Assembly: GCA_017403825.1 (NCBI GenBank)
Contig: JAFRDO010000067.1
Span: 1 to 64,000, forward strand
DNA length: 64,000 nucleotides
Source: Kiritimatiellia bacterium
Lineage (GTDB): Bacteria; Verrucomicrobiota; Kiritimatiellia; RFP12; UBA1067
Direction: 5' to 3'
How positions within the stretch are numbered: the stretch's first letter is position 1; each line of letters opens with the position of its first letter. The translations under genes and the position numbers were made by a program. Under the pieces are notes generated by a model that was given only the letters and a program-made list of their open reading frames with translations, made no database searches and was not told the origin of the DNA. Shown in pieces: positions 1 through 64,000 of this stretch.

Positions 1-328
1 AGGCGCGGCCCGCACCACGACGCATCCTGCGCAGTGTCGCGAATCCCGAGCGCGAAGAACTCATGAGTTCGCGCGTTCGGCAGGGCGAGCTGCCCGGACG
101 GAGCCGACAACGCCAGATTGCCAACCTTAACGAAATGACAAGCCCCTTCTTCCGGCTAAACTTTCGTTTACCCTTTCTAAGTTTCGTTTACTTTGGCAAA
201 CAACCCGTTTTCGGTTTTTCCCTGAAGTGCGATTTTCCATGTGACATCCATTCAACTTTGAAGTCACCCGGATATTGAAAGATCGCACCATTTGCTGCAT
301 TACGATTGATTCTGCTACTGCTAATCAC
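1..328. other. Left-edge region without a confident gene
   Basis: No convincing complete gene. From about 1 to 150 the minus strand is open in one frame with protein-like composition, but that frame has no ATG and is closed upstream by a TAG, so it could be a fragment or chance. A perfect 14-bp palindrome, GAACTCATGAGTTC, lies at 57-70. From about 160 to 328 the sequence is AT-richer than its surroundings and looks intergenic. It carries a tandem repeat (listed separately) and ends at the stop codon of the RND pump gene. Confidence 0.5.
162..201. repeat. Tandem 20-bp direct repeat containing TTTCGTTTAC
   Basis: The decamer TTTCGTTTAC occurs at 162-171 and again at 182-191, exactly 20 bp apart, in AT-rich intergenic DNA. 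Read on the minus strand the units are GTAAACGAAA followed by partly matching tails. Two direct repeats one to two helical turns apart are typical of AraC/XylR-type operator half-sites. That function is inferred; no regulated gene can be assigned within the window. Confidence 0.45.
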
Positions 329-3300
329 CTACGAGTGCAACATGTCTGCAGAGACGCGCGTGACGAGCATGGAAATCGCCGGAATGACGATGAGCGCAGC
401 GATTGTCGCGACTACAAGCCCCCCCAACTGGACCGCCGCAAGCGGCGCAAGTATCTCGCCGCCCGGGATGTCAAGCGCCGCGACGATCGGAAAGAGTCCG
501 AACACGGTTGTCAGAGATGTCATCAATATCGGAATCATCCGCTCGCGGCTTCCGAGTCGGATCGCCTCGGCAGGGGCGCACCCTTCGCACTCAAGCTCCG
601 CGTAGCGGTTTTCAAGCAGCAGCCCGTTCCGTATCACGAAGCCGGTTACCGTGATCAGCCCGACTGCCGACGACACGGACACGATGCGCCCCGTGAACGC
701 CACCGCAACGACCGCGCCGACAAGTGCGAGCGGCAGCGTCGCCATGACGACGAATGCGCGCTTCGGCGCCCTTGTGGCCGCGGCGAGGACAAAGAACACG
801 ACAACGAGCAAGACGGCAGAAAACACAATGAGAGTCCGCCGTGCGCTGATGTTCGCCTGATAGGTGCCGCCAAACTCAGCCGTGCAGCCAAACGGGGCGA
901 GTTCAGGCCCCATCCGCCGCGCAAGGAGCCCCACAAGCTCACCCACCGAAACGCCAGGCGCGGGGTTGAGCGTGATGAGCGCCTGACGGCGTCCGTTATC
1001 GTGGATCACGAGATTGGACGCCTCTTCGCGGTGGACGTGCGCGATGTCGTCAAGCCGTACGAACCGCCCGGTCCGCGTCTTGAGAAGGAGCTTACTGACC
1101 GCCTCCTCGTCCATGTCTCCCTCTTCGAGCCGCAGCGTCACGTCGCGACGGTTCTGTCCTTCCGCAACCGTACCGAGGACGCGTCCGTTGAATGCGGCGG
1201 ACACCTGCTCGCCTGCGTCGGCCAACGTAAGACCCTCGTGCGCCAACCGCTCGCGGTCATAGTCGATCTTCACGGTATCGACGAGAATCTCGCGGTTCGC
1301 CTGGAAGTCGGCCACCTCCGGCAACTGCGCGAGAATATCCTTCGCGCGCGCGGCGGCGGCGCGGATGTCCTCCGGCTTCTCGCCGAAGATGTTGAGCACG
1401 ATCTCTGCCGCGCTGCCAGAGAGGACGGCGCTTATGCGGTGGGCGATCGGATAGCCGATCATGCACGACGCGCCTGGAACGGCCTTGATCACGGAATTCA
1501 TCGCGGCGCGCAGCTCGCCCTGGTCCTTTGCCATGTCCACACGCACGATCAGCTCGGACGCCGAGACCGGCTCCGCGTGTTGGTCGCGCTCGGCGCGTCC
1601 CGTCTTGCGCGTGACGGAGAGGACTCCGTCGATCTCCAGGAGCTTGCGTACCACGTTTTCACTCACGCGCTCCGATTCCGCAAGCGACGTGCCGGGAACA
1701 AGCGACACGAACACGGTGTACGTGTCTTCGTGGAATGGAGGCAGGAAGCTCGACCCGAAGCTGGCCCCGTACCAGAGCGACACCCCCACGAGCGCGGACG
1801 AGAGGAGGATGACGAGTTTCGGGAACCTGACCGCCAAGGCGAGGAACGGCGTGTAGATCGCCTGAAGGATGCGTTCGGCGATGGACGGACGCGGAGGGGC
1901 GTCCGTCGCCTCCGCGCCTTTTCCCCTGCCGCATCCAAACAGGAGCGCCAGCGCGGGCGTGACGAGGAAAGCCGCCGCAACCGAGCAGGCGAAGACCGCG
2001 AGGTAGGCGTAGGCGAGCGGCTTGAAAAACTCCCCCTCCACCCCGTCCAGGAAGAAGAGCGGAAGAAAGACGATGACGATGACAAGCCCCGAGAACGCGA
2101 CGCCCGGCGCAACCTCCCGCGCGGCCGCGAGTATCTCCGCCTTCGGGTTTCCGCGTACGCGCCGCTTGAAGATATCCGTGAAGATGATTGCGCTGTCGAC
2201 GATGTCGCCGACGGCTACGGCCAGTCCTCCTAGCGTCATGATGTTGACGCCGAGGCCCATGGACGGAAAGAGGAGCAGCCCCGCGCCGATGCTGACGGGC
2301 ATAGTGAGAAGCACGATCATCAGCGCACGGAAGCTCATCAGCGTGAGGCCCAGTACGATCACGACGATCAGCACGGCGTCGCGCACCATGTTGCGCCCGT
2401 TGGAGATGGAGAGGTTGATGAAGTCCGACTGCCGGTAGGCGCTCTTCTCGATCCGCATGCCCGGTGGAAGCGCAAAGCCGGCCAGCGCCTCCTCGACCTG
2501 CTTCGTGAGCTCAAGCGTGTTGCCGCCCGGCGCCTTCTGGACCGAGACGACCACCGCGTCACGTCCGTTGAATGACGCGCTGCCGCGGCGCGGCGCGCCC
2601 GCCAGCGAAACGTTCGCGGCAGATCCGAGTCGGATGGGCGTTCCCGCCTCGTTCGGCACCCATATCGCGGCGAGATCCTCCACGGTGTCGGCCCGCGCAA
2701 CCTGGCGCACGGAGAGCTCCTCGCCCTTGACATCCGCAAGGTAGCCGCCGCTCGACCAGGTGCGTGACGCGCCCACGGCCTCCGTTAGGTCGCCGACGCC
2801 GAGTCCGTACTGCGCGAGCTGGCGCGGCGAGTAGCCGATGCGGAATTCCGGCAGGTTGCCGCCGATCGCGACGACCTGCGCGATGCCTGGGATGGCGAGC
2901 AAGCGGTTTCGGAGAGAATACTCCGCGATCTCGCGCACGGCGAGCCCGGTCACGTTCGTCGATTCGGGGACGAGCGCGACCATCATGATCTCGCCCGAAA
3001 CGGAGATGACGGGCGCAATCTCCGGCTCGGCCTCCTTTGGCAGCGATTCGCGCACCTGGCCCAGACGCTCGAACACGCGGAAGCGCGCCGAGTCGGGGTC
3101 GATCGCCCTTTCGAAGTCCACCCACACGAAGGAGAGTCCGCCGCCCGAACTCGAGCGTATCTTCGTAACGCCCTTGAGTCCGTTCATAGCAGACTCGATC
3201 GGCACCGTAATGCGCTGCTCGACCTCTTCCGCCGTGAGGCCGCCCGCTTCCGTCTGGATGGTGACGCGCGGCACCTTGATGTCGGGAAAGACGTCCACAG

Positions 3301-3409
3301 CGAGACGCTGCGACACGTAGACGCCGCCAGCCACAAGCGCCAAGGCCAGCAGCACCGTCGTCTTCGGCCAGTTCAGAACGGTCGCAAGCAACTTGCCGAG
3401 AACGCTCAT
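329..3409 (-). CDS. Heavy-metal RND efflux pump, CusA/CzcA family
   Basis: Inner-membrane proton-driven transporter of the HME branch of RND pumps, expected to extrude metal ions through a tripartite complex with the adaptor and TolC-like proteins encoded just upstream. At 1026 aa it has the usual full family length. The N-terminus has the expected cytoplasmic start, first membrane helix and the VFPDIKVPRV porter segment. The fourth membrane helix contains GDIVDSAIIFTDI at about residues 401-413, whose Asp405 matches the proton-relay aspartate position of CusA. A second bundle of hydrophobic helices fills the C-terminal part. The ATG overlaps the adaptor stop, so the two are translationally coupled. 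The metal cannot be read from sequence: the porter segment around HRISAVLSG differs from the Met-containing equivalent I remember for CusA, so Cu/Ag specificity should not be assumed. Confidence 0.93.
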   Translation of the reverse strand: MSVLGKLLATVLNWPKTTVLLALALVAGGVYVSQRLAVDVFPDIKVPRVTIQTEAGGLTAEEVEQRITVPIESAMNGLKGVTKIRSSSGGGLSFVWVDFERAIDPDSARFRVFERLGQVRESLPKEAEPEIAPVISVSGEIMMVALVPESTNVTGLAVREIAEYSLRNRLLAIPGIAQVVAIGGNLPEFRIGYSPRQLAQYGLGVGDLTEAVGASRTWSSGGYLADVKGEELSVRQVARADTVEDLAAIWVPNEAGTPIRLGSAANVSLAGAPRRGSASFNGRDAVVVSVQKAPGGNTLELTKQVEEALAGFALPPGMRIEKSAYRQSDFINLSISNGRNMVRDAVLIVVIVLGLTLMSFRALMIVLLTMPVSIGAGLLLFPSMGLGVNIMTLGGLAVAVGDIVDSAIIFTDIFKRRVRGNPKAEILAAAREVAPGVAFSGLVIVIVFLPLFFLDGVEGEFFKPLAYAYLAVFACSVAAAFLVTPALALLFGCGRGKGAEATDAPPRPSIAERILQAIYTPFLALAVRFPKLVILLSSALVGVSLWYGASFGSSFLPPFHEDTYTVFVSLVPGTSLAESERVSENVVRKLLEIDGVLSVTRKTGRAERDQHAEPVSASELIVRVDMAKDQGELRAAMNSVIKAVPGASCMIGYPIAHRISAVLSGSAAEIVLNIFGEKPEDIRAAAARAKDILAQLPEVADFQANREILVDTVKIDYDRERLAHEGLTLADAGEQVSAAFNGRVLGTVAEGQNRRDVTLRLEEGDMDEEAVSKLLLKTRTGRFVRLDDIAHVHREEASNLVIHDNGRRQALITLNPAPGVSVGELVGLLARRMGPELAPFGCTAEFGGTYQANISARRTLIVFSAVLLVVVFFVLAAATRAPKRAFVVMATLPLALVGAVVAVAFTGRIVSVSSAVGLITVTGFVIRNGLLLENRYAELECEGCAPAEAIRLGSRERMIPILMTSLTTVFGLFPIVAALDIPGGEILAPLAAVQLGGLVVATIAALIVIPAISMLVTRVSADMLHS

Positions 3410-4551
3410 TCGTCATCCTCTCCGCCGGCGTGGAACGTGCCGTCCGCATGGAAATGGCCGGCGGACTTCTTCTCTCCGCCTGCAGCGGGAAGGGCATGAC
3501 GCAGTTCGTACACGCCCTGCGAGACGACTTCGTCCTCCGCATCGAGTCCCGTCACGGCCGTCCATCCGGCGGCGGAACGTCCGGGCACGACCGGCTTCAC
3601 CACGAACATGTCCGCGTCGTGTTCATCGCGGACGAAGACGGACGGCGTCACGCCGTCGCGGAACACCGCCGACGACGGCACACAGGCGACAGGCGTTTCA
3701 GCCGGGTCGGACTCCACCGTCACGTACACCGATTCGCCGGGCGTAGCGGCTGTGGAGCCGCTTTCGCCCTTGTCATAGGCAATCCACACGCCGACGAGTC
3801 CGTCAGTGCGCGTCCTGTCAACCCGCATCGTGCCCGTTCGCTCACCTACGCGCGCCTTTGCACCGTCGGCAAGGCCGCGCGCATCTGAGAACGGGACCAG
3901 CGAGAACACGACCGGCGGCTTCGTCTCCGTCATTTTCAGAATGTCCGTGCCGCGCTCGGCGAAAACACCGCTCGCGACAAGCTGCTCATCGACGCGTCCG
4001 CCCACGATCGCATGGAGCGAGAATTCGCCGCGCCAGGCATCAACAGCCGTCAGGACGTTCGTCATCGCCGCGTAGGCGACGCGCTTGGCCGCGAGTTCCG
4101 CATCAAGGGAGGCGTTCTTAGCGCCGATCCTCTTCACGGCGTCGACGCGCGACTCCAGAGTGGTCAGCTCGCCATACGCCGTCGCCGCGTCAGGCGAGAC
4201 GAGCCGAAGGAGTTCGTCGTCTGGGCGGATCTCGCACGGCGCGCCGATGCGCCAGGCCACAAAGCCGGCAAGCGGCATGGACATGCGACGTCGTGCGCGA
4301 GGGTCCGACATGACGCGCCCGTAAAAGCCAACAGACGACGCCAGCCGACGCATTTCGACCTTCACGGTCTTAAGCCCGATCAGCTCCGCCGCCGCGTCGC
4401 TGATCTCCACGCTGCGCTCATGTTCGTGATCGTGTTCATGTTCGTGATTGTGGTTATGTTCGTGATTGTGGTCGTGCTTATGCTCATGTTCGTGCGCAAG
4501 CACGCAATTGGCCATGAACGCCGCGATGAACAGCAAAGACAAAGTTTTCAT
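3406..4551 (-). CDS. Periplasmic adaptor (CusB/CzcB type) with His-rich N-terminus
   Basis: Membrane-fusion protein that should link the RND pump to the outer-membrane channel. I choose the ATG at 4551 because it follows a clear AAAGGAG site and starts a standard signal peptide; upstream in-frame codons would lie inside the tolC-like gene. After cleavage near residue 19, about 28 residues are almost entirely alternating His with Glu, Asp or Asn, an obvious metal-binding tail. Next come a lipoyl-like hairpin segment and beta-barrel domains typical of HlyD/CusB adaptors, then a second His-containing stretch at the C-terminus (GHFHADGTFHAGGEDDE). The start lies 1 base beyond the stop of the preceding gene, and the end overlaps the pump start by 4 bases. 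The His tail could hand metal to the pump or buffer it. Confidence 0.9.
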   Translation of the reverse strand: MKTLSLLFIAAFMANCVLAHEHEHKHDHNHEHNHNHEHEHDHEHERSVEISDAAAELIGLKTVKVEMRRLASSVGFYGRVMSDPRARRRMSMPLAGFVAWRIGAPCEIRPDDELLRLVSPDAATAYGELTTLESRVDAVKRIGAKNASLDAELAAKRVAYAAMTNVLTAVDAWRGEFSLHAIVGGRVDEQLVASGVFAERGTDILKMTETKPPVVFSLVPFSDARGLADGAKARVGERTGTMRVDRTRTDGLVGVWIAYDKGESGSTAATPGESVYVTVESDPAETPVACVPSSAVFRDGVTPSVFVRDEHDADMFVVKPVVPGRSAAGWTAVTGLDAEDEVVSQGVYELRHALPAAGGEKKSAGHFHADGTFHAGGEDDE

Positions 4552-4552
4552 C

Positions 4553-5806
4553 TCATTCTCCTTTGACGGACATTCCCTCGACAAGGGACTTCATCCGCTC
4601 GGCGAGAGCAGCGGTGTCGATCCTGATACGCAGCACCGTCTGCGCCTCAGTGAGCGCGCGGTGGACGACACCCACATAGCCGGCGGCGTCCAGCTCGCCG
4701 ATCTCGTAGAGCCGCTCAGCGCTCGCGACGTCCGCCGGTGATTCGATGCCGCGCACGTGCAGACGTTCCTGTTCCAGCTTGAGGTCGAGCCAGCGCCGGA
4801 TGGCGGTCTGCCACGCCGTCACCGCCGCGAGGCGCGCCCCGTCGCGCGTACCCGTGGCCGTCGCGATGCCCACGCGGTTGCGGTTCCAGAGCGGGAGCGT
4901 GAGCGAGCCCGCCAGGCCGACGCGATTGTAGCCGTCCTCGCGTGTGTAGGCGGGACCGACCGACAGTTCCGGATACTGCCGCCGGATTTCGCGGTCGAGT
5001 TCTGCCTCGCCGCCCGCCAGACGTGCGGCGGCGGCGCGGACGGACGGCGCGTTCGTGAAGTCGAGCTCCGTAAATGCATTCGTCGGCATCTGTATGTCGC
5101 AACCGGCGTCCAGCCACGTGATCTCGCACGTCGGCGCCAGCATCATCTTCTCCCGCAGCGACGCCTCGGCCGAGGCACGCTCGTGGCCGAGCTCGAACGC
5201 CGTGCGGCGCCATTCGCGCGAATCGGCGACGAGTTGTTCGTAATCGGCACGCGGCAACTCGCCGGTCTCCGAGAGGCGCCGCGCCACGTCGATGGCGGCC
5301 ACGTAGTTCGTCCCGGCGAGCGCTCGCGACAGCGTCGCTGCGAACGCAGCCGTCTCGCGCGCCGTCACGGCCTCAACGGCGGCCTCGCCGGCCGCGTCGC
5401 GCTCTGCTGCGATCAGCGACCAGCGGTCAGCCTCGGCATACGCCTCTGCCGCACGCCTCTCAAGCGTTGGGATGCCGCTCAACGGAATCGTGAACGCAAT
5501 GGAGCCCCCGTAGACGAGCGGGTTCTCAGGCGCGCTGAGGATGCGCAGGAAATCCGCGTTGAGTGTCGGATCCTCCCACCAGCCGGACGCGGCGGCCTTG
5601 GCTGCTGACGAAGCATGTGCCTGGCGGAGCGCGTTCAGCGAGGGACTGAACGCGACCGTGCGCACGCGGACATCATCGACCGAAAGCTCGATTCTGCGCG
5701 GCGCCTCGTCCAGCGACGCAGCTTCCCTCGCCCAGTCGATGGGCGAAGGCTCGTACGCGACGCATCCAGCCAGCAGGGCGGGAATCGCGAAGAGAAGGCG
5801 TTTCAT
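4553..5806 (-). CDS. TolC-family outer-membrane channel lipoprotein
   Basis: Outer-membrane component of the metal efflux complex. The 417-residue protein begins with a lipoprotein signal (LLAGC, Cys15). The rest is rich in Ala, Arg, Glu and Leu in heptad-like patterns expected of the long TolC helices, with two similar halves, as in OprM/CusC proteins. The FTIPLSG and TLPLWNRNRVG segments match the paired beta-strand signatures of the family. Its ATG overlaps the stop of the small Cys/His lipoprotein (ATGA), and its stop is followed after one base by the adaptor ATG. Function follows from family and operon position. Confidence 0.9.
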   Translation of the reverse strand: MKRLLFAIPALLAGCVAYEPSPIDWAREAASLDEAPRRIELSVDDVRVRTVAFSPSLNALRQAHASSAAKAAASGWWEDPTLNADFLRILSAPENPLVYGGSIAFTIPLSGIPTLERRAAEAYAEADRWSLIAAERDAAGEAAVEAVTARETAAFAATLSRALAGTNYVAAIDVARRLSETGELPRADYEQLVADSREWRRTAFELGHERASAEASLREKMMLAPTCEITWLDAGCDIQMPTNAFTELDFTNAPSVRAAAARLAGGEAELDREIRRQYPELSVGPAYTREDGYNRVGLAGSLTLPLWNRNRVGIATATGTRDGARLAAVTAWQTAIRRWLDLKLEQERLHVRGIESPADVASAERLYEIGELDAAGYVGVVHRALTEAQTVLRIRIDTAALAERMKSLVEGMSVKGE

Positions 5807-5988
5807 TTCTTCTCTTCAGCCAATGCCTGGGGCTTTGCGTAATGGTGATGAGTAATCCCGTTATTGCGACCTGCGGGACGAGCGCCGATCTTATGGCATC
5901 CCTTGTGCCGACAACCTGTCGGCGCGGTCGCGCATCCCGAGACCAATAGGACCGTTGCGAACAACGAAGCAATGAACATTCTAAACAT
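5803..5988 (-). CDS. Small Cys/His-rich lipoprotein of the efflux operon
   Basis: A 61-residue protein. The ATG at 5988 is chosen because it follows TAAGGAG and directly opens a type II signal peptide ending in LVSGC (Cys19). The mature peptide has a CRHKGCHK motif (Cys26, Cys31) and a HHH run at residues 47-49, all plausible metal ligands. The stop overlaps the TolC-like start by 4 bases. In Cus operons of enterobacteria a small periplasmic metallochaperone (CusF) occupies a similar position; this protein is unrelated in sequence, so a chaperone or sensor role is only inferred. I do not recognise the family. Confidence 0.75.
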   Translation of the reverse strand: MFRMFIASLFATVLLVSGCATAPTGCRHKGCHKIGARPAGRNNGITHHHYAKPQALAEEKK

Positions 5989-6109
5989 GAGATTCTCCTT
6001 ACGATGAAAGTATGGAATTGCAAAAAGAGCCAATTGCGGGTTGGCTGTTTTTACGTTTCCACGTTTGCCGATTCGCCAGAGGAAACATCTGGCGGACGAC
6101 CTTCATCAC

Positions 6110-6517
6110 TCACGACTGGAGGAGAGTCCTGCGCGCGCGGAAAAGAGGGGAATCCGAACATCGGCCCGGCGGCGCGTTCGGCGAATGTGCCCGCCTATAA
6201 CAGGGCAACCGCCCTGCGAACGCCGAAACAACCATCCGCTCCAGGCAGGGCGAACACCCCGTGCCCGCCGCACCCACCATCACCACATTGCCATCATCAA
6301 TCCAAAAGTCAAAAATGTCAAAGGATAGGTGGTCGCACGGTTCAGAGGAGGACCATCCGTCCGGGATTTCCTTCCCGCACATGTGACACGGCTTGCCGCA
6401 TCCATCCGGATCTTCGGAACAGAGACAGAAGACTCGCCCGTAGCATGTCGCTACGAACATCATGCAGCTGACGGCGAGAAAGGTTGCCCAGCTTATCAAT
6501 CTGCCTTTTCGCTTCAC
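6110..6517 (-). CDS. Cys-rich secreted or membrane-anchored small protein, leaderless GTG start
   Basis: About 135 residues. The GTG at 6517 gives a credible signal peptide or anchor (MKRKGRLISWATFLAVSC...), whereas an earlier frame opening at 6553 would lie upstream of the promoter. The mature part has ten Cys: CLC at 31-33, C40, CHMC at 44-47, C61 in an EPCDH motif, CSPC at 88-91, C106 and C120. This suggests a metal or disulfide role. It is the first gene upstream of the metal efflux operon, 121 bp from the small lipoprotein. The C-terminal third is Arg-rich and less convincing; a frameshift there cannot be excluded. Family not recognised. Confidence 0.6.
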   Translation of the reverse strand: MKRKGRLISWATFLAVSCMMFVATCYGRVFCLCSEDPDGCGKPCHMCGKEIPDGWSSSEPCDHLSFDIFDFWIDDGNVVMVGAAGTGCSPCLERMVVSAFAGRLPCYRRAHSPNAPPGRCSDSPLFRARRTLLQS

Positions 6518-6524
6518 GGCGCGG

Positions 6525-6532
6525 ATTATACC
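6525..6532 (-). promoter_or_regulatory. Extended -10 box giving a leaderless transcript
   Basis: The minus strand reads GGTATAAT, followed after 7 bases by the GTG start at 6517. That places the expected transcription start at or next to the start codon. No Shine-Dalgarno sequence fits between. Confidence 0.55.
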
Positions 6533-6623
6533 ATTTCGCCTAAGCGAAATCAATCCTGCACCCGCACACGCTCAGCAATCCGAGCTTGTTTTAATAAAAT
6601 TCTCTTTGGAAATGAACAGGCAA

Positions 6624-7574
6624 TCAGAAGTTCAGAGTCAGCGCAAGACCGGCGATGAAGTTCCAGCTATGGTCCCAGTCGCCGGTCGCCTCGTATTGGC
6701 GGGCCGCCTCGCGCATGCGGCGATCGAAGGCGTAGTCGGTGTATGCCACGTAGCCGCTGAGAGTGCAAAACTCGCAAACCTGCCAGGCAAGTTCGCCCTT
6801 CACGCACAGGTCCATGAGGCCGGACTTGTCGAGCGGGGCGCCCTCGCCGTCGGAGGTCGCGCGCGTGAGGTAGCTTCTTACACGCATCGTGTTGCCGAAG
6901 CCCTGCGCGATCGAGGGACGAAACGTGAGGACCGGGTCCTCGCCCTCCTCGGCACCGTCGATGAGCGGGAAGGCGTGCCCAATCTCGAGGTTGAGATACG
7001 TGCCGTTGTCGCGCATCACGTCGCGCTCGTAGTAGAACCTAGGCTCGAAGCAGAGGTCGGGGAGGCTGACCTCGAACATCCAGAACTGCGAGTCGTCGCC
7101 CTGGCCGTCAGGGCCGTCGCCGCCCTTGTACTTGGAGTTCGGGTGGAACTCGTACTGGTAGCTGATCGAAAGGTCGATCGTGGTGGGCAGCCACTCGTAG
7201 TCGTCCGGCGAGAAACTGTGGCCGATGGCCGCGCCCGGATACAGCTCGGTGTACTGCCAGGCGCGGCTCGTGTAGCCGGCGCGGTGCCCGTACTTCGTGA
7301 TGTCATAGTACGCCTCGACTGTCAGGGAAAACCAGTCAAAGAACGTCAGCGATCCTACCGGCTTGAGGATCGGCTCATTGTTGTCCACAAGGCCGTAACT
7401 CAGGTACTTTGAGTCGAACGCGAGCGACGCCTCGACCGACACGATCGGCTGTTCGTTGAACGAGATGCCTTCGCCGGGATTGTACGCCCAACCTGACGTC
7501 TCCGCCTCTTCAGCTGCGAACGCCGCGCCGCAGACCGCAGCCGCGCACGCCAGCACCATTGTCTTTGTTTTCAT
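6624..7574 (-). CDS. Outer-membrane beta-barrel protein in the feo operon
   Basis: A 316-residue secreted protein with a clean signal peptide cleaved after AAFA, about residue 20. The mature protein alternates aromatic and polar residues in strand-sized blocks (SLTVEAYYDITKYG, TIDLSISYQYEF, FEPRFYYERDV) and ends in a terminal Phe (LALTLNF), the classic C-terminal barrel signature. No porin family could be named. It lies 38 bp downstream of the FeoB-associated peptide on the same strand with an AAAGGAAA-type ribosome site, so it is probably cotranscribed with feoAB. A role in bringing ferrous iron or another metal across the outer membrane is inferred from position only. Confidence 0.78.
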   Translation of the reverse strand: MKTKTMVLACAAAVCGAAFAAEEAETSGWAYNPGEGISFNEQPIVSVEASLAFDSKYLSYGLVDNNEPILKPVGSLTFFDWFSLTVEAYYDITKYGHRAGYTSRAWQYTELYPGAAIGHSFSPDDYEWLPTTIDLSISYQYEFHPNSKYKGGDGPDGQGDDSQFWMFEVSLPDLCFEPRFYYERDVMRDNGTYLNLEIGHAFPLIDGAEEGEDPVLTFRPSIAQGFGNTMRVRSYLTRATSDGEGAPLDKSGLMDLCVKGELAWQVCEFCTLSGYVAYTDYAFDRRMREAARQYEATGDWDHSWNFIAGLALTLNF

Positions 7575-7612
7575 CTGATCTTGTTTCCTTTCGTTTTTTT
7601 TGTCATGTCAGA

Positions 7613-7768
7613 TCATTTGCCACCGTTGCAGCAGCATCCGCAACTGCAACCGGTCCCCTTGCGGCTTCCGCCGCACTCGCACGGCATGCCCTTCTTGAGG
7701 CATCGCCGCACGGCCAGCGCAGCGAACGTGAGGACCGCGACGAGAACTACTATCGATGCAACGTTCAT
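7613..7768 (-). CDS. FeoB-associated Cys-rich membrane peptide
   Basis: A 51-residue protein: one membrane helix (about residues 4-20), then a Cys/Gly/Lys-rich tail with CECGG and CSCGCCC. This matches the FeoB-associated Cys-rich membrane protein family usually encoded next to feoB. Its ATG overlaps the feoB stop (ATGA) and a good GAAAGGAAAAG site precedes it. The likely role is a small partner of the FeoB transporter, perhaps in iron handling; its mechanism is not established. Confidence 0.85.
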   Translation of the reverse strand: MNVASIVVLVAVLTFAALAVRRCLKKGMPCECGGSRKGTGCSCGCCCNGGK

Positions 7769-10176
7769 TGTCTTTTCCTTTCCTCTCTCGCCGGACGAAA
7801 GATCATCCAGAGGCAGAAGAGATCGACAAGAATCGCCACGGCGGTCCAGAAGCCGAACCCGCCGCCTGCGAAGAGGACGCCGAGCCGGTAGGCGTTGAGC
7901 GAGATCACGTAGCCTACGAACAGCTGGAAGGCAACCGCGAACCAGCCCCACTTCTTTGCCCCCATCTCACGGAACGTCACCGCTACCGCCACCATGCACG
8001 GCGGCACGAACAGGTTGAAAAGCATGAAGGAAAGCGCCGCGAGCTTCGGGAACGCGCTAATGGAGGCGAAGAACGCCTGGATGTTCGCGCCCGTAGTCGC
8101 GCCGCCCATGTTCGCCGCGACAAGTCCGAGCGTGGCCGTCGCCTGCTCCTTCGCAATCTCAGCCGAGACGGACGCCGCCGCGCCCTGCCACGAGCCGAAG
8201 CCGAGCGGCGCGAAGAACCACGCAATCCAGCTTCCAAGGTCATGCAGGATCGACTTCTCGATTTCCTCGTCGCCGAGGAGGTTTAGCGACCAGTCGAAGT
8301 GCATAACGAACCAGAGGAACACGCAGGCCGGGAAGATGATGAGGCCGGCCTTGAGGATGTACCCCTTTAGCCTGTTCCACGTGTGGTGCCAGACGCCGGA
8401 CACCGTCGGCATGTGGTAGGCCGGAAGCTCCAGCACGAACGATGACGCCTCGCCGGAGAAAAGCCGCGTCTTCTTGAGCGCCATGCCGCCGAAGATGATG
8501 ATAGCGATGCCTACGACGTCCATAAGCGCGGCAACATACCACTGCTCGCGGAAGAAGAGCGCCGCGAACATAGCGATGATGACAGTCTTCGCGCCGCAGG
8601 GAACGAACGTCGCAAGGATAACCGTCATGCGACGCGCGCGCTCGTTCTCGATCGTTCGCGCGGCCATCACCGCCGGGACTCCGCACCCCTTGCCGATGAG
8701 CATCGGTATGAACGACTTGCCGGAGAGCCCGAACTTGCGCAGCAGGCGGTCCATTATAAACGCGACCCGCGCCATATAGCCGCAGTCCTCGAGGAACGCA
8801 AGGAAGAGGAAGACGATGAAGATGACAGGCACGAACCCAAGCACCGTCGCGACGCCGCCCCATGCGCCGTCTACGACAAGGCTCTTCACAGTGTCGCTGA
8901 CGCCAGCCCTTTCAAGGGCACCCGTTATGAGCGCGCCTATTCCCGGCACCCACACGCCGTACTTCGACGGGTCAGGCTCCTCGGCTTCTTTCGCCGCCTT
9001 GTACGCCGCCTCGTCGATGTCCCATTCGTCGGCGACCTCACCTGTCTCCTCGTCCTCGATGGACGCCTTCTTCTCTCCTGCCTCCCAGGCCTTGACCGTC
9101 GCCTCCGCCTTGGCGAAATCCTCCTTAGCGGCGTCGTAGTCCTTGCCGTCAACCTCATGCGTGGTGAACGGGAGGTGCCAGCCGTCCGCAAGGAACTCGT
9201 CGTTCGCCCAGTCGGTGAGGACCGTCCCCGGGCCTTTCTCCGCGACGGCAAGCCACCACATGGCGCAGAGCGAAACGACGAATATAGGCAACGCAAGTAT
9301 GCGATGCGTGACGATCTTGTCGATCCTGTCCGAGAGAGTCGCCTTGCTGTGACGCTTCTCGTTCAGCGCAAGCGACCTGTTCATAAGGCTCTTGATGAAG
9401 TCGTACCGCTGGTTGGTGATTATGGACTCCGCGTCGTCGCCAAGCTCCTTCTCGCAGTCGCGGATATGCTCTTCAAGGTGCTTCATTTCGCCGACTCCGA
9501 TGCCGAGGTCCTTTATGACCTCGCGGTCTCGCTCGAATATCTTGATCGCGTACCAGCGGATGGAACGGGCGGGAACCTTGCCCTGTATCGACTCTTCGAT
9601 GTGGGCTATCGCGTGCTCCACAGAGCCGGAGAACACGTGAGGGACGTCGGGCAGCTTGTTCGGTCCCTTGTCCGCTGCAGATTTCTTCGCCAGCGCAACT
9701 GCCAACTCCGCGGCCTCCATGTCGCCCTCCTTCTTGAGAGCGGATATGCCGACCACCTCGCAGCGGAGCGCCTTTGCGATTTTCGCGAAGTCGATACTGT
9801 CGCCGTTCTTCTTGACGACGTCCATCATGTTGACCGCCATCACCATCGGCAGCCCCAGCTCGGCGAGCTGCGTCGAAAGGTACAGGTTACGCTCGATGTT
9901 GGTGCCGTCCACGATGTTCAGTATCGCGTCGGGCCTCTCCTCCACGAGGAACCGACGCGAGACCTTCTCCTCGATCGAGTAGGGCGAAAGCGAGTAGATG
10001 CCAGGAAGGTCCTGTATTACGACCTCCTTGTGCCCGTGAAGGATTCCGTCCTTCTTCTCCACCGTCACGCCGGGCCAGTTGCCGACGTACTGCTCCGACC
10101 CGGTGATCGCGTTGAAGAGCGTCGTCTTGCCGCTGTTCGGGTTGCCCGCTAGGGCGATCTTCATACTGTTAGCCAT
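7765..10176 (-). CDS. feoB: Ferrous iron transporter FeoB
   Basis: Inner-membrane Fe2+ transporter, 803 residues from the ATG at 10176, preceded by AAGGAGATTAGTC. The cytoplasmic G-domain has P-loop GNPNSGKTT (11-19), switch DLPG (56-59) and NMMD (116-119), followed by the helical regulatory domain. The membrane part contains the gate segments GCGVPAVMAART (about 497-508) and PCGAK (about 526-530), variants of the usual GCxVPxIMATRT and CSAR/CSAK motifs. Unusual is an acidic, Lys/Ala/Glu-rich insertion of about 75 residues (about 331-405) in the first extracytoplasmic loop. feoA lies 35 bp upstream, and the Cys-rich partner overlaps the stop. Confidence 0.96.
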   Translation of the reverse strand: MANSMKIALAGNPNSGKTTLFNAITGSEQYVGNWPGVTVEKKDGILHGHKEVVIQDLPGIYSLSPYSIEEKVSRRFLVEERPDAILNIVDGTNIERNLYLSTQLAELGLPMVMAVNMMDVVKKNGDSIDFAKIAKALRCEVVGISALKKEGDMEAAELAVALAKKSAADKGPNKLPDVPHVFSGSVEHAIAHIEESIQGKVPARSIRWYAIKIFERDREVIKDLGIGVGEMKHLEEHIRDCEKELGDDAESIITNQRYDFIKSLMNRSLALNEKRHSKATLSDRIDKIVTHRILALPIFVVSLCAMWWLAVAEKGPGTVLTDWANDEFLADGWHLPFTTHEVDGKDYDAAKEDFAKAEATVKAWEAGEKKASIEDEETGEVADEWDIDEAAYKAAKEAEEPDPSKYGVWVPGIGALITGALERAGVSDTVKSLVVDGAWGGVATVLGFVPVIFIVFLFLAFLEDCGYMARVAFIMDRLLRKFGLSGKSFIPMLIGKGCGVPAVMAARTIENERARRMTVILATFVPCGAKTVIIAMFAALFFREQWYVAALMDVVGIAIIIFGGMALKKTRLFSGEASSFVLELPAYHMPTVSGVWHHTWNRLKGYILKAGLIIFPACVFLWFVMHFDWSLNLLGDEEIEKSILHDLGSWIAWFFAPLGFGSWQGAAASVSAEIAKEQATATLGLVAANMGGATTGANIQAFFASISAFPKLAALSFMLFNLFVPPCMVAVAVTFREMGAKKWGWFAVAFQLFVGYVISLNAYRLGVLFAGGGFGFWTAVAILVDLFCLWMIFRPAREERKRQ

Positions 10177-10211
10177 GACTAATCTCCTTCTCAAAAAAAA
10201 GACGATGAGAC

Positions 10212-10430
10212 TCAGACGGCGTCAACCTCGACGTTCCCGGCCGTCGCGTCGTTGACGGCGATCCGGCTTTCGTGCACGGCGAGAATCATGTTGCCGTAGG
10301 ACGTCCCCACGACCCTCACGACCGTTCCCGCCACGAAGCCGAGAGCGCCGAGGTGGCGCTTCACGGCTTCGTCGCCGTTCACGCGGACGATTCGCGCCCG
10401 CTCCCCTTCCTTGACAGCTTCAAGCGTCAT
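10212..10430 (-). CDS. feoA: FeoA ferrous iron transport regulator
   Basis: A 72-residue SH3-like protein with the typical FeoA pattern: EGERARIVRVNGDEAVKRHLGALGFVAGT, a VVRVVGTSYGNMILAV core and an ISRI-like ending. It is thought to bind FeoB and modulate its GTPase or transport activity in the cytoplasm. It is first in the feo transcription unit and has AGAGGAG as ribosome site. Promoter and a candidate metal-responsive operator lie just upstream. Confidence 0.93.
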   Translation of the reverse strand: MTLEAVKEGERARIVRVNGDEAVKRHLGALGFVAGTVVRVVGTSYGNMILAVHESRIAVNDATAGNVEVDAV

Positions 10431-10441
10431 TGTTCAACTCC

Positions 10442-10494
10442 TCTAATTTCGTTAGACGAGGCAAAGTTTACCAAATCTAACCCGAGTCTGTCAA
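10442..10494 (-). promoter_or_regulatory. feoA promoter with DtxR-like palindrome
   Basis: On the minus strand a perfect -35 TTGACA (10494-10489) is followed after 18 bases by TAAACT as candidate -10. Between this and the feoA ribosome site is the palindrome TCTAA-CGAAA-TTAGA (10442-10456). A further upstream GTTAGA half-site forms an inverted pair with the TCTAAC arm. TTAGGTTAG-type inverted repeats are the operators of DtxR/IdeR/MntR regulators. An iron-responsive repressor binding downstream of the -10 box is a reasonable inference. Confidence 0.55.
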
Positions 10495-10520
10495 GGGGGC
10501 TTAGTGGAAAAGGCGGTGCG

Positions 10521-10952
10521 TCACTTCACAGTCTTGCTGCCGGTCACGCGTCCCATGGAATCGCGGTAGGTCGTCTTGCCGTAGCGGTCCGTGGTGGCGC
10601 TGCCCTGAACCCGCCCTTGCGCGTCGCGCCAGGTCGTCTTGCCGTAGCGGTCCGTGGTCATCGTGCCCTGGGTACGCCCCAAGGAATCACGATAGGTCGT
10701 CTTGCCGTAGCGGTCCGTAGTCATCGAGCCCTGGGTACGCCCCAAGGAATCGCGATAGGTCGTCTTGCCGTAACGGTCCGTGGTGGAACTGCCCTGAACC
10801 CGCCCCTGCGCGTCACGGTACGTGGTTTTACCGTACCTGTCCGTGGTCATGGTGCCCTGAACCCGCCCTTGCGCGTCGCGCCAGGTGGTCTTTGTGTCGG
10901 CCATGCACACGACCGACGCCAGGATGGCGAATATAACGATGTACTTCTTCAT
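10521..10952 (-). CDS. Secreted protein of 21-residue tandem repeats
   Basis: A 143-residue protein with a signal peptide ending near residue 18-20, followed by five complete and one shortened copy of a 21-residue unit, KTT(Y/W)RD-(A/S)(Q/L/M)GR(V/T)QG-(S/T)-x-TTDRYG. Copies are nearly identical in protein and DNA, so the array is young or homogenised. The unit is hydrophilic, lacks Cys and predicts short beta-turns, somewhat like RHS/YD repeats, but I cannot assign a family. It has an AAAGGAG ribosome site and stands between feoA and an AraC-type regulator gene. A surface or periplasmic binding role is a guess. Confidence 0.8.
   Translation of the reverse strand: MKKYIVIFAILASVVCMADTKTTWRDAQGRVQGTMTTDRYGKTTYRDAQGRVQGSSTTDRYGKTTYRDSLGRTQGSMTTDRYGKTTYRDSLGRTQGTMTTDRYGKTTWRDAQGRVQGSATTDRYGKTTYRDSMGRVTGSKTVK
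10530..10892 (-). repeat. 63-bp in-frame tandem repeat array
   Basis: Five full 63-bp units and one partial unit inside the secreted repeat gene. For example, GTCTTGCCGTAGCGGTCCG recurs on the plus strand at 63-bp spacing (first two at 10573 and 10636). Whole-codon period keeps frame on expansion or contraction. Confidence 0.9.
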
Positions 10953-11047
10953 TTGAGTCTCCTTTCCTTTGCATAAATCTAGGGAATCGTGCCGAATGAA
11001 TCTGACATATTTTCTTCATGCCGCCCGTAACCGTCGCAACAGCCGCC

Positions 11048-11968
11048 TTACCGCCAGTCGCGCCACGCCCGCGGAGTCTTCTTTGTCGCAAGCCGGAACT
11101 GCGTCGCGAAGTTCTGCGCCGACGAATATCCCAGCATTGCCGCAATCGTCGCGATGGTACGTCCTCCGCCCCTTGCCAGCTCCTTCTTCGCAAGCTCGAT
11201 CCGGCAGGCGTTGCGAAACGCAAGCGGCGGCAAGCCGGTCAGCCGCTTGAAGTTCGCGATGACGTTGCTGGGCGACATGGAACACTTCTCGACAAGGTCG
11301 CCGATGGTAAAAGATGCCACGGGATTGGCGCGGATATCCTCTATGACCTGCTCCACACGCCTGCTAGGAGGCGCAGGCTCGGAACCGGACGATGCGTCAA
11401 TCAGCGCGACGAGCAGTTCCATGACCGCGAGACGCAGCCTCATGGTGCGTTGCGGCGTTCCGTGCGGGAGAGTGTCATACGCGGCAAACAGCTTCTGGAA
11501 GGCGGTGCGGACGCGGTCCCCGCCATGAAAAAGCCGCTTGCCGACGTTAAGAAGAGATTTCGCAAGCCAACGCGCCTCCTTCTGCGGCAGCGACAGGAGA
11601 GGGAAGTTCTTTGCCGGAATGCGGAAGAACATCCAGTACATGAACATGCGCCTCGGGAACTGGCAGAGGACATGAGGCTCGTCCGGCCGCGACACGAACA
11701 CCATTCCGGGCCTGAACGGATATCTCTCGCCCATGCTTTCGAACGCAAGCTCGCCGCGCTGGCAGTAGGATATCTCTATGCACTCGTGATGAACGTGCTC
11801 GCCGTGAAAATTCATCATGCCCGACTTGCTCAGGCTGGTGCGCCCGAGCACCGGAACGCACCATATTCCATCTCTGGACAAGTCGAGAACACGCAATTCC
11901 GGCGTATCACAGTACCTGAACGGCAGTTCAAGAGGCCGTCTCGGATCGGTTTTTCTACCGCCGCCCAT
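11048..11968 (-). CDS. AraC-family transcriptional regulator
   Basis: A 306-residue cytoplasmic regulator. The N-terminal half resembles the AraC cupin sensor: HHECIEISYCQRGELAFE followed by YPFRPGMVFVSRPDEPH, the usual ligand-binding beta-barrel pattern. The C-terminal part, about 205-306, holds the double helix-turn-helix with SFTIGDLVEKCSMSPSNVIANFKRLTGLPP and TIATIAAMLGYSSAQNFATQFRLATKKTPRAWR, which match AraC recognition helices. Effector unknown; sugar sensing is typical of the family. It lies 95 bp upstream of the tandem repeat protein gene on the same strand. Confidence 0.9.
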   Translation of the reverse strand: MGGGRKTDPRRPLELPFRYCDTPELRVLDLSRDGIWCVPVLGRTSLSKSGMMNFHGEHVHHECIEISYCQRGELAFESMGERYPFRPGMVFVSRPDEPHVLCQFPRRMFMYWMFFRIPAKNFPLLSLPQKEARWLAKSLLNVGKRLFHGGDRVRTAFQKLFAAYDTLPHGTPQRTMRLRLAVMELLVALIDASSGSEPAPPSRRVEQVIEDIRANPVASFTIGDLVEKCSMSPSNVIANFKRLTGLPPLAFRNACRIELAKKELARGGGRTIATIAAMLGYSSAQNFATQFRLATKKTPRAWRDWR

Positions 11969-11992
11969 GATACGCCAGATGTTTCGGATCCG

Positions 11993-12694
11993 TCAGGGTC
12001 CGAATATGGCATCGACAATGCGCTCGGCTCTCGTCGGTGGCGGTGGAGGCGGAGGCGGCGGAACCACGACCGTCGGAGCGGGAGTTACGACCGTTGGAGC
12101 GGGAGTTACGACCGTTGGAACAGGCGTAACGACGGCACCAGGCTGGTAGAGGACAGCACCAGGCGGTAATACTACTACCTCCTGATAGGCAGGCGAATAG
12201 AACGGATAACCGTACGCGTCGTACCAGACGTCGTCAATCCAGACGCTGCGGTAGTGGGCGTGCGGACGCGGCCCGCGGTACCACCCGCGGAAGTCCGGCG
12301 GCGGCACATGGTAGCCGTTCGCAAAGCGCGGACCGCGCATCGCAGCCCTGCCACCCGCGCGTATGACGCGTGCCTGTGCACGATGCTGCTCGCGGATCAT
12401 ATGGGCCTGAGCCTTCTGCTGCTCATGAATCATATGGGCCTGAGCCTTCTGCTGATGTGCAGCAGCGTGCATCGCGGCTTTCTGATGCTGAGCATTGGCA
12501 TGCATTGCAGCCTTCTGGTGCTGCATGGACGCCCTTGCAGCCTGCTGCTGATACTTGGCAGCGGCCTGATGCTGGTGCATCGAAGCGCGCGCCGCGGCCT
12601 GCTGCTGCCTGGCAGCCGCCTTCGGCGGCATCGGAGGAGCCGCAAATGCGGCGAACGACGCACCGATTACTATCATTACAACCAGGTTTTTCAT
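11993..12694 (-). CDS. Secreted low-complexity Ala/Gln/His protein
   Basis: Taken from the ATG at 12694, which follows GGGAGG and begins a signal peptide (AAFAA near residue 19). Residues about 25-130 are a repeat of Ala, Gln, His and Met in heptad-like blocks (QQQAAARASMHQHQ, QKAAMHA and QKAQAHMI types), probably helical. A central aromatic/Pro segment (FRGWYRGPRPHAHYRSVW...YGYPFYSP) follows, then TPAPTVV repeats and a run of nine prolines. Similar proteins with a Tyr/Trp/Gly-rich core occur as cell-envelope proteins, but I cannot name a family. The gene starts 28 bp after the gyrB stop, on the same strand. Confidence 0.7.
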   Translation of the reverse strand: MKNLVVMIVIGASFAAFAAPPMPPKAAARQQQAAARASMHQHQAAAKYQQQAARASMQHQKAAMHANAQHQKAAMHAAAHQQKAQAHMIHEQQKAQAHMIREQHRAQARVIRAGGRAAMRGPRFANGYHVPPPDFRGWYRGPRPHAHYRSVWIDDVWYDAYGYPFYSPAYQEVVVLPPGAVLYQPGAVVTPVPTVVTPAPTVVTPAPTVVVPPPPPPPPPTRAERIVDAIFGP

Positions 12695-12722
12695 TCTGAA
12701 CCTCCCTTTCTTTTTTGGTATG

Positions 12723-14977
<2,255 letters not shown>

Positions 14978-14989
14978 ACTTTCGGCCTC

Positions 14990-15949
14990 TTATAGGCCGA
15001 CGGCGCGGCGGACGGCCTCCATCGTCGGCGCGGCGAACTCGTGCGCCTTGCGCGCCCCGTCGCGCAGTATGTCCTCAAGGGTCGACTCATCCTTCGCCAG
15101 GGCCTCGCGCTTCTCCCGAAACGGGTCGAACAGGCGGTGGTACGCCTCCAGCAGCGCCTTCTTCGCGTGACCGTAGCCGTAGTTGCCGGCGCGGAAGCTC
15201 GCCGCCATCGTCTCGACCTCTTCCTTCGTCGCAAACAGCTTGTAGAGCTCGTAGATCGAATTGCCCTCCGGCTCCTTCGGCTCCTCCATCGTCTTCGAAT
15301 CAGTGACTATTCCCATCACCTTCTTCTTGATGGCGCCGCTCGGCTCGAATAGCTCGATGGTGTTGTGGTAGCTCTTCGACATCTTCTGCCCGTCGGTGCC
15401 GGGAATCGTCGCCACCGAATCGGGAATGTAGGCGTCGGGCAGCTTGAGCAGCTCGCCGTATGCGTTGTTGAACTTCTGCGCCAGATCGCGCGTCACTTCC
15501 AGATGCTGCTTCTGGTCCTTCCCGACGGGCACGAGGTCAGCCTGCATGATCAGGATGTCGGCCGCCATAAGGACTGGATACGCGAAGAGGCCGTGCGTCG
15601 CATCGAAGCCGTGGGCCATCTTGTCCTTGTAGCTGTGACACCGCTCAAGGAGGCCCATAGGCGCGAGACATGACAGATACCACGCCAGCTCCTGCACCTC
15701 AGGCACGTCGCTCTGCCGGTACATGACGGTCTTCGCCGGGTCGAGTCCGCAGGCGAGGTAGTCGAGCGCCACGTCCTTCGTCGCCTCCCTGAGCGCCGCG
15801 CCGTCGCGCACCGTCGTCATCGCGTGGAAATTCGCGATGAACATGAAGTTCTGCCCCTTCTCCTGAAGGTCGAACATCGACTTCATCGCCCCGAAATAGT
15901 TGCCCCAGTGGAGCTTTCCGGACGGCTGTATTCCCGTAAGAATTCTCAT
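14990..15949 (-). CDS. trpS: Tryptophanyl-tRNA synthetase
   Basis: Class I aminoacyl-tRNA synthetase charging tRNA-Trp. The 319-residue length is usual for bacterial TrpS. The ATP-binding HIGH-equivalent is TGIQPSGKLHWGN (residues 5-17), and the KMSKS loop is at 189-193. GKDQKQHLEVTRDLAQKFN is the tryptophan-pocket region typical of the family. The ATG lies 6 bases after a TATAAT box, so the transcript is probably leaderless; no ribosome site is present. It is 24 bp from the upstream serine-hydrolase-like gene and 68 bp before gyrB. Confidence 0.96.
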   Translation of the reverse strand: MRILTGIQPSGKLHWGNYFGAMKSMFDLQEKGQNFMFIANFHAMTTVRDGAALREATKDVALDYLACGLDPAKTVMYRQSDVPEVQELAWYLSCLAPMGLLERCHSYKDKMAHGFDATHGLFAYPVLMAADILIMQADLVPVGKDQKQHLEVTRDLAQKFNNAYGELLKLPDAYIPDSVATIPGTDGQKMSKSYHNTIELFEPSGAIKKKVMGIVTDSKTMEEPKEPEGNSIYELYKLFATKEEVETMAASFRAGNYGYGHAKKALLEAYHRLFDPFREKREALAKDESTLEDILRDGARKAHEFAAPTMEAVRRAVGL

Positions 15950-15955
15950 GCCGCT

Positions 15956-15969
15956 ATTATACCAAAAAA
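15956..15969 (-). promoter_or_regulatory. trpS promoter, T6 plus extended -10, leaderless
   Basis: TTTTTTGGTATAAT on the minus strand, then AGCGGC and the trpS ATG. The preceding gene ends only 4 bases before the T tract. The identical 14-mer precedes gyrB. Confidence 0.6.
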
Positions 15970-15973
15970 CGGC

Positions 15974-16933
15974 CTAGTCTTGGGGCGGATTCGCAAGGCG
16001 CTCCATCATGTCCAAGCCGTCTCCGAGCGGACTGCCGACGACATTCCGCAGCAGCAGCGCCGCATGGCGGTCCTTAGTATCGAATCCGACGAACGCCCCG
16101 CAGGGGCCTCCCTCGTCAGTCCGGCACAGGACGCGCCGTCCGCATGGAAGTTCCCGCTCGTCAAGCAGCTGGCGCATCCTGACCAGGTGCGGCAGCACCA
16201 CGTAGCAGACGCGAAGGACGTCGTATGCGCTCGTGAACAGTCCCCCGACGCACCTGGTGGCGTCGTCCATGCGAAGAACGTCAGGACCGGGAAGGAAAAG
16301 AAGCCACGGCAGCAGCGCGGTTCGCGGCTCAGCCAGCCGCGTCACCATGCCTGGCGGCGGTGCGAACGACGTGTCGCGCAGCCCATATGGCTCCACGAGA
16401 TAGGCCTGGCACAGGTCCTCAAGCGAGCGCCCCGTCACGTCTGACACCGCCATCAGCAGAAGCGCATAGCCGACCTCGGAGCGTCCGGGCGGATTCCGCC
16501 GCAGCGCAACGCGCACACGGACGTCCCAGAGGCTCCGCACGAACTCGCGCCGCGACTCGAACTTGGACGGAACGCCAAACCCCGCACCGCGGAACGCGCA
16601 CACCGATAACAGGTCCGCAAGACACCACGGATCGCGTAGCGTACGCGGCAGGCCCGTCGCGCCGTCATGCAGCTGACGCAGGGTGATGTTCTCGAACTCG
16701 GGAGGAAGGCTGTCCTTAAGGCAGGCAGTGACCGGACGGTCGAAGTTGACCGCCTTGGAGTCCTCCAGCCGCCACAGCACCGGCTCCATCATAATCTGGG
16801 TGAGCGCGCCGACGCGGAATATCCGATGGTCGCCGGACCCGTCCACGTCGGCGACCTCGACGGAATCGCTGCGGACGCCGACGCATCCGCAGCAAAGCGC
16901 GAGCATTATGCAGCTAACAGCATTGAGCCTCAT
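15974..16933 (-). CDS. Serine beta-lactamase-fold protein lacking catalytic residues
   Basis: A 319-residue exported protein starting at the ATG at 16933, 8 bases after a TATACT box. A hydrophobic, Cys-rich signal (LALCCGC) suggests a lipoprotein. The body follows class C beta-lactamase/penicillin-binding serine hydrolases: FRVGALTQIM (39-48), NITLRQLHDGATGLPR (82-97), RSEVGYALLLMAVSDVTGRSLEDL and VEPYGLRDTSF. The catalytic SxxK is replaced by ALTQ (Ala43, Gln46) and the YxN motif by RSE (151-153). It should therefore be inactive as an acyl-serine hydrolase, and may be a binding or regulatory pseudoenzyme. Length and fold motifs are otherwise intact. Confidence 0.8.
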   Translation of the reverse strand: MRLNAVSCIMLALCCGCVGVRSDSVEVADVDGSGDHRIFRVGALTQIMMEPVLWRLEDSKAVNFDRPVTACLKDSLPPEFENITLRQLHDGATGLPRTLRDPWCLADLLSVCAFRGAGFGVPSKFESRREFVRSLWDVRVRVALRRNPPGRSEVGYALLLMAVSDVTGRSLEDLCQAYLVEPYGLRDTSFAPPPGMVTRLAEPRTALLPWLLFLPGPDVLRMDDATRCVGGLFTSAYDVLRVCYVVLPHLVRMRQLLDERELPCGRRVLCRTDEGGPCGAFVGFDTKDRHAALLLRNVVGSPLGDGLDMMERLANPPQD

Positions 16934-16941
16934 CGCCGCAT

Positions 16942-16947
16942 AGTATA
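16942..16947 (-). promoter_or_regulatory. -10 box TATACT, leaderless
   Basis: TATACT on the minus strand ends 8 bases before the ATG at 16933. Nothing resembling a ribosome site is present in that interval. Confidence 0.5.
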
Positions 16948-16953
16948 TCAAAA

Positions 16954-18138
16954 TCAGAACTCCCTTATCGCCTTGCAGACGGACGGGGAGTAGTTGTTGA
17001 AATCAACGACCTCCATCGTGATGCCGTCGCCGCCCGCGTCCCGCGCAAGCTCAAGGAGGCGCTGCACGGCCGCTTCGTTCGAGATACCCAACTGCTTGGC
17101 GTACTCGCTATAACCCGGACGGTTCGTGAAGTTGTAGGACATTATCGGGAAATAGACCTTGCCGCGTCCGATGCCGCGCACCTCACGTACGACATCACCA
17201 TAGATGCGCGCCGTCGAACCCCACGGATCGTTCCAGTCAGGGGCAATGCACGCCACGGCAACAGAGTCGATTACGCCCGTGCGCAACAGCTTGCGCCAAT
17301 CGACTGCGCGATAGATGTAATCGTAATCCTCCTTCGCGCCGAAACGTTCGACTGCCATCACCAGCTCCGTGCGACGTCCCGTTCGAGCTATGCGCTCCCG
17401 TATGCGCGCAATATAGCGATAGACATACTTCTCTACCAACGCAATCCAGCGCGGGTCGCGCCAGTTTGCCGGCGGCTCACAGTCGTAAAGCCTCCGCCAT
17501 TCGTTCTCCATCGGGATTACAAACTCCAGATTTGGCCCCCATCCGCCCGCACGGCAAAGATCGATGTAGATCATCGCAGGCTTCATCGCCAACAGTTCGT
17601 CCACAAGCCGCAGCTTGTGCGCCAGCACCTCGTCGTAGGCAAGCGAACAACGTCCCGGCCACGGCGCACCGCCGTGCGCACAGCACCAGAACTGCGGATG
17701 CTCCAGGTTCCACGGCGACAGCGTCCAGCTTTCCCCGTGATTCTCCTCGGTCGTCATGTGGATGCCGAACGTGACGCCACGCCTCGCACACTCGTCCGCC
17801 GCCACCTGAATGAGGTTCGTGCCGCAGTCGTCGAAGCGTACCCAACCGCGAATCGGCTCACTCAGCGGAATGCGCCGCTTGTCTAGCGGCGGTTCCTTAA
17901 GCGGCAACGCCTCCTCGGCGCTAGGATAGCGCGGGATCGCGCCAGACTGGTTGCGCCAGAGAATCGTCGTCGCGCCCGTCTTCAACACGTTGTCGAGAAT
18001 CCTGACCGACCCTTCCGCCGTCTCAGTTTCGAGAAAACCAGGGTAGTCGAAGCTATCGATATAGGCGATCTTCTCGAACGCACCGCACGCCGCCGCGCCA
18101 AACATCACGCCAAGCAGAGCAAAATACTTCGCGTTCAT
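16954..18138 (-). CDS. Secreted TIM-barrel-like protein, possible glycosidase
   Basis: 394 residues from the ATG at 18138, which shares one base with the upstream stop (TGATG). Signal peptide to about residue 20. Motifs such as RGVTFGIHMTTEENHGESW, KPAMIYIDLCRAGGWGPNLEF, RRTELVMAVERFG and DGITMEVVDFNNYSP look like successive strands of a (beta/alpha)8 barrel with acidic residues at strand ends. I cannot place it in a numbered glycoside hydrolase family. Being coupled to a propeller/LamG-like protein and near two other barrel proteins, it probably acts on glycans in the periplasm or at the surface. Confidence 0.65.
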   Translation of the reverse strand: MNAKYFALLGVMFGAAACGAFEKIAYIDSFDYPGFLETETAEGSVRILDNVLKTGATTILWRNQSGAIPRYPSAEEALPLKEPPLDKRRIPLSEPIRGWVRFDDCGTNLIQVAADECARRGVTFGIHMTTEENHGESWTLSPWNLEHPQFWCCAHGGAPWPGRCSLAYDEVLAHKLRLVDELLAMKPAMIYIDLCRAGGWGPNLEFVIPMENEWRRLYDCEPPANWRDPRWIALVEKYVYRYIARIRERIARTGRRTELVMAVERFGAKEDYDYIYRAVDWRKLLRTGVIDSVAVACIAPDWNDPWGSTARIYGDVVREVRGIGRGKVYFPIMSYNFTNRPGYSEYAKQLGISNEAAVQRLLELARDAGGDGITMEVVDFNNYSPSVCKAIREF

Positions 18139-19586
18139 CACTTCGCCCCCTCTCCTGCAAAGAATTTCGTGCGCGTGATAGGATGCGGCACGTTGGCAGG
18201 CCAGCCCGTACCGACCTCGCCCAGAAGAATGTCCCCCTTCCCGCCGACCGTCGGCCCCACCTCAAGCCGAATGGGCCGGTCGAGCGGATAGGTGGCAGAG
18301 AACCTCATCTCGCGCAGCGATTTCCCCTCCACATGGATGTAGAGCGCACTGGACGTGCGAATGCCGGTCAACACATATTCATGCCCCGCCTCAAGAACCA
18401 TATCCGACACCGCGCCCATATACGCCCCATCGCCGTCGCGCACACCGAACTTCGGGAGGCCATGGTCAATGAAAAGCTCAAAACCGAGCTTCGCGCCTTC
18501 GTACTCGCCCGTGAGGAAATGGCGGAAGCGCGGACTTGCCGCGGGCGTGTAGCGAACCTTGGCCCTTACGAAGAACGTGCGGTCCGTTCCAAAGTTGAAC
18601 GCCTCCGTCATCGGAACTGTCGCCGGATAGTCGGGTTTCTCCGCTCGCCAGACCAACCGCTCCGGCTCGTCGTAAAGACGTGATTCTTCATCCACAACAA
18701 CCTCGTCCGCACCCGGCAGGTCGCCTGTGCCGAACGGGCGTTCATAGAGACTCTTGCCGTCGTCATACAGAAGAAACGCGCCCGACGGATGAACGTCCGG
18801 ATTGCGTCCCTCGCAGATGCGCCTTGCGCCGCCAGTACGCGGATTCAGCACATACACGCACCAGCCTGGATCGCCCTTCGAGAACCCCGTATAGACGATA
18901 TGACGCCCGTCTGGCGTCCAGCGTGGCGCATAGGCGCTCTGGCCTTTCAGAGAAACGGTGCATATCGACCCCGGCTCTGAAAGACGCATGCAGACAATCC
19001 GCCATGTCGAGCGGAATCCAGTGTTCTGCGCCAACGCCAGCATCTTGCCGTCCGGCGAAACGACCGGCTGCCCCGCTCCCTCGTCGTTCACGTGGCTCGG
19101 CACAAGATAGGCAAGTTCGCCGCCATCCGCATCGATGGAATAGACGCCGGAGCGCGTGGCAAGAAACACCTCGGGCGAAGCGCAGCGCGTGGAAACAAAG
19201 AAAATCCTGTTGCCGTCATGCGAAAAGGACGGCATGTAGTCGCGAAAGCGGCCCGTCGTGATTTCGCGAACGCCACTGCCGTGCCGCCAGACGCGCAGAT
19301 GGTAGCCCGTGTCGCCGTCCTTCGCCGCCCAAGCCGTGTTCGTCTCGTTGCCGTAGGCATAGACAATCGCATCGCCAGACGGCGACCAGGCGGGATAGGC
19401 GGCGTTGCCCGTACCTTTCTCTACCCACGCGAAGCGGCCGGACGCCCGGTCAAGCACGCCGACGCGGCTTTTGCCTGCAACTACACGCTGCATGGCTATC
19501 TTGCCGCCATCGGGCGAATAGACACCGCACGTCCCTTCGCCCAACAGCGCCGCCGCGAACAGAACAACACAAGTCGTCATTATCAT
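18138..19586 (-). CDS. Secreted TolB-like beta-propeller with LamG-like C-terminal domain
   Basis: A 482-residue exported protein. Residues about 20-290 contain PD40/WD40-like blades with the repeated pattern xPDGxKIAxxR: YSPDGGKIAMQ, WSPSGDAIVYA, FSHDGNRIFFV, VSPDGKMLALA and WTPDGRHIVYT, the hallmark of TolB-type propellers. The remainder (about 320-470) resembles a concanavalin/LamG-like sandwich (FFVRAKVRYTP, GFELFIDHGLPKFGV, YIHVEGKSLREM). It likely binds polysaccharide or oligosaccharide; some such propellers are oligogalacturonate lyases, but no catalytic set is obvious here. The stop overlaps the next gene by one base. Confidence 0.75.
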   Translation of the reverse strand: MIMTTCVVLFAAALLGEGTCGVYSPDGGKIAMQRVVAGKSRVGVLDRASGRFAWVEKGTGNAAYPAWSPSGDAIVYAYGNETNTAWAAKDGDTGYHLRVWRHGSGVREITTGRFRDYMPSFSHDGNRIFFVSTRCASPEVFLATRSGVYSIDADGGELAYLVPSHVNDEGAGQPVVSPDGKMLALAQNTGFRSTWRIVCMRLSEPGSICTVSLKGQSAYAPRWTPDGRHIVYTGFSKGDPGWCVYVLNPRTGGARRICEGRNPDVHPSGAFLLYDDGKSLYERPFGTGDLPGADEVVVDEESRLYDEPERLVWRAEKPDYPATVPMTEAFNFGTDRTFFVRAKVRYTPAASPRFRHFLTGEYEGAKLGFELFIDHGLPKFGVRDGDGAYMGAVSDMVLEAGHEYVLTGIRTSSALYIHVEGKSLREMRFSATYPLDRPIRLEVGPTVGGKGDILLGEVGTGWPANVPHPITRTKFFAGEGAK

Positions 19587-19598
19587 TTGATCTATCCC

Positions 19599-20564
19599 TC
19601 ACATCATTGCGTCCGCAAGCTGGTCGATGGCCGCGACATAGCGGCTCTCGTACTTTGGAAGCATATAACGCCAGATCGTCGTCAGGAATCCTTTCAGGAG
19701 ATGCGGCTGCATCCGCTCTCTGCAATACTTCACGGTGTCAGCCATGTTTGTATCGGAAGAGTGGTTGCCCCCGCACGGAATCTGCTCGAATCCGGCCCAA
19801 TCAAGGTCATCGTATGTCGTAAGATAGTACGGCTTCTCCATCTTCGCAGGATCGAACTCGTTGCCGTAATACCAGTTGCTCTGCATCACGGAGCGCGGCA
19901 TCCGTCGGAGAAACTCGTCCTTGTGGGACCAGCAGTAGTCGCTGTATATCCACGCCCTCGCCCCAAGCTTCTCCACGGTCTTCACGAACCACAGGAAATC
20001 GTGCCACCACAGCTCGCCTTGGCGAATAACGCAATAGTTATGATGCCGCTGGTTGTACGCCGACTCCTCGTCATACCCAAGATGGATGAAACGCGGATGA
20101 TCGAACACCTCTGCAAGGTCTTTAAGGACATCGGCGCACACGCGGTAGTATTCGGGCGTAGATACCATTCTGTGGTATTCGCCAAGCCATACGTCGTGTC
20201 CCGTGGAAAAGTTGCAGCACGGAATGACCTCTATGCCGAGCGCCGCCAACCGCTTCACTTCGGCGTTCATCTTTTCGGGAGCCCACGCCTCCTTTATCGC
20301 CAGTTCCGGATGGCTGGGATAAGACAACGCCTCGGTGACGTCCATCAGCACCATGTTCAGCCCTCTCTTCGCCGAATGATCGATCAGACGCCGCCAAACG
20401 GCCTCGTCGCGCACCAACTTGTCCCAGTTTTTGATAAGCCACCGCTCTTCGTCATCGATTGGCGCGCGCCTGTCCTCAATGAGCTTTCCGTTCCACGTGT
20501 CGTCGGGACTTCTCCACATGTGTTGCCCAAGTGGCAGATGAACCGCCTTTATCATCCCTTTCAT
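19599..20564 (-). CDS. GH20-like TIM-barrel protein
   Basis: 321 residues with no obvious signal peptide. The segment RFIHLGYDEESAYN resembles the Asp-Glu catalytic pair region of family 20 hexosaminidases (H-x-G-x-DE). GLNMVLMDVTEALSYPSHPEL and LGIEVIPCCNFSTGHDVWLGEY look like barrel strands carrying substrate residues. There is no N-terminal GH20 accessory domain, and length is that of a bare barrel. I call it GH20-like, meaning a possible hexosaminidase or an unclassified relative. It is 12 bp upstream of the propeller gene on the same strand. Confidence 0.6.
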   Translation of the reverse strand: MKGMIKAVHLPLGQHMWRSPDDTWNGKLIEDRRAPIDDEERWLIKNWDKLVRDEAVWRRLIDHSAKRGLNMVLMDVTEALSYPSHPELAIKEAWAPEKMNAEVKRLAALGIEVIPCCNFSTGHDVWLGEYHRMVSTPEYYRVCADVLKDLAEVFDHPRFIHLGYDEESAYNQRHHNYCVIRQGELWWHDFLWFVKTVEKLGARAWIYSDYCWSHKDEFLRRMPRSVMQSNWYYGNEFDPAKMEKPYYLTTYDDLDWAGFEQIPCGGNHSSDTNMADTVKYCRERMQPHLLKGFLTTIWRYMLPKYESRYVAAIDQLADAMM

Positions 20565-20588
20565 TTCTCCGCAAGCCTCTCAGTATTC

Positions 20589-21482
20589 CTATACGCCCCA
20601 GAGGTCATCACCGTAGGCGGCAATCCACTCACGCGAGAGCTTCACGGCCGGCACATCAAGGGCGGCGGCGAACGACGGATGGAAGATAAGCCCCGTAACC
20701 GTGCGGTCCGCGAGGAACCGCCGCGCAAACGCGAGCTGCTGCTCCATCCGTGCGGCGGGAACGGGCGCACTCGCATCAAAGTCCCACATATACAGCCCCA
20801 GCAACAGGTCCTTTTCCGGCCCGATGAATTCGCGGCAGCGTTTTACCTGATCACCCATCGTCTCGATGTTGGCGCTTTTCCAGAACCACAGACTCGTTTC
20901 ATCGCAGAGGTCGAGGTCGCGCTTGTACTCCTTGCGGAACCCGTTCTGGTCGGAGTAGAGCACAACCGAAAGGCGCAAGCCGTGCGCATGAACCTCGTCC
21001 GACACCATCCGCAGGTCGAGTCCCTTCTGCCCGATGTCCGCAGGACAGAAATAGTCGTCAAGAAAACATCCCGTGAGATTCGGCATCGCCGGCTGAAGCA
21101 CATCGAACGCAAGCCGCATCTTGTCCTGTACCGTGCCCTTCGACGCATCAGCGATTCCGAACGATATGCGCTTGAGCGACTTGAACTGCTCGAAGTAGTC
21201 GCCCCACGGATAGGCTGGCTTATTGCCCCACCGTATCACGCAGTTGTTCGGAATGCCCATAATCCGACAGCCCTCTGCCTGATCCACCGCCGACCCCGGC
21301 CAAACCGCGCCCTTGGCGACAGATCGACTGCTCATGTCGGGATGATGCCCCCACATCCACAGCCTGTCGCGTATCGTCGCCCCATAGAAGGAACCGCCGA
21401 AGAGGGAACGGCACCCCGACGCCGCGCCTACGCCAGCCGCCGCAATTCCCTTGATGAACTCCCGCCTTGATTCGGATGTCAT
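20589..21482 (-). CDS. Tat-type lipoprotein with barrel-like domain, function unknown
   Basis: 297 residues from the ATG at 21482, whose ATGA overlaps the stop of the LamG protein gene. The N-terminus has a twin-arginine motif (SRREFIKG) and a lipobox ASGC near residue 22. The mature part contains DDYFCPADIG, HAHGLRLSVVLYSDQN and LLLGLYMWDFDASAPVP, which look like TIM-barrel strands. An acid cluster, FLDDYF, may be functional. No family recognised; it belongs to the coupled block of secreted glycan genes at 16-24 kb. Confidence 0.65.
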   Translation of the reverse strand: MTSESRREFIKGIAAAGVGAASGCRSLFGGSFYGATIRDRLWMWGHHPDMSSRSVAKGAVWPGSAVDQAEGCRIMGIPNNCVIRWGNKPAYPWGDYFEQFKSLKRISFGIADASKGTVQDKMRLAFDVLQPAMPNLTGCFLDDYFCPADIGQKGLDLRMVSDEVHAHGLRLSVVLYSDQNGFRKEYKRDLDLCDETSLWFWKSANIETMGDQVKRCREFIGPEKDLLLGLYMWDFDASAPVPAARMEQQLAFARRFLADRTVTGLIFHPSFAAALDVPAVKLSREWIAAYGDDLWGV

Positions 21483-23770
21483 TTGACTATAAGCGTCATT
21501 CCTAGCGGTTCGCTCGTAATCGTTGCGGACGCCGATGGCTCCCCGTCCCGAGCAACGCCATAGAAATCGTCGTACACGGCGATTGCCTGATAGGTGTGTA
21601 CATATCCATCGTCTGTTTTCGTTCCGCCACGCGCCCATTCTGCGGAAAGAACGCCGCCCGTTCCGCCCGCAATAGGCTGTCCGTCCATAAGCCACTTGTA
21701 TGAGTTCGCGCCCGGCGCGTATGCGATCAAGGTCGTCGTCCCGCCATGTGCAAGCTTCGCCGAATAGTCAGGCTTGATGTATGCCTTGAGAGAACCGTGG
21801 TCATGCCCCGCGCCGCCGAACGTGAACGACGGACCGTTGGAAATGACATCGCCCGTCACCGTGTCGTAAAGCCCCGTCACCGCGCCGCCGCCATATGGCA
21901 GAAACTCGTGCGCCAGCGAACCCGACTCGTAGATGCGGACGCTGTAGATGCGCGCCTTGGACATATTGGCGTACGATGTTGCGGCGGAGTTCCAGAAGCG
22001 GGCGAACAAAGAGAGCGGCAGATCCGCTTCTTTCCCGGCGAAATTGAGTCCGGATGAAGTGGCCAGATTTCCGTCGGTAAATGTATTCGTCGTGCTACCG
22101 GTCATAAACACAAGTTTGTCATTTGGAAGATCAATGATGGCGGTGTGCCTGTCGGTATCAATACCAGCCTTGTATTTAGTAACCTTCTGATCCCACGGCC
22201 CTACGACAAAATTGAAGTGCGTACCGCTGTTAAGAAACACAGTGGTCAACAACGAGGTCTCATAAGAAGATGTGCCGCCGCCATACGATCCGAAAACGCG
22301 GCCACTGCCGCTTGTATCTATCATTGCAAAATCCACCTCAAGCCGCGAATTGCCGTTCATCTTGTAGCCCGTGTTGAGTCCCGTCGTGCCATCGGATCCG
22401 AGATAGGCATCCTGCTCGCCTTTGATGGCACCACCGTAAGCAAGAGTACTTGTCGTATCGTCGGTGTAGCGGATGGCTTCAAGGAATGTGCCGGAAACTT
22501 TGTCAAGAAGCCCCGGAACACCGTTTGTCACATATGGCACATAGTCTTTCCTGATTACACCCTCTTCCCAAATCTTGCAGCCGTATATCTTGAGAGGCGC
22601 GTGACAGTCCTTGCCGCCATATGAAGAGCAGAGCTTCAAGGTTATACTGCTGCTTGACGCCAAAGAAGACGACTCGGCCGTCACTGTCTGATTCGTGAAA
22701 CCAGAAGTCACCACACCTGCGACGCAATTGTTGTTGTCAATGAAAAACGTACGGCGAACGTCCTTGTCATCGACTGGCTGAGGAAAAGCAGGACTGAAAA
22801 CATTGGAATTGACGAAGCCGCTAAAGGCATTTTCGTATCTCAAGCCATAATTGCTCGTATTGAGGTATTTGACGAAGTTCAAGTAGAACCTTGGGTAGCT
22901 GTCGAACAGATACGCATTCATGTTGACACCACCCTCAGTCGGAACGCAGTTTTCCGAAAGCGCACAGTCAATGGCGACAGCCGTTTTGGGAGTTACGATG
23001 TAGCCCGTGTCGAAGTAGAGATGGCCGCCCGTCTCGTTCGCCGCCGTGGAAACATAGCCATCATCGGGATATGTCTCGTAGTCGCCGCCCACCGTAAACG
23101 CCGCGACATTCTCGCCGACGATGAAGCTGCCATTGACAAAATCCTTGAAGCAGGCGACGCCGTCCGCTCTCATGCAGGGGACAAAGTTCCTGACGATTTC
23201 GCCGTTTTCGTATATCTTGACACCGTAGATGCGCGCTTTGGGAATGTTCGCAAAAGCAGTCGCGGCGGAGTTCCAGAAACGGGCAAACAGCGATAGAGGC
23301 AAATCTGCCTCCATCCCCGAGAAATTAAGACCGGACCAAGTCGCCAAGTTTCCGTCTGTAAATGCGTTCGTCGTGCTGCCGGTCATGAACACAAGCCTGT
23401 CGTTGGGAAGGTCGATGATGGCGGTGTGCCTGTCGGTATCGGTACCAAGCTTGTATTTCTGCACCTTGCTGTTCCATGGACCCACGACAAAATTGAAATG
23501 CGTGTCGCTGAGGAACAGCGTTGTCAACAACGACATTTCATAGGAAGAAGTGCCGCCGCCGTATGATCCGAAAACGCGAAGCGCACCGCCGACTTCCACC
23601 ATCTGAAAATCCACCTCCACGCGGGACGTGCCCTTCATGCGGTAGCCGGTCGAGATGCCGCTTGCGCCGGACGATTCGATGTACGGGTCTTCGCCGTATG
23701 CGGCGACTGCCGAAAGCACAGCAAAACCCACGGCAATAATTGTCATCATCGTGCTTCTGGTGTTTTTCAT
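21479..23770 (-). CDS. Secreted multi-domain LamG-like surface protein with internal duplication
   Basis: 763 residues from the ATG at 23770, preceded by AAAGGAG; upstream TTG codons are less likely starts. A signal peptide ends near residue 25. Three jelly-roll modules follow at about 28-200, 238-400 and 454-625. The first and third are almost the same sequence (VFGSYGGGTSSYE, HFNFVVGPW, DTDRHTAIIDLPND, FMTGSTTN and ADLPLSLFARFWNSAAT occur in both). A C-terminal Ig-like segment (664-763) has YKWLMDGQPIAGGTGG. It probably binds carbohydrate at the cell surface. The promoter box GTATAAT lies about 45 bases upstream of the start. Confidence 0.8.
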   Translation of the reverse strand: MKNTRSTMMTIIAVGFAVLSAVAAYGEDPYIESSGASGISTGYRMKGTSRVEVDFQMVEVGGALRVFGSYGGGTSSYEMSLLTTLFLSDTHFNFVVGPWNSKVQKYKLGTDTDRHTAIIDLPNDRLVFMTGSTTNAFTDGNLATWSGLNFSGMEADLPLSLFARFWNSAATAFANIPKARIYGVKIYENGEIVRNFVPCMRADGVACFKDFVNGSFIVGENVAAFTVGGDYETYPDDGYVSTAANETGGHLYFDTGYIVTPKTAVAIDCALSENCVPTEGGVNMNAYLFDSYPRFYLNFVKYLNTSNYGLRYENAFSGFVNSNVFSPAFPQPVDDKDVRRTFFIDNNNCVAGVVTSGFTNQTVTAESSSLASSSSITLKLCSSYGGKDCHAPLKIYGCKIWEEGVIRKDYVPYVTNGVPGLLDKVSGTFLEAIRYTDDTTSTLAYGGAIKGEQDAYLGSDGTTGLNTGYKMNGNSRLEVDFAMIDTSGSGRVFGSYGGGTSSYETSLLTTVFLNSGTHFNFVVGPWDQKVTKYKAGIDTDRHTAIIDLPNDKLVFMTGSTTNTFTDGNLATSSGLNFAGKEADLPLSLFARFWNSAATSYANMSKARIYSVRIYESGSLAHEFLPYGGGAVTGLYDTVTGDVISNGPSFTFGGAGHDHGSLKAYIKPDYSAKLAHGGTTTLIAYAPGANSYKWLMDGQPIAGGTGGVLSAEWARGGTKTDDGYVHTYQAIAVYDDFYGVARDGEPSASATITSEPLGMTLIVK
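21896..22411 (-). repeat. Intragenic duplication, second copy
   Basis: Encodes residues about 454-625 of the LamG-like protein. The protein is closely similar to the copy at 23171-23689 and DNA blocks match, such as GATGATGGCGGTGTGCCTGT. This indicates recent duplication or gene conversion. Confidence 0.8.
23171..23689 (-). repeat. Intragenic duplication, first copy
   Basis: Encodes residues about 28-200; partner of the copy at 21896-22411. Confidence 0.8.
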
Positions 23771-23840
23771 CAACAAACTCCTTTTGCATTCTTTTACATT
23801 GCGATAACTTACATATTATACACCATCCCGACGCGCCGGA

Positions 23841-23875
23841 ACGTGCAATAAAATAAATAAAAAAATATTGCACGT
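23841..23875. other. 10-bp perfect inverted repeat with A/T loop
   Basis: ACGTGCAATA and TATTGCACGT are separated by 15 bases of A and T. It lies between the AAA ATPase stop (23892) and the promoter of the LamG gene. There is no U-tract after the stem, so it is a poor intrinsic terminator. An operator or cruciform is as likely. Confidence 0.5.
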
Positions 23876-23891
23876 CGGGCGACAGACCGCT

Positions 23892-25253
23892 TTACTCACA
23901 GACCATTCTCCTCGCGGCAGGACCGAATGCGTACAGCGGGATGTCCTTGATCTCCGCACCATCATGCGCCGCCGCCAGCGAAGTCCTGAACGAAAATGGC
24001 GGGGAGAACAGTTCACGATAGACTTTGAGGCTTTTCGCCTGAGTGTTGATCCCGGCCTTGACCTCGACCGGAAACACGCCCCTTTCGCCCTGTATGACAA
24101 ACTCAACCTCCGCGCTCCCTGCGTCATTCATCCAATAACAAGGCTCAAATCCATTTACCGTCAGTTCCTGCAAGACGTACTGCTCCGCCAACGTCCCCTT
24201 GAAATTAGTGAATGCGGCATTACCCTCCAAGACAACCGATGGAGGCAGGTCGCTCATCGCGCCAAGAAGCCCCACGTCATGCGCATACAGTCGGAAGGCG
24301 GAGAAGTCGCGATATGACTTGAGCGGCAACCGCGGCGTCGACGCACGATATACCCGCCGGATCATGCCCGCATCGTCCAGCCACTGGAGTGCCGCTTCGT
24401 ACTCGCGAGCCCTAGCACCAGTCTTCAACGCCGCGTAAACGAACTTCTTGTTCTCCTTCGCCAACTGCGCTGGAATAGAATTCCACAGCAACCTGATTTT
24501 CGGAAGCATCGCAATGGGGGCGTGCTTGACAAAATCGCTGTCGTATGCGGACAGAATCTCGGCCTGCACGTCCCTGACGGCGTGAAGGCTGTTCGTGTCA
24601 ACGTATGTGTTTACAGCCTCCGGCATGCCGCCGACCAGAAGATAGCGCTTGAGAATGTCGGCCAGTTCCGCCGCGTATGGCACGGAGGCGGACGGATCCC
24701 CGCCTTCAAGAATGTCGGCAAGTCTGCTCTTTCCGATAGCCCTGACAAATTCGGGGAAATCCATCGGACATACCTCCAGAAGATTAACTTTCCCCACCGG
24801 GAAAGATCCACGAGGCTCGTTGGGGTTGTCGGCGTTCGCCTCCGAACGGCGTTCGGCAGAACGCCCAACTGCAAGGCCGAGAAGTGAACCTGCAGCGACC
24901 ACCGCCAGTTCCGGCATATCCTCATTGAAAAACTTGAGTGAGGTCAAGGCGTTAGACGATTCTTGGATTTCATCGAGAAGAAGCAATGACTTGCCGGGAA
25001 CGATTTCAACATCAAGGGCAATGCCGATTCTCTCTAGCACCGACTTCGGAGTGATGTCTCCGCTCTCCAGCTGATTACGCAGCGTCTTCATTTTCATCAA
25101 ATTGACGTAAACGGCGTTCTCTCCATACACCGTCCGTGCAAATTCGTTCAGAAGCCAAGTCTTCCCGACCTGTCTTGCGCCCATCAGCACAAGAGGCTTG
25201 CGCACCTTGCGATGGTTCCATTCCGTCATCTTCAACAATATGTTTCTTTTCAT
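23892..25253 (-). CDS. AAA+ ATPase with C-terminal DUF4143 domain
   Basis: 453 residues. The N-terminal AAA_14 domain has Walker A GARQVGKTW (about 25-33), Walker B SLLLLDEIQES and the sensor-like VVAAGSLLGLAVG. The C-terminal DUF4143 domain has FKGTLAEQYVLQEL, CYWMNDAGSAEVEFVIQ and VFPVEVKAG, the last resembling the PD-(D/E)xK nuclease-like core noted in this family. Such ATPases are abundant, patchily distributed and often multicopy in anaerobes; their role is not settled. The promoter box TATAAT is 19 bases before the ATG, and two palindromic repeats lie over the upstream promoter region. It interrupts the glycan island. Confidence 0.9.
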   Translation of the reverse strand: MKRNILLKMTEWNHRKVRKPLVLMGARQVGKTWLLNEFARTVYGENAVYVNLMKMKTLRNQLESGDITPKSVLERIGIALDVEIVPGKSLLLLDEIQESSNALTSLKFFNEDMPELAVVAAGSLLGLAVGRSAERRSEANADNPNEPRGSFPVGKVNLLEVCPMDFPEFVRAIGKSRLADILEGGDPSASVPYAAELADILKRYLLVGGMPEAVNTYVDTNSLHAVRDVQAEILSAYDSDFVKHAPIAMLPKIRLLWNSIPAQLAKENKKFVYAALKTGARAREYEAALQWLDDAGMIRRVYRASTPRLPLKSYRDFSAFRLYAHDVGLLGAMSDLPPSVVLEGNAAFTNFKGTLAEQYVLQELTVNGFEPCYWMNDAGSAEVEFVIQGERGVFPVEVKAGINTQAKSLKVYRELFSPPFSFRTSLAAAHDGAEIKDIPLYAFGPAARRMVCE

Positions 25254-25287
25254 AATTGGCCTTTTGCGTGTAATTATACCATCACAA

Positions 25288-25350
25288 CATCACAAAAGTC
25301 AATCGACTTCCGTGATTCATCATCACAAAAGTCAATCGACTTTCGTGATT
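25288..25350. repeat. Two 30-bp palindromes, 33-bp period, over the ATPase promoter
   Basis: Copies at 25288-25317 and 25321-25350 differ at one base. Each is an imperfect palindrome: ATCACAAAAGTC, then AATC, then GACTTTCGTGAT. The nearest copy begins 10 bp upstream of the TATAAT box (25278-25273, minus strand) of the DUF4143 ATPase gene, so the pair covers the -20 to -80 region. An autoregulatory operator or a mobile palindromic repeat associated with this ATPase family are the two readings. Confidence 0.75.
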
Positions 25351-25436
25351 CCGGCCCTTATACGCCCCAACGGTCGTCGGCGCAGGAGGCGATTCATTCG
25401 CGTGCCGACCAGGCACAGAATGCTCGAATACGCCCG

Positions 25437-26735
25437 CTACACCAGCATATACGGCTGCGAGAACAGCTCCTCGCCGCTGCCGTCCACCGCATACGCCTTG
25501 ACGCGCGCAAACATGTGCACGTCCTTGCGCGGACCGCCGGCGAGCGGCGGCTTTTCCATCGACCATTTGATGGAAGTGCCGTTTTCGACCTCCCGGACCG
25601 GACCCAGCGCGGTGATAACCTGAAGGCGCGCGGGCTTGTCCGTCTCAGCCTCGACCGTCGTGCCGCTGAAGGCGATTCGCTTGAACTTCAACTCGTTGAG
25701 ACCTCGCTTCGCGCCGTAGAAATTCCCCTCGCGATAAGCTTTCAGACAGGCCTGCACCGTCCGTTCCGGCGTAAGAAGAACGTTCACGCCGAAGCTGTTG
25801 TCCTTCCGGTTGATCGAATGGTCCGGCACGAAGAAGCCGAAGCACTGCCGTCCAGTGGAAAGCACCCAGTCCCAGTAGCTCTCGCTGTTGCTCCCGCCGC
25901 CTTCGATTACCTCGATTCCAAGGACGCGCGGATCGTAATCGAGTATCTCCAGCATGAAGTTGCGGTCATAAGCCGACCACTTGGGATGATTGATCGTAAC
26001 ACCGCCGCCGTCAGGGAAGATGAGCCCGTCGATCATGCGGTCGATGGCCGTCTTCCAGTGTTCGCCGGAGCCGATGGAATAGCCGCCGCGCTGGAAAGTC
26101 TGGAATCGGCGCTTTGACCACTGGTCGAACGTGCCGGAGGCGAACGCGGAGCCAGGCGCGTTCATGTGGAGGCCGCGCGCAGTGTGCCCGTCGTCTTTCT
26201 TGAATCCGTGATGCTCGGCGTTCGGCGCCTCCAGGACACCTTCAGGCAAAGGCTTGAACAGCGGCGCTCCCTCCTTGAACGGATACTCAGCCTGAAGTTC
26301 GGCAGGGAGCTCCTTGATCCATTTCCCGACGATTGCGTTCCAATCGAACGGCCCTTCCACTCTCTTGCCGTTTACCACCACCGGAAAGTCGTGATGCACC
26401 CAGTAGTAGTTCTCGGTCATCTTCGAGAGCGGCCACCACGGGGCGGACGGATAGTAGTTGGAAAGCGTGAGGAACTCGATGCGCTTCAGGATGATGTCAA
26501 GTTCCTTCTGCGTCCTGCAGTGCATGTGCGTGGTGCCCCTGATCTGAAGCGCCGTGGCCCAGTCCACATCCTTGTACGGATGCCGATTGCGCGGCGGAGC
26601 GCTCGTGCCGCTTTCGCCGGAAGGAACCGACTGGGCGCCTTGCCCCTTGATCTCGTTCGCGGTCTGGGCATCCGAGGATGCACATCCGCCCATTGCCGCC
26701 GTCGCGGCCGCTATCATGAATTCTCGTCTGTTCAT
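25437..26735 (-). CDS. Tat-type lipoprotein with PHP-like metallohydrolase domain
   Basis: 432 residues. The N-terminus MNRREFMIAAATAAMGGC is a twin-arginine lipoprotein signal (Cys18), followed by a low-complexity linker and the segment RGTTHMHCRTQKELD. The HxH there, plus later HHGFKKDDGHTARGLHM, TINHPKWSAYD and IEVIEGGGSNSESYWD, fits a PHP-type metal-dependent hydrolase or phosphoesterase barrel. The C-terminal 100 residues resemble a beta-sandwich. Role in glycan or phospho-sugar processing is inferred from location. GGAGGGATAAAAA precedes the start. Confidence 0.75.
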   Translation of the reverse strand: MNRREFMIAAATAAMGGCASSDAQTANEIKGQGAQSVPSGESGTSAPPRNRHPYKDVDWATALQIRGTTHMHCRTQKELDIILKRIEFLTLSNYYPSAPWWPLSKMTENYYWVHHDFPVVVNGKRVEGPFDWNAIVGKWIKELPAELQAEYPFKEGAPLFKPLPEGVLEAPNAEHHGFKKDDGHTARGLHMNAPGSAFASGTFDQWSKRRFQTFQRGGYSIGSGEHWKTAIDRMIDGLIFPDGGGVTINHPKWSAYDRNFMLEILDYDPRVLGIEVIEGGGSNSESYWDWVLSTGRQCFGFFVPDHSINRKDNSFGVNVLLTPERTVQACLKAYREGNFYGAKRGLNELKFKRIAFSGTTVEAETDKPARLQVITALGPVREVENGTSIKWSMEKPPLAGGPRKDVHMFARVKAYAVDGSGEELFSQPYMLV

Positions 26736-26752
26736 TTTTTATCCCTCCGTTT

Positions 26753-28780
26753 TCAATCTTTCAGGTGCAACTTCCATGAACGCGCCGGCATTATACCGGT
26801 CGCTTTCATGCCGTCAAAATCAATCCCGTACCGTTGCGGTTCCCTTGTCCAGTTGACGAGAACCGCTGCCTTGCGTCCGTCCGGCGCACGCCATTCGGAG
26901 TGAAACACCACGGGCAGGGCCCGCTGCACGCAAACCTTGCTTTCGTGCGGACGCTTGTAGCTGCTCGCACGAAGGAACTCCACCCGCTTCGTGGCGCAAT
27001 CAAGCCTTGCCGGAGAAAGCATCTCGCCGTCAAAGAGGAACTCCCGATGTTCAAAGTAAAACCGAGACGTATCCTTGATGAACTGAACGTCATCAGCTAT
27101 GCGCGGATTGGCAACGTCCCGCATCGTGAAGCCGTGAACCGTCGGCTGGAGGCCCCACGCGACACCGCGCGCGAACTCCACGGCAAACTGGTCGGGATAC
27201 TTGGCGACAATCGCTTCCACGTCAGAAGCGTCCTTGCAAGCGCCCCATAGCGGATCCCAGCCAGGCACACCGCCCGGCGTCGCGAACGAGCCGAACATCG
27301 TGCATGCGCCGCGATAGATTACGGAAACCGCCGGCACCGGTTCCGATGTCGGCATCTCGCCGAACCCGAAACGCTCCCAGGCGGTATAGTGAACTATGAC
27401 CGATTCAAACTCGTCGAGATATGTCTCGCTTGTCGCCTCGGAAGACAGCAGAAGGCCGGGATTGTCGGCGCGGACGGCATCGGCAAGGCGGCGGTAGCCT
27501 TCGATCAGGGCACGGGCATCGCCGAGCGCATGGGAATGGCGCGGATTGAAGCACTGCCTGTGCGCGTAGCAGCTGATCATGTCCATGTAAACCCCGTCAA
27601 GCCCTGTAAGTGCGAGTTTCCGCTCAAGATCGCGAATCATCTTCTGGAACTTCGGCGCCTCGCCGCACATATGCGCCTGCCTCTGGTTGGTGAAGGGATT
27701 GTACGTGCGGCTGCGCACCTCGCCCGTCTCCTCCACTATGGCACAGTCAATCCCGCCGTCAGCCCAGCGCGGATCGTCCTCGTCCCACAGCATCCCGTTC
27801 GTATAGACCTGCACGAACGCGCCCGCGTCTCTCATGCGCCTCACCGCCGCCTTGAACGCATCCTCTCCGTCACGCGGCGGCCAGAAGAACGGATACGCCG
27901 TATCGTAAGGCACATTGTGCCACCAGTACCAATCCAAAGCAACCTTGAGCCCCGTCTCCTTAATGAACCAGTGCACGGGAGGTTCGGAGACGGCGACGCC
28001 TCCCCGGCTCCACATCCAAAGCGCTATCTCGCGCAACTTGGAGAAATCCCTTGCGGACGCCGCCCTGAACCAAGGCTGAGTCTCAAGCCACCTGCGATGC
28101 AATTTCGCAGCCTCATACCACCCGCCGCGATACGGCGCATAAACGCCTGAATACGGCATTGCGCCAGACTCGCGCAGCTTCTCCGAGCGCGGCGGACAAT
28201 AGACCGTGCGCAACACAAGCGTATCCGGCGAGGTCCCGACCTCCGCCTCGAACGACGACGCATGGAGACGGGCGTCGCCGCGCTGGTCAAGAAAGTGCGA
28301 CGTCGCATTCTCATCGATCGCCGCCATGCAGTTGAAGGCCTTCTTTGCGACTCCGACTTCGAACACCTTCTGCCCCGGCTTCATCTTCGGCCAGTCGGGA
28401 CGGAACATCTCGCCGGTGTATCGCGGACGGAAGATTGCCATCTTGTCCGTGCGCGGCACGACGATCTCAGGGAACGCGATCCTGCGGACGGGCGCCTTGT
28501 TTATGTTGCCTGAATATGACAGCCCGTCATACCCAAATCCGCCATCGGGCAGAAGATTGAACCTCGCCGACACCGAGAACCCGGCCCCGCACTTGGGATG
28601 TCCGCGCCATGTCGCAGCTATCGTATTGCCGTTGGTCTCAACGGCTAGCGATTCCATGTCAGCAACGGTGACTACGGAGTTGACGTTTGTCCCATCGCCC
28701 ATAGCAAGCGAGAAGCCGACGCGCACGTCGCCCACCTGCAATGCCGTGGATACCGCGAGGAATATGGAAGCGATAGTCAT
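26753..28780 (-). CDS. DUF6259-like secreted glycoside-hydrolase-type protein
   Basis: 675 residues with a short hydrophobic N-terminus that may be a signal. The N-terminal third is a beta-sandwich (VETNGNTIAATWRGHPKCGAGF). From about residue 240 a TIM barrel follows with LALDWYWWHNVPYD-type strand, DAGAFVQVYTNGMLWDEDDPRW, LALTGLDGVYMDMISCYAH and LLLSSEATSETYLDEFESV. Asp in YMDMI and Glu in SSEAT are candidate catalytic acids. It fits what I recall of DUF6259 proteins, thought to be glycosidases. The start lies 6 bp downstream of the ceramidase-like gene stop, with a weak ribosome site. Confidence 0.7.
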   Translation of the reverse strand: MTIASIFLAVSTALQVGDVRVGFSLAMGDGTNVNSVVTVADMESLAVETNGNTIAATWRGHPKCGAGFSVSARFNLLPDGGFGYDGLSYSGNINKAPVRRIAFPEIVVPRTDKMAIFRPRYTGEMFRPDWPKMKPGQKVFEVGVAKKAFNCMAAIDENATSHFLDQRGDARLHASSFEAEVGTSPDTLVLRTVYCPPRSEKLRESGAMPYSGVYAPYRGGWYEAAKLHRRWLETQPWFRAASARDFSKLREIALWMWSRGGVAVSEPPVHWFIKETGLKVALDWYWWHNVPYDTAYPFFWPPRDGEDAFKAAVRRMRDAGAFVQVYTNGMLWDEDDPRWADGGIDCAIVEETGEVRSRTYNPFTNQRQAHMCGEAPKFQKMIRDLERKLALTGLDGVYMDMISCYAHRQCFNPRHSHALGDARALIEGYRRLADAVRADNPGLLLSSEATSETYLDEFESVIVHYTAWERFGFGEMPTSEPVPAVSVIYRGACTMFGSFATPGGVPGWDPLWGACKDASDVEAIVAKYPDQFAVEFARGVAWGLQPTVHGFTMRDVANPRIADDVQFIKDTSRFYFEHREFLFDGEMLSPARLDCATKRVEFLRASSYKRPHESKVCVQRALPVVFHSEWRAPDGRKAAVLVNWTREPQRYGIDFDGMKATGIMPARSWKLHLKD

Positions 28781-28786
28781 GTCACT

Positions 28787-30223
28787 TCACTGTTCCCGCC
28801 GGTTCCTTTCTGCGTCAAAAAGCTCCTTAAGCTGTCCGACCTGCGCCGCCACAAGCTTGTCGCCGGTCGGCTCGGCATAGCGCGTGGACAGGCCTTCGTA
28901 GCCGCCCTCATGGTGGGCCTTCGTCGAAGGGATGTATCCCTCGCTGCCGTTGGTCAGGCATGTGACGATAGTCGTCTTGAACGGTGACTGCGCCTTGATG
29001 TCACGTCCGATGTCGACGAACGGCTCGCACGGCAGACCCGCAAACGCGAGGGAGTCGCCGATCGTGACCGTGGAGACGCAGATATCGAAATGGTCAGGGC
29101 CGTTCTTCAAGGTTCGCACGCGAGAGCGAGGCGCGGTGATCGTCATGATCTCCATCCAGCCGAGCGGAATCTCGTCCTTGCGACCGGCGTCGAACATCTC
29201 CACCCACTTGAGTTCGTCCGCAGTCGGCAGGTTCGCAGGCATGGAGAACTTCCTGGAAAGTCCCTGCACTCGGCCTGCCGGTATCTCTTCGCAGACGTCC
29301 CACACGGACATCGCCGCACCCGCGACTGCGCGTCCCATGTATTTGGCGATGGCATTGGCCGTGGGCGTCCCCTTCTTGCGGTATTCGTTCAAGCAGGCGC
29401 GCCCAGGCGTGGGATTGCGGCAGAGATGGTTCACGTCTCCCTGCGCCGCGTTGAGGAACATGCATTTCACGCCGCCGCCGATGCCGTTCTCGAAAACGTC
29501 GCAAACGACGCCTGGCCAGTCCGCCGAAATCTTCCTGCCGCTTGTAGTGTCGGGATGGGTGCCGAAATTGACGATGGCGATGTCCGGCGCGCCGATCCGC
29601 TTGAAGCGCACCACCTGCAGCGTCTCGTCAGGCGTACCCAACGGACACTCGATCTCCTGGTTTGGCCGCGGATTTGTCTTTACGCTTCCGTCCTTCATGC
29701 GGTAGCGGCGGATGAAGGATATGCCGCGGCACTCGGTCTTGGCGACGCCGATCTTCGACGGGACGAGATCGGCAATCGCCATCCGCCCCACGTCCACGAG
29801 CCGAGTGACCAAGAAGTCTGCATATACGGCGACCAACCGGTTGTCCGCATCCGTGTATCCGTCCTTGTTTGGACAGACGGCCGGTCCCGTATGCGTATGA
29901 GTGGAATGGATGTATATCCTGTCCTGCGGGACACCGGTCGCAGAAATGATGGCTGGGATGGTTTTCGCCAGGAACACATTCTGGAGATGGAGATGGTCAA
30001 CCCGGTAGATCAGTGCGGTGCTGACGCCGTCCGACACCGCCACGCACTCCGCATGGAGAGGATCCATGATGCCATCGGCACGGCGGTCGTAGTTCTTGTG
30101 GTAGTAACCGACCATCTGGATGCCGACCGGCGGCGTGATGTCCACACGGGCGAACCCCGCGCTGAACTCGGCATGGGCGATGGCGGCCGAACCGACCGCC
30201 GCAATGAACAGGGCTAACTTCAT
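28787..30223 (-). CDS. Neutral ceramidase-like secreted protein
   Basis: 478 residues from the ATG at 30223, chosen because it opens a clean signal peptide (cleavage after AIAHA). Motifs FSAGFARVDITPPVGIQMVGYYH, DRIYIHSTHTHTGPAV and CMFLNAAQGDVNH match the N-terminal domain of neutral/alkaline non-lysosomal ceramidases, where the THTH and NFGTHPDT histidines bind zinc. Family members in polysaccharide-degrading bacteria may have other amide or ester substrates; the true substrate is unknown. It is 10 bp downstream of the GH109 gene on the same strand. Confidence 0.82.
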   Translation of the reverse strand: MKLALFIAAVGSAAIAHAEFSAGFARVDITPPVGIQMVGYYHKNYDRRADGIMDPLHAECVAVSDGVSTALIYRVDHLHLQNVFLAKTIPAIISATGVPQDRIYIHSTHTHTGPAVCPNKDGYTDADNRLVAVYADFLVTRLVDVGRMAIADLVPSKIGVAKTECRGISFIRRYRMKDGSVKTNPRPNQEIECPLGTPDETLQVVRFKRIGAPDIAIVNFGTHPDTTSGRKISADWPGVVCDVFENGIGGGVKCMFLNAAQGDVNHLCRNPTPGRACLNEYRKKGTPTANAIAKYMGRAVAGAAMSVWDVCEEIPAGRVQGLSRKFSMPANLPTADELKWVEMFDAGRKDEIPLGWMEIMTITAPRSRVRTLKNGPDHFDICVSTVTIGDSLAFAGLPCEPFVDIGRDIKAQSPFKTTIVTCLTNGSEGYIPSTKAHHEGGYEGLSTRYAEPTGDKLVAAQVGQLKELFDAERNRREQ

Positions 30224-30233
30224 TTCACGTCCC

Positions 30234-31709
30234 TTATATCTTCTGGGCAGACTTGTCGTTCGCCACTGTATTTGAGAAGTCGAACTTCGAGATGTCCATC
30301 TCGTCCACCGTGAACGGCTTCGCGGTCTTCCATCCGCCGCGCGTGTAGTCCGGGAAGTCGATCGCAGAGGAGCGCGCGTTGACGCTCCGCTCCGACAGCT
30401 CCACGATCGAGGAGTACGTCGCAAGGTCGTACACGTCCGTGTCGAGCGGCAGGCCGTTCTGCAGGCAGTACGCCCAGCGAAGGTCCATCACGAAGTCCAT
30501 GCCGCCGTGTCCGCCGACCTTCTTCGCAATCTCCCCCGCCACCTTCCAGAACGGATGGCGGTACTCTTCCTTGATCTGCTGCGCCTTGGCCTCGTCAAAG
30601 TACTTCTTAGCGCCGCCGTCGCCCTCCTTCTCCTCCCACGCAATGAGAAGCGACGGATAGCTGCGGTAGATGCCCTTCGTGCCCATGTAGAGGTTGCCGC
30701 GGTCGTACGGCCGAGGCGTGCAGACGTTGTGGATGAGCGAGAGCGTCTTGCCCATCGCCGTGTGCATGAGGCACATGTTGATGTCGCCCTTCACCATCCT
30801 CTGCGTGTGGCGGTTGAACGGCTTGCCGTCGATGCCGGTGACGCTGTCGTCCGCCGGGAAGTTGGCCCGCCCGAACGCTTCGAAGGAAGCGCTCTTCGTC
30901 TCCATCGAGACAAGGTACTCGAAGCGGTCGCCGCGGTTTATGTCCAGGCAGCGCCCGGCCGGCACGAGCCCGTGCGTAGGATAGTAGTTGCCGTGGTGCT
31001 TCATGTGGCGGTCGATGCGCCAGAAGCGCCCGTCCACTGGCTTGTACTGAAGCGAGCGCTGGTCGTGCTGGTAGCCGACCTCGGCCTGGACGATTTCGCC
31101 GAGCTTGCCCTTCTTGATGAGGTTGAACGCCAGCATCTCCTCCTCGCCATAGACGCAGTTCTCAAGCATCATACAGTGGCGCCGGTTGCGTTCCGCCGCC
31201 TCGACGGTGGCCCAGCACTCGTCAAGGCTGAATGCGCCCGGAACCTCCTGCAGCACGTGCTTGCCATGATCCATCGCATACACGTTGATCGGACAGTGCA
31301 ACGGACGCGGCGTCACCGAATAGACCACGTCGCACACGTCGGAGTCGCAAAGCCCCTTCCAGGCGTCCTCGTCGCCATTGCGGCTCCACTCCTTCGGCGC
31401 CGGAAAACCATGCTCCTTCAGCCATTCCTGTGCGGCGTCGAGCCGCACCGGGTTGATGTCCGACATCGCCGTCACCTCGCAGCCGGGGATCTGCGCGATG
31501 CGGTGCACGGCATGCGTGCCGCGCGCCCCCACGCCGATCACGCCCACACGGACCTTCTTCATGGGCGCCACGCGGAAGCCATGCATCGGCGCGCCTGCGC
31601 CGCCGCCTATCCCGCACACTGCCGAGCCCTTGCTCATGCAGCCTGCCGCCATCGCCGCCGCGCCCATCCACGCGGCGCCGGTCAAGAATTCACGCCTGTT
31701 CTGATTCAT
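30234..31709 (-). CDS. GH109-type Gfo/Idh/MocA oxidoreductase lipoprotein
   Basis: 491 residues from the ATG at 31709 (AAGGGGAAAC ribosome site). Twin-arginine lipoprotein signal NRREFLTGAAW...AAGC (Cys24), then an NAD-binding Rossmann fold KVRVGVIGVGARGTHAV and EVPGAFSLDECW. The C-terminal domain has the GH109 signatures YYPTHGLVPAGRCLDINRGDR and KVGGHGGMDFVMDLRW. Family 109 enzymes cleave alpha-N-acetylgalactosamine with a bound NAD cofactor, but only some members have been tested. A paralogue lies at 51.2-52.6 kb. Confidence 0.88.
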   Translation of the reverse strand: MNQNRREFLTGAAWMGAAAMAAGCMSKGSAVCGIGGGAGAPMHGFRVAPMKKVRVGVIGVGARGTHAVHRIAQIPGCEVTAMSDINPVRLDAAQEWLKEHGFPAPKEWSRNGDEDAWKGLCDSDVCDVVYSVTPRPLHCPINVYAMDHGKHVLQEVPGAFSLDECWATVEAAERNRRHCMMLENCVYGEEEMLAFNLIKKGKLGEIVQAEVGYQHDQRSLQYKPVDGRFWRIDRHMKHHGNYYPTHGLVPAGRCLDINRGDRFEYLVSMETKSASFEAFGRANFPADDSVTGIDGKPFNRHTQRMVKGDINMCLMHTAMGKTLSLIHNVCTPRPYDRGNLYMGTKGIYRSYPSLLIAWEEKEGDGGAKKYFDEAKAQQIKEEYRHPFWKVAGEIAKKVGGHGGMDFVMDLRWAYCLQNGLPLDTDVYDLATYSSIVELSERSVNARSSAIDFPDYTRGGWKTAKPFTVDEMDISKFDFSNTVANDKSAQKI

Positions 31710-31722
31710 TTTGTTTCCCCTT

Positions 31723-34248
31723 TCATCTAACGGATATGATGACACCTTTCACATTCGGCGCAAGCACGATGTTGCCGTTCCCGTCAACAGCGATGGATGC
31801 AACCAAGCCAGAAGGATCCACGAGATTGACGGACTTGCCAGTGAAGTCGTAGCCGCTCGTAAGCGCGTAAGACCCCGCCCGCAGACGCAGGCCGTCCGCC
31901 GCCGAGACCTTCACGTTAACCGTCGCCGGGAGAGTCGATCCCGCCGGGATGGACAGCACCGGGGCGGCATCCTTCTCCGTGAAGTTAAACGCAAGTGCCG
32001 CGTTCTCCCCAAGCGTCAGGTTCCCGCCAAGCGCAACCGTGCCCGACCCGGCGACTTTCAGCGTCGCATTGTCCCTCAGCGTTACAGCTCCTGCGCCCGG
32101 ACTTATCCCAGGCACTACCGACACCGTTGCCGAATCCGTCACCGTCAGTCCGCTGGAGAACAGCTTATCGTAATTGTTGTTCGCATAGTCGAAGGCAAGC
32201 GTACCCACACCGGCCACGGTTATGTTAAGCGGAGCGTTCGAAACATGATTATCGTAATTGTAATCACCGATCGGCCCCTTTAACGTGATCGTACGCCCGA
32301 TGGACGGATCATAGTAGTCCGACGTGTCGAACGTAATGTCAGATGGCTTGGCACCGCCTTGCCTGTACATCGCCGGACCACTGGCTGCGACGCCGGCGGT
32401 GTCACAGCCAATCTCCCAGTCGGCATAGGCACCGAAGCGGCTCGTTCCGAGGTTTAGCAAGCGAGCATAGCAGTTGGTATCAAGATTGATACCTCCCGGA
32501 CCGATCACTGCATACCCTCCTATGTAGCAATGAGCTCCATTCCTAATGTTTACCTCGTTTGCGATGAACACGCCGCTGCCGTTTGGTGAAAGATACTGCG
32601 TATAGCCGGCAGTGGCGTTTCTGGCGCTGACATACGCGTTGTCGGTAACAACAAACACTCCGTTGTTGGTGAGCATGAGCTTTGGATCGGCTCTGTTAAT
32701 GTTGATCTTCGCACACTTGACGATTGTGGTCGCACAGCTCTCCAGGGTGTAGTCGCCAAGGTGCTTGTAGAACGTCCCGTTCGGCATCCTGAGCGTGGAA
32801 CCACTCTTCAGGACCGTATTGGACGCCATCGTGTAATCGCCTTCAACGGTCAGGTTGTAGTTCCCGTAAAGCTCAATGTGGTTCGCAACCTTGTACCCCG
32901 TCGCACCGCCGGCAAAAAGCACGTGTCCGCTCATCGCCGTCACATCGACGTCGCCGGAGAAAGTCACCGCGTTGGACATTACGTTCTCCTTGCCGTTTCT
33001 GCACACGATGTTCGTTAACGAGGCGATCTCGTCGCCGGTCACCGATACCGCTCCGGAGGAAACTGCAAAAAACAGGTTCCCCACCACAAAGCCAGGATCG
33101 CCGGGATTGTAATTCACGGTTATGTCGCCATCCTGATCGAACGTGAACTTGTCGCCGCTTGCAAGCGAAACGGCGGCGTTGCCGCTTCCGTCAGCCCAAT
33201 TGCCGGCAGTGAACCAGTTGGAATCTCCTGCAGCTCCCGTCCAGTGCCACGACGACTCTGAAAAAACCGCCAGCAACTGAACCGCAGTGCCGCTCTGGAC
33301 GGTTACCGTGGCGCTCTTCGTCGTGCCAGATGTTATCGCCCATGTGTCGCCGATCCAGCCCACGAAATCGTACCCCGCCGCAGGAACGGCCGTCAGCGTT
33401 ACGCTCCCGCCGCGCGCCACCCAGGCCTCTGCCGCACCAGAAGCCTCTCCGTTGCCGAACTTTACGCCGCCCGTCGCTGTGTCCTCGGCGTATGCGCGGA
33501 ACTTTGCGGAGAACACACCGTTCTCGTAACCGTAGTCGTCCGCGCTGCCAACGCCATCGCTAAACGTCATTTCCGTGGACCGGTTGGCGTTCGCCTCACC
33601 GTGAAAGGCTCCGGTCACAATATCCTTGAAACCCGCCTCGCCAACGTCATTTGTCGTCGGCGCAAGGAACAGGGCCGGCATCACCGCCGAGCTGTCATCC
33701 GCCGCCTCGAAACTGTAGATTCTTTTTTCACCCCCGATGTATGAATCGGAGTTGTTCAATGCAAACAGGTATATGGTTGTTGTCGAATTCGCGGGGCTAT
33801 GCTCCGCGGTTGTGTTTGACACGACCGAATCAGTGCGGTCATAAAGGCTGACCGTCGCCGTCCCGCTGGAGTCTGTTGGATGGATTGCGGTCATCACCCT
33901 GCGCTCAGCATCGCGGAACCCCATCATCTTATAGTTGGTAGAAGGACTGGGTGTTCTGTAATACCAAGTGACTATACCCGCAGAAACACCAGTAGGAACA
34001 TAAAACGCGCACCGAATCTTGGTGCCTTTTGTGTCGCCGAAGATGGCTTGACCAGGAGTCGATGGATCTACGAGCTGATAATCCACGAAATATCTGGAAA
34101 GCGACTTGGCACAATACCCTGTATCGATCCTGTTGGTGCCATGCGCCTGTATGTAGGCGTAGGGCATCAGGGCATGCGTCTCAGCCAGCGATGCATTCGG
34201 CAGAATTGCGGCAACCGCAACTGTCATCATCGTCTTCAGGAACTTCAT
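31723..34248 (-). CDS. Large secreted LamG-like / beta-helix adhesin-type protein
   Basis: 841 residues with a signal peptide (cleavage after ASLA). Residues about 25-230 form a LamG-like module (AYIQAHGTNRIDTGY, YFVDYQLVDPST, GFRDAERRVMTAIHPT) distantly like those of the 21.5-23.8 kb gene. A segment at about 265-330 resembles an InlB/Listeria-type beta-grasp repeat (VTLTAVPAAGYDFVGWIGD). The rest is a Gly/Asn/Thr-rich parallel beta-helix with repeated VTVSGxxTLxL strands, as in autotransporter passengers, but no barrel translocator is present. Surface attachment or substrate binding is likely. Confidence 0.78.
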   Translation of the reverse strand: MKFLKTMMTVAVAAILPNASLAETHALMPYAYIQAHGTNRIDTGYCAKSLSRYFVDYQLVDPSTPGQAIFGDTKGTKIRCAFYVPTGVSAGIVTWYYRTPSPSTNYKMMGFRDAERRVMTAIHPTDSSGTATVSLYDRTDSVVSNTTAEHSPANSTTTIYLFALNNSDSYIGGEKRIYSFEAADDSSAVMPALFLAPTTNDVGEAGFKDIVTGAFHGEANANRSTEMTFSDGVGSADDYGYENGVFSAKFRAYAEDTATGGVKFGNGEASGAAEAWVARGGSVTLTAVPAAGYDFVGWIGDTWAITSGTTKSATVTVQSGTAVQLLAVFSESSWHWTGAAGDSNWFTAGNWADGSGNAAVSLASGDKFTFDQDGDITVNYNPGDPGFVVGNLFFAVSSGAVSVTGDEIASLTNIVCRNGKENVMSNAVTFSGDVDVTAMSGHVLFAGGATGYKVANHIELYGNYNLTVEGDYTMASNTVLKSGSTLRMPNGTFYKHLGDYTLESCATTIVKCAKININRADPKLMLTNNGVFVVTDNAYVSARNATAGYTQYLSPNGSGVFIANEVNIRNGAHCYIGGYAVIGPGGINLDTNCYARLLNLGTSRFGAYADWEIGCDTAGVAASGPAMYRQGGAKPSDITFDTSDYYDPSIGRTITLKGPIGDYNYDNHVSNAPLNITVAGVGTLAFDYANNNYDKLFSSGLTVTDSATVSVVPGISPGAGAVTLRDNATLKVAGSGTVALGGNLTLGENAALAFNFTEKDAAPVLSIPAGSTLPATVNVKVSAADGLRLRAGSYALTSGYDFTGKSVNLVDPSGLVASIAVDGNGNIVLAPNVKGVIISVR

Positions 34249-34320
34249 TGCTTTCCCTCCGTGGTTTTTACTGGTTGAAAGTCTGTCATGCTATCAAAGC
34301 CCGGCGCGAACAGACGCCCG

Positions 34321-36066
34321 CTATTGCCCTTTTCCCCTAATCCACGCCAGCGCGACCTGAACTGGCGACGGTTCCTCGGTCTGCGACCAGTCCTGCGACG
34401 CGATCCACTCCTCCGCGGCGAAGACCGTTTCCGCCGCCGTCTCGTAATCGACGCGACCGAGCTCCACGACAAGCCGGATGTTGCGGTCGATCAGCTTCTT
34501 GTTGCTCATCGACACCCAGCTCATCCAGTTGCCCGCGACACGCCCCATCGCCGCCATCGTGCCAGTGGAAAGGCAGTTGAAGGCGAGTTTCACGGCGAGG
34601 TGCTTCCATATCTCAAGCGGAGAGTCGACAATCGGGAACGGGAAGCTGAATTCAGCCTTTTCCGGCCAGGCGGAGGCGAGGCTGTTCGCGGCAGCGACAA
34701 ACTCCGGCGTCTCGCCCGGCACGCGCAGGATCACCGCCGCAGCGCGCGCAAAACCATCGATGCGCTCCGGCGCCGGTTCGTTGCCGATCATGTAGGTTAT
34801 GAGATCGCTGTACTTGATGAGCGGCGGATTGTCGACGAAGGCCTGCGGCATTCCGAGCGAGCGGGCGTCTTCGCCTGTGAAGTTCAGGCAACGCGGACGG
34901 CGGCGCATCATCTCGCTCCAGCACTCTTCCGTCGAATGGAGAGGATTCTTGACGAACGCCCACGACTGGGCGAGGCCCTTCTCGCGGCTGGAGCGGATCG
35001 GCGGAATCATGAAAGTCGGCGCACGTTCCGTGTTGTCCGTAAAGAGATCGAGCATGCACTTGTCTGCGAGATACGTGATGCGTCCGCGCTTCTCATATAC
35101 GCCCTTCTCGAACTCGATGGCCTTGACGAGCGCGGCGCGCCCTTCAGGCGACTCCAGCCCCGCAAGCAGGCTCTCGAACGCGACCGTGTAGTCCGCCACA
35201 GTCTCCTTCGCAAAACGCGGCAGGATGCGGCACAGCGCCGCTTCAAGGGCGCACGAGCACAGCACCTGTTCGGAACTGGTAGCCTGCATGCGCGTGGAGC
35301 CGGCGACGGACATCGACCCGCAGTAGAGGTCGATCACGGTGACTTTCGGATTATCTATCGCCTCGCGGCAGCGGTCGAGTCGCGCACGGAGAATGTCCGC
35401 CGGATTGTTGAACACGAGAAAGCACTTGGCGCCGTGTTCTGTTGCATACTTGAGTGTGCCGAGCACGGAAGATGTTTCGCCGCCCTCGGTGATGGCGACA
35501 AACGTGTCGCCGGCACTCACGTCAAGCGCGGCGGCCTGGCGCCGCCCGCCCTCCGCGAAGTCCTCGAAAAACTCCACCGAGCGTATGAGCGCGAAGTCCC
35601 CGCCAGTCATGATGGATGCCGAGCGGTCGGCAAGCGCAAGTTCCGCAGCCGTCAGCTCTGCAGCGCGACGGTGGAAGAAGTCGCGCCACATGGACTCAAG
35701 GAGGATCGATAGCCGCCCTGTCGCTCCGCATCCTGAGAAAATGACGCGCCCCTTGGGACCGGTCACCGATTCGACAATCGAATCGACGAGCTTGGCAAAA
35801 CGCCTCCCGGCAAACACATGCCGCATCGTGATCGGCATCTGCCGGTCGCCGCGCTGGAGACATTGCACGCCCGCAAGCGTGGAACGCCTGAAGTCCTCCT
35901 CCAATGTCGCAGTTATCGGATTCGACTGTTCCGTCGGCAGAAATCCAAGTTGGAACTGCTTCTCGTTGTCAATGAAGTCGTGCGCCCTCGCTTTCGCCGT
36001 ATCCGAACACTCAAACGCAGCCGCTGGACTTGCACCCTTGCCAGATATTGTTTCCATAGCATCCAT
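34321..36066 (-). CDS. Double SIS-domain protein, MurQ/GCKR-like
   Basis: 581 residues, cytoplasmic. The N-terminal SIS domain carries GRVIFSGCGATGRLSILLESMW and a downstream VAITEGGETSSVLGTL, and STRMQATSSEQVLCSCALEAAL matches the MurQ-type N-acetylmuramic acid 6-phosphate etherase motif (AGSTR). MurQ is about 300 residues; this protein is nearly twice that, with a second divergent SIS-like half, resembling the eukaryotic glucokinase regulator layout. It may act on or sense an amino-sugar phosphate. It is divergent from the XylR-like gene, with TATAAT boxes 10-15 bases from its start. Confidence 0.78.
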   Translation of the reverse strand: MDAMETISGKGASPAAAFECSDTAKARAHDFIDNEKQFQLGFLPTEQSNPITATLEEDFRRSTLAGVQCLQRGDRQMPITMRHVFAGRRFAKLVDSIVESVTGPKGRVIFSGCGATGRLSILLESMWRDFFHRRAAELTAAELALADRSASIMTGGDFALIRSVEFFEDFAEGGRRQAAALDVSAGDTFVAITEGGETSSVLGTLKYATEHGAKCFLVFNNPADILRARLDRCREAIDNPKVTVIDLYCGSMSVAGSTRMQATSSEQVLCSCALEAALCRILPRFAKETVADYTVAFESLLAGLESPEGRAALVKAIEFEKGVYEKRGRITYLADKCMLDLFTDNTERAPTFMIPPIRSSREKGLAQSWAFVKNPLHSTEECWSEMMRRRPRCLNFTGEDARSLGMPQAFVDNPPLIKYSDLITYMIGNEPAPERIDGFARAAAVILRVPGETPEFVAAANSLASAWPEKAEFSFPFPIVDSPLEIWKHLAVKLAFNCLSTGTMAAMGRVAGNWMSWVSMSNKKLIDRNIRLVVELGRVDYETAAETVFAAEEWIASQDWSQTEEPSPVQVALAWIRGKGQ

Positions 36067-36164
36067 GATATGGGATATTATATTATATAGACGAATCGCA
36101 TAGAGTATCTTTCAAGCACCAAAACCGTATCATTTCAGCAACGGTTATGGTATACTGTCAGCCG
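36067..36164. promoter_or_regulatory. Divergent promoter region with AACCGT inverted repeat
   Basis: The region serves the SIS gene (minus) and the XylR-like gene (plus). On the plus strand GGTATACT (TATACT 36151-36156) ends 8 bases before the ATG at 36165. On the minus strand overlapping TATAATATAAT lies upstream of 36066. An inverted repeat, AACCGT (36123-36128) and ACGGTT (36141-36146), spaced 12 bp, abuts the plus -10 region and is a candidate operator. Confidence 0.5.
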
Positions 36165-37364
36165 ATGAGACATGCCAAGCGACAATATCGCACATTCAAA
36201 GTGCTGGCAACAGTACTCCTTTCCGAGGTCGCCGGCAGGAAGAAACTGGCCGGGCTGCATCGTTTTCTCTCGGAAGGATACGATTGGGACATCGAACTTA
36301 TACGCACTGACAGCGAAGTGACGTGCGAAAGGCTTACGGCGGCGGCGAGGAACGGCGTTGACGGTTTCTTCGCAGCGATCCCAGAAACGCAGGAGATGCA
36401 TCGCCTGCACGCCTCTCTCAACATTCCAACGGTGTTCACAGACTCCCCGAACGAACGGACGATGCGAGAATTCAAGAGATGCGTATTTGTCATGGATGAC
36501 GTGCGCGACATATGCCGCAGTGCCGCAAACTCGATCCTGTCCAGCGGCGTCTACAAGTCATACCTGTACGCAGAGAATGCTGCCGGATCGCGATGGAGCC
36601 TGGAACGGGGCAACGCATTCTCCGCCGAAATGGCGAAGCGCGGCATAAGGGTCGTGCGGATGCCGCCGGAATGTGTCGCCGATCAAGAAAGCCTGTCGGC
36701 CGCCATTCTCGGCTGCGAGAAGCCTGCGGCAATCTTCGCAGCCTACGATGACACCGCACGGACCGTCCTCTCCGCATGCAGGCGCGCAGGACTGAAAATC
36801 CCGGCGGACGTCGCCATTCTCGGAATCGGAAACGACGAAGACATCTGCATGCACACGGTTCCCAGACTTTCCAGCGTGCAGCCGAATTTCGAGGAGGAAG
36901 GCTACCGAGCGGCAAGAGAACTCCAGTCGATGATGCTCTTCAAGGGCAATCCGCCCAGACAACGGTTCTTCTGCGGCGGATCGACCGTCTCGGAAAGGGG
37001 CACGACACGCCACCATGCCAATGCCGCAATGTTGGCACATGACGCCATGTCGTTCATATCGCGCAATGCGCTCAAGGGCATAAGCGCAAGAGACGTTGCC
37101 CAGCATCTGCGCGTCTCGCGGCGCCTCGCCGACCTTCGTTTCAGGGACGCCACCGGCACGTCCATGCAAAAGGCGATAATTGAAAGCAGGCTAAAGGAGG
37201 TCTGCCGCCTGCTTGCCGACACGTCGCTTGCAATCTCCGATGTCGCAGTTCGTTGCGGCTATCCCGATGCGAACTACCTCAAGATACTCTTCCACCGCCG
37301 CTTCGGCATGTCCATGCGCGAATGGCGCAAGGCCAACGACGCACACAACAGCGGAAACGCATGA
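36165..37364 (+). CDS. XylR-type regulator: sugar-binding-like domain plus AraC HTH
   Basis: 399 residues from the ATG at 36165; a frame opening at 36147 would begin inside the -10 box. Residues about 10-275 match a LacI/periplasmic-binding fold (DIELIRTDSEVTCERLTAAARNGVDGFFAAIP, PAAIFAAYDDTARTVLSACRRAGLKIPADVAILGIGNDEDIC). The C-terminal 100 residues hold an AraC double HTH (ISARDVAQHLRVSRRLADLRFRDATG, AISDVAVRCGYPDANYLKILFHRRFGMSMREWR). This architecture is that of XylR, which senses a sugar and activates catabolic genes. Placed between glycan genes and divergent from the SIS gene, it is the likely local regulator. Confidence 0.9.
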   Translation: MRHAKRQYRTFKVLATVLLSEVAGRKKLAGLHRFLSEGYDWDIELIRTDSEVTCERLTAAARNGVDGFFAAIPETQEMHRLHASLNIPTVFTDSPNERTMREFKRCVFVMDDVRDICRSAANSILSSGVYKSYLYAENAAGSRWSLERGNAFSAEMAKRGIRVVRMPPECVADQESLSAAILGCEKPAAIFAAYDDTARTVLSACRRAGLKIPADVAILGIGNDEDICMHTVPRLSSVQPNFEEEGYRAARELQSMMLFKGNPPRQRFFCGGSTVSERGTTRHHANAAMLAHDAMSFISRNALKGISARDVAQHLRVSRRLADLRFRDATGTSMQKAIIESRLKEVCRLLADTSLAISDVAVRCGYPDANYLKILFHRRFGMSMREWRKANDAHNSGNA

Positions 37365-37371
37365 GAAACGC

Positions 37372-40300
37372 TCACTCCACCATGACCGGGCCAAGGATGC
37401 CGGACGGGACGAACGGATCTTTCGGGCTGGGGCTGAAGCGCGGATCGTAGAGCATCCAGGTCTTGCGGTCCTTCTCAGGCTGGCCAAGGTCATAGATCAC
37501 GCGGTTGCGCCAGGTGTTCGTGACCTCTATGCGCAGACTGTTGCAGCCCTTCCTGACGAATTTGCCGATGCGGCACCTGTAAGGCTCACACCAGAGCGTC
37601 CGCACAGGCTTGCCGTTCACGTACACCTTTGCGACGGACTCCACGCGCCCGAGGTCAAGCTCCGCGTCGCCGTTCGCATCACAGTCAAATTCCGTCTCAT
37701 ACGTCACCGTGCCTGAGAACGCCTGCGCCTCGCGCGTGAAGCCGGGAATCTCCGTCCATGAAACCGGGCGTCCAAGCTCGACCTTAGCCGGTGCGCCCCA
37801 CCCTGACGGGAACAACAGCGTCCAGCCGGTCAGCTCGGTGCGCCGTTGCGGCGGCATCGGGGATGTCTCCTTGCCCGGCACGCCGAACTCAACGAACACG
37901 CTGCGCGACGGCGGAATCTCCAGCACGTCACCGTTTCTCCATGCGCGGCGCTCAAGTGACACAGGGTCGAAGACCGAAACGTCCCCAGCCGCACGGAACG
38001 TCACCTTGCCGCGCCAGCCGCTCGTTCCGGAAGCGACGAAATAGCGGTCGAGGCCGTTTACCCGGCGGTGAATCCACATGAAGTCCTCACTAGGCTCATC
38101 CCCAAGAGCGGGAACGGTCGCAACGTCTTTCGCCAGCCCCTTCAATGCCGCGACAAGCGCGTCCTTGCCGCCGAAGACCACCTTGCCGCCCGCAGCCGCA
38201 AGCTCCGCGAGACGTTTCCGCGTTGCAGGCAGCATGAAGCGCTCGTCCGGCACCCACAGCACTTTCCACGACGTCCCTTCCGGCACAACGAACAGCCCGT
38301 CCTTCACCGCGAGGCGATTGGTAAGCACGTCGTGGTTCAGGTAGTCGGCGCGGAAACCTTCCGGGAACGGATAATCCTCGTCCGGCTTGTGATCGACGGC
38401 GTCGCCGAGATACCACAGCACGTCCTGCGCAGAAAGCCCCGCCTCAAGGAACTCTTCGCAGCGCGTGATGTAGCCGTTGAACTCCGGCATGTAACTCCAC
38501 CACGTCTGGAGGCGGGTGAACGGCGTCCCGTTGAAGCCGCCCATGCAACCTCCCGGCGGCGTTGCGTCCGGGGCCGGGGCGTGCGTATAGCTTTGGTAGG
38601 CGAGGTGCGTAACGCCGCGCGCAAAATGGCGGTTCGCGACATCCTGAAGCTTCTTGAAGTCCTCGTCCCAGCTAATGCCATTGCCTCCGGTGAACGCTTC
38701 AGCCACTACGCGCCGCTTGCCATAGACATGGGCTGCAGACGCGCAGGGGCGGATAGGCTTGAAGGCATACGACCCTACACCGCCTTCAGCCCTAGTGGCA
38801 TGCGGATACCAGAACTCGCACATCGGCGCGTCGGCATATTTCCAGTATTCAAGCAGGTCGCCGAAGACAATGTCGCCGAACGCCGTCTCGTAGTACGCCG
38901 CCAGCCCCGCCTCGTGCGCAAGCTCGGCCATGCGCCCGAAGTAGTTCTTCGTGATGAGGTCACCGTTGGTGCGCCGCCAGTCGGTGAGAAACCGCTCGGT
39001 CGCCTCCGGCGAATCGATCACGTAACCGAAGAGCGACGGCAGATGCCGACGCAGCCCGTAGCCGTTGGCGCTTCCGAAGTATTCTTCCATTCGTGCCGTC
39101 CAGGTCTGGCCGAAGCATTCCCAGCTGTCCACGAGCATTCCGTACATGTGTCCCTTGAGCGGACCTTCAAGGAGACGCCCGATGTAGCCCCTAAAGTTCG
39201 CCTCGATGCCCTTAGGGTCGAGCTTGTCGCACTCCCAACCGGTCGCTTCCTTAGGCGCAGGGGAATTGACGCGCTTCGAATTAACGTGACCGAACCGCAG
39301 AACCGTCCACGTTCCGGACGGAACCTTCCACTCCGAAACGCCCGTCAGGTCAACGATCTTCGACCCGTCTACCCACGCGCGCGGATCCTGCGCCGGCGGA
39401 CGCTCGTCCAAGAGCGAACGCAACACCCTTGCGGACTTCGCCTCCCAGTCAGTCTGCCGCGCCGCCGCGAAGAACTCCGGCTCGCCCCATTTCTTCACCG
39501 GGAAATCATGCTCGAGGCGGTATCGCCAAACCTTTGCAGTCCGCTCGTCGCATGCCAGCGTAATGGTATAGACGTAGTCGCGCCAGCTCGACACCGGCAG
39601 CGGCGTACGCACAGCGTCCCTCCATCCGTCCGCCGTCTTCGCCTCAAGGCTGACGCGCCGCCACGGCATATGATAGCCGTATGCGCTATTCCACGCGTGA
39701 AGCCCTGGCAGCGTCATGGAACGTATGGTCACGGGCGCGGCAAACGTGTAGATGCGCTCGTCTCCATTAGTGGAGACGGAGACAGGCTTTAGGGAGGGAC
39801 GCACCTCGTTGCGCACGCAAGGCATCATGCCGCCCTCGTCTCCGAGGGGCGTGGGGAACGCGAGAACGCAGATGTCGCGCCAGTCGGAGTCGGCATCCCT
39901 GAGCCTTTCAGGCACCTCCGGCAGGCGCAGCGCTTCGCCTTCGTTGAGATCGTGCCGCGCACATTCGATGTCGCGCTGGCAATGGTCAAGGTCAATCCAT
40001 GGCCCGCCGGACTGCGACCAGCCTGGACAGTTCTGCACGGTGAGTTTGAGGTCCAGCCGCATACACTCGTCGCCGAGGTAGCGCATGACGCCGTCCCACT
40101 TCTCGCTCATGCAAGGAATCTGCACCGGACAATCAGGCCATGCCCCTTTCTTCCCGTGATTGATGTGGAAGAAGTGGACGCCGGAAAATCCCGCGCCCTT
40201 GATGGCCTCCAGATCGCACCGTAGCCCGTCCGTGCGGACGTTCCCGCCCATGAACTCCAGCCACGCCTCCGGGCCGCGCAGGTCCTCTGCGCTCGCACGT

Positions 40301-40374
40301 CCGAAAAGCGCAGAAAAAAGAAGCGCCGCAGAAATCACCGCCAGCAGGCGTTGCCGTTTTTCATGACAAGTCAT
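37372..40374 (-). CDS. GH106 alpha-L-rhamnosidase
   Basis: 1000 residues, secreted (signal peptide to about residue 29). GVHFFHINHGKKGAWP, LKLTVQNCPGWSQSGGPWIDL, YGMLVDSWECFGQTW and VVAEAFTGGNGISWDEDF are hallmark segments of family 106 rhamnosidases, with the barrel in the first two thirds. The C-terminal galactose-binding-like beta-sandwich has VTYETEFDC, AKVYVNGKPVRTLWCEPYRCRIGKFVRKGCNSLRIEVTNTW. It should release terminal L-rhamnose from pectic or other plant glycans, in the periplasm. It ends 7 bp from the convergent XylR-like gene. Confidence 0.88.
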   Translation of the reverse strand: MTCHEKRQRLLAVISAALLFSALFGRASAEDLRGPEAWLEFMGGNVRTDGLRCDLEAIKGAGFSGVHFFHINHGKKGAWPDCPVQIPCMSEKWDGVMRYLGDECMRLDLKLTVQNCPGWSQSGGPWIDLDHCQRDIECARHDLNEGEALRLPEVPERLRDADSDWRDICVLAFPTPLGDEGGMMPCVRNEVRPSLKPVSVSTNGDERIYTFAAPVTIRSMTLPGLHAWNSAYGYHMPWRRVSLEAKTADGWRDAVRTPLPVSSWRDYVYTITLACDERTAKVWRYRLEHDFPVKKWGEPEFFAAARQTDWEAKSARVLRSLLDERPPAQDPRAWVDGSKIVDLTGVSEWKVPSGTWTVLRFGHVNSKRVNSPAPKEATGWECDKLDPKGIEANFRGYIGRLLEGPLKGHMYGMLVDSWECFGQTWTARMEEYFGSANGYGLRRHLPSLFGYVIDSPEATERFLTDWRRTNGDLITKNYFGRMAELAHEAGLAAYYETAFGDIVFGDLLEYWKYADAPMCEFWYPHATRAEGGVGSYAFKPIRPCASAAHVYGKRRVVAEAFTGGNGISWDEDFKKLQDVANRHFARGVTHLAYQSYTHAPAPDATPPGGCMGGFNGTPFTRLQTWWSYMPEFNGYITRCEEFLEAGLSAQDVLWYLGDAVDHKPDEDYPFPEGFRADYLNHDVLTNRLAVKDGLFVVPEGTSWKVLWVPDERFMLPATRKRLAELAAAGGKVVFGGKDALVAALKGLAKDVATVPALGDEPSEDFMWIHRRVNGLDRYFVASGTSGWRGKVTFRAAGDVSVFDPVSLERRAWRNGDVLEIPPSRSVFVEFGVPGKETSPMPPQRRTELTGWTLLFPSGWGAPAKVELGRPVSWTEIPGFTREAQAFSGTVTYETEFDCDANGDAELDLGRVESVAKVYVNGKPVRTLWCEPYRCRIGKFVRKGCNSLRIEVTNTWRNRVIYDLGQPEKDRKTWMLYDPRFSPSPKDPFVPSGILGPVMVE

Positions 40375-40430
40375 AGAACCGCATTCTCTCCCCTTTGTCC
40401 AGCATCACAGCGTCGCATAAGCCGATTGCC

Positions 40431-41513
40431 TCAATCGCGAAGATACGACGCGCGCGCATCGCGCGGATCGTTAGCGCGCTTAGGATCGAAGTTAACGTCG
40501 CGCAGATAGCCTCCGCCGCCCGGTGCGCCGACTTCGACCAGGCAGTTCGTCGCATCGCTGTTCCGGAACACCACCGTGGGAGTCTGCACCTTGGCGTGGA
40601 ACTGCCCGACGCTCGAGAAACCCACGTGGCGCATCCACGGCTTCGACAGATACCAATAGCAGAAGCACTTGTCGAGGATGCCGCTTCCGTTTTTGCCGAA
40701 CTTGAAGCCGGTGGCGAACTGGTCGCTGTAGCAGAAGTCCATCCAGTTGTTGGCGGCGTTGATCTCGAACCCGACGCTACTGGAGTAGAACTCCTGCTCC
40801 TTCTTCATGGCGAGAAGCGGATGAATGTCACGCAGGCAGTTGCCGCCGCTGTTGACAACCACTCCCTTCGCCACGGCATAGATGCGCATGTTTGCGAGGG
40901 TGTTGTCGTAGCCGTCCACCAGGACACCGATAGAATCCGGCGCGTTGTTGCCCACGATGTTGACGTTGCGGATGTCCGAGTCGGAAGAGCCGCTGTTAGC
41001 CCCGTGCTTGATGTGGAGGCCGATGTGCACGCCCTTCATCGAGCAGTCCGCGACGAGCGTCTCGCGTCCGCCGTCGATGGAGACGCCGTTCGCGACTCCG
41101 CTTCCGTCGATGATGCCGCCCTTGAGCCAGTACCAGCTGCCTGGGAGCATGATGTTGTTGGCAGGGTGGATGCCGCCGAGCCGCACCATCGCCTCCGCAT
41201 TGGTCCAGCCGGGGGCGGCCTTGAACTTCGCGTACGTCGAGAGCCGCAGCGACACGCTCTTCTCCGGGTGCGCGGGCGTACAGACCGGCTTGTCAAGGAG
41301 GTAGGTGCCGTCAGGGAAGAAAATCTCGCGGTTTGGGTTGGCGTCGATCAGCCGCTGGATGGCGTCCGAACACGGAACGGTGCCGTCGCCTGCGATGCCG
41401 CGCGCCGACACGACCGCGCAACGTGCAGCGTCCGACGGGTTTCCGGCTAACGCCACAACTGCGCCAAGCACACTCGCCGCAACGATTATGAACAGTTGCT
41501 TCGTTTCCCTCAT
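40431..41513 (-). CDS. Pectate-lyase-like parallel beta-helix protein
   Basis: 360 residues with a signal peptide ending near ALAG. The start GIAGDGTVPCSDAIQRLIDANPNREIFFPDGTYLL is the usual N-cap of pectate lyase 3 / GH28-type right-handed beta-helices. It is followed by rungs with ASN/SER/GLY turns (GGIIDGSGVANGVSIDG, DSDIRNVNIVGNNAPDSIGVLVDGYDNTLANMRIY). No polygalacturonase catalytic triad is clear, so lyase versus hydrolase cannot be decided. The ATG overlaps the GH31 stop (ATGA), and GGAGAGAAGCG gives the ribosome site. It likely works with the rhamnosidase downstream. Confidence 0.78.
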   Translation of the reverse strand: MRETKQLFIIVAASVLGAVVALAGNPSDAARCAVVSARGIAGDGTVPCSDAIQRLIDANPNREIFFPDGTYLLDKPVCTPAHPEKSVSLRLSTYAKFKAAPGWTNAEAMVRLGGIHPANNIMLPGSWYWLKGGIIDGSGVANGVSIDGGRETLVADCSMKGVHIGLHIKHGANSGSSDSDIRNVNIVGNNAPDSIGVLVDGYDNTLANMRIYAVAKGVVVNSGGNCLRDIHPLLAMKKEQEFYSSSVGFEINAANNWMDFCYSDQFATGFKFGKNGSGILDKCFCYWYLSKPWMRHVGFSSVGQFHAKVQTPTVVFRNSDATNCLVEVGAPGGGGYLRDVNFDPKRANDPRDARASYLRD

Positions 41514-43699
41514 CGCTTCTCTCCGTTGCCATTCCTTATGCGAAAGAGCGGAATCTCCACCATCGGAACTTTGACAGTGAGCCGCAGGCCCTCACGCCCG
41601 GCCCGATGGATCTTACCTGTCGCACGCTCCTTCCATTCGCCGCGCGGCAGATAGACCTCGCGGACATCTTCCGGCCCGAGCACAGGCGCAACAAGGATTT
41701 CGTCGCCCAGCATGAATTCGTCGGCGATGGAATACGTGTTCGGGTCGTCCTGCCAATCCAGGACAAGAGGCCGCACGACAGGCACGCCCTGTTCCGCCGC
41801 AACCCGAACCGCCTGCCGGATATACTTCGCCATGTCTTCGCGCTTCGCTAGATCCGTTACATACTGCCTTTGCGTCGCCTCGCTGAAATCATAGACGTTG
41901 CGCACGTATCCGTGGCTCTGCATGCAGGGCATGAATGCAGTAAACGACAAGGCGCGTGCGAAGATGCGCTCTTCCTCCTCTGCGGACAACGTCTTGCCGC
42001 GCCGCACATAGACCGTCTCCTCGCCGGACTTCGCCTCCGTCCGCGAGAGGTCGAACGCACCCGTCTTGAGATCCATCACGCCCGCCGGCTCCATGCGCGA
42101 TCCGCCGTCATACTGGTAGCCGCCGTAGTCGTAGCTCATGAACGGGATTCCGCTCATGCCGGAATTGAGGACGGCCAGCACCTGGTCGTCCAGCTTGCTC
42201 CACATGCGCATCTGGTCGCCGGCCCACATGTACGGGTTGCGCCCGGACCCGATGCCGCCGCCGCGCGTCAGCACCATGAAGCCGCCCTTATCCGCCGCCA
42301 TACGGGTCATCTCCCGCGTAAAGCGCGAGACGAAGAACGCCGGATAGGCATGATGGACGGCGGCGCCGTCGAACACGCCGGGGGCGTGCCACTTGTAGTC
42401 CACGCGGATTGCGCCGTAGTCGCGTCCGTTGTCAGGCAACTCTTCGCAGAAGTCGATCTTCACGCCCGACACTCCCAGATCAACGAGTTCCTTCCATACG
42501 ACGTTCACGTACCAGTCCCACATCGCGGGATTGGTGATGTCGAGCGCGATGTTGCTTCTGGTGATCTTGCCGGAGTCGGGATTGACGTTGACGCCTGTCA
42601 GGTAGACGTCGGGTATCATCTCCGTGCCGGACTGGAACGGCTTGCCGTCCTTGAAAATGTTGACGTGAGCCAGGAATTCGTTCTTGAACCCCGGACATCT
42701 GCGATCGATCGGCGAACCGACGCGCATGTAGACGAGCATCTTTATGCCCTTGCTCCGCAGGAATTCGCCGCAGGCTTTCAGCGCTTCGTGCCGCTTTCGC
42801 GCAAGGTCGGAATCGCCGAACATCTCGATGTTCCAGCCCTCCATTATGAACGCCTTGGGCTTAGCGCCCATCGCCTCATAGCGGGCGAGCATCTCCTTCA
42901 CGCCAACGCCGAGAAGCGCCTTGCCTTCCCAGTAGCCCTGCCTAGCGTACTTCTTGAATGTGAAGCCGTCCAGCACGGAAAGGTCTGGCTCGTAGCGGCA
43001 GACAATGGGGCCTGTCGCCCAGTCCGGCGGGAGCAACGAGCCGCCCTGAAGGCGATGCACGCCCTTGACCGCATCCAGCATGCGGTCCGTAGCCCACACA
43101 TAAAGGTCAATGCGACGTCCGCGCCCCGTCACGGACCACTCGTCTGGCCGCGCCGCGCCCATGTCCGCCGTCATCGTGCCGTAGTCGTTCACGAACACGC
43201 CCGCGCCGGAAGTCGTGGCAAAGAAAGGAATCGGCGCGTACGTCGTGTCGCTCTCGTTCCATCCGTCGGAAGAGCAGAGCAGGATCTTCTGTCCGCGCTG
43301 GTTCAGGCGGTCCAGCCGCTCGCCAAAGCCATATACGCCCTCGCCAGGCAAGAACGTCCCTTTCGCAACAAACCCATCTGGCCCGACGGCCAGCGATGTT
43401 ATCTCACGGACGATCCGCCCCTTCTTGGAGCGGAAGCGAATCGCAAATGGATTCTGCGAAACCTCGACGCGGGAGCCGTCCGGCGCACCGAAAGACGGAA
43501 CGCCCTCGCCCATGAACGCCGCTAGCGCCTGCACGGCGCCGCTTTCGGAGAATCGGCCTTCCGCGTCAGCCAGGCGTACCCGCCATACGCCGCCGCCGAG
43601 TTCGTCGGCACGGCCCGCGACGCCATCAGGCGTACGGAACTCAACTGCCGGCGCGGCAAGCGCCAGCATGGCAACAAACTGTACAAGAATAGTTTTCAT
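41510..43699 (-). CDS. GH31 family glycosidase
   Basis: 729 residues from the ATG at 43699, which opens a signal peptide (LALAAPA). An N-terminal beta-sandwich has GVYGFGERLDRLNQRG and PIPFFATTSGAGVFVND, typical of GH31. The barrel carries VSGVKIDFCEE with the candidate nucleophile Asp416, and RNPYMWAGDQMRMW with the acid/base Asp495. The C-terminal VVRPLVLDWQDDPNTYSIADEFMLGDEILVAPVL is the strongly conserved GH31 tail. Alpha-glucosidase, xylosidase or galactosidase activity is possible. First gene of a coupled GH31, beta-helix, GH106 unit. A TATACT box at 43734-43729 gives a 29-base leader without a ribosome site. Confidence 0.92.
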   Translation of the reverse strand: MKTILVQFVAMLALAAPAVEFRTPDGVAGRADELGGGVWRVRLADAEGRFSESGAVQALAAFMGEGVPSFGAPDGSRVEVSQNPFAIRFRSKKGRIVREITSLAVGPDGFVAKGTFLPGEGVYGFGERLDRLNQRGQKILLCSSDGWNESDTTYAPIPFFATTSGAGVFVNDYGTMTADMGAARPDEWSVTGRGRRIDLYVWATDRMLDAVKGVHRLQGGSLLPPDWATGPIVCRYEPDLSVLDGFTFKKYARQGYWEGKALLGVGVKEMLARYEAMGAKPKAFIMEGWNIEMFGDSDLARKRHEALKACGEFLRSKGIKMLVYMRVGSPIDRRCPGFKNEFLAHVNIFKDGKPFQSGTEMIPDVYLTGVNVNPDSGKITRSNIALDITNPAMWDWYVNVVWKELVDLGVSGVKIDFCEELPDNGRDYGAIRVDYKWHAPGVFDGAAVHHAYPAFFVSRFTREMTRMAADKGGFMVLTRGGGIGSGRNPYMWAGDQMRMWSKLDDQVLAVLNSGMSGIPFMSYDYGGYQYDGGSRMEPAGVMDLKTGAFDLSRTEAKSGEETVYVRRGKTLSAEEEERIFARALSFTAFMPCMQSHGYVRNVYDFSEATQRQYVTDLAKREDMAKYIRQAVRVAAEQGVPVVRPLVLDWQDDPNTYSIADEFMLGDEILVAPVLGPEDVREVYLPRGEWKERATGKIHRAGREGLRLTVKVPMVEIPLFRIRNGNGEKR

Positions 43700-43813
43700 T
43701 GTGTTATTATGTAGTGTTATGAAAATGTAGTATAGCACACCCCCAGAAACTAGGCAACGCCTAACGGGTGCGTTTTGCATTTGTTCCGTAATGGGTTACC
43801 GGATTGATTGCAG

Positions 43814-44231
43814 TAGTCGCAGAAGCCGCAGAGATTGCGCTCAAGACCCGATTGTCGTCGCTCGGCTCTCGGGCTTCGCCCTCGGCTATCCCCTCGCTTC
43901 GCTCGGCACCCCTGATAGACATCGCCTGCGGCGACTCCTCCCTTCAGTCGTCGGGGGATATCTCACTGCGTTCGGCGGCTACCCCGCCATTCGATCTTCA
44001 TTCGCTTCTGTTGGCGTTGCATTTGCGCGGGCGACAATCGGTCTTGAGCGCGGTTGCCAAAGGCAGGTACGGCATCGACGGTGCCGCCGCCTGCCATAGG
44101 CGAATAACCGCGGACGATTTCGATTGTCGCCCCGCGCAAATGAAGAGTCAATGGAATGCCAATGTTGAGTCACAGGCGGGGAGGTGACGACAATCGGGAA
44201 TTGGACGCAAACACTGCGAACTCTGCGACTA
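43814..44231. mobile_element. MITE-like 418-bp element with 46-bp terminal inverted repeats
   Basis: The left end (43814-43859) starts TAGTCGCAGA and ends CCGATTGTCGTC. The reverse complement of the right end (44186-44231) has the same start and end and matches 37 of 46 bases. A nested inverted repeat lies inside: 44020-44040 pairs with 44121-44142, one bulged base, reading CATTTGCGCG on the left. No transposase frame is present. The terminal TA could be a TA target duplication as in Tc1/IS630 elements. A non-autonomous transposon or a structured RNA-encoding element are both possible. Confidence 0.65.
44020..44142. repeat. Nested long hairpin inside the inverted-repeat element
   Basis: Outer arms of 21 and 22 bases enclose further complementary pairs, CGCGGTT with AACCGCG and GGCAGG with CCTGCC. 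The whole 123 bp can fold into one long imperfect stem. Confidence 0.6.
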
Positions 44232-44408
44232 AACCAACAACCCCGCAGCCACCAATCCCAACCCCTGTTTCCAGCACTCAAAGCAAATACCACTTTGCAT
44301 TCACTTCTGGAAATGACGCTTTGGGTTGGAATAGTGTGGGGGTGAATTACGTCCGACGGAATTATGGTATAATACTGATATTCTACAAAACAGGGGAGGG
44401 AATGTGAA

Positions 44409-45518
44409 ATGAACAGAAACACGGTCAAGGCGATGATTGCACTCGCATCGTCTGCAATTCTCTTCGCGGGCTGCGACATAGATCCTATGGGCGAGAAGCG
44501 CGAAGAACGCAAGCGTGCGGCGGAAGAGCGCTCACAGGCAGAACGGGCTCGCCAAGAGTTGGAGTCGCAACGCGTGGCGATGACGAGATACGCAACCGGA
44601 AAGCGTCAGATGTTCCAGTCCCGTCTTTCCGAAGTCCAACAAACAGAGAAATCTCTCCGTTCCGACCTCTCCACGTTGACAACCATAATCGACAACATCA
44701 TGTTCGAGAAGGATACCGAGGGAAAAGACAAGCGGTACGAGACCAAGGTCCTGCGGATTCTCAAGAACGCCGAAGTGAACACACTTGCATCAAAATATCT
44801 AGCCTCCGACTTTTCGGGGATTATCGCCACCTACATCGAACGCGTCCGAGACGCACGCGCCGCCGATGCGAGGTATGCTGCTGCCGTGCAAGACACAGAA
44901 GAAATCTACGGCGCCAACATTGAAGAGACGAAAAAATGGTCACAGATGACACATCAACAAAGAGAAAATGAAATCAACCGTCTCAAAGATGAGATTACAA
45001 CCCTGGAATCAAAGCGCAAGCAGGTACTGAACGAGTACAAGACTACCACACGTCATTCAATTCTTGGAAAAGAACGACAGCTGCTAGAAAGAGGTGAGCG
45101 CAAAGACGTCACAAATAATAAGCTGTTAGAAATCGATGACCTACTTGCTGAAAAACGGCGGCAAATCGATGACCTGACAGACCCAAATATGCAGCGCCAG
45201 ATGGTCGACAAAACGGCAATTGCTGTGCAATCACGGCAACAACGCGCAATGGATACGCGCAGAGTCGCCATGCAAGACATCGACCGCCGGCTTAAACCGA
45301 AAAAAACAGTTACCGATGTGATTGCCGAGTTCGAGGCCGATACTATCGGCAAGCTGCGCAAGACCATTTCGGGCAAGATCGCCGCGCTTGACGGCGAGGT
45401 AAAATCACTGAAAGAAAAGATCGCCCTCGCAGACGAGATTATTCTGGCCATTCCGCTTTACGACCAAGGAGAGATCAAGCGCCAGCGGCAGAAGCTTGAA
45501 AACATTGCTGTGCGGTAA
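44409..45518 (+). CDS. Coiled-coil lipoprotein of unknown function
   Basis: 369 residues. Lipobox ILFAGC gives Cys22 as lipidation site. Nearly all the mature protein is charged and helical with heptad character (KREERKRAAEERSQAERARQ, EINRLKDEITTLESKRKQV, LEIDDLLAEKRRQIDDLTD, KIAALDGEVKSLKEKIALADEI). Promoter GGTATAAT (TATAAT 44368-44373) and ribosome site AGGGGAGGG are clear. The zinc-ribbon membrane protein gene follows after 19 bp, so the two probably work together. No family recognised; a periplasmic spacer or envelope-linking role would fit. Confidence 0.82.
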   Translation: MNRNTVKAMIALASSAILFAGCDIDPMGEKREERKRAAEERSQAERARQELESQRVAMTRYATGKRQMFQSRLSEVQQTEKSLRSDLSTLTTIIDNIMFEKDTEGKDKRYETKVLRILKNAEVNTLASKYLASDFSGIIATYIERVRDARAADARYAAAVQDTEEIYGANIEETKKWSQMTHQQRENEINRLKDEITTLESKRKQVLNEYKTTTRHSILGKERQLLERGERKDVTNNKLLEIDDLLAEKRRQIDDLTDPNMQRQMVDKTAIAVQSRQQRAMDTRRVAMQDIDRRLKPKKTVTDVIAEFEADTIGKLRKTISGKIAALDGEVKSLKEKIALADEIILAIPLYDQGEIKRQRQKLENIAVR

Positions 45519-45537
45519 GAGCAACTGGACATTGACA

Positions 45538-47073
45538 ATGATCATAAAATGCGGCGACTGTGGGAAGGAGATGGAGGTCGCGTCCGAATTAACGGACGGG
45601 CAGCACGTAAAGTGTCCTTCATGCGGCAAGAAAACGACATACCGCAAGCCGACGCGAATCGATATTCCCATTGAAAATGCCGTCCGGCATAACCGACAAG
45701 AATCACATAGCAGGCAAGAACCGCATAACCGGCAAGAACCAGCAGAAGAAAAACGCCCCCGCCTCAAGTTGCAACGTCCAAGCGTATCATCCGATGAGTC
45801 CGTCAATCTCGATGCCCAGGCCATCATGCGGAGAATGGAGATGGAGCGGACGGCGGAACCCGCGGCGGAAGTGAAAGGGCCCGCCGTCAGGCAGGGGCCT
45901 CGGCTGGAATTCCTATTGAAGGTGGCCGCCATGCTTCTCGTCGCTGCAGCCTGTTTCGTCGGCGGCGAATGGTGGCTGAAGACGAAACGGACGAAGGAGG
46001 AGCAGCATTTGGATCTCCAACACAATTCCGCGGAGAAGGCAAAGGAGACTACTGCAAAGCACGAGGCGGAGCTGGAGGCGAGGCGTGCGCAGGTGGAAGC
46101 CATGAAAGCGGAACGCGAGAAGGCTCGCGAGCAGGAGAGGCTGCGACGCGAGCAGGGAAAAGCTGCACGTGAGAAAAAGAGAGAAGACGAGCGCAAGGCG
46201 AAGGAGGAGAAATCGGCAGCAATTAAGGCTGCCAGGGAAAAGTTCAACGACGCCATGCGCATGTTCGACGGTGCCGTCGTCCTGCCTTGGCGGCAGCTTG
46301 CAAAGGAAAAGCGCCCCGGCGCCGTCGACGCGGTGTTCCTGTGCCTCACTCCGGACTCAACCGGCAGACGGTCGGAGCTTCACGAAGTGGTGTCGAAAGC
46401 CGGCGGCGAGTGCACCGTCTCATTGTTATTGTCGACGGGCGATATGCAGGAGCTGAGCCTTGCCGATCTCGAGCAAAAGATGAACACGAGCGGAGGAATT
46501 GTGCACGACGGCAGATTCGCCTACATGTTCTGTCCAAAGGAAAATGCACAGCCTCAGCCCGTTCCTCCGTCCTCGGCAAACCCATCAAAACTGCGCATGG
46601 GCGCCATGTACAACATGTTTCGGGTCTGCAAGCTGTCTACGGAGCGGCTGGCATTCGAGACCCGGCTTAACGTTCCTGGAAGAAAAAATCCGCTGTTTCT
46701 GACGACGGTAGGGTTTGACGAACTGCTAAGAGCAAACGTCATTGACGACGCGTTGCGGCAGATTGCAATTGCGTCTGTCGGAACTCCAGCGGCCAAGAAG
46801 CCGCCGCGGCGGACAGTCATGATGTACGATGGCTCTGTCATTAAGAAACAAATGAACAAAACGCTTGTGCCAAGGAATCCCCGCAACCATGACCGATCAT
46901 GGGGAAGCCTGGCTACCGAGGCAAGACGGCAAGAAGACCAGGGCCACCAATACGAAGCGGAGATCGAACGACAGCGAAGCAAGGCAGTGAGGGACAAAAT
47001 GCAGCAGCTGCGCGAATCGGCAACGCTGTCAGTTTCCGTGAAGGTCGCGGACGAGGAGCAAAACACGCCCTAG
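45538..47073 (+). CDS. Zinc-ribbon, single-membrane-helix coiled-coil protein
   Basis: 511 residues from the ATG at 45538; an earlier frame opening overlaps the lipoprotein gene and would add an odd leader. Residues 1-35 form a zinc ribbon with Cys5, Cys8, Cys26 and Cys29. A Gln/His-rich linker contains three HxRQE(S/P) repeats (about 50-67). One membrane helix spans about 124-145, then a Lys/Glu/Arg-rich coiled coil (about 152-230) and a globular C-terminal region with RPGAVDAVFLCLTP and LFLTTVGFDELLRA. The ribbon would be cytoplasmic and the coil periplasmic, facing the partner lipoprotein. No family assigned. Confidence 0.8.
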   Translation: MIIKCGDCGKEMEVASELTDGQHVKCPSCGKKTTYRKPTRIDIPIENAVRHNRQESHSRQEPHNRQEPAEEKRPRLKLQRPSVSSDESVNLDAQAIMRRMEMERTAEPAAEVKGPAVRQGPRLEFLLKVAAMLLVAAACFVGGEWWLKTKRTKEEQHLDLQHNSAEKAKETTAKHEAELEARRAQVEAMKAEREKAREQERLRREQGKAAREKKREDERKAKEEKSAAIKAAREKFNDAMRMFDGAVVLPWRQLAKEKRPGAVDAVFLCLTPDSTGRRSELHEVVSKAGGECTVSLLLSTGDMQELSLADLEQKMNTSGGIVHDGRFAYMFCPKENAQPQPVPPSSANPSKLRMGAMYNMFRVCKLSTERLAFETRLNVPGRKNPLFLTTVGFDELLRANVIDDALRQIAIASVGTPAAKKPPRRTVMMYDGSVIKKQMNKTLVPRNPRNHDRSWGSLATEARRQEDQGHQYEAEIERQRSKAVRDKMQQLRESATLSVSVKVADEEQNTP

Positions 47074-47132
47074 CCTGGCAGGCCCCGGACAAGGCTCGAA
47101 ACAATTGCAACACCTCCCTGTGTGTATTTTTC

Positions 47133-47204
47133 AACCACGGAAAACACGGAACAACACAGAAAACAGGCCATTTCGATTCCGTGTATTCTGTGTATTCCGT
47201 GGTT
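47133..47204. repeat. Inverted repeat between convergent genes
   Basis: The left arm at 47133-47161 (AACCACGGAAAACACGGA...) pairs imperfectly with the right arm at 47177-47204, which reads TTCCGTG...TTCCGTGGTT. Each arm is itself built of CACGGAA-like and CACAGAA-like units. It lies between the stops of convergent genes (47073 and 47242), so a bidirectional terminator is plausible. It also looks like dispersed CACGGAATACAC-type repeats I remember from environmental genomes. Confidence 0.6.
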
Positions 47205-47241
47205 TTGCAAAACTACCTCACCCGTCAGATACCGTAAGCTT

Positions 47242-47751
47242 TCAGAACGTGCGCTGCACGCCGGCGGCAAGCGTGTAAACGGTTTCCACGCGCGAATCAA
47301 GGCCAAGCGTCACCCCGGCGTCAAACCTAAGCGACCATTCCTCGGTAAGGTGCCAGAACGCGCCGACGCCTGCGGCAGGGCCAACCTGCCCGGCGTCGCC
47401 GCCGATCCAACCGCGCGCTCCGGCCGTAACGAACGGGTCGAATCGCGAATACCCGAAGAGGTCCCCGTAGAGCGACCAAGCCTGAAGGTGAAGCAATGCG
47501 TCCACACCCAGCCCTGCGGAATCCTCAAGCCACACGGCTTCGCCTTCCACCGCCCAGAACTCGCCGAGATACCAGCCGGCGCGGAGCAAGCCGCCGCCCA
47601 GACGCCGCATCGAAGAGCCGCCCTGCGGGAGCGTCAGCGAAGCCGCCGCGCCTACATAGCCTCCTGCGGAACCGGAATCTTCCTCCGCTCTCTCGGACGC
47701 GAGAGACGAGAGGGACGCGAGGGACAGGAGAAGAATCGCCAAACGCTTCAT
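47242..47751 (-). CDS. Outer-membrane OmpA-like beta-barrel
   Basis: 169 residues with a signal peptide (cleavage near SSLASE). The mature protein alternates short hydrophobic strands and Gly turns (GGYVGAAASLTLP, GLLRAGWYLGEFWAVEGEAVWL, RFDPFVTAGARGWIG, GVGAFWHLTEEWSLRFDAGV) and ends with a terminal Phe (GVQRTF). This is the eight-stranded OmpA/OmpX-like pattern. Its ATG overlaps the proA stop by 4 bases, an odd partner functionally but consistent with compact gene packing. Confidence 0.78.
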   Translation of the reverse strand: MKRLAILLLSLASLSSLASERAEEDSGSAGGYVGAAASLTLPQGGSSMRRLGGGLLRAGWYLGEFWAVEGEAVWLEDSAGLGVDALLHLQAWSLYGDLFGYSRFDPFVTAGARGWIGGDAGQVGPAAGVGAFWHLTEEWSLRFDAGVTLGLDSRVETVYTLAAGVQRTF

Positions 47752-48959
47752 TGGCGAATCGTCCCGTTGCCGGTAACCTGGTACTTGTAGGTGGTAAGCT
47801 CCTCAAGCCCCATCGGCCCGCGGGCGTGCAACTTGTCGGTAGAGATTCCGATTTCCGCACCCATTCCGAACTCCGCGCCGTCGGTGAAGCGCGTCGAGAC
47901 GTTGTGATAGACGGCCGCGGAATCGACGTCGCGCAGGAACTCTGCCGCGCGCGCCGCGTCGGAGGTGACGATGCAGTCGCTGTGGTGCGAGCCATATGCG
48001 TTGATGTGGGCGATCGCCTCGCCGCAGTCGCGCACCACGCCGACGTTCATCTCCAGCGCAAGGAATTCGCGCTCCCAGTCGACGTCCTCCTTCGCGCCAT
48101 CATGCAGCACGACGCCCTTTTCCTTCGCCCACGCGAGCACCTTCGGCAGAAATGCGTCCGCAACCTTCTCGCAGACCAGCAGACATTCCGCCGCGTTGCA
48201 GACGCCGGGGCGCTGCGTCTTGGCGTTGTCCAGGATGCGCAGCGCCATGTCGAGATCGGCCGACTCGTCCACGTAAATGTGGCAGACGCCCTTGTAGTGC
48301 TTCAGCACCGGCACGAGCGCCGCCTCGCACATGGCACGGATCAGTCGTTCGCCGCCGCGCGGGATTGCGACGTCCACAAGTCCTACCGCGCGCACGAGTT
48401 CCGTGACTGCCGCATGGTCCAGGATGTCCACGAGCTGCACCGCGCAGCCCAGGCCGCCGACACCCCTAACGCACTCCATAAGAGCCTTGTTAGTCTCGAT
48501 GGCCTCCTTGCCGCCGCGCAGGATCACGGCGTTGCCGGTCTTAAGGCAGAGCGCAGCCGTGTCGATGAAAACGTTGGGGCGGCTTTCGAAGACAACCGCG
48601 ACAACCCCGAACGGAACGCGCACCTTCCGAATCGTTATGCCGCTCGGACGCTCCCTCGTCCAGATGACCTCGCCGACCGGATCGGGCAGCGACGCCACGT
48701 GGCGGACGCCGGCGACCATCGCGTCGAAGCGCGCATCCGTGAGCGTCAGCCTGTCGATCATCGACGCGCTGATTCCAGCCGTCCGCGCATTCGCCACGTC
48801 ACGGGCGTTGGCCGCCGCAATGTCGCTGCGGTGCGCCTCCAGCGCGTCCGCGACTGCGGCGAGCATAGCGTTCTTCTCGTCCGTCGTGCGCTTGGCCAAG
48901 TCCGCCGCAGCCGCACGGGCCTTCACCGCCAGTTCGTGTATCGTCTCCGCAACAGTCAT
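47748..48959 (-). CDS. proA: Gamma-glutamyl phosphate reductase
   Basis: Second enzyme of proline biosynthesis, reducing gamma-glutamyl phosphate to the semialdehyde with NADPH. 403 residues, near the usual 415. Motifs: VPFGVVAVVFESRPNVFIDTAALCLKTGNAVILRGGKEA (cofactor region), TQRPGVCNAAECLLV with catalytic Cys254, and MGAEIGISTDKLHARGPMGLEELTTYKY at the C-terminus. A ribosome site AAAGGAGAGG precedes the ATG, and a TATAAT box (minus, 49015-49010) overlaps the ybeY stop. proB is not in the window. Confidence 0.96.
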   Translation of the reverse strand: MTVAETIHELAVKARAAAADLAKRTTDEKNAMLAAVADALEAHRSDIAAANARDVANARTAGISASMIDRLTLTDARFDAMVAGVRHVASLPDPVGEVIWTRERPSGITIRKVRVPFGVVAVVFESRPNVFIDTAALCLKTGNAVILRGGKEAIETNKALMECVRGVGGLGCAVQLVDILDHAAVTELVRAVGLVDVAIPRGGERLIRAMCEAALVPVLKHYKGVCHIYVDESADLDMALRILDNAKTQRPGVCNAAECLLVCEKVADAFLPKVLAWAKEKGVVLHDGAKEDVDWEREFLALEMNVGVVRDCGEAIAHINAYGSHHSDCIVTSDAARAAEFLRDVDSAAVYHNVSTRFTDGAEFGMGAEIGISTDKLHARGPMGLEELTTYKYQVTGNGTIRQ

Positions 48960-49010
48960 TTCCTGTCCCTCTCCTTTGCCCGGAAGGCTCTTCCCCTCCG
49001 CCGAACGTCA

Positions 49011-49481
49011 TTATATCATTATTCCGCCGGCAACTACAACCCGCCGCAGCCAGGCCAGCTCTCGGCGACGCATTCGCGAATAGTCCGCAGGCGACAGGTC
49101 GTCGGCGCCGGAAAGGTGGTCCATGCCGTGCGCCACGTAGAGAAGCAGTTCCTTGGCGGCGCTCCAGCCGTTCCGCCTCGGAGCGGCGCGAACGGCCTGG
49201 TCGCAGTTGACGTACAGTTCGCCGTAGACGCCTGGCTTCTCGCCCGGCATCGCGTCATAGCGCTGGGTCACAACGTCCGTCGGGCCCTCGACGCCGTTGA
49301 TCGCCGCATGCACCTCGGCCGAATACGCATCGCGCTGCAGTACGACCGTAACCTCGCGGAACGGCACGCCGACGCGCGACTCACTCCGCTCAGCAAAGAA
49401 CGCGGCGGCGGCACGAAGTTCCGTGCGCCCGAGCCCGAGGGTCCGGGGCAATGCGCCGTCTATCGTCACCCGACAGCCCAC
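49011..49481 (-). CDS. ybeY: Endoribonuclease YbeY
   Basis: 156-residue metal-dependent RNase for 16S rRNA 3-prime maturation and ribosome quality control. The zinc site appears as HGMDHLSGADD, a variant of the usual HGxLHLxGxDH: two His are kept, and the third ligand is Asp. YGELYVNCDQA precedes it, as in the family (LGDIxIxxxxA). The start is a GTG at 49481, 5 bases after the upstream stop. It is a compact homologue, with no extension. Confidence 0.82.
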   Translation of the reverse strand: MGCRVTIDGALPRTLGLGRTELRAAAAFFAERSESRVGVPFREVTVVLQRDAYSAEVHAAINGVEGPTDVVTQRYDAMPGEKPGVYGELYVNCDQAVRAAPRRNGWSAAKELLLYVAHGMDHLSGADDLSPADYSRMRRRELAWLRRVVVAGGIMI

Positions 49482-49486
49482 GGGGA

Positions 49487-49768
49487 CTACTCCACCGCAT
49501 TCATTCCGTCAGGCAGCTTCGGAGTCGCGAGGTCGATCAGCCGATCAAGCTTGGACTCAATCCTGTCCAGCTTGCGTTCAAGTGCATCGCAGCGTGCGTC
49601 TAGGCGCGCCTGCACTGAGGCCGACTCGCGGACGACGGATTCCTTCAGGTCGCGATGTGACACGGCACCGTCAGCGAAAAAACGAAACGCTTCAAAGCCA
49701 AGAAGCAACAGAAGGAGCAGCAACAGCACGCCTAACGCAATCTGACGAGTCTTCTTAACCACAGTCAT
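49487..49768 (-). CDS. Small membrane-anchored coiled-coil protein
   Basis: 93 residues from the ATG at 49768 (ribosome site AAGGGAG). One strong membrane helix is an eight-leucine run (GVLLLLLLLLLGFEAFRFF). The rest is a short coiled coil with heptads (VQARLDARCDALERKLDRIESKLDRLIDL). Unknown function; it precedes ybeY with a 5-base gap. Confidence 0.7.
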   Translation of the reverse strand: MTVVKKTRQIALGVLLLLLLLLLGFEAFRFFADGAVSHRDLKESVVRESASVQARLDARCDALERKLDRIESKLDRLIDLATPKLPDGMNAVE

Positions 49769-49789
49769 GTCTCCCTTCATGCATTCGCC

Positions 49790-51145
49790 TCAGCGATCAT
49801 CGAGCCGGACGTATTCACGCGGATGGAAAATGGGCTTGTATGCCGGACGTATGATCGGTCCTTCGTTCACCAGCTCCTCCATACGGTGGGCGCACCAGCT
49901 GACGCAGCGCGCGACCGCAAAAAGCGGAGTGTATAACTCCTTCGGAATGGCCAACATGTCATAGACGAAGCCGGAATATAGGTCGACGTTCGCGCAGACG
50001 TCCTCGGCGCGCGGATGGCGCGACTTGACTATGGCCGGTCCGAGGGCCTCGACACGCTCGAACAGGCGCATCTCGGCCTCGCGGCCCTTCTCCTTCGCCA
50101 GCGCCTCGGCCTTGGTCCGAAGCATCTGCGCGCGTGGATCGGAAATTGTGTAGACGGCATGGCCGAGACCGTAGATGAGCCCCGTGCGGTCTCCGGCCTT
50201 GCGGTCGGCTATACGCTCCAGGTAGGCGGCGACGCTGGAGTCGCGCTCCCAGTCGCGCACATTGGCCTTTATCTCATCCATCTGGCGCATCACGCGCAAG
50301 TTGGCGCCGCCGTGGCGCCCGCCCTTCAGCGCCAGGATCGACGCGGCGACCGACGAATATATGTCGGAATGCGACGACGTGACGACGTGCGTGGTGAACG
50401 ACGAGTTGTTGCCGCCGCCGTGCTCGGCATGGAGTATGAGGGCGAGGTCGAGCGTCTCGGCCTCCAGCTTGGTGTAGCGTCCGTCCTCCCTGATCAGCAT
50501 GAGAAGGTTCTCGGCCGTCGAGCGGCGCGGGTCGGGGTTGCGGATCATCAGCGAGGCCCCGTCGTGGTAGTGGGCCTTGGCCTGGTAGGCGTACGCGGCG
50601 ATGGTCGGAATCGAGCCAATCAGGTCAATCGACTGCTCCAGGCACTTCTCCAGCGAAAGGTCGTCGGGGTTGCCGTCAGGATCGAAGGCATAGGCGAAAA
50701 GCACGGTGCGGGCGAGCGCGTTCATCAGGTCCTTTGGCGGACTGCGCATGATCGCGTTCTCCTTGAAGCCGTCGGACAGCTTGCGGCAGACACCGATGCG
50801 GTTCTTCCAGTCGACCAGCTCGCGCGGCGTGGGCAGGTCGCCGAAAAGCAACAGATACGCCGTCTCCTCATAGCCGAAGCGGTGCTCGCGCTTGTCGGCA
50901 GCGACGATGTCGCGCACGTTGATGCCGCGGTAGTACAGCTCGCCAGGAACGGGGTGCCTCTCGCCCTCGTCCATCACGTAGCCGTGGACGTTGCCGATGG
51001 TCGTCAGCCCGACAAGCACGCCGGTGCCGTTGTCGTTGCGCAGGCCGCGCTTCACTCCATACTTCCGGTACAGCGCAGGGTCGATCCAGTCGGCCTTCTG
51101 CACCTTCTCGGCCTGCTTACGGAGCCACTTCTTCTCTAATATCAT
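49790..51145 (-). CDS. Citrate synthase
   Basis: 451 residues from the ATG at 51145; an upstream extension is Arg-rich and out of family. It condenses oxaloacetate and acetyl-CoA, feeding the TCA branch that leads to 2-oxoglutarate and glutamate. Catalytic motifs HAEHGGGNNSSFTTHVV and GGRHGGANLRVMRQMD, then GLGHAVYTISDPRAQML, match citrate synthases of the type common in anaerobes. The later DLYSGFVYDMLAIP supplies the final catalytic region. The methylcitrate synthase alternative cannot be excluded from sequence alone. Confidence 0.9.
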   Translation of the reverse strand: MILEKKWLRKQAEKVQKADWIDPALYRKYGVKRGLRNDNGTGVLVGLTTIGNVHGYVMDEGERHPVPGELYYRGINVRDIVAADKREHRFGYEETAYLLLFGDLPTPRELVDWKNRIGVCRKLSDGFKENAIMRSPPKDLMNALARTVLFAYAFDPDGNPDDLSLEKCLEQSIDLIGSIPTIAAYAYQAKAHYHDGASLMIRNPDPRRSTAENLLMLIREDGRYTKLEAETLDLALILHAEHGGGNNSSFTTHVVTSSHSDIYSSVAASILALKGGRHGGANLRVMRQMDEIKANVRDWERDSSVAAYLERIADRKAGDRTGLIYGLGHAVYTISDPRAQMLRTKAEALAKEKGREAEMRLFERVEALGPAIVKSRHPRAEDVCANVDLYSGFVYDMLAIPKELYTPLFAVARCVSWCAHRMEELVNEGPIIRPAYKPIFHPREYVRLDDR

Positions 51146-51176
51146 GCCATTCCCCAACAATGCGACACGATTCTCC

Positions 51177-52601
51177 TCAGACCGTGATCTGCCCTTCTGC
51201 GGCGCCGACCTTCTTCGCATCTACGCCCATCTTGCTGAGGTCGATGTCGACGATGCCCAGCGGCTTGTTAGTCCTCCATGCGCCGCGCGTGAAGTCCGGT
51301 ATGGACTCCGCGCGGGACTTGGCGTCGACGGACCTTTCGGTCAGCTCGCAGAGGCAGCTTGTCGCCGCAAGGTCATAGACGTCCATATCGAGCGGCAGGC
51401 CCTGCTGCAGGCAGTAGACCCAACGCGCGTCCATGATGAAGTCCATGCCGCCGTGCCCTCCGACGCGCTTGGCCAGCTCGCCGACGGTCTTCCAGAGCGG
51501 GTGGCGGTACTTCTCGCGGATTTCATTGGCCTTGGCCTCGTCGTACCAGCTGTGGGCGCCGGACCCTGGCTTGCTCTCGAACACCACGCGGTACGGATAG
51601 TCGCAGATCGAACCCTTGGTGCCCGTAACGAGCTGGATTCGCGAATACGGGCGCGGCGATGAGACGTCGTGCTGGATCAGCATCGACTTCCCCTTCGCCG
51701 TCTTGATGAGCGTGCTGTTCATGTCGGCCATCCTGACTTTCGAGGCGCGGCGCGGGTTGTCGGCCTTCAGGTTCGCCTCCATGTACGCAGTGAAGTTGAC
51801 CTGGTTCGACTCGAGCGAGACCAGGTAGTCGAGCCTGTCGCCACGGTTGATGTCAAACGTGAGGCAGAGCGGCACCAGCCCGTGCGTCGGATACCGGTTG
51901 CCGCCGTGGACGCGGTTCTCGTCAAACCGCCACCCCTCGCAGGCAGGAACCTCAGTGGCGCACATATGGCGCAAGTCATGTATGTAAGCGCCCTCGGCAT
52001 GTACCAGCTCGCCGAGCATGCCTAGCTTCGCAAGGTTGAACGTGAGCATCTCGATCTCGCCGTAGCAGCAGTTCTCAAGCTGCATGCAGTGACGCTTCGT
52101 CCGTTCGCTCGTTTCGACAAGCTCCCAGCATTCGTCCACGGTGAGCGCGCTCGGCACTTCGGTGAAGACGTGCTTGCCGCCCTTCATTGCCGCCAGCTGC
52201 ACCGGCACGTGGAGCGCCCAAGGGGTAGTGTTGTAGACGACGTCGACGTTCGGGTCGTCGCAAAGCGCGCGCCACGCCACCTCGCCGAAATACTCCTTCG
52301 CGGCAGGCTTCCCCTTGCCGGCGAGCATCTTCTGCGCCTTGTCGATCTTATCCTTCACGTTGTCGCAGATGGCCGTGACGACTACGCCAGGCAAATTGCA
52401 CATGCGGCCCACGACGCCGCAGCCCCGGCTTCCCATGCCGACGACTCCGAGCCTGATGCACGGTATCTTCGGCGCGGCATAGCCGTGCATCGGCGAACCT
52501 TCGGGGCCCCCGCAGCCCGCACGCGTCGCGCATCCGCCCGTCACCGCAGCCGCTCCGGCCCAGACCGCACTGCCCAGAAATCCTCTTCTCGTCATGGACA
52601 T
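51177..52601 (-). CDS. GH109-type Gfo/Idh/MocA lipoprotein, second copy
   Basis: 474 residues from the ATG at 52601 (GAAAGAGGTG ribosome site). Tat-lipoprotein signal TRRGFLGSAVWAG...TGGC (Cys24), Rossmann motif GVVGMGSRGCGVVG, EVPSALTVDECW, and C-terminal signatures RYPTHGLVPLCLTFDINRGDR and RVGGHGGMDFIMDARW. It is clearly paralogous to the 30.2-31.7 kb protein. It starts opposite an MFS transporter 144 bp away, so uptake and cleavage may be linked. A TATAAT box (minus, 52661-52656) gives a leader of about 50 bases. Confidence 0.87.
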   Translation of the reverse strand: MSMTRRGFLGSAVWAGAAAVTGGCATRAGCGGPEGSPMHGYAAPKIPCIRLGVVGMGSRGCGVVGRMCNLPGVVVTAICDNVKDKIDKAQKMLAGKGKPAAKEYFGEVAWRALCDDPNVDVVYNTTPWALHVPVQLAAMKGGKHVFTEVPSALTVDECWELVETSERTKRHCMQLENCCYGEIEMLTFNLAKLGMLGELVHAEGAYIHDLRHMCATEVPACEGWRFDENRVHGGNRYPTHGLVPLCLTFDINRGDRLDYLVSLESNQVNFTAYMEANLKADNPRRASKVRMADMNSTLIKTAKGKSMLIQHDVSSPRPYSRIQLVTGTKGSICDYPYRVVFESKPGSGAHSWYDEAKANEIREKYRHPLWKTVGELAKRVGGHGGMDFIMDARWVYCLQQGLPLDMDVYDLAATSCLCELTERSVDAKSRAESIPDFTRGAWRTNKPLGIVDIDLSKMGVDAKKVGAAEGQITV

Positions 52602-52730
52602 CTCAACACCTCTTTCCTTGTATGAATCATGCCGACCTCCGGCACTCCAACTTGAATTATACAACATTCCGGCACCATCCGTCCATTGGAACTTGCAGTC
52701 GAACATGAGTCGGCTGCAGCTCCGATGTGC

Positions 52731-52736
52731 TATAAT
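52731..52736 (+). promoter_or_regulatory. -10 box TATAAT, leaderless MFS transcript
   Basis: Ends 8 bases before the ATG at 52745. No ribosome site in between. Confidence 0.55.
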
Positions 52737-52744
52737 AATAGAAT

Positions 52745-54007
52745 ATGGGTAAGAACTACAAGTGGCTGGCGCTGGCTCTCCTGAGCTGTGCATTCTTCTT
52801 CCACCAAGCGGACCGGGCGCTCTTCGGGCTGCTGACGATTCCGATCCAGGAGGATCTCGGACTCACCGACGTGCAGATCGGGTGGATAAACACCGCGCTC
52901 AGCTGGACGCTCGCGGCGATGGCGACGGTCGCCGGCCCGATAGGGGACCGCCTTTCGCGCAAGTGGCTCATCACGGGGTCGCTGGCCTTCTGGTCGCTGA
53001 TGACGATCTGCATGGGCTTCGTCGGCGACTGGCGCATACTCGGCGTGACCGTCCCGGCGTTCTTCGTCGTGATGTTCTTCCGCTCCATCGCGACTGGCGG
53101 CGGCGAAAGCTTCTACGGCCCGAGCGCAATGGCGCTCCTTGCCTCTCACCACAAGGAAACGCGCTCGATTGCCCTGTCGATACACCAGGCCTCGCTCTAC
53201 ATCGGTCTCATGACGTCGGGCGTGCTGGTCGCGTGGGCGCTAGGCTTCTTCGGCTCCTGGCGGCACGTCTTCATGGTGTTCGGCGGAGCCGGGTTCTGCC
53301 TCAGCGTATTCTTCGTCTTCGCGCTTAAGGACAAGTCCGAGGCCGGACCGAGCGCCGCCGCGCCCCTGCGCGAAAGTCCGTTCGCCGGCGTCAAGTACTT
53401 CTTCTCCAAGCCGTCGGCCGTCTGCGCCATGGCGGGGTTCGTGGCGATCGTGTTCGTGAACAACGCATATCTCTTCTGGGCGCCGAAGTTCATGTCCGTA
53501 AAGTTCGGCACGTCCGTCGGCGATGCGGGCGCGGCGACGATGTTCTGGCACCATCTCCTCGCGTTCCTCGCAATCCTCGCCGGCGGATTCGTCACCGACC
53601 TGTTCGTCAGGCGCATGCCGCGCTTCCGCCTCGGCTTCCAGATCATTGCGATGCTCGCCGGCGCACCGTGTCTCGCGATGATCGGCTTCGCGCCCGCGGT
53701 GGCGACAATGATTGCGATGACGGCGCTCTACGGCGTCTGCCGCGGGTTCTTCGAGGTCAACACTCACGCGACGCTCTTCGACGTGATCCCTTCACGCTAC
53801 AGGTCGACGTCCGTCGGCATCTTCACGCTCGTAGCCTTCCTGTTCGGCGGGCTCTCGGGCGTCGTGATGGGAGCGCTCTCGCAGCGCTTCGGCGTGCGAG
53901 GCTTCGAGATCGGCTTCGCGCTGATGGGCGGCGCCTACGCGCTCGGCGCGGCGTGCATGGCGATAGCCTTCTTCTTCACGTTCGGCCGCGACCGCATCGC
54001 GGAATGA
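52745..54007 (+). CDS. MFS transporter, sugar/organic anion type
   Basis: 420 residues with about twelve hydrophobic segments. The N-terminal half has the loop 2-3 motif GPIGDRLSRKWLI (MFS signature GxxxDRxGRR) and RSIATGGGESFYGPSAMALLASHHKETRSIA. A central loop of about 25 residues separates the halves. It resembles the OPA/glycerol-3-phosphate and hexuronate-type MFS subgroup, but substrate is unknown. It faces the second GH109 gene divergently and ends 1 base from the convergent GH2 gene, so sugar import is inferred. Confidence 0.85.
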   Translation: MGKNYKWLALALLSCAFFFHQADRALFGLLTIPIQEDLGLTDVQIGWINTALSWTLAAMATVAGPIGDRLSRKWLITGSLAFWSLMTICMGFVGDWRILGVTVPAFFVVMFFRSIATGGGESFYGPSAMALLASHHKETRSIALSIHQASLYIGLMTSGVLVAWALGFFGSWRHVFMVFGGAGFCLSVFFVFALKDKSEAGPSAAAPLRESPFAGVKYFFSKPSAVCAMAGFVAIVFVNNAYLFWAPKFMSVKFGTSVGDAGAATMFWHHLLAFLAILAGGFVTDLFVRRMPRFRLGFQIIAMLAGAPCLAMIGFAPAVATMIAMTALYGVCRGFFEVNTHATLFDVIPSRYRSTSVGIFTLVAFLFGGLSGVVMGALSQRFGVRGFEIGFALMGGAYALGAACMAIAFFFTFGRDRIAE

Positions 54008-54008
54008 G

Positions 54009-55868
54009 CTACCTGACCTTCGCGGCGATACGCTCGTGCGCGGCCTTTAGCACCGCAGGATTGTACTTCAGAACCTTGCGGTCGTAGGTAAGGAGTCCGT
54101 TGATCTCAATCTCCACGTCTGTCGTCTGCGTGTAGATCGCGCCGCCGAGGCCCTTCTCGGCAAGGTCGCCGACCTTGTCCATCAGCCCGAGGTACGTCTT
54201 CTCCAGCCCCTCGCGGGTCTTCGTGTCGTCTGTGCCGCCGTAGCCCCAGTTGCCCTTGCCGTCCTTCGTCTCGTTCCAGAGGTGGCCCGGAACGGCGTGA
54301 CCGAGGCCGCCGAACTCCCCGAGGAAGCTGATGCGGCGGTCGTTGACGGCGAACATGTCGGGGCCGCGGTAGAGGTGCAGATCCACCGTGTCAGCCGCCT
54401 CGCATACGCCGGCCGGCTTGTGCTGGGTCCACACGCGGTTCTCCCACTTCCAGCCCTTCGGCAGGAGATGGCCGCCTTCCCAGTCCCAGCTTCCGCTCGG
54501 GCCGTTCACGAGGCGCGTGCGGTCATAGCGGCGCGTGAAGTCGAGCATCGAGTGGGTCAGGAACTCGCCAGGCTGCGTCCAGCCCTCGTTGTACGGGTTC
54601 CACATCACTATGGACGGCACCGCCTGCAGCGCGTCCATCATCTCCTTCTGCTCCAGACGCTGCAGGCCATAGCGCTTCACAACCTCGACGCGCATCGGGT
54701 CGGAAGCATTGCCGTCCCCGCTGGGCAGGTCCTGGATCACGAGAATGCCCATCGTGTCGCAGAGGTAATAGTACCTGAGCGGCTCCACCTTTATGTGCTT
54801 GCGGAGCGTGTTGAAGCCGCAGTCCCTAAGCACCTTGATGTCGTAGGCCATCGCCTCCTCGGAAGGCGGCGTGAGCAGCCCGTCCGGCCACCAGCCCTGG
54901 TCCAGCGTGCCCATCACGAAGCACGGCTCGTTGTTGAGGAAGAAGCGCAAAATGCCCTTCGAGTCCTTCCGCTTCTCGAACTTGCGCATTCCGAAGTAGC
55001 CCTTCACCGTGTCACCGCTGCAAGTCGCCGTGAACGTGTACAGGGCCGGCGACTGAGGGCTCCACAGCTTAAAGCCTTTCGGCATCTTCACCGTAACCTT
55101 GCCGTTGCCAGAAAACTCGCCCACGCCGTCGACAGACACCTGAACCAAAGAATCGCCGCGCCCAGCGAGGCGGAAGTCTAGCGTCGCCGTACCCGCATCT
55201 ATGTCGGTCACGACCTCGTAGCGCTCGATGTGGCGTTCGGGCACCGTCTCCATCCACACTGTCTGCCAGATGCCGGAGACACGCGTGTAGAAGCAGCCCT
55301 TCGGCTTGAAACTCTGCTTGCCGCGCGAGTTGACGAAGTCCTCGGTCGGATCCCACACGCAGACTGTCAGCTCATTCGCGCCGGGCTTCACGTAGTCGGT
55401 GATGTCAACGGTGAATGGATTTTGTCCGCCTTCGTGCGGCACGTCCGTCACCTCGTTGTGGCCGATGAACACCATCGTGCGGAAGTCGACGCCGCCGAAG
55501 TGCAGGAGTATGCGCTCGCCCGGCTTCGGGTCGCACTCAATCGTGCGCGTGTACCAGAGGAACTGGTCCGGCTCCAGAAGTCGGCCCACGCCCGAAAGCG
55601 CGCTCTCGATGCAGAACGGAACGAGTATCTTGCCGTCCCACTTCTCCGGACGGCCCGGCGTGTTGGTGACGCTCGTGACGGCGTAGTCCCATTCGCCGTT
55701 CAGGTTCGTCCAGTTCGCACGGACCATCTGCGGCCGCGGGTATTCCCGCCAGGCGTTTGCCGCCGTCACCTTCTCGCCCCAAGCGGTCATAAGCGGCTTG
55801 CGGACGGCCTCGTCGGCGAATGCGGCGACGGAAGTCGCTGCGATGCATGCGATCAGAATGCTCCTCAT
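54009..55868 (-). CDS. GH2 family glycosidase
   Basis: 619 residues, secreted (cleavage after AAFA). The sugar-binding sandwich (WTNLNGEWDYAV, ILVPFCIESALSGV), immunoglobulin-like domain and TIM barrel follow in the family order. SIVMWNPYNEGW places the acid/base at Glu428, and RRISFLGEFGG the nucleophile at Glu518. It could be a beta-galactosidase, mannosidase or glucuronidase; the compact length leaves out the extra beta-galactosidase domains. Promoter TATAAT (minus, 55907-55902) and ACAGGAGAAAAC ribosome site are clear. Confidence 0.9.
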   Translation of the reverse strand: MRSILIACIAATSVAAFADEAVRKPLMTAWGEKVTAANAWREYPRPQMVRANWTNLNGEWDYAVTSVTNTPGRPEKWDGKILVPFCIESALSGVGRLLEPDQFLWYTRTIECDPKPGERILLHFGGVDFRTMVFIGHNEVTDVPHEGGQNPFTVDITDYVKPGANELTVCVWDPTEDFVNSRGKQSFKPKGCFYTRVSGIWQTVWMETVPERHIERYEVVTDIDAGTATLDFRLAGRGDSLVQVSVDGVGEFSGNGKVTVKMPKGFKLWSPQSPALYTFTATCSGDTVKGYFGMRKFEKRKDSKGILRFFLNNEPCFVMGTLDQGWWPDGLLTPPSEEAMAYDIKVLRDCGFNTLRKHIKVEPLRYYYLCDTMGILVIQDLPSGDGNASDPMRVEVVKRYGLQRLEQKEMMDALQAVPSIVMWNPYNEGWTQPGEFLTHSMLDFTRRYDRTRLVNGPSGSWDWEGGHLLPKGWKWENRVWTQHKPAGVCEAADTVDLHLYRGPDMFAVNDRRISFLGEFGGLGHAVPGHLWNETKDGKGNWGYGGTDDTKTREGLEKTYLGLMDKVGDLAEKGLGGAIYTQTTDVEIEINGLLTYDRKVLKYNPAVLKAAHERIAAKVR

Positions 55869-55941
55869 GTTTCGTTTTCTCCTGTCTGGTGTTTATCTTG
55901 CATTATAATCATGTGTCCGGCGTTTGTCAATGGCACCTCGG

Positions 55942-56541
55942 CTACTTCCAGATCGAGATGGCGCGTATGACGTCGGAGAAGCGCACCTTCGCCGCCCGCG
56001 CATCCTTCTCCGTAGCAAGCACGATGCGCATCGCGCACGACTCGAACTCGGCGTAGATGGCGTCCGAGATGCGGTCGACGATGATGTCCTTGGGCAGTTC
56101 GCCGCGCCGCTTGGCGTGTTCCAGCAGCATGCGTATGAGCGAGCGCGTGCCGGACGTCCTGGCGGCGATGCCCCCGGTCATGTCGGCGCCGGTCCGCACC
56201 AGCCCAAGCACGTAGTCGAAGACGGCTATCACGAACTCTCGGTTGCGGAACATCGTCTCCACGACCGCATGGCACACCTTCTCAAGCCGCACCACCGCCG
56301 GTTCCCTAGTGGCGACCAGCACCGAGCACTCGCGCTCGATGGCGGTTGTGACGGTGCTTATCGCCGCGTCCATCACCTCGCGCTTCGAGCAGAAGTAGCG
56401 GTAGAGGACGGTACGCGACACGCCGGCCGACGCCGCGATCATGATGAGCGAAACGTTCTCGTAGCCGACCTGCGAGAACAGCCTCATCGCCTTCTCGGCA
56501 ATCTCGCGCCGCCGTTCATCGTGGTCAACCTTCCGTGCCAT
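55942..56541 (-). CDS. TetR/AcrR-family regulator
   Basis: 199 residues. N-terminal HTH: RREIAEKAMRLFSQVGYENVSLIMIAASAGVSRTVLYRYFCSKREVM, the typical TetR DNA-binding helices. The C-terminal ligand domain is all-helical and unassigned. AAGGAGATTCGC precedes the ATG. Neighbours are GH2 and a DsbD-like gene on the same strand; the target cannot be deduced. Confidence 0.9.
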   Translation of the reverse strand: MARKVDHDERRREIAEKAMRLFSQVGYENVSLIMIAASAGVSRTVLYRYFCSKREVMDAAISTVTTAIERECSVLVATREPAVVRLEKVCHAVVETMFRNREFVIAVFDYVLGLVRTGADMTGGIAARTSGTRSLIRMLLEHAKRRGELPKDIIVDRISDAIYAEFESCAMRIVLATEKDARAAKVRFSDVIRAISIWK

Positions 56542-56587
56542 GCGAATCTCCTTCAGGAACGTTCCAGTGCAAGCCCCGCCGATGCGG

Positions 56588-57730
56588 TCACTCGAATACG
56601 GCGAAGGCCGGCAGCCCCTTTACCTGCCCGAAGCCGTCAAGACGCTGGAGCTCTCGCATGTCCTCCGCCTGCAGGCGTATCACGGTGTAGCGGGCACACG
56701 CGTCGCGCACGGCGGGCTCCGCCAGTACGCGATCCATCGCCGCGCAGTTCTTGCACCAGCTTGCCCAGCAGTCCACCAGCACTGGCCTCTCCGCCGCCGC
56801 AAGCGCCGCAGGGAACGTCGCGGGCGTCACTGATGCCGCAGTCGCCGCGCCGTCCGCAGAAGCCAAGAAGCCGCGCAACGCCATGCGCCCGTACCAGGCG
56901 GCGAAGCCGAAGACAACCACTGCGAAGACGCGGTTTACCCATCTCATCCAGGCTCCCGGCTTGGGCAGCACGCTCATTCCGGCTCCGAGGAACGGCCATG
57001 GAAGCGCCATACCCAGCCCAAGCACGAACGGCAGAGCGAGCGCAAGCCTGTTGCCGCGCGCGAAGCCGTCCGCCGTGAGCAGAAGCACAGAGACAAGGAT
57101 CGGCGCTACGCATGCCCCGGCCAGCACGGCGCTAAGCATTCCCATAAGAAACGCGCCGGTCCGGAAGCGCCGCGCCGAGAAGTCGATGCGGAACACGCCG
57201 AGCAGCGCGAGGGCGAGCGCGGCGAACACGGCAGCGACGGCGGCGTTGAACCAGGGACTCGACTGTATCGTCCCGAAGGCGAGACCGCCCACCGCCGCGG
57301 CAACTCCGAGCGCACCGTAGGCGATCGCTATGCCGAGCCCGTACAGCAGGCCGCGCATCGCCGACTTGCCTATGACCAGCAAGTTGACGGGAATCATCGG
57401 CAGCACGCATGGCGTGAGGTTGAGGGCAAGGCCGCCGAGCAGCACCAGCAGCAGGGTCAGCAGGAAACCGGCGTCGCCGAACGGACGCCGGTCGTCTGCG
57501 GCGCGGTTCTCAAGGAACGCCACGAACCGCTCGGCGGACATGTAGCCCTGGGCGATTCGCGGCGCTTCGCCTGACGGCTTCGCCGCCGCGCTGCCGGCGT
57601 CCGATTCGACCAGCCTGCACATGCCGTCCGTGCACTCGTACGTCCGCCCGTTGATCACCTGCACCTCGCCGCACGCGGCCATCGCCGCCATTGCCGCCAC
57701 AAAACACAGTGAGAATGCAGTTTTCTTCAT
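56588..57730 (-). CDS. DsbD-like thiol:disulfide interchange protein
   Basis: 380 residues from the ATG at 57730, which follows a TATAAT box by 6 bases; a frame opening at 57820 lies upstream of the promoter. Signal peptide, then a short Cys-containing periplasmic part (YECTDGMC). The CcdA/DsbD membrane domain has NLTPCVLPMIPV and GACVAPIL carrying the reactive cysteines, and the C-terminal thioredoxin domain has LVDCWASWCKNCAAMD. It should pass electrons from cytoplasmic thioredoxin to periplasmic thiols. It is shorter than E. coli DsbD, with a reduced N-terminal alpha domain. Confidence 0.85.
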   Translation of the reverse strand: MKKTAFSLCFVAAMAAMAACGEVQVINGRTYECTDGMCRLVESDAGSAAAKPSGEAPRIAQGYMSAERFVAFLENRAADDRRPFGDAGFLLTLLLVLLGGLALNLTPCVLPMIPVNLLVIGKSAMRGLLYGLGIAIAYGALGVAAAVGGLAFGTIQSSPWFNAAVAAVFAALALALLGVFRIDFSARRFRTGAFLMGMLSAVLAGACVAPILVSVLLLTADGFARGNRLALALPFVLGLGMALPWPFLGAGMSVLPKPGAWMRWVNRVFAVVVFGFAAWYGRMALRGFLASADGAATAASVTPATFPAALAAAERPVLVDCWASWCKNCAAMDRVLAEPAVRDACARYTVIRLQAEDMRELQRLDGFGQVKGLPAFAVFE

Positions 57731-57736
57731 GACCAA

Positions 57737-57742
57737 ATTATA
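57737..57742 (-). promoter_or_regulatory. -10 box TATAAT, leaderless
   Basis: TATAAT on the minus strand, then TTGGTC and the ATG at 57730. Confidence 0.55.
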
Positions 57743-57785
57743 TCCTATCCCCGCATAATGCGCAAGAAGGCGCCGCGGACGTCCG

Positions 57786-59831
57786 TCAGCCCAACAGTTC
57801 CAGGAGACGCGCCTCGTCAATGACCTCGGTGCCGAGCTTGCGGGCCTTCTCGGTCTTCGTCGCGCCGACGTTCTCGCCCGCTATCAGGTATCGCGTCTTC
57901 GAGGTCACGGAGCTTTGCACGATTCCACCGGCGCGGCGGATCAGCTCCGCATACTCCTCTCGCGGACGCGAAAGCGTCCCCGTAAGAACGCAACCGACGC
58001 CTGCGAGCGGACCGAACGCGACGACAGGCGCGGACTCCTCGCGCGCCGGGTCGATCCCCAGCTCGGCCATGCGCTCAAGGAAGCGCCGCCCGTAGTCGCT
58101 CGAAAAGAACGCCAGCACGGCCTTCGCCGCCTCGACCTTGATCTTGAGGATCTTGCGGTCCTTACCCTTCTTCGCGTCGTTCTCGACCACGTTCCTCAGC
58201 ACTTCGCTTCCTGCGAGGTCGCTGAACTTCGCGTGCTCCGCCGCTATGTCGCGCGCCACCGTCGCACCGACGTTGGGTATGCCGATGGCAAACAACCAGC
58301 GGTGCAACGGCAATGACCTGGCGGACGCCAGCGCCTCAATAACCGTAATCGCGTTCTTGCCGAAGCGGTGCCCAGAGACGTCAAGCGCGGAAAGAGAGTC
58401 CGCACCAAGCGAAAAGAGGTCGAGAGGGTCGGACACCATACCCTTCTCCACAAGCGCGTCCACCACCGTCTCGCCAAGCGCCCGCACATCCAGCGCGTTG
58501 CGCGAGGCGAAGTGCTCAATGCGCCGGCTCAGCTGCGCCGGGCACGCCGGGTTCGCGCAGCGAATCGCTACCTCGCCCTCCTCGCGCACGGTCGCGCCGC
58601 CGCATACCGGGCAGGCCGACGGCATCTCGAAAACGCGTTCCGCCCCCGTGCGCTTCTCGGGAATCGGCGCCTCGACGGCAGGTATCACGTCGCCGGCCTT
58701 CACGAGCCAGACGTGATCGCCTATGCGGATGTCCTGCCGGGCAATCTGGTCGGCGTTGTGCAGCGTCGCACGGGAAATGACCGATCCGGCAAGCTCCGTG
58801 GGACGCAGCTCCGCCACCGGGGTCAGTATCCCGGTGCGACCGACCTGCACGGTAATCGACTCAACAACCGTCTCAGCGCGTTCCGGCGCATACTTGTAGG
58901 CGCGTGCCCAGCGCGGGCCATGAGCCGTCGCGCCGAGGACGTCGTAAAGACGGCGCTCGTCGACTTTCACGACCGCCCCGTCTATCTCGAAGCGGAACGA
59001 ATGGCGCAGGCCGCCCAACTCGTCTATGGCCGCGAAGACCTCGCCCATGCTCTTGCACGATTTGGACCACGGGGCCGTCGGGAAGCCCCAGCGGCGGAAC
59101 GCCGCGATCATCTCCATGTGGGAGGCGAACCCGTCGCACCCGACGCTCCCCGCGTTATAGACCACTATGTCCAGCGGACGGCTCGCCGCCTCCTTCGGGT
59201 CCAGCTGCTTCAGGCTCCCGGCGCAGGCGTTGCGCGGATTTGCGAACGGTTCGCGTCCCGATTCCTCCTCGCGCTCGTTCAGCTTCACGAAGCCGTCGCG
59301 CGTCATGTAGGCCTCGCCGCGAACCTCCAGCGCGTCAGGGGCGTCAGCGGGCAGCGTCAGCGGAATGGACCTGATCGTCCTGGCGTTCTGCGTGATATCG
59401 TCGCCCACGATGCCGTTGCCGCGTGTCGCTGCCTGCACGAGCCGCCGCCCCTCGTAGCGGAGAGACAGCGACACTCCGTCAATCTTCGGTTCAACGTCGT
59501 AGGTAAAGCCGGTCTCCCCCAGGTCGCGCCTGATCATGGCGTCAAAGTCGGCCAGGTCGGGCTTCGAATGCGTCTTGTCCAGAGACTGCATCGGCAGTTC
59601 GTGCCGCACCTGACGGAATCCGGCGACGGGTGCGCCCGAGACGCGCTGCGTCGGGGAGTTCGGGTCTCGGAACTGCGGATAGTCGCGCTCAAGCCGCAGC
59701 AGCTCTTCGTAGAGCAAGTCATAGTCGCGGTCGCCGATGACCGGCCGCGCCTCCACATAGTAAAGCCTGTCATGCCGGTCGATTTCCGCGACCAACCACC
59801 GGATCCTTTGCTGCGCCTCCTCGTTCGTCAT
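57786..59831 (-). CDS. ligA: NAD-dependent DNA ligase
   Basis: 681 residues from the ATG at 59831, which overlaps the DUF2062 stop (ATGA). Adenylation domain with catalytic Lys116 in EPKIDGVSLSL. An N-terminal YYVEARPVIGDRDYDLLYEEL Ia domain and OB fold (ATAHGPRWARAYKY, VQVGRTGILTPVAEL) are present. The zinc finger is CPVCGG...CANPACPAQ, then HhH repeats and a C-terminal BRCT (LAGVGCVLTGTLSRPREEY). Full length and all motifs are intact. Confidence 0.97.
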   Translation of the reverse strand: MTNEEAQQRIRWLVAEIDRHDRLYYVEARPVIGDRDYDLLYEELLRLERDYPQFRDPNSPTQRVSGAPVAGFRQVRHELPMQSLDKTHSKPDLADFDAMIRRDLGETGFTYDVEPKIDGVSLSLRYEGRRLVQAATRGNGIVGDDITQNARTIRSIPLTLPADAPDALEVRGEAYMTRDGFVKLNEREEESGREPFANPRNACAGSLKQLDPKEAASRPLDIVVYNAGSVGCDGFASHMEMIAAFRRWGFPTAPWSKSCKSMGEVFAAIDELGGLRHSFRFEIDGAVVKVDERRLYDVLGATAHGPRWARAYKYAPERAETVVESITVQVGRTGILTPVAELRPTELAGSVISRATLHNADQIARQDIRIGDHVWLVKAGDVIPAVEAPIPEKRTGAERVFEMPSACPVCGGATVREEGEVAIRCANPACPAQLSRRIEHFASRNALDVRALGETVVDALVEKGMVSDPLDLFSLGADSLSALDVSGHRFGKNAITVIEALASARSLPLHRWLFAIGIPNVGATVARDIAAEHAKFSDLAGSEVLRNVVENDAKKGKDRKILKIKVEAAKAVLAFFSSDYGRRFLERMAELGIDPAREESAPVVAFGPLAGVGCVLTGTLSRPREEYAELIRRAGGIVQSSVTSKTRYLIAGENVGATKTEKARKLGTEVIDEARLLELLG

Positions 59832-60310
59832 GGGGACATCATCCTGGATTTTCCCGCAGCCCTTCTGTTGCGCTGGCGCACGACAAGGCTCCGGACTATG
59901 AAGTAGGTGATTGGCGTCAGCACGACCGCAAGCAGGAAGCCGCCCAGGAAGAACGAGACCATCGCCTCGGCGCCAAGCCGCCTTACTGAACTCCAAGTCC
60001 ACTCGACGCTCATCAGACGCGCAAACGAAAGCGAGCCGCCGAAAAGCATCTTGTTCACCACATAGGTCTGGGCCGGATAGATGACAAAAATCGTCACCGG
60101 GTTGGTTATGAACGTACCGAGGGTTGCCCCTATCTTCGAGACACGCATCATCATCGCGAGCGGCACCGCGACTATCAGCTGCAAACCGAACGGCACCGAA
60201 CAGCCGATGAACATCCCAAGGGCCCAGCCGGCGGCAACATCCTCCGGCGGCAGCGGATCTTTGAGAACCTTGGCCCTAAGGCGTTGCCAAAGTGCGCTCA
60301 GCGAACCCAT
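59828..60310 (-). CDS. DUF2062 membrane protein
   Basis: 160 residues. The pattern DPLPPEDVAAGWALGMFIGCSVPFGLQLIVAVPLAMMMR...LGTFITNPVTIFVIYP is characteristic of DUF2062: two hydrophobic blocks plus a C-terminal helix. An inner-membrane location is expected; function unknown. It shares one base with the upstream DUF1015 stop (TGATG) and 4 with ligA downstream. Confidence 0.87.
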   Translation of the reverse strand: MGSLSALWQRLRAKVLKDPLPPEDVAAGWALGMFIGCSVPFGLQLIVAVPLAMMMRVSKIGATLGTFITNPVTIFVIYPAQTYVVNKMLFGGSLSFARLMSVEWTWSSVRRLGAEAMVSFFLGGFLLAVVLTPITYFIVRSLVVRQRNRRAAGKSRMMSP

Positions 60311-61503
60311 CAGACGGCATGGACGAAGAGCCCGCTCCTGAGCTTGGGCTCGAACCAGGTAGACTTCGGAGGCATGATCGCCCCGGCGTCGGCAATGGCC
60401 ATCATCTCTTCGACGGTGACCGGCTCCATCGCGAACGCTACCGCGTTCTCGCCCGAGTCGACCTTCGCCGCAAGTTCGGCGTCGCCGCGTATGCCGCCCA
60501 TGAACGATATGCGCGGGTCGGTGCGCGGATCGCCGATTCCGAGGACAGGCGCCAGCAGCCTGTCCTGAAGGTACGAGACGTCAAGCGAAGCTACGACGTC
60601 CGCTCCGGCAGGCAGGCTCCACGAAAGGTCAGTCCACCTGCCGCCGAAGTACATGCGGCAGTTGCGCTCGCCCTTCTTTCCGATGGCAAAGTTCTCGGAT
60701 ACCTTCGACATGAACTCGTATTCGGACAGGCCGTTCAAGTCCCTGACCAGCCGGTTGTAGGCGAGTATCTTCAGTTGGCTCGCTGGGAAGATGACCGCCA
60801 TGAAGAAGCGGCTCTCGCCCTCGAAGCCGTGCGCCTGTGCGTAGCGAGCCGCCGCCGCGCTGCGGTGGTGGCCGTCGGCGATGTAAGCTACGGGAATCCG
60901 CGCGAAGAGCTCTACCAGCTCGTCGGCCGCGCAGTCCCTTGAGGACGCGATCTCCCACACCGTGTGGCCGATGCCGTCAGGCGCCACGAAGTCATAGAGC
61001 GGTTCGCGGCGGCAGGCGTCGGCGACTATAAGGTCGATCGCCTTGTCATCGCGGTAGGTGAGGAACGCAGGCCCGGTGTGCGCGGAAAGAGTCTCGATGT
61101 GGCGCGTGCGGTCGTCTTCCTTGTCCTTGCGCGTCTTCTCATGCTGCTTCAGGACGCCTGACAGGTAGTCCTTCGTGTCAAACGTCGCCACGATACCGGT
61201 CTGCGAGTGGGAGCCCATGGTCTGGCGATAGGCGTAGAACTTCGGCTCGCCGTCTCGCACGAGCGTGCCGTCGCCAACCAGGCGGTCGAGCGCACGGCGC
61301 GCCTGGGCATACGCCTCCGGCGACGCACAGTCCGTTCCGTCCGGCAGGTCGATTTCCGGACGCGACACGTGGAGGAAGCTCCTCGGATTGCCAGCGGCAA
61401 GAACCTTTGCCTCGGCCGTGTCGACTACGTCATACGGAACCGCCGCGACGTCCGCCACAAAGCGGACGTCGGGCCGGATGGCCACAAACGGACGGATCGT
61501 CAT
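60310..61503 (-). CDS. DUF1015 / SerK-like kinase family protein
   Basis: 397 residues. RPFVAIRPDVRFVADVAAVPYDVV at the start and PVAYIADGHHRSAAAARYAQ are the family hallmarks (ADGHHR motif). Characterised archaeal relatives are free-serine kinases with a ParB-like fold; whether this bacterial form phosphorylates serine is unknown. It follows the LA_2272-like gene by 3 bp and couples to DUF2062. Confidence 0.87.
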   Translation of the reverse strand: MTIRPFVAIRPDVRFVADVAAVPYDVVDTAEAKVLAAGNPRSFLHVSRPEIDLPDGTDCASPEAYAQARRALDRLVGDGTLVRDGEPKFYAYRQTMGSHSQTGIVATFDTKDYLSGVLKQHEKTRKDKEDDRTRHIETLSAHTGPAFLTYRDDKAIDLIVADACRREPLYDFVAPDGIGHTVWEIASSRDCAADELVELFARIPVAYIADGHHRSAAAARYAQAHGFEGESRFFMAVIFPASQLKILAYNRLVRDLNGLSEYEFMSKVSENFAIGKKGERNCRMYFGGRWTDLSWSLPAGADVVASLDVSYLQDRLLAPVLGIGDPRTDPRISFMGGIRGDAELAAKVDSGENAVAFAMEPVTVEEMMAIADAGAIMPPKSTWFEPKLRSGLFVHAV

Positions 61504-61506
61504 GGT

Positions 61507-62070
61507 TCAGAACCCGATGTTGACGATCGGGAAGAACTGAAGCTCGGCGTCGCGGATTATGTTGATGAGGCCGACCTGATAGCCGTGCATCGTCTCGGAC
61601 CGGTTGATGATGCCGACCTGGAAACCCTCGGTCTCGCCGGAGACGTTCACGAGGCCAACCTGGGCGCCGCGCATGGAATTCGCCTCGTTCCAGAGACCGC
61701 CCTGGAGACCGAGCAGGTCGCCGCCGCCAACGGAGTTGTAAAGGCCGACCTGCACGCAGGCCGCATCGTCCTTGACGTCGTTGCGCAGCAGGTTCACCTG
61801 GATGCCCTCGAAGTAGAGCGACCGGCCCCACAGGCCGAGGTCGATGCCGGTTATGTTCTCCTGGCGCGTCGAGAACGGAAGCGTCAGGCGAAGACCGATG
61901 ACGTCGGGGACGTCAGGGAATTCGCAGATGGCGATGAACGCCGGCCAGACATCGCTGCTGTGGCTGCGTTCCTCGCGCACGGGGACCGCGTCATCCGCAG
62001 CCTCCGGCTCCTGTGCAAACACGGGCGCGACTGCTGCCGCGACCAGGGCGAGAGTGATCAACTTCTTCAT
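61507..62070 (-). CDS. Secreted surface-repeat protein, LA_2272 type
   Basis: 187 residues with a signal peptide ending at VFAQ. The mature part has repeats of the form GxQVGLxN: GIQVNLLRN, CVQVGLYNS, GAQVGLVNVSG, GFQVGIINRS and GYQVGLINII, as in LA_2272/VC2662-like surface-repeat proteins. These are thought to lie in or on the outer membrane. Promoter TATAAT (minus, 62109-62104) and ribosome site AGGAGCAAGC are visible. Confidence 0.8.
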   Translation of the reverse strand: MKKLITLALVAAAVAPVFAQEPEAADDAVPVREERSHSSDVWPAFIAICEFPDVPDVIGLRLTLPFSTRQENITGIDLGLWGRSLYFEGIQVNLLRNDVKDDAACVQVGLYNSVGGGDLLGLQGGLWNEANSMRGAQVGLVNVSGETEGFQVGIINRSETMHGYQVGLINIIRDAELQFFPIVNIGF

Positions 62071-62128
62071 TGCTTGCTCCTGCTGATTGTGACTGTTGCG
62101 TAAATTATATACTTTCTGCGGCGGAAAA

Positions 62129-62626
62129 TCAACCGACCGTGACCTTCTTGATCTCCACGGGCGTCACCGGCACGTCCTGATGGGGACCCGCGCTGCCGGT
62201 CTTCACCTTGGCGATGGCGTCCACCACCTCCATGCCGGAAGTGACCTTTCCGAACACCGCATAGCCGAAGCCCTGCGGCGTCGGGTTCTGGAAATCGAGG
62301 AATCCGTTGTCGACGAGGTTGATGAAGAACTGGCTTGTCGCCGAGTCCACGACCATCGTGCGGGCCATCGCGATAGTGCCGCGCAGGTTCTTCAGGCCGT
62401 TCATCGCCTCGTTGCGGACCGGCTCGCGCGTCGGCTTCTGGCGCATGTCCTTCGTGAAGCCGCCGCCCTGGATCATGAACCCGTCGATCACGCGGTGGAA
62501 GATCGTGCCGTCGTAGTGGCCGTCCTGCGCGTACCGCACGAAGTTGGCGACCGTCGCCGGCGCCTTCTCGTCGTCAAGGGCGAGCACGATGGCTCCCCTG
62601 TCCGTCTCAATTGTTGCTGTCTTCAT
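62129..62626 (-). CDS. Cyclophilin-type peptidyl-prolyl isomerase
   Basis: 165 residues, no signal peptide, so cytoplasmic PpiB-like. Catalytic segment [21 protein letters not shown] (Arg and Gln of the active site) and [15 protein letters not shown] are complete. The gene starts within gatA, overlapping it by 20 bp, so translation is coupled. Confidence 0.92.
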
Positions 62627-64000
62627 AAGCCTTGCATATCCTTAGCAGCCGCTCTTCCTCGAAGCCGCCGCAGATGAACTGGACGCCGACCGGCAGGCGC
62701 GTGCCCTCCGTAAGACCCGCAGGCACGGACGCCGCACAGACCCCGGCGAGGGCGGACGGTATCGTGTAGAGGTCGTTCAGGTACATGGTCAGCGGATCCT
62801 GGTTCTCGCCGAACTTGAACGCCGGAGTCGGAGCGCACGGAGAGACGATGGCGTCAACCTTCTCAAACGCTTCCACGAAGTCGCGGGTGACGAGCGTGCG
62901 CACCTTCTGCGCCCTCCCGTAGTAGGCGTCGTAGTAGCCGCTGGACAACACGTAGGTGCCCATGATTATGCGGCGCTTCACCTCCGGCCCGAAGCCCTCC
63001 GCCCTGCTCTTCGTGTAGAGCGAATAGACGTCTGTCGCCTTGTCGCTGCGATGCCCGTACCTGACGCCGTCGAACCGCGCGAGGTTCGCGCTTGCCTCCG
63101 CCGGCGCTATGATGTAATATACGGCCATCGCATACTCGGTGTGCGGCAGCGAGACCTCCACCAGCTCGGCCCCCGCCGCCTCGCAGGCGCGGATCGCCGC
63201 CTCGGTGATGCGCCGCACCTCCGGGTCCAAGCCGGACACGTCGAAATATTCCTTTGGCAGCCCGAGCCGCACGCCCTTCAGCGTTGCGCCCTCAAGCGCC
63301 GCCGCGTAGTCCGGCACCGGCACGTCAGGCGTCGTCCCGTCCATCGCGTCATGGCCCGCCAGAGCCTTGAGAAGGATCGCCGCGTCCTCGACGGACTTCG
63401 TCATCGGCCCCACCTGGTCAAGTGAGCTTGCGAACGCGGTGACGCCGTAGCGGCTGACGCGCCCGTAGCTCGGCTTCACCCCGACGCACCCGCAGAAGCT
63501 GGCTGGCTGGCGTATCGACCCGCCAGTGTCCGTGCCGAGCGCGGCAATGCAGAGGTTTCCGCCGACGGCCGCCGCGCTTCCGCCGGACGAGCCGCCGGGC
63601 ACGCGAGAGAGGTCGTGCGGATTGCGCGTCACCCCCAGACCGGAGTTCTCCGTGGAGGACCCCATCGCGAACTCGTCCATGTTCACGCGACCGGCGGGTA
63701 TGAAGCCGTTGGCCTTCATGTTGCGGATGACCGTCGCGTCATATGGCGACACGTAGCCCTTCAGGATCTTCGACGCGCACGTGCAGGGCTGGCCATTCAC
63801 GTTTATGAGGTCCTTGATTGCAATCGGCACCGATTTCGGGTTCTCCCGCGCGAGCCGCAAGGCGCCTTCCTCGTCGAACGTAAGATAAGCGCCGATCTTG
63901 CCGTCCGCCGCATGGTACCTGTCGATGACCGCCTGCGTCAGCTCCTCGCTGGTGAAGTCGCCCTTCGCCAGACCCTCCTGCGCCGCCTTTATCCCGAGTT
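62607..64000 (-). CDS. gatA: Aspartyl/glutamyl-tRNA amidotransferase subunit A, 5-prime end outside window
   Basis: Partial: the reading frame runs off the right edge, and the first visible residues ([20 protein letters not shown]) still belong to the N-terminal domain, so only a short start is missing. Amidase triad: Lys in PIAIKDLIN, and the Ser residues in [14 protein letters not shown] and [11 protein letters not shown], all intact. It makes Gln-tRNA or Asn-tRNA by transamidation with GatB and GatC, which should lie beyond the window. The 3-prime end overlaps the cyclophilin gene. Confidence 0.94.

Follow-up and report, generated by a model that had tools for sequence, protein, structure and literature searches.

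Repeats positioned at the promoters of DUF4143 ATPase genes as a family-wide class of candidate autoregulatory operators

A conserved, positioned repeat element is inherited together with DUF4143 ATPase genes. In the window, the whole stretch of 64,000 nucleotides of Kiritimatiellia DNA analysed here, this element is a pair of palindromes on the promoter of one such gene, and the pair is probably a gene-specific autoregulatory operator belonging to a family-wide class of promoter iterons. As a class, these candidate operators on DUF4143 promoters are widespread and previously undescribed; the underlying kind, autoregulatory iterons, is known, and so is the DUF4143 family itself (PDC-S01). The open papers searched gave one mention of DUF4143, none of such repeats, and no description of an operator or regulatory element for PDC-S01. 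This candidate virus-defence family is reported to rank fourth in frequency among prokaryotic defence gene families; most candidates of this kind are without experimental validation, which is described as pending for most PDCs (PMC12988326). A clade-specific operator would be the first concrete handle on the DNA bound by DUF4143 ATPases and on their control, and the class would predict one DNA target for each DUF4143 protein. The iterons also allow degraded DUF4143 copies and phage-borne sites to be found, and the latter offer a way to ask whether phages interact with the family.

Two adjoining 33-bp units with 94% mutual identity lie upstream of the gene in the window (Table 1). Each contains a palindrome, and the two palindromes differ at a single base. 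The paired near-palindromes reported in the earlier note, 33 bp apart and just upstream of TATAAT, were confirmed, as palindromes of 28 bp. Each consists of two related half-sites with a AAAAATGTG-type core, placed face to face. The proximal palindrome spans the spot expected for the -35 box; on the minus strand the TATAAT hexamer begins 10 bp downstream of it, and the distance to the ATG (25253) is about 35 bp. The iteron class is defined by at least two units, spaced 32-34 bp, immediately upstream of the -10 of a DUF4143 gene, and the window belongs to it. None of 300 dinucleotide-preserving shuffles of the promoter matched its direct or its inverted repeat (p=0.003 for each, the floor). Within a plus-strand open reading frame (25212-26117), the repeats encode SQKSIDFRDS-SSQKSIDFRDS.

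Table 1. Positions of the iterons, promoter elements, gene and predicted protein segments in the window
Feature	Position	Strand	Details or basis
Iteron 2, distal 28-bp palindrome	25322-25349		In unit 25318-25350; arm ...GACTTTCGTGAT, 11/12 arm pairs
Iteron 1, proximal 28-bp palindrome	25289-25316		In unit 25285-25317; ATCACAAAAGTC AATC GACTTCCGTGAT, 10/12 arm pairs
Extended -10 TGGTATAAT of DUF4143 gene	25273-25281	minus	Sequence
AAAAGG, probable ribosome-binding site	25260-25265	minus	Sequence
AAA_14/DUF4143 ATPase gene, 453 aa, PDC-S01 family	23892-25253	minus	ORF, Pfam, PADLOC, conservation
Predicted winged-helix segment, candidate iteron reader	24276-24518 (residues 246-326)	minus	AlphaFold2 model, Mantel tests
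Predicted PD-(D/E)XK nuclease-like segment	23898-24209 (residues 349-452)	minus	AlphaFold2 model, conserved residues

Palindromes such as those of the window clade could form hairpins, and the repeats might accordingly be read as RNA hairpins (an attenuator or a processing site) or as a CRISPR-like array, both of which are very improbable. The repeats lie upstream of the -10 and are therefore absent from the transcript of this DUF4143 promoter, a position on which the hairpin was rejected, and many family members have direct repeats instead of palindromes. A CRISPR array, defined by unique spacers and cas genes, was rejected as well, since the window has two copies of adjoining units with no spacer.

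The palindrome itself is rare. It has no other copy with up to two mismatches in the 3.93-Mb genome and none at two mismatches in 57 relatives; with up to three mismatches, it occurs at only four places in 4 of the 288 genomes of the class, three of them (the window, L214 and L217) beside strong DUF4143 matches and one (L215) beside a weak match. Together with one viral contig at the same tolerance, these counts rule out the exact palindrome as a widespread motif. The viral match lies at a gene end, without DUF4143, and is probably unrelated. A perfect 28-bp palindrome on a phage contig (L033:6326-6353, ATCACAAAAGTCTTAAGACTTTTGTGAT), with arms matching those of the window palindrome, lies across the end of a helicase-like gene and may be a terminator or may be due to chance. 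The expectation of one sequence shared across phyla thus held only in part: the exact 30-mer is found only with near relatives (L074-L077, 70-84% protein identity), what is broadly conserved is the 33-bp iteron array around AAAAATGTG, and different repeats are found in other DUF4143 clades.

The breadth of this array is seen among relatives of the window protein, for which a single scan gave 80 loci, 79 with usable upstream sequence, from about nine phyla. By the names in their records, in which MAG labels are fallible, they cover Kiritimatiellae, Akkermansia, Victivallales, Chlamydiae, Treponema, Lachnospiraceae, Fibrobacter, Bacteroidales, Legionella and other Gammaproteobacteria, and Acidobacteria. 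Direct repeats are significant in 75 of the 79 promoters, and the best period is 32-34 bp in 74/79, compared with 14/203 neighbouring genes. Mean autocorrelation peaks at 33 and 66 in DUF4143 promoters, with no such peak in the promoters of neighbouring genes, and after clustering at 60% protein identity the pattern is kept in 26 of 28 representatives, against the same 14 of 203 controls. For the core half-site AAAAATGTG, the 79 regions yield 223 occurrences and the 203 controls 117; its copies are spaced 31-33 apart and frequently preceded, at 15-17 bp, by an inverted partner. For example, the complete record of cultured Collinsella aerofaciens, whose DUF4143 protein is 45% identical to that of the window, has three units starting CACATTTTCCGATGGAAA, nearly the same as in a Kiritimatiellae locus (L078). 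Repeats of 32-33 bp are also present in the complete records of other cultured bacteria, namely Acinetobacter towneri (33.6% protein identity to the window), Segatella copri, Glaesserella parasuis and Fusobacterium animalis; no clear repeat was seen at a Bacteroides DUF4143 promoter (L231). The proposal that the repeat accompanies DUF4143 ATPase genes across phyla as a dedicated element is borne out by these 75 promoters and by isolates.

Could the arrangement be due to chance or to AT-rich, low-complexity promoters? The half-sites are A-rich, and in neighbouring-gene controls the background of short repeats is raised (26/150 at p<0.05), but the sharp 32-34-bp period is missing from the neighbours and the reversed-motif and shifted-spacing controls are nearly empty. 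These controls contradict a chance origin, which is hardly credible.

Other DUF4143 genes of the same 3.9-Mb genome reveal a diversity of repeat types. The PF13635 profile has 39 matches there, 38 above the cut-off; two of these genes (C44:66604-67866 and C94:1355-2485) are each interrupted by one in-frame TAG. Repeats are significant against shuffles in 25 of 37 promoters at p<0.05 and in 20 of 37 at p<0.01, and in most DUF4143 promoters they end at an extended -10, for which TGnTATAAT is common to most by computational calls. The RKPLILMGARQVGK and ALLIDGARRVGK groups have a period of 33 bp, and KWCGKT and TGARQAGKT genes one of 23 bp; the FLSGPRQ group has inverted units with a 32-bp period, and members of the TLTGPRQSGKT group have a single large inverted repeat. 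In the KVITGIRRCGKS group, two genes have a 40-bp period and most other members show no clear repeats, so that such an operator is not present in every family member. A close analogue of the window, L007, has two 28-bp palindromes (ATCAC...GTGAT) with a 33-bp period and different inner arms. Among the 18 genes with significant direct repeats, 16 have a nearest protein neighbour with the same period (permutation p=0.001). Eight further genomes with other DUF4143 clades gave significant repeats in 21 of 30 promoters, with periods of 22-23, 32-33 or 50-52 bp or a single palindrome, and each repeat type goes with its DUF4143 clade across phyla.

The association also holds in the reverse direction, starting from the motif. 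A blind search of the 288 genomes with AAAATGTG-N23-26-AAAATGTG gave 53 matches, compared with 0 for the reversed motif. After four simple-repeat runs were left out, the matches merged into 34 places, and at 23 of these DUF4143 sequence lies immediately downstream: 19 intact reading frames and four remnants (L192, L202, L204, L207). The remaining 11 comprise three solitary arrays (L191, L208, L226), one array (L194) whose neighbouring DUF4143 gene belongs to a different clade, and seven with none or at a contig end. In 150 genomes of the Fusicatenibacter family there were 43 matches against 6 for the control; 11 of 28 examined places start a DUF4143 gene, one of them truncated (L329), and all 10 arrays with at least three half-sites are at DUF4143 genes or remnants. 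At L328, L330 and L332 only the last codons of the gene are left, ending (I/L)PLYLA.KT.ELL. As the repeat travels across phyla and blind matches are enriched at DUF4143 genes, the random placement and the strain-specificity named in the earlier note as refutations both fail.

Repeats and gene appear to be passed on as one piece. The window is 74-78% similar in DNA to L074, L075 and L076 from the repeat edge at 25350 to 23904-23915, just before the stop codon, and the flanks of these loci are without similarity, which makes the repeats and the gene a single heritable unit. Such a unit may suggest that the iterons serve chiefly as cis ends or as target sites for a mobile element of one gene, composed of ATPase and nuclease, and less as an operator. 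The homology block consists of exactly the repeats and the gene, one genome holds 38 diverse DUF4143 copies, and internally deleted copies (L192, L204, L207, L328, L330, L332) retain the iterons of the promoter together with the C-terminal end or a stub, with most of the coding region lost. Gene-deleted copies with repeats are common and resemble deletion derivatives of a mobile element. From sequence comparison, blocks bounded by repeat and stop codon and internally deleted copies are compatible with mobility without proving it. On the other hand, iteron-like copies outside the promoter, including the 3' end of the gene, occur at only 1 of 73 loci, neither terminal repeats nor terminal inverted repeats of the gene were found, and a synteny search with the upstream neighbour in 58 genomes of the genus gave no clean empty site or junction, so that the defining marks of a transposable element, repeats at each terminus and a junction at the empty site, are lacking in this set. 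Paralogues of the upstream neighbour elsewhere have no adjoining DUF4143 gene. The repeats are also phased to the -10, as is expected of an operator. We regard the mobile element as unlikely, and the 'mobile module' of the earlier note was not borne out.

The gene encodes a member of a known family. Profile matches to PF13173 (117.2 bits, curated cut-off 28.1) and PF13635 (70 bits, cut-off 27) place it in AAA_14/DUF4143, and the PADLOC profile of the candidate defence family PDC-S01 (AAA_14 + DUF4143) matches it over its full length (E 8e-152, residues 1-444). Walker A (GARQVGKT, 25-32), Walker B (DE, 94-95) and ExK (397-399) are all intact, and E357, E382, E397 and K399 are invariant among 53 homologues. 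Its nearest relatives are from Kiritimatiellae/Verrucomicrobia MAGs, several of rumen origin. An AlphaFold2 model built from 53 sequences (mean pLDDT 89.2) predicts AAA+, a helical linker, a winged-helix-like segment (helices 247-265 and 282-294, strands 298-304 and 315-324) and a nuclease-like C-terminus. A sequence search of solved structures (PDB) gave no convincing relative; the best Foldseek matches are PDB 2QEN (P. abyssi ATPase PAB2304) and ORC/Cdc6 subunits, with low TM-scores (<=0.41 by query). The resemblance of the model to ORC/Cdc6-type AAA+ proteins was counted for the operator. Directly downstream of the gene, the window encodes a 765-aa protein with internally repeated segments (21479-23776, minus strand), which has no Pfam match.

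Where the repeats sit relative to the promoter bears on what they may do. The gap from the last half-site to the -10 hexamer clusters at about -2 to 1, 9-12, 31-34 and 42-45 bp, that is, at two positions one helical turn apart which recur upstream at a distance of one unit. Promoters of one class have a half-site that overlaps the extended -10; in those of the other class, to which the window belongs, the half-site lies over the -35 region. Sites at such positions suit repression, not classical activation. We infer that the ATPase is the binder and the repressor, and that its release is the signal for action. It would probably bind its own iterons via the winged helix, with at least two protomers next to each other at a distance of about three helical turns. 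Since the iterons lie over the -35 region and adjoin or overlap the extended -10, their occupation should exclude RNA polymerase and hold expression at a low level, and relief could come from the ATP state or from foreign DNA titrating the ATPase away. In Thermus thermophilus, the DUF4143 gene TT_P0211 was up 6.6-fold with plasmid DNA and Argonaute (PMC4406477), so that at least one family member is inducible. A DUF4143 gene on pTT27 of T. thermophilus HB27 (L234, 209853-211073), possibly TT_P0211 itself, has the promoter palindrome TGCCATCTC-CCTGA-GAGATGGCA.

Which part of the protein could read the iterons was approached by Mantel tests over 76 loci. Iteron dissimilarity correlates with divergence of the winged helix (rho 0.41), the AAA domain (0.33) and the nuclease (0.28); the partial correlation is 0.32 (p=0.001) for the winged helix controlling for the AAA domain, and 0.21 for the reverse. 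As all domains correlate with the repeats, common ancestry explains part of the relationship, and the covariation favours, without proving, the winged helix as the reader. Alternatively, the repeats could be read not by the ATPase but by a host-encoded regulator, such as a global repressor of foreign genes, and external control of this kind could fit promoters that have an extended -10 and no clear -35. However, a single genome contains several repeat types, which are specific to clades and in line with protein similarity, and each goes with its clade across phyla, so that one host factor would be insufficient; a host regulator is quite unlikely.

Sites with the same core also occur in viral DNA. 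With the stricter pattern GAAAAATGTG-N22-24-GAAAAATGTG, corresponding to a 32-34-bp spacing, IMG/VR gave 48 viral stretches (L259-L306), against 1 at a spacing of 37-39 and 3 with the motif reversed; examples are L262:1778-1852, L279:9417-9492 and L266. In about ten of the 48 the array lies inside genes, and about 18 distinct non-coding types lie ahead of various phage genes with no DUF4143 gene nearby; in L262, for instance, three copies precede a terminase-like small gene. A DUF4143 gene is absent from 28 of 30 viral records searched whole, many of which are fragments; no convincing C-terminal DUF4143 stub was found next to the phage arrays, and some viral contigs may include host DNA. The phage arrays carry additional A-tracts of their own, and beyond the half-sites they mostly resemble bacterial iterons no more than shuffled inner sequence does, with exceptions including L279, L288 and L275. 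Since so few resemble them further, phages may have a separate system that uses a similar site. DUF4143 ATPases might act as operator-titration sensors, sitting on their own iterons until a phage with the same iterons pulls the protein away, which would induce the gene or load the nuclease onto phage DNA; or phages might carry the sites as decoys. Either role is a speculation that we consider doubtful.

Among known systems, the candidate operator is most readily set beside three. Iteron-autoregulated plasmid Rep initiators likewise have direct repeats of fixed period at the promoter of a gene for a winged-helix DNA-binding protein, and by analogy DUF4143 iterons would share their likely autorepression; the DUF4143 protein, however, has no Rep domain (only AAA and DUF4143 were found) and thus falls outside this group, and its genes are chromosomal and single. 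Orc1/Cdc6-related AAA+ initiators such as PAB2304 have AAA+ followed by a winged helix, as in the DUF4143 model, whereas the DUF4143 protein has an extra nuclease-like C-terminus. Autoregulated toxin-antitoxin operons have a palindromic operator overlapping the core promoter, a layout that the candidate operator of the window would share; the DUF4143 gene, in contrast to them, is a single gene, with no toxin-antitoxin partner seen in the window.
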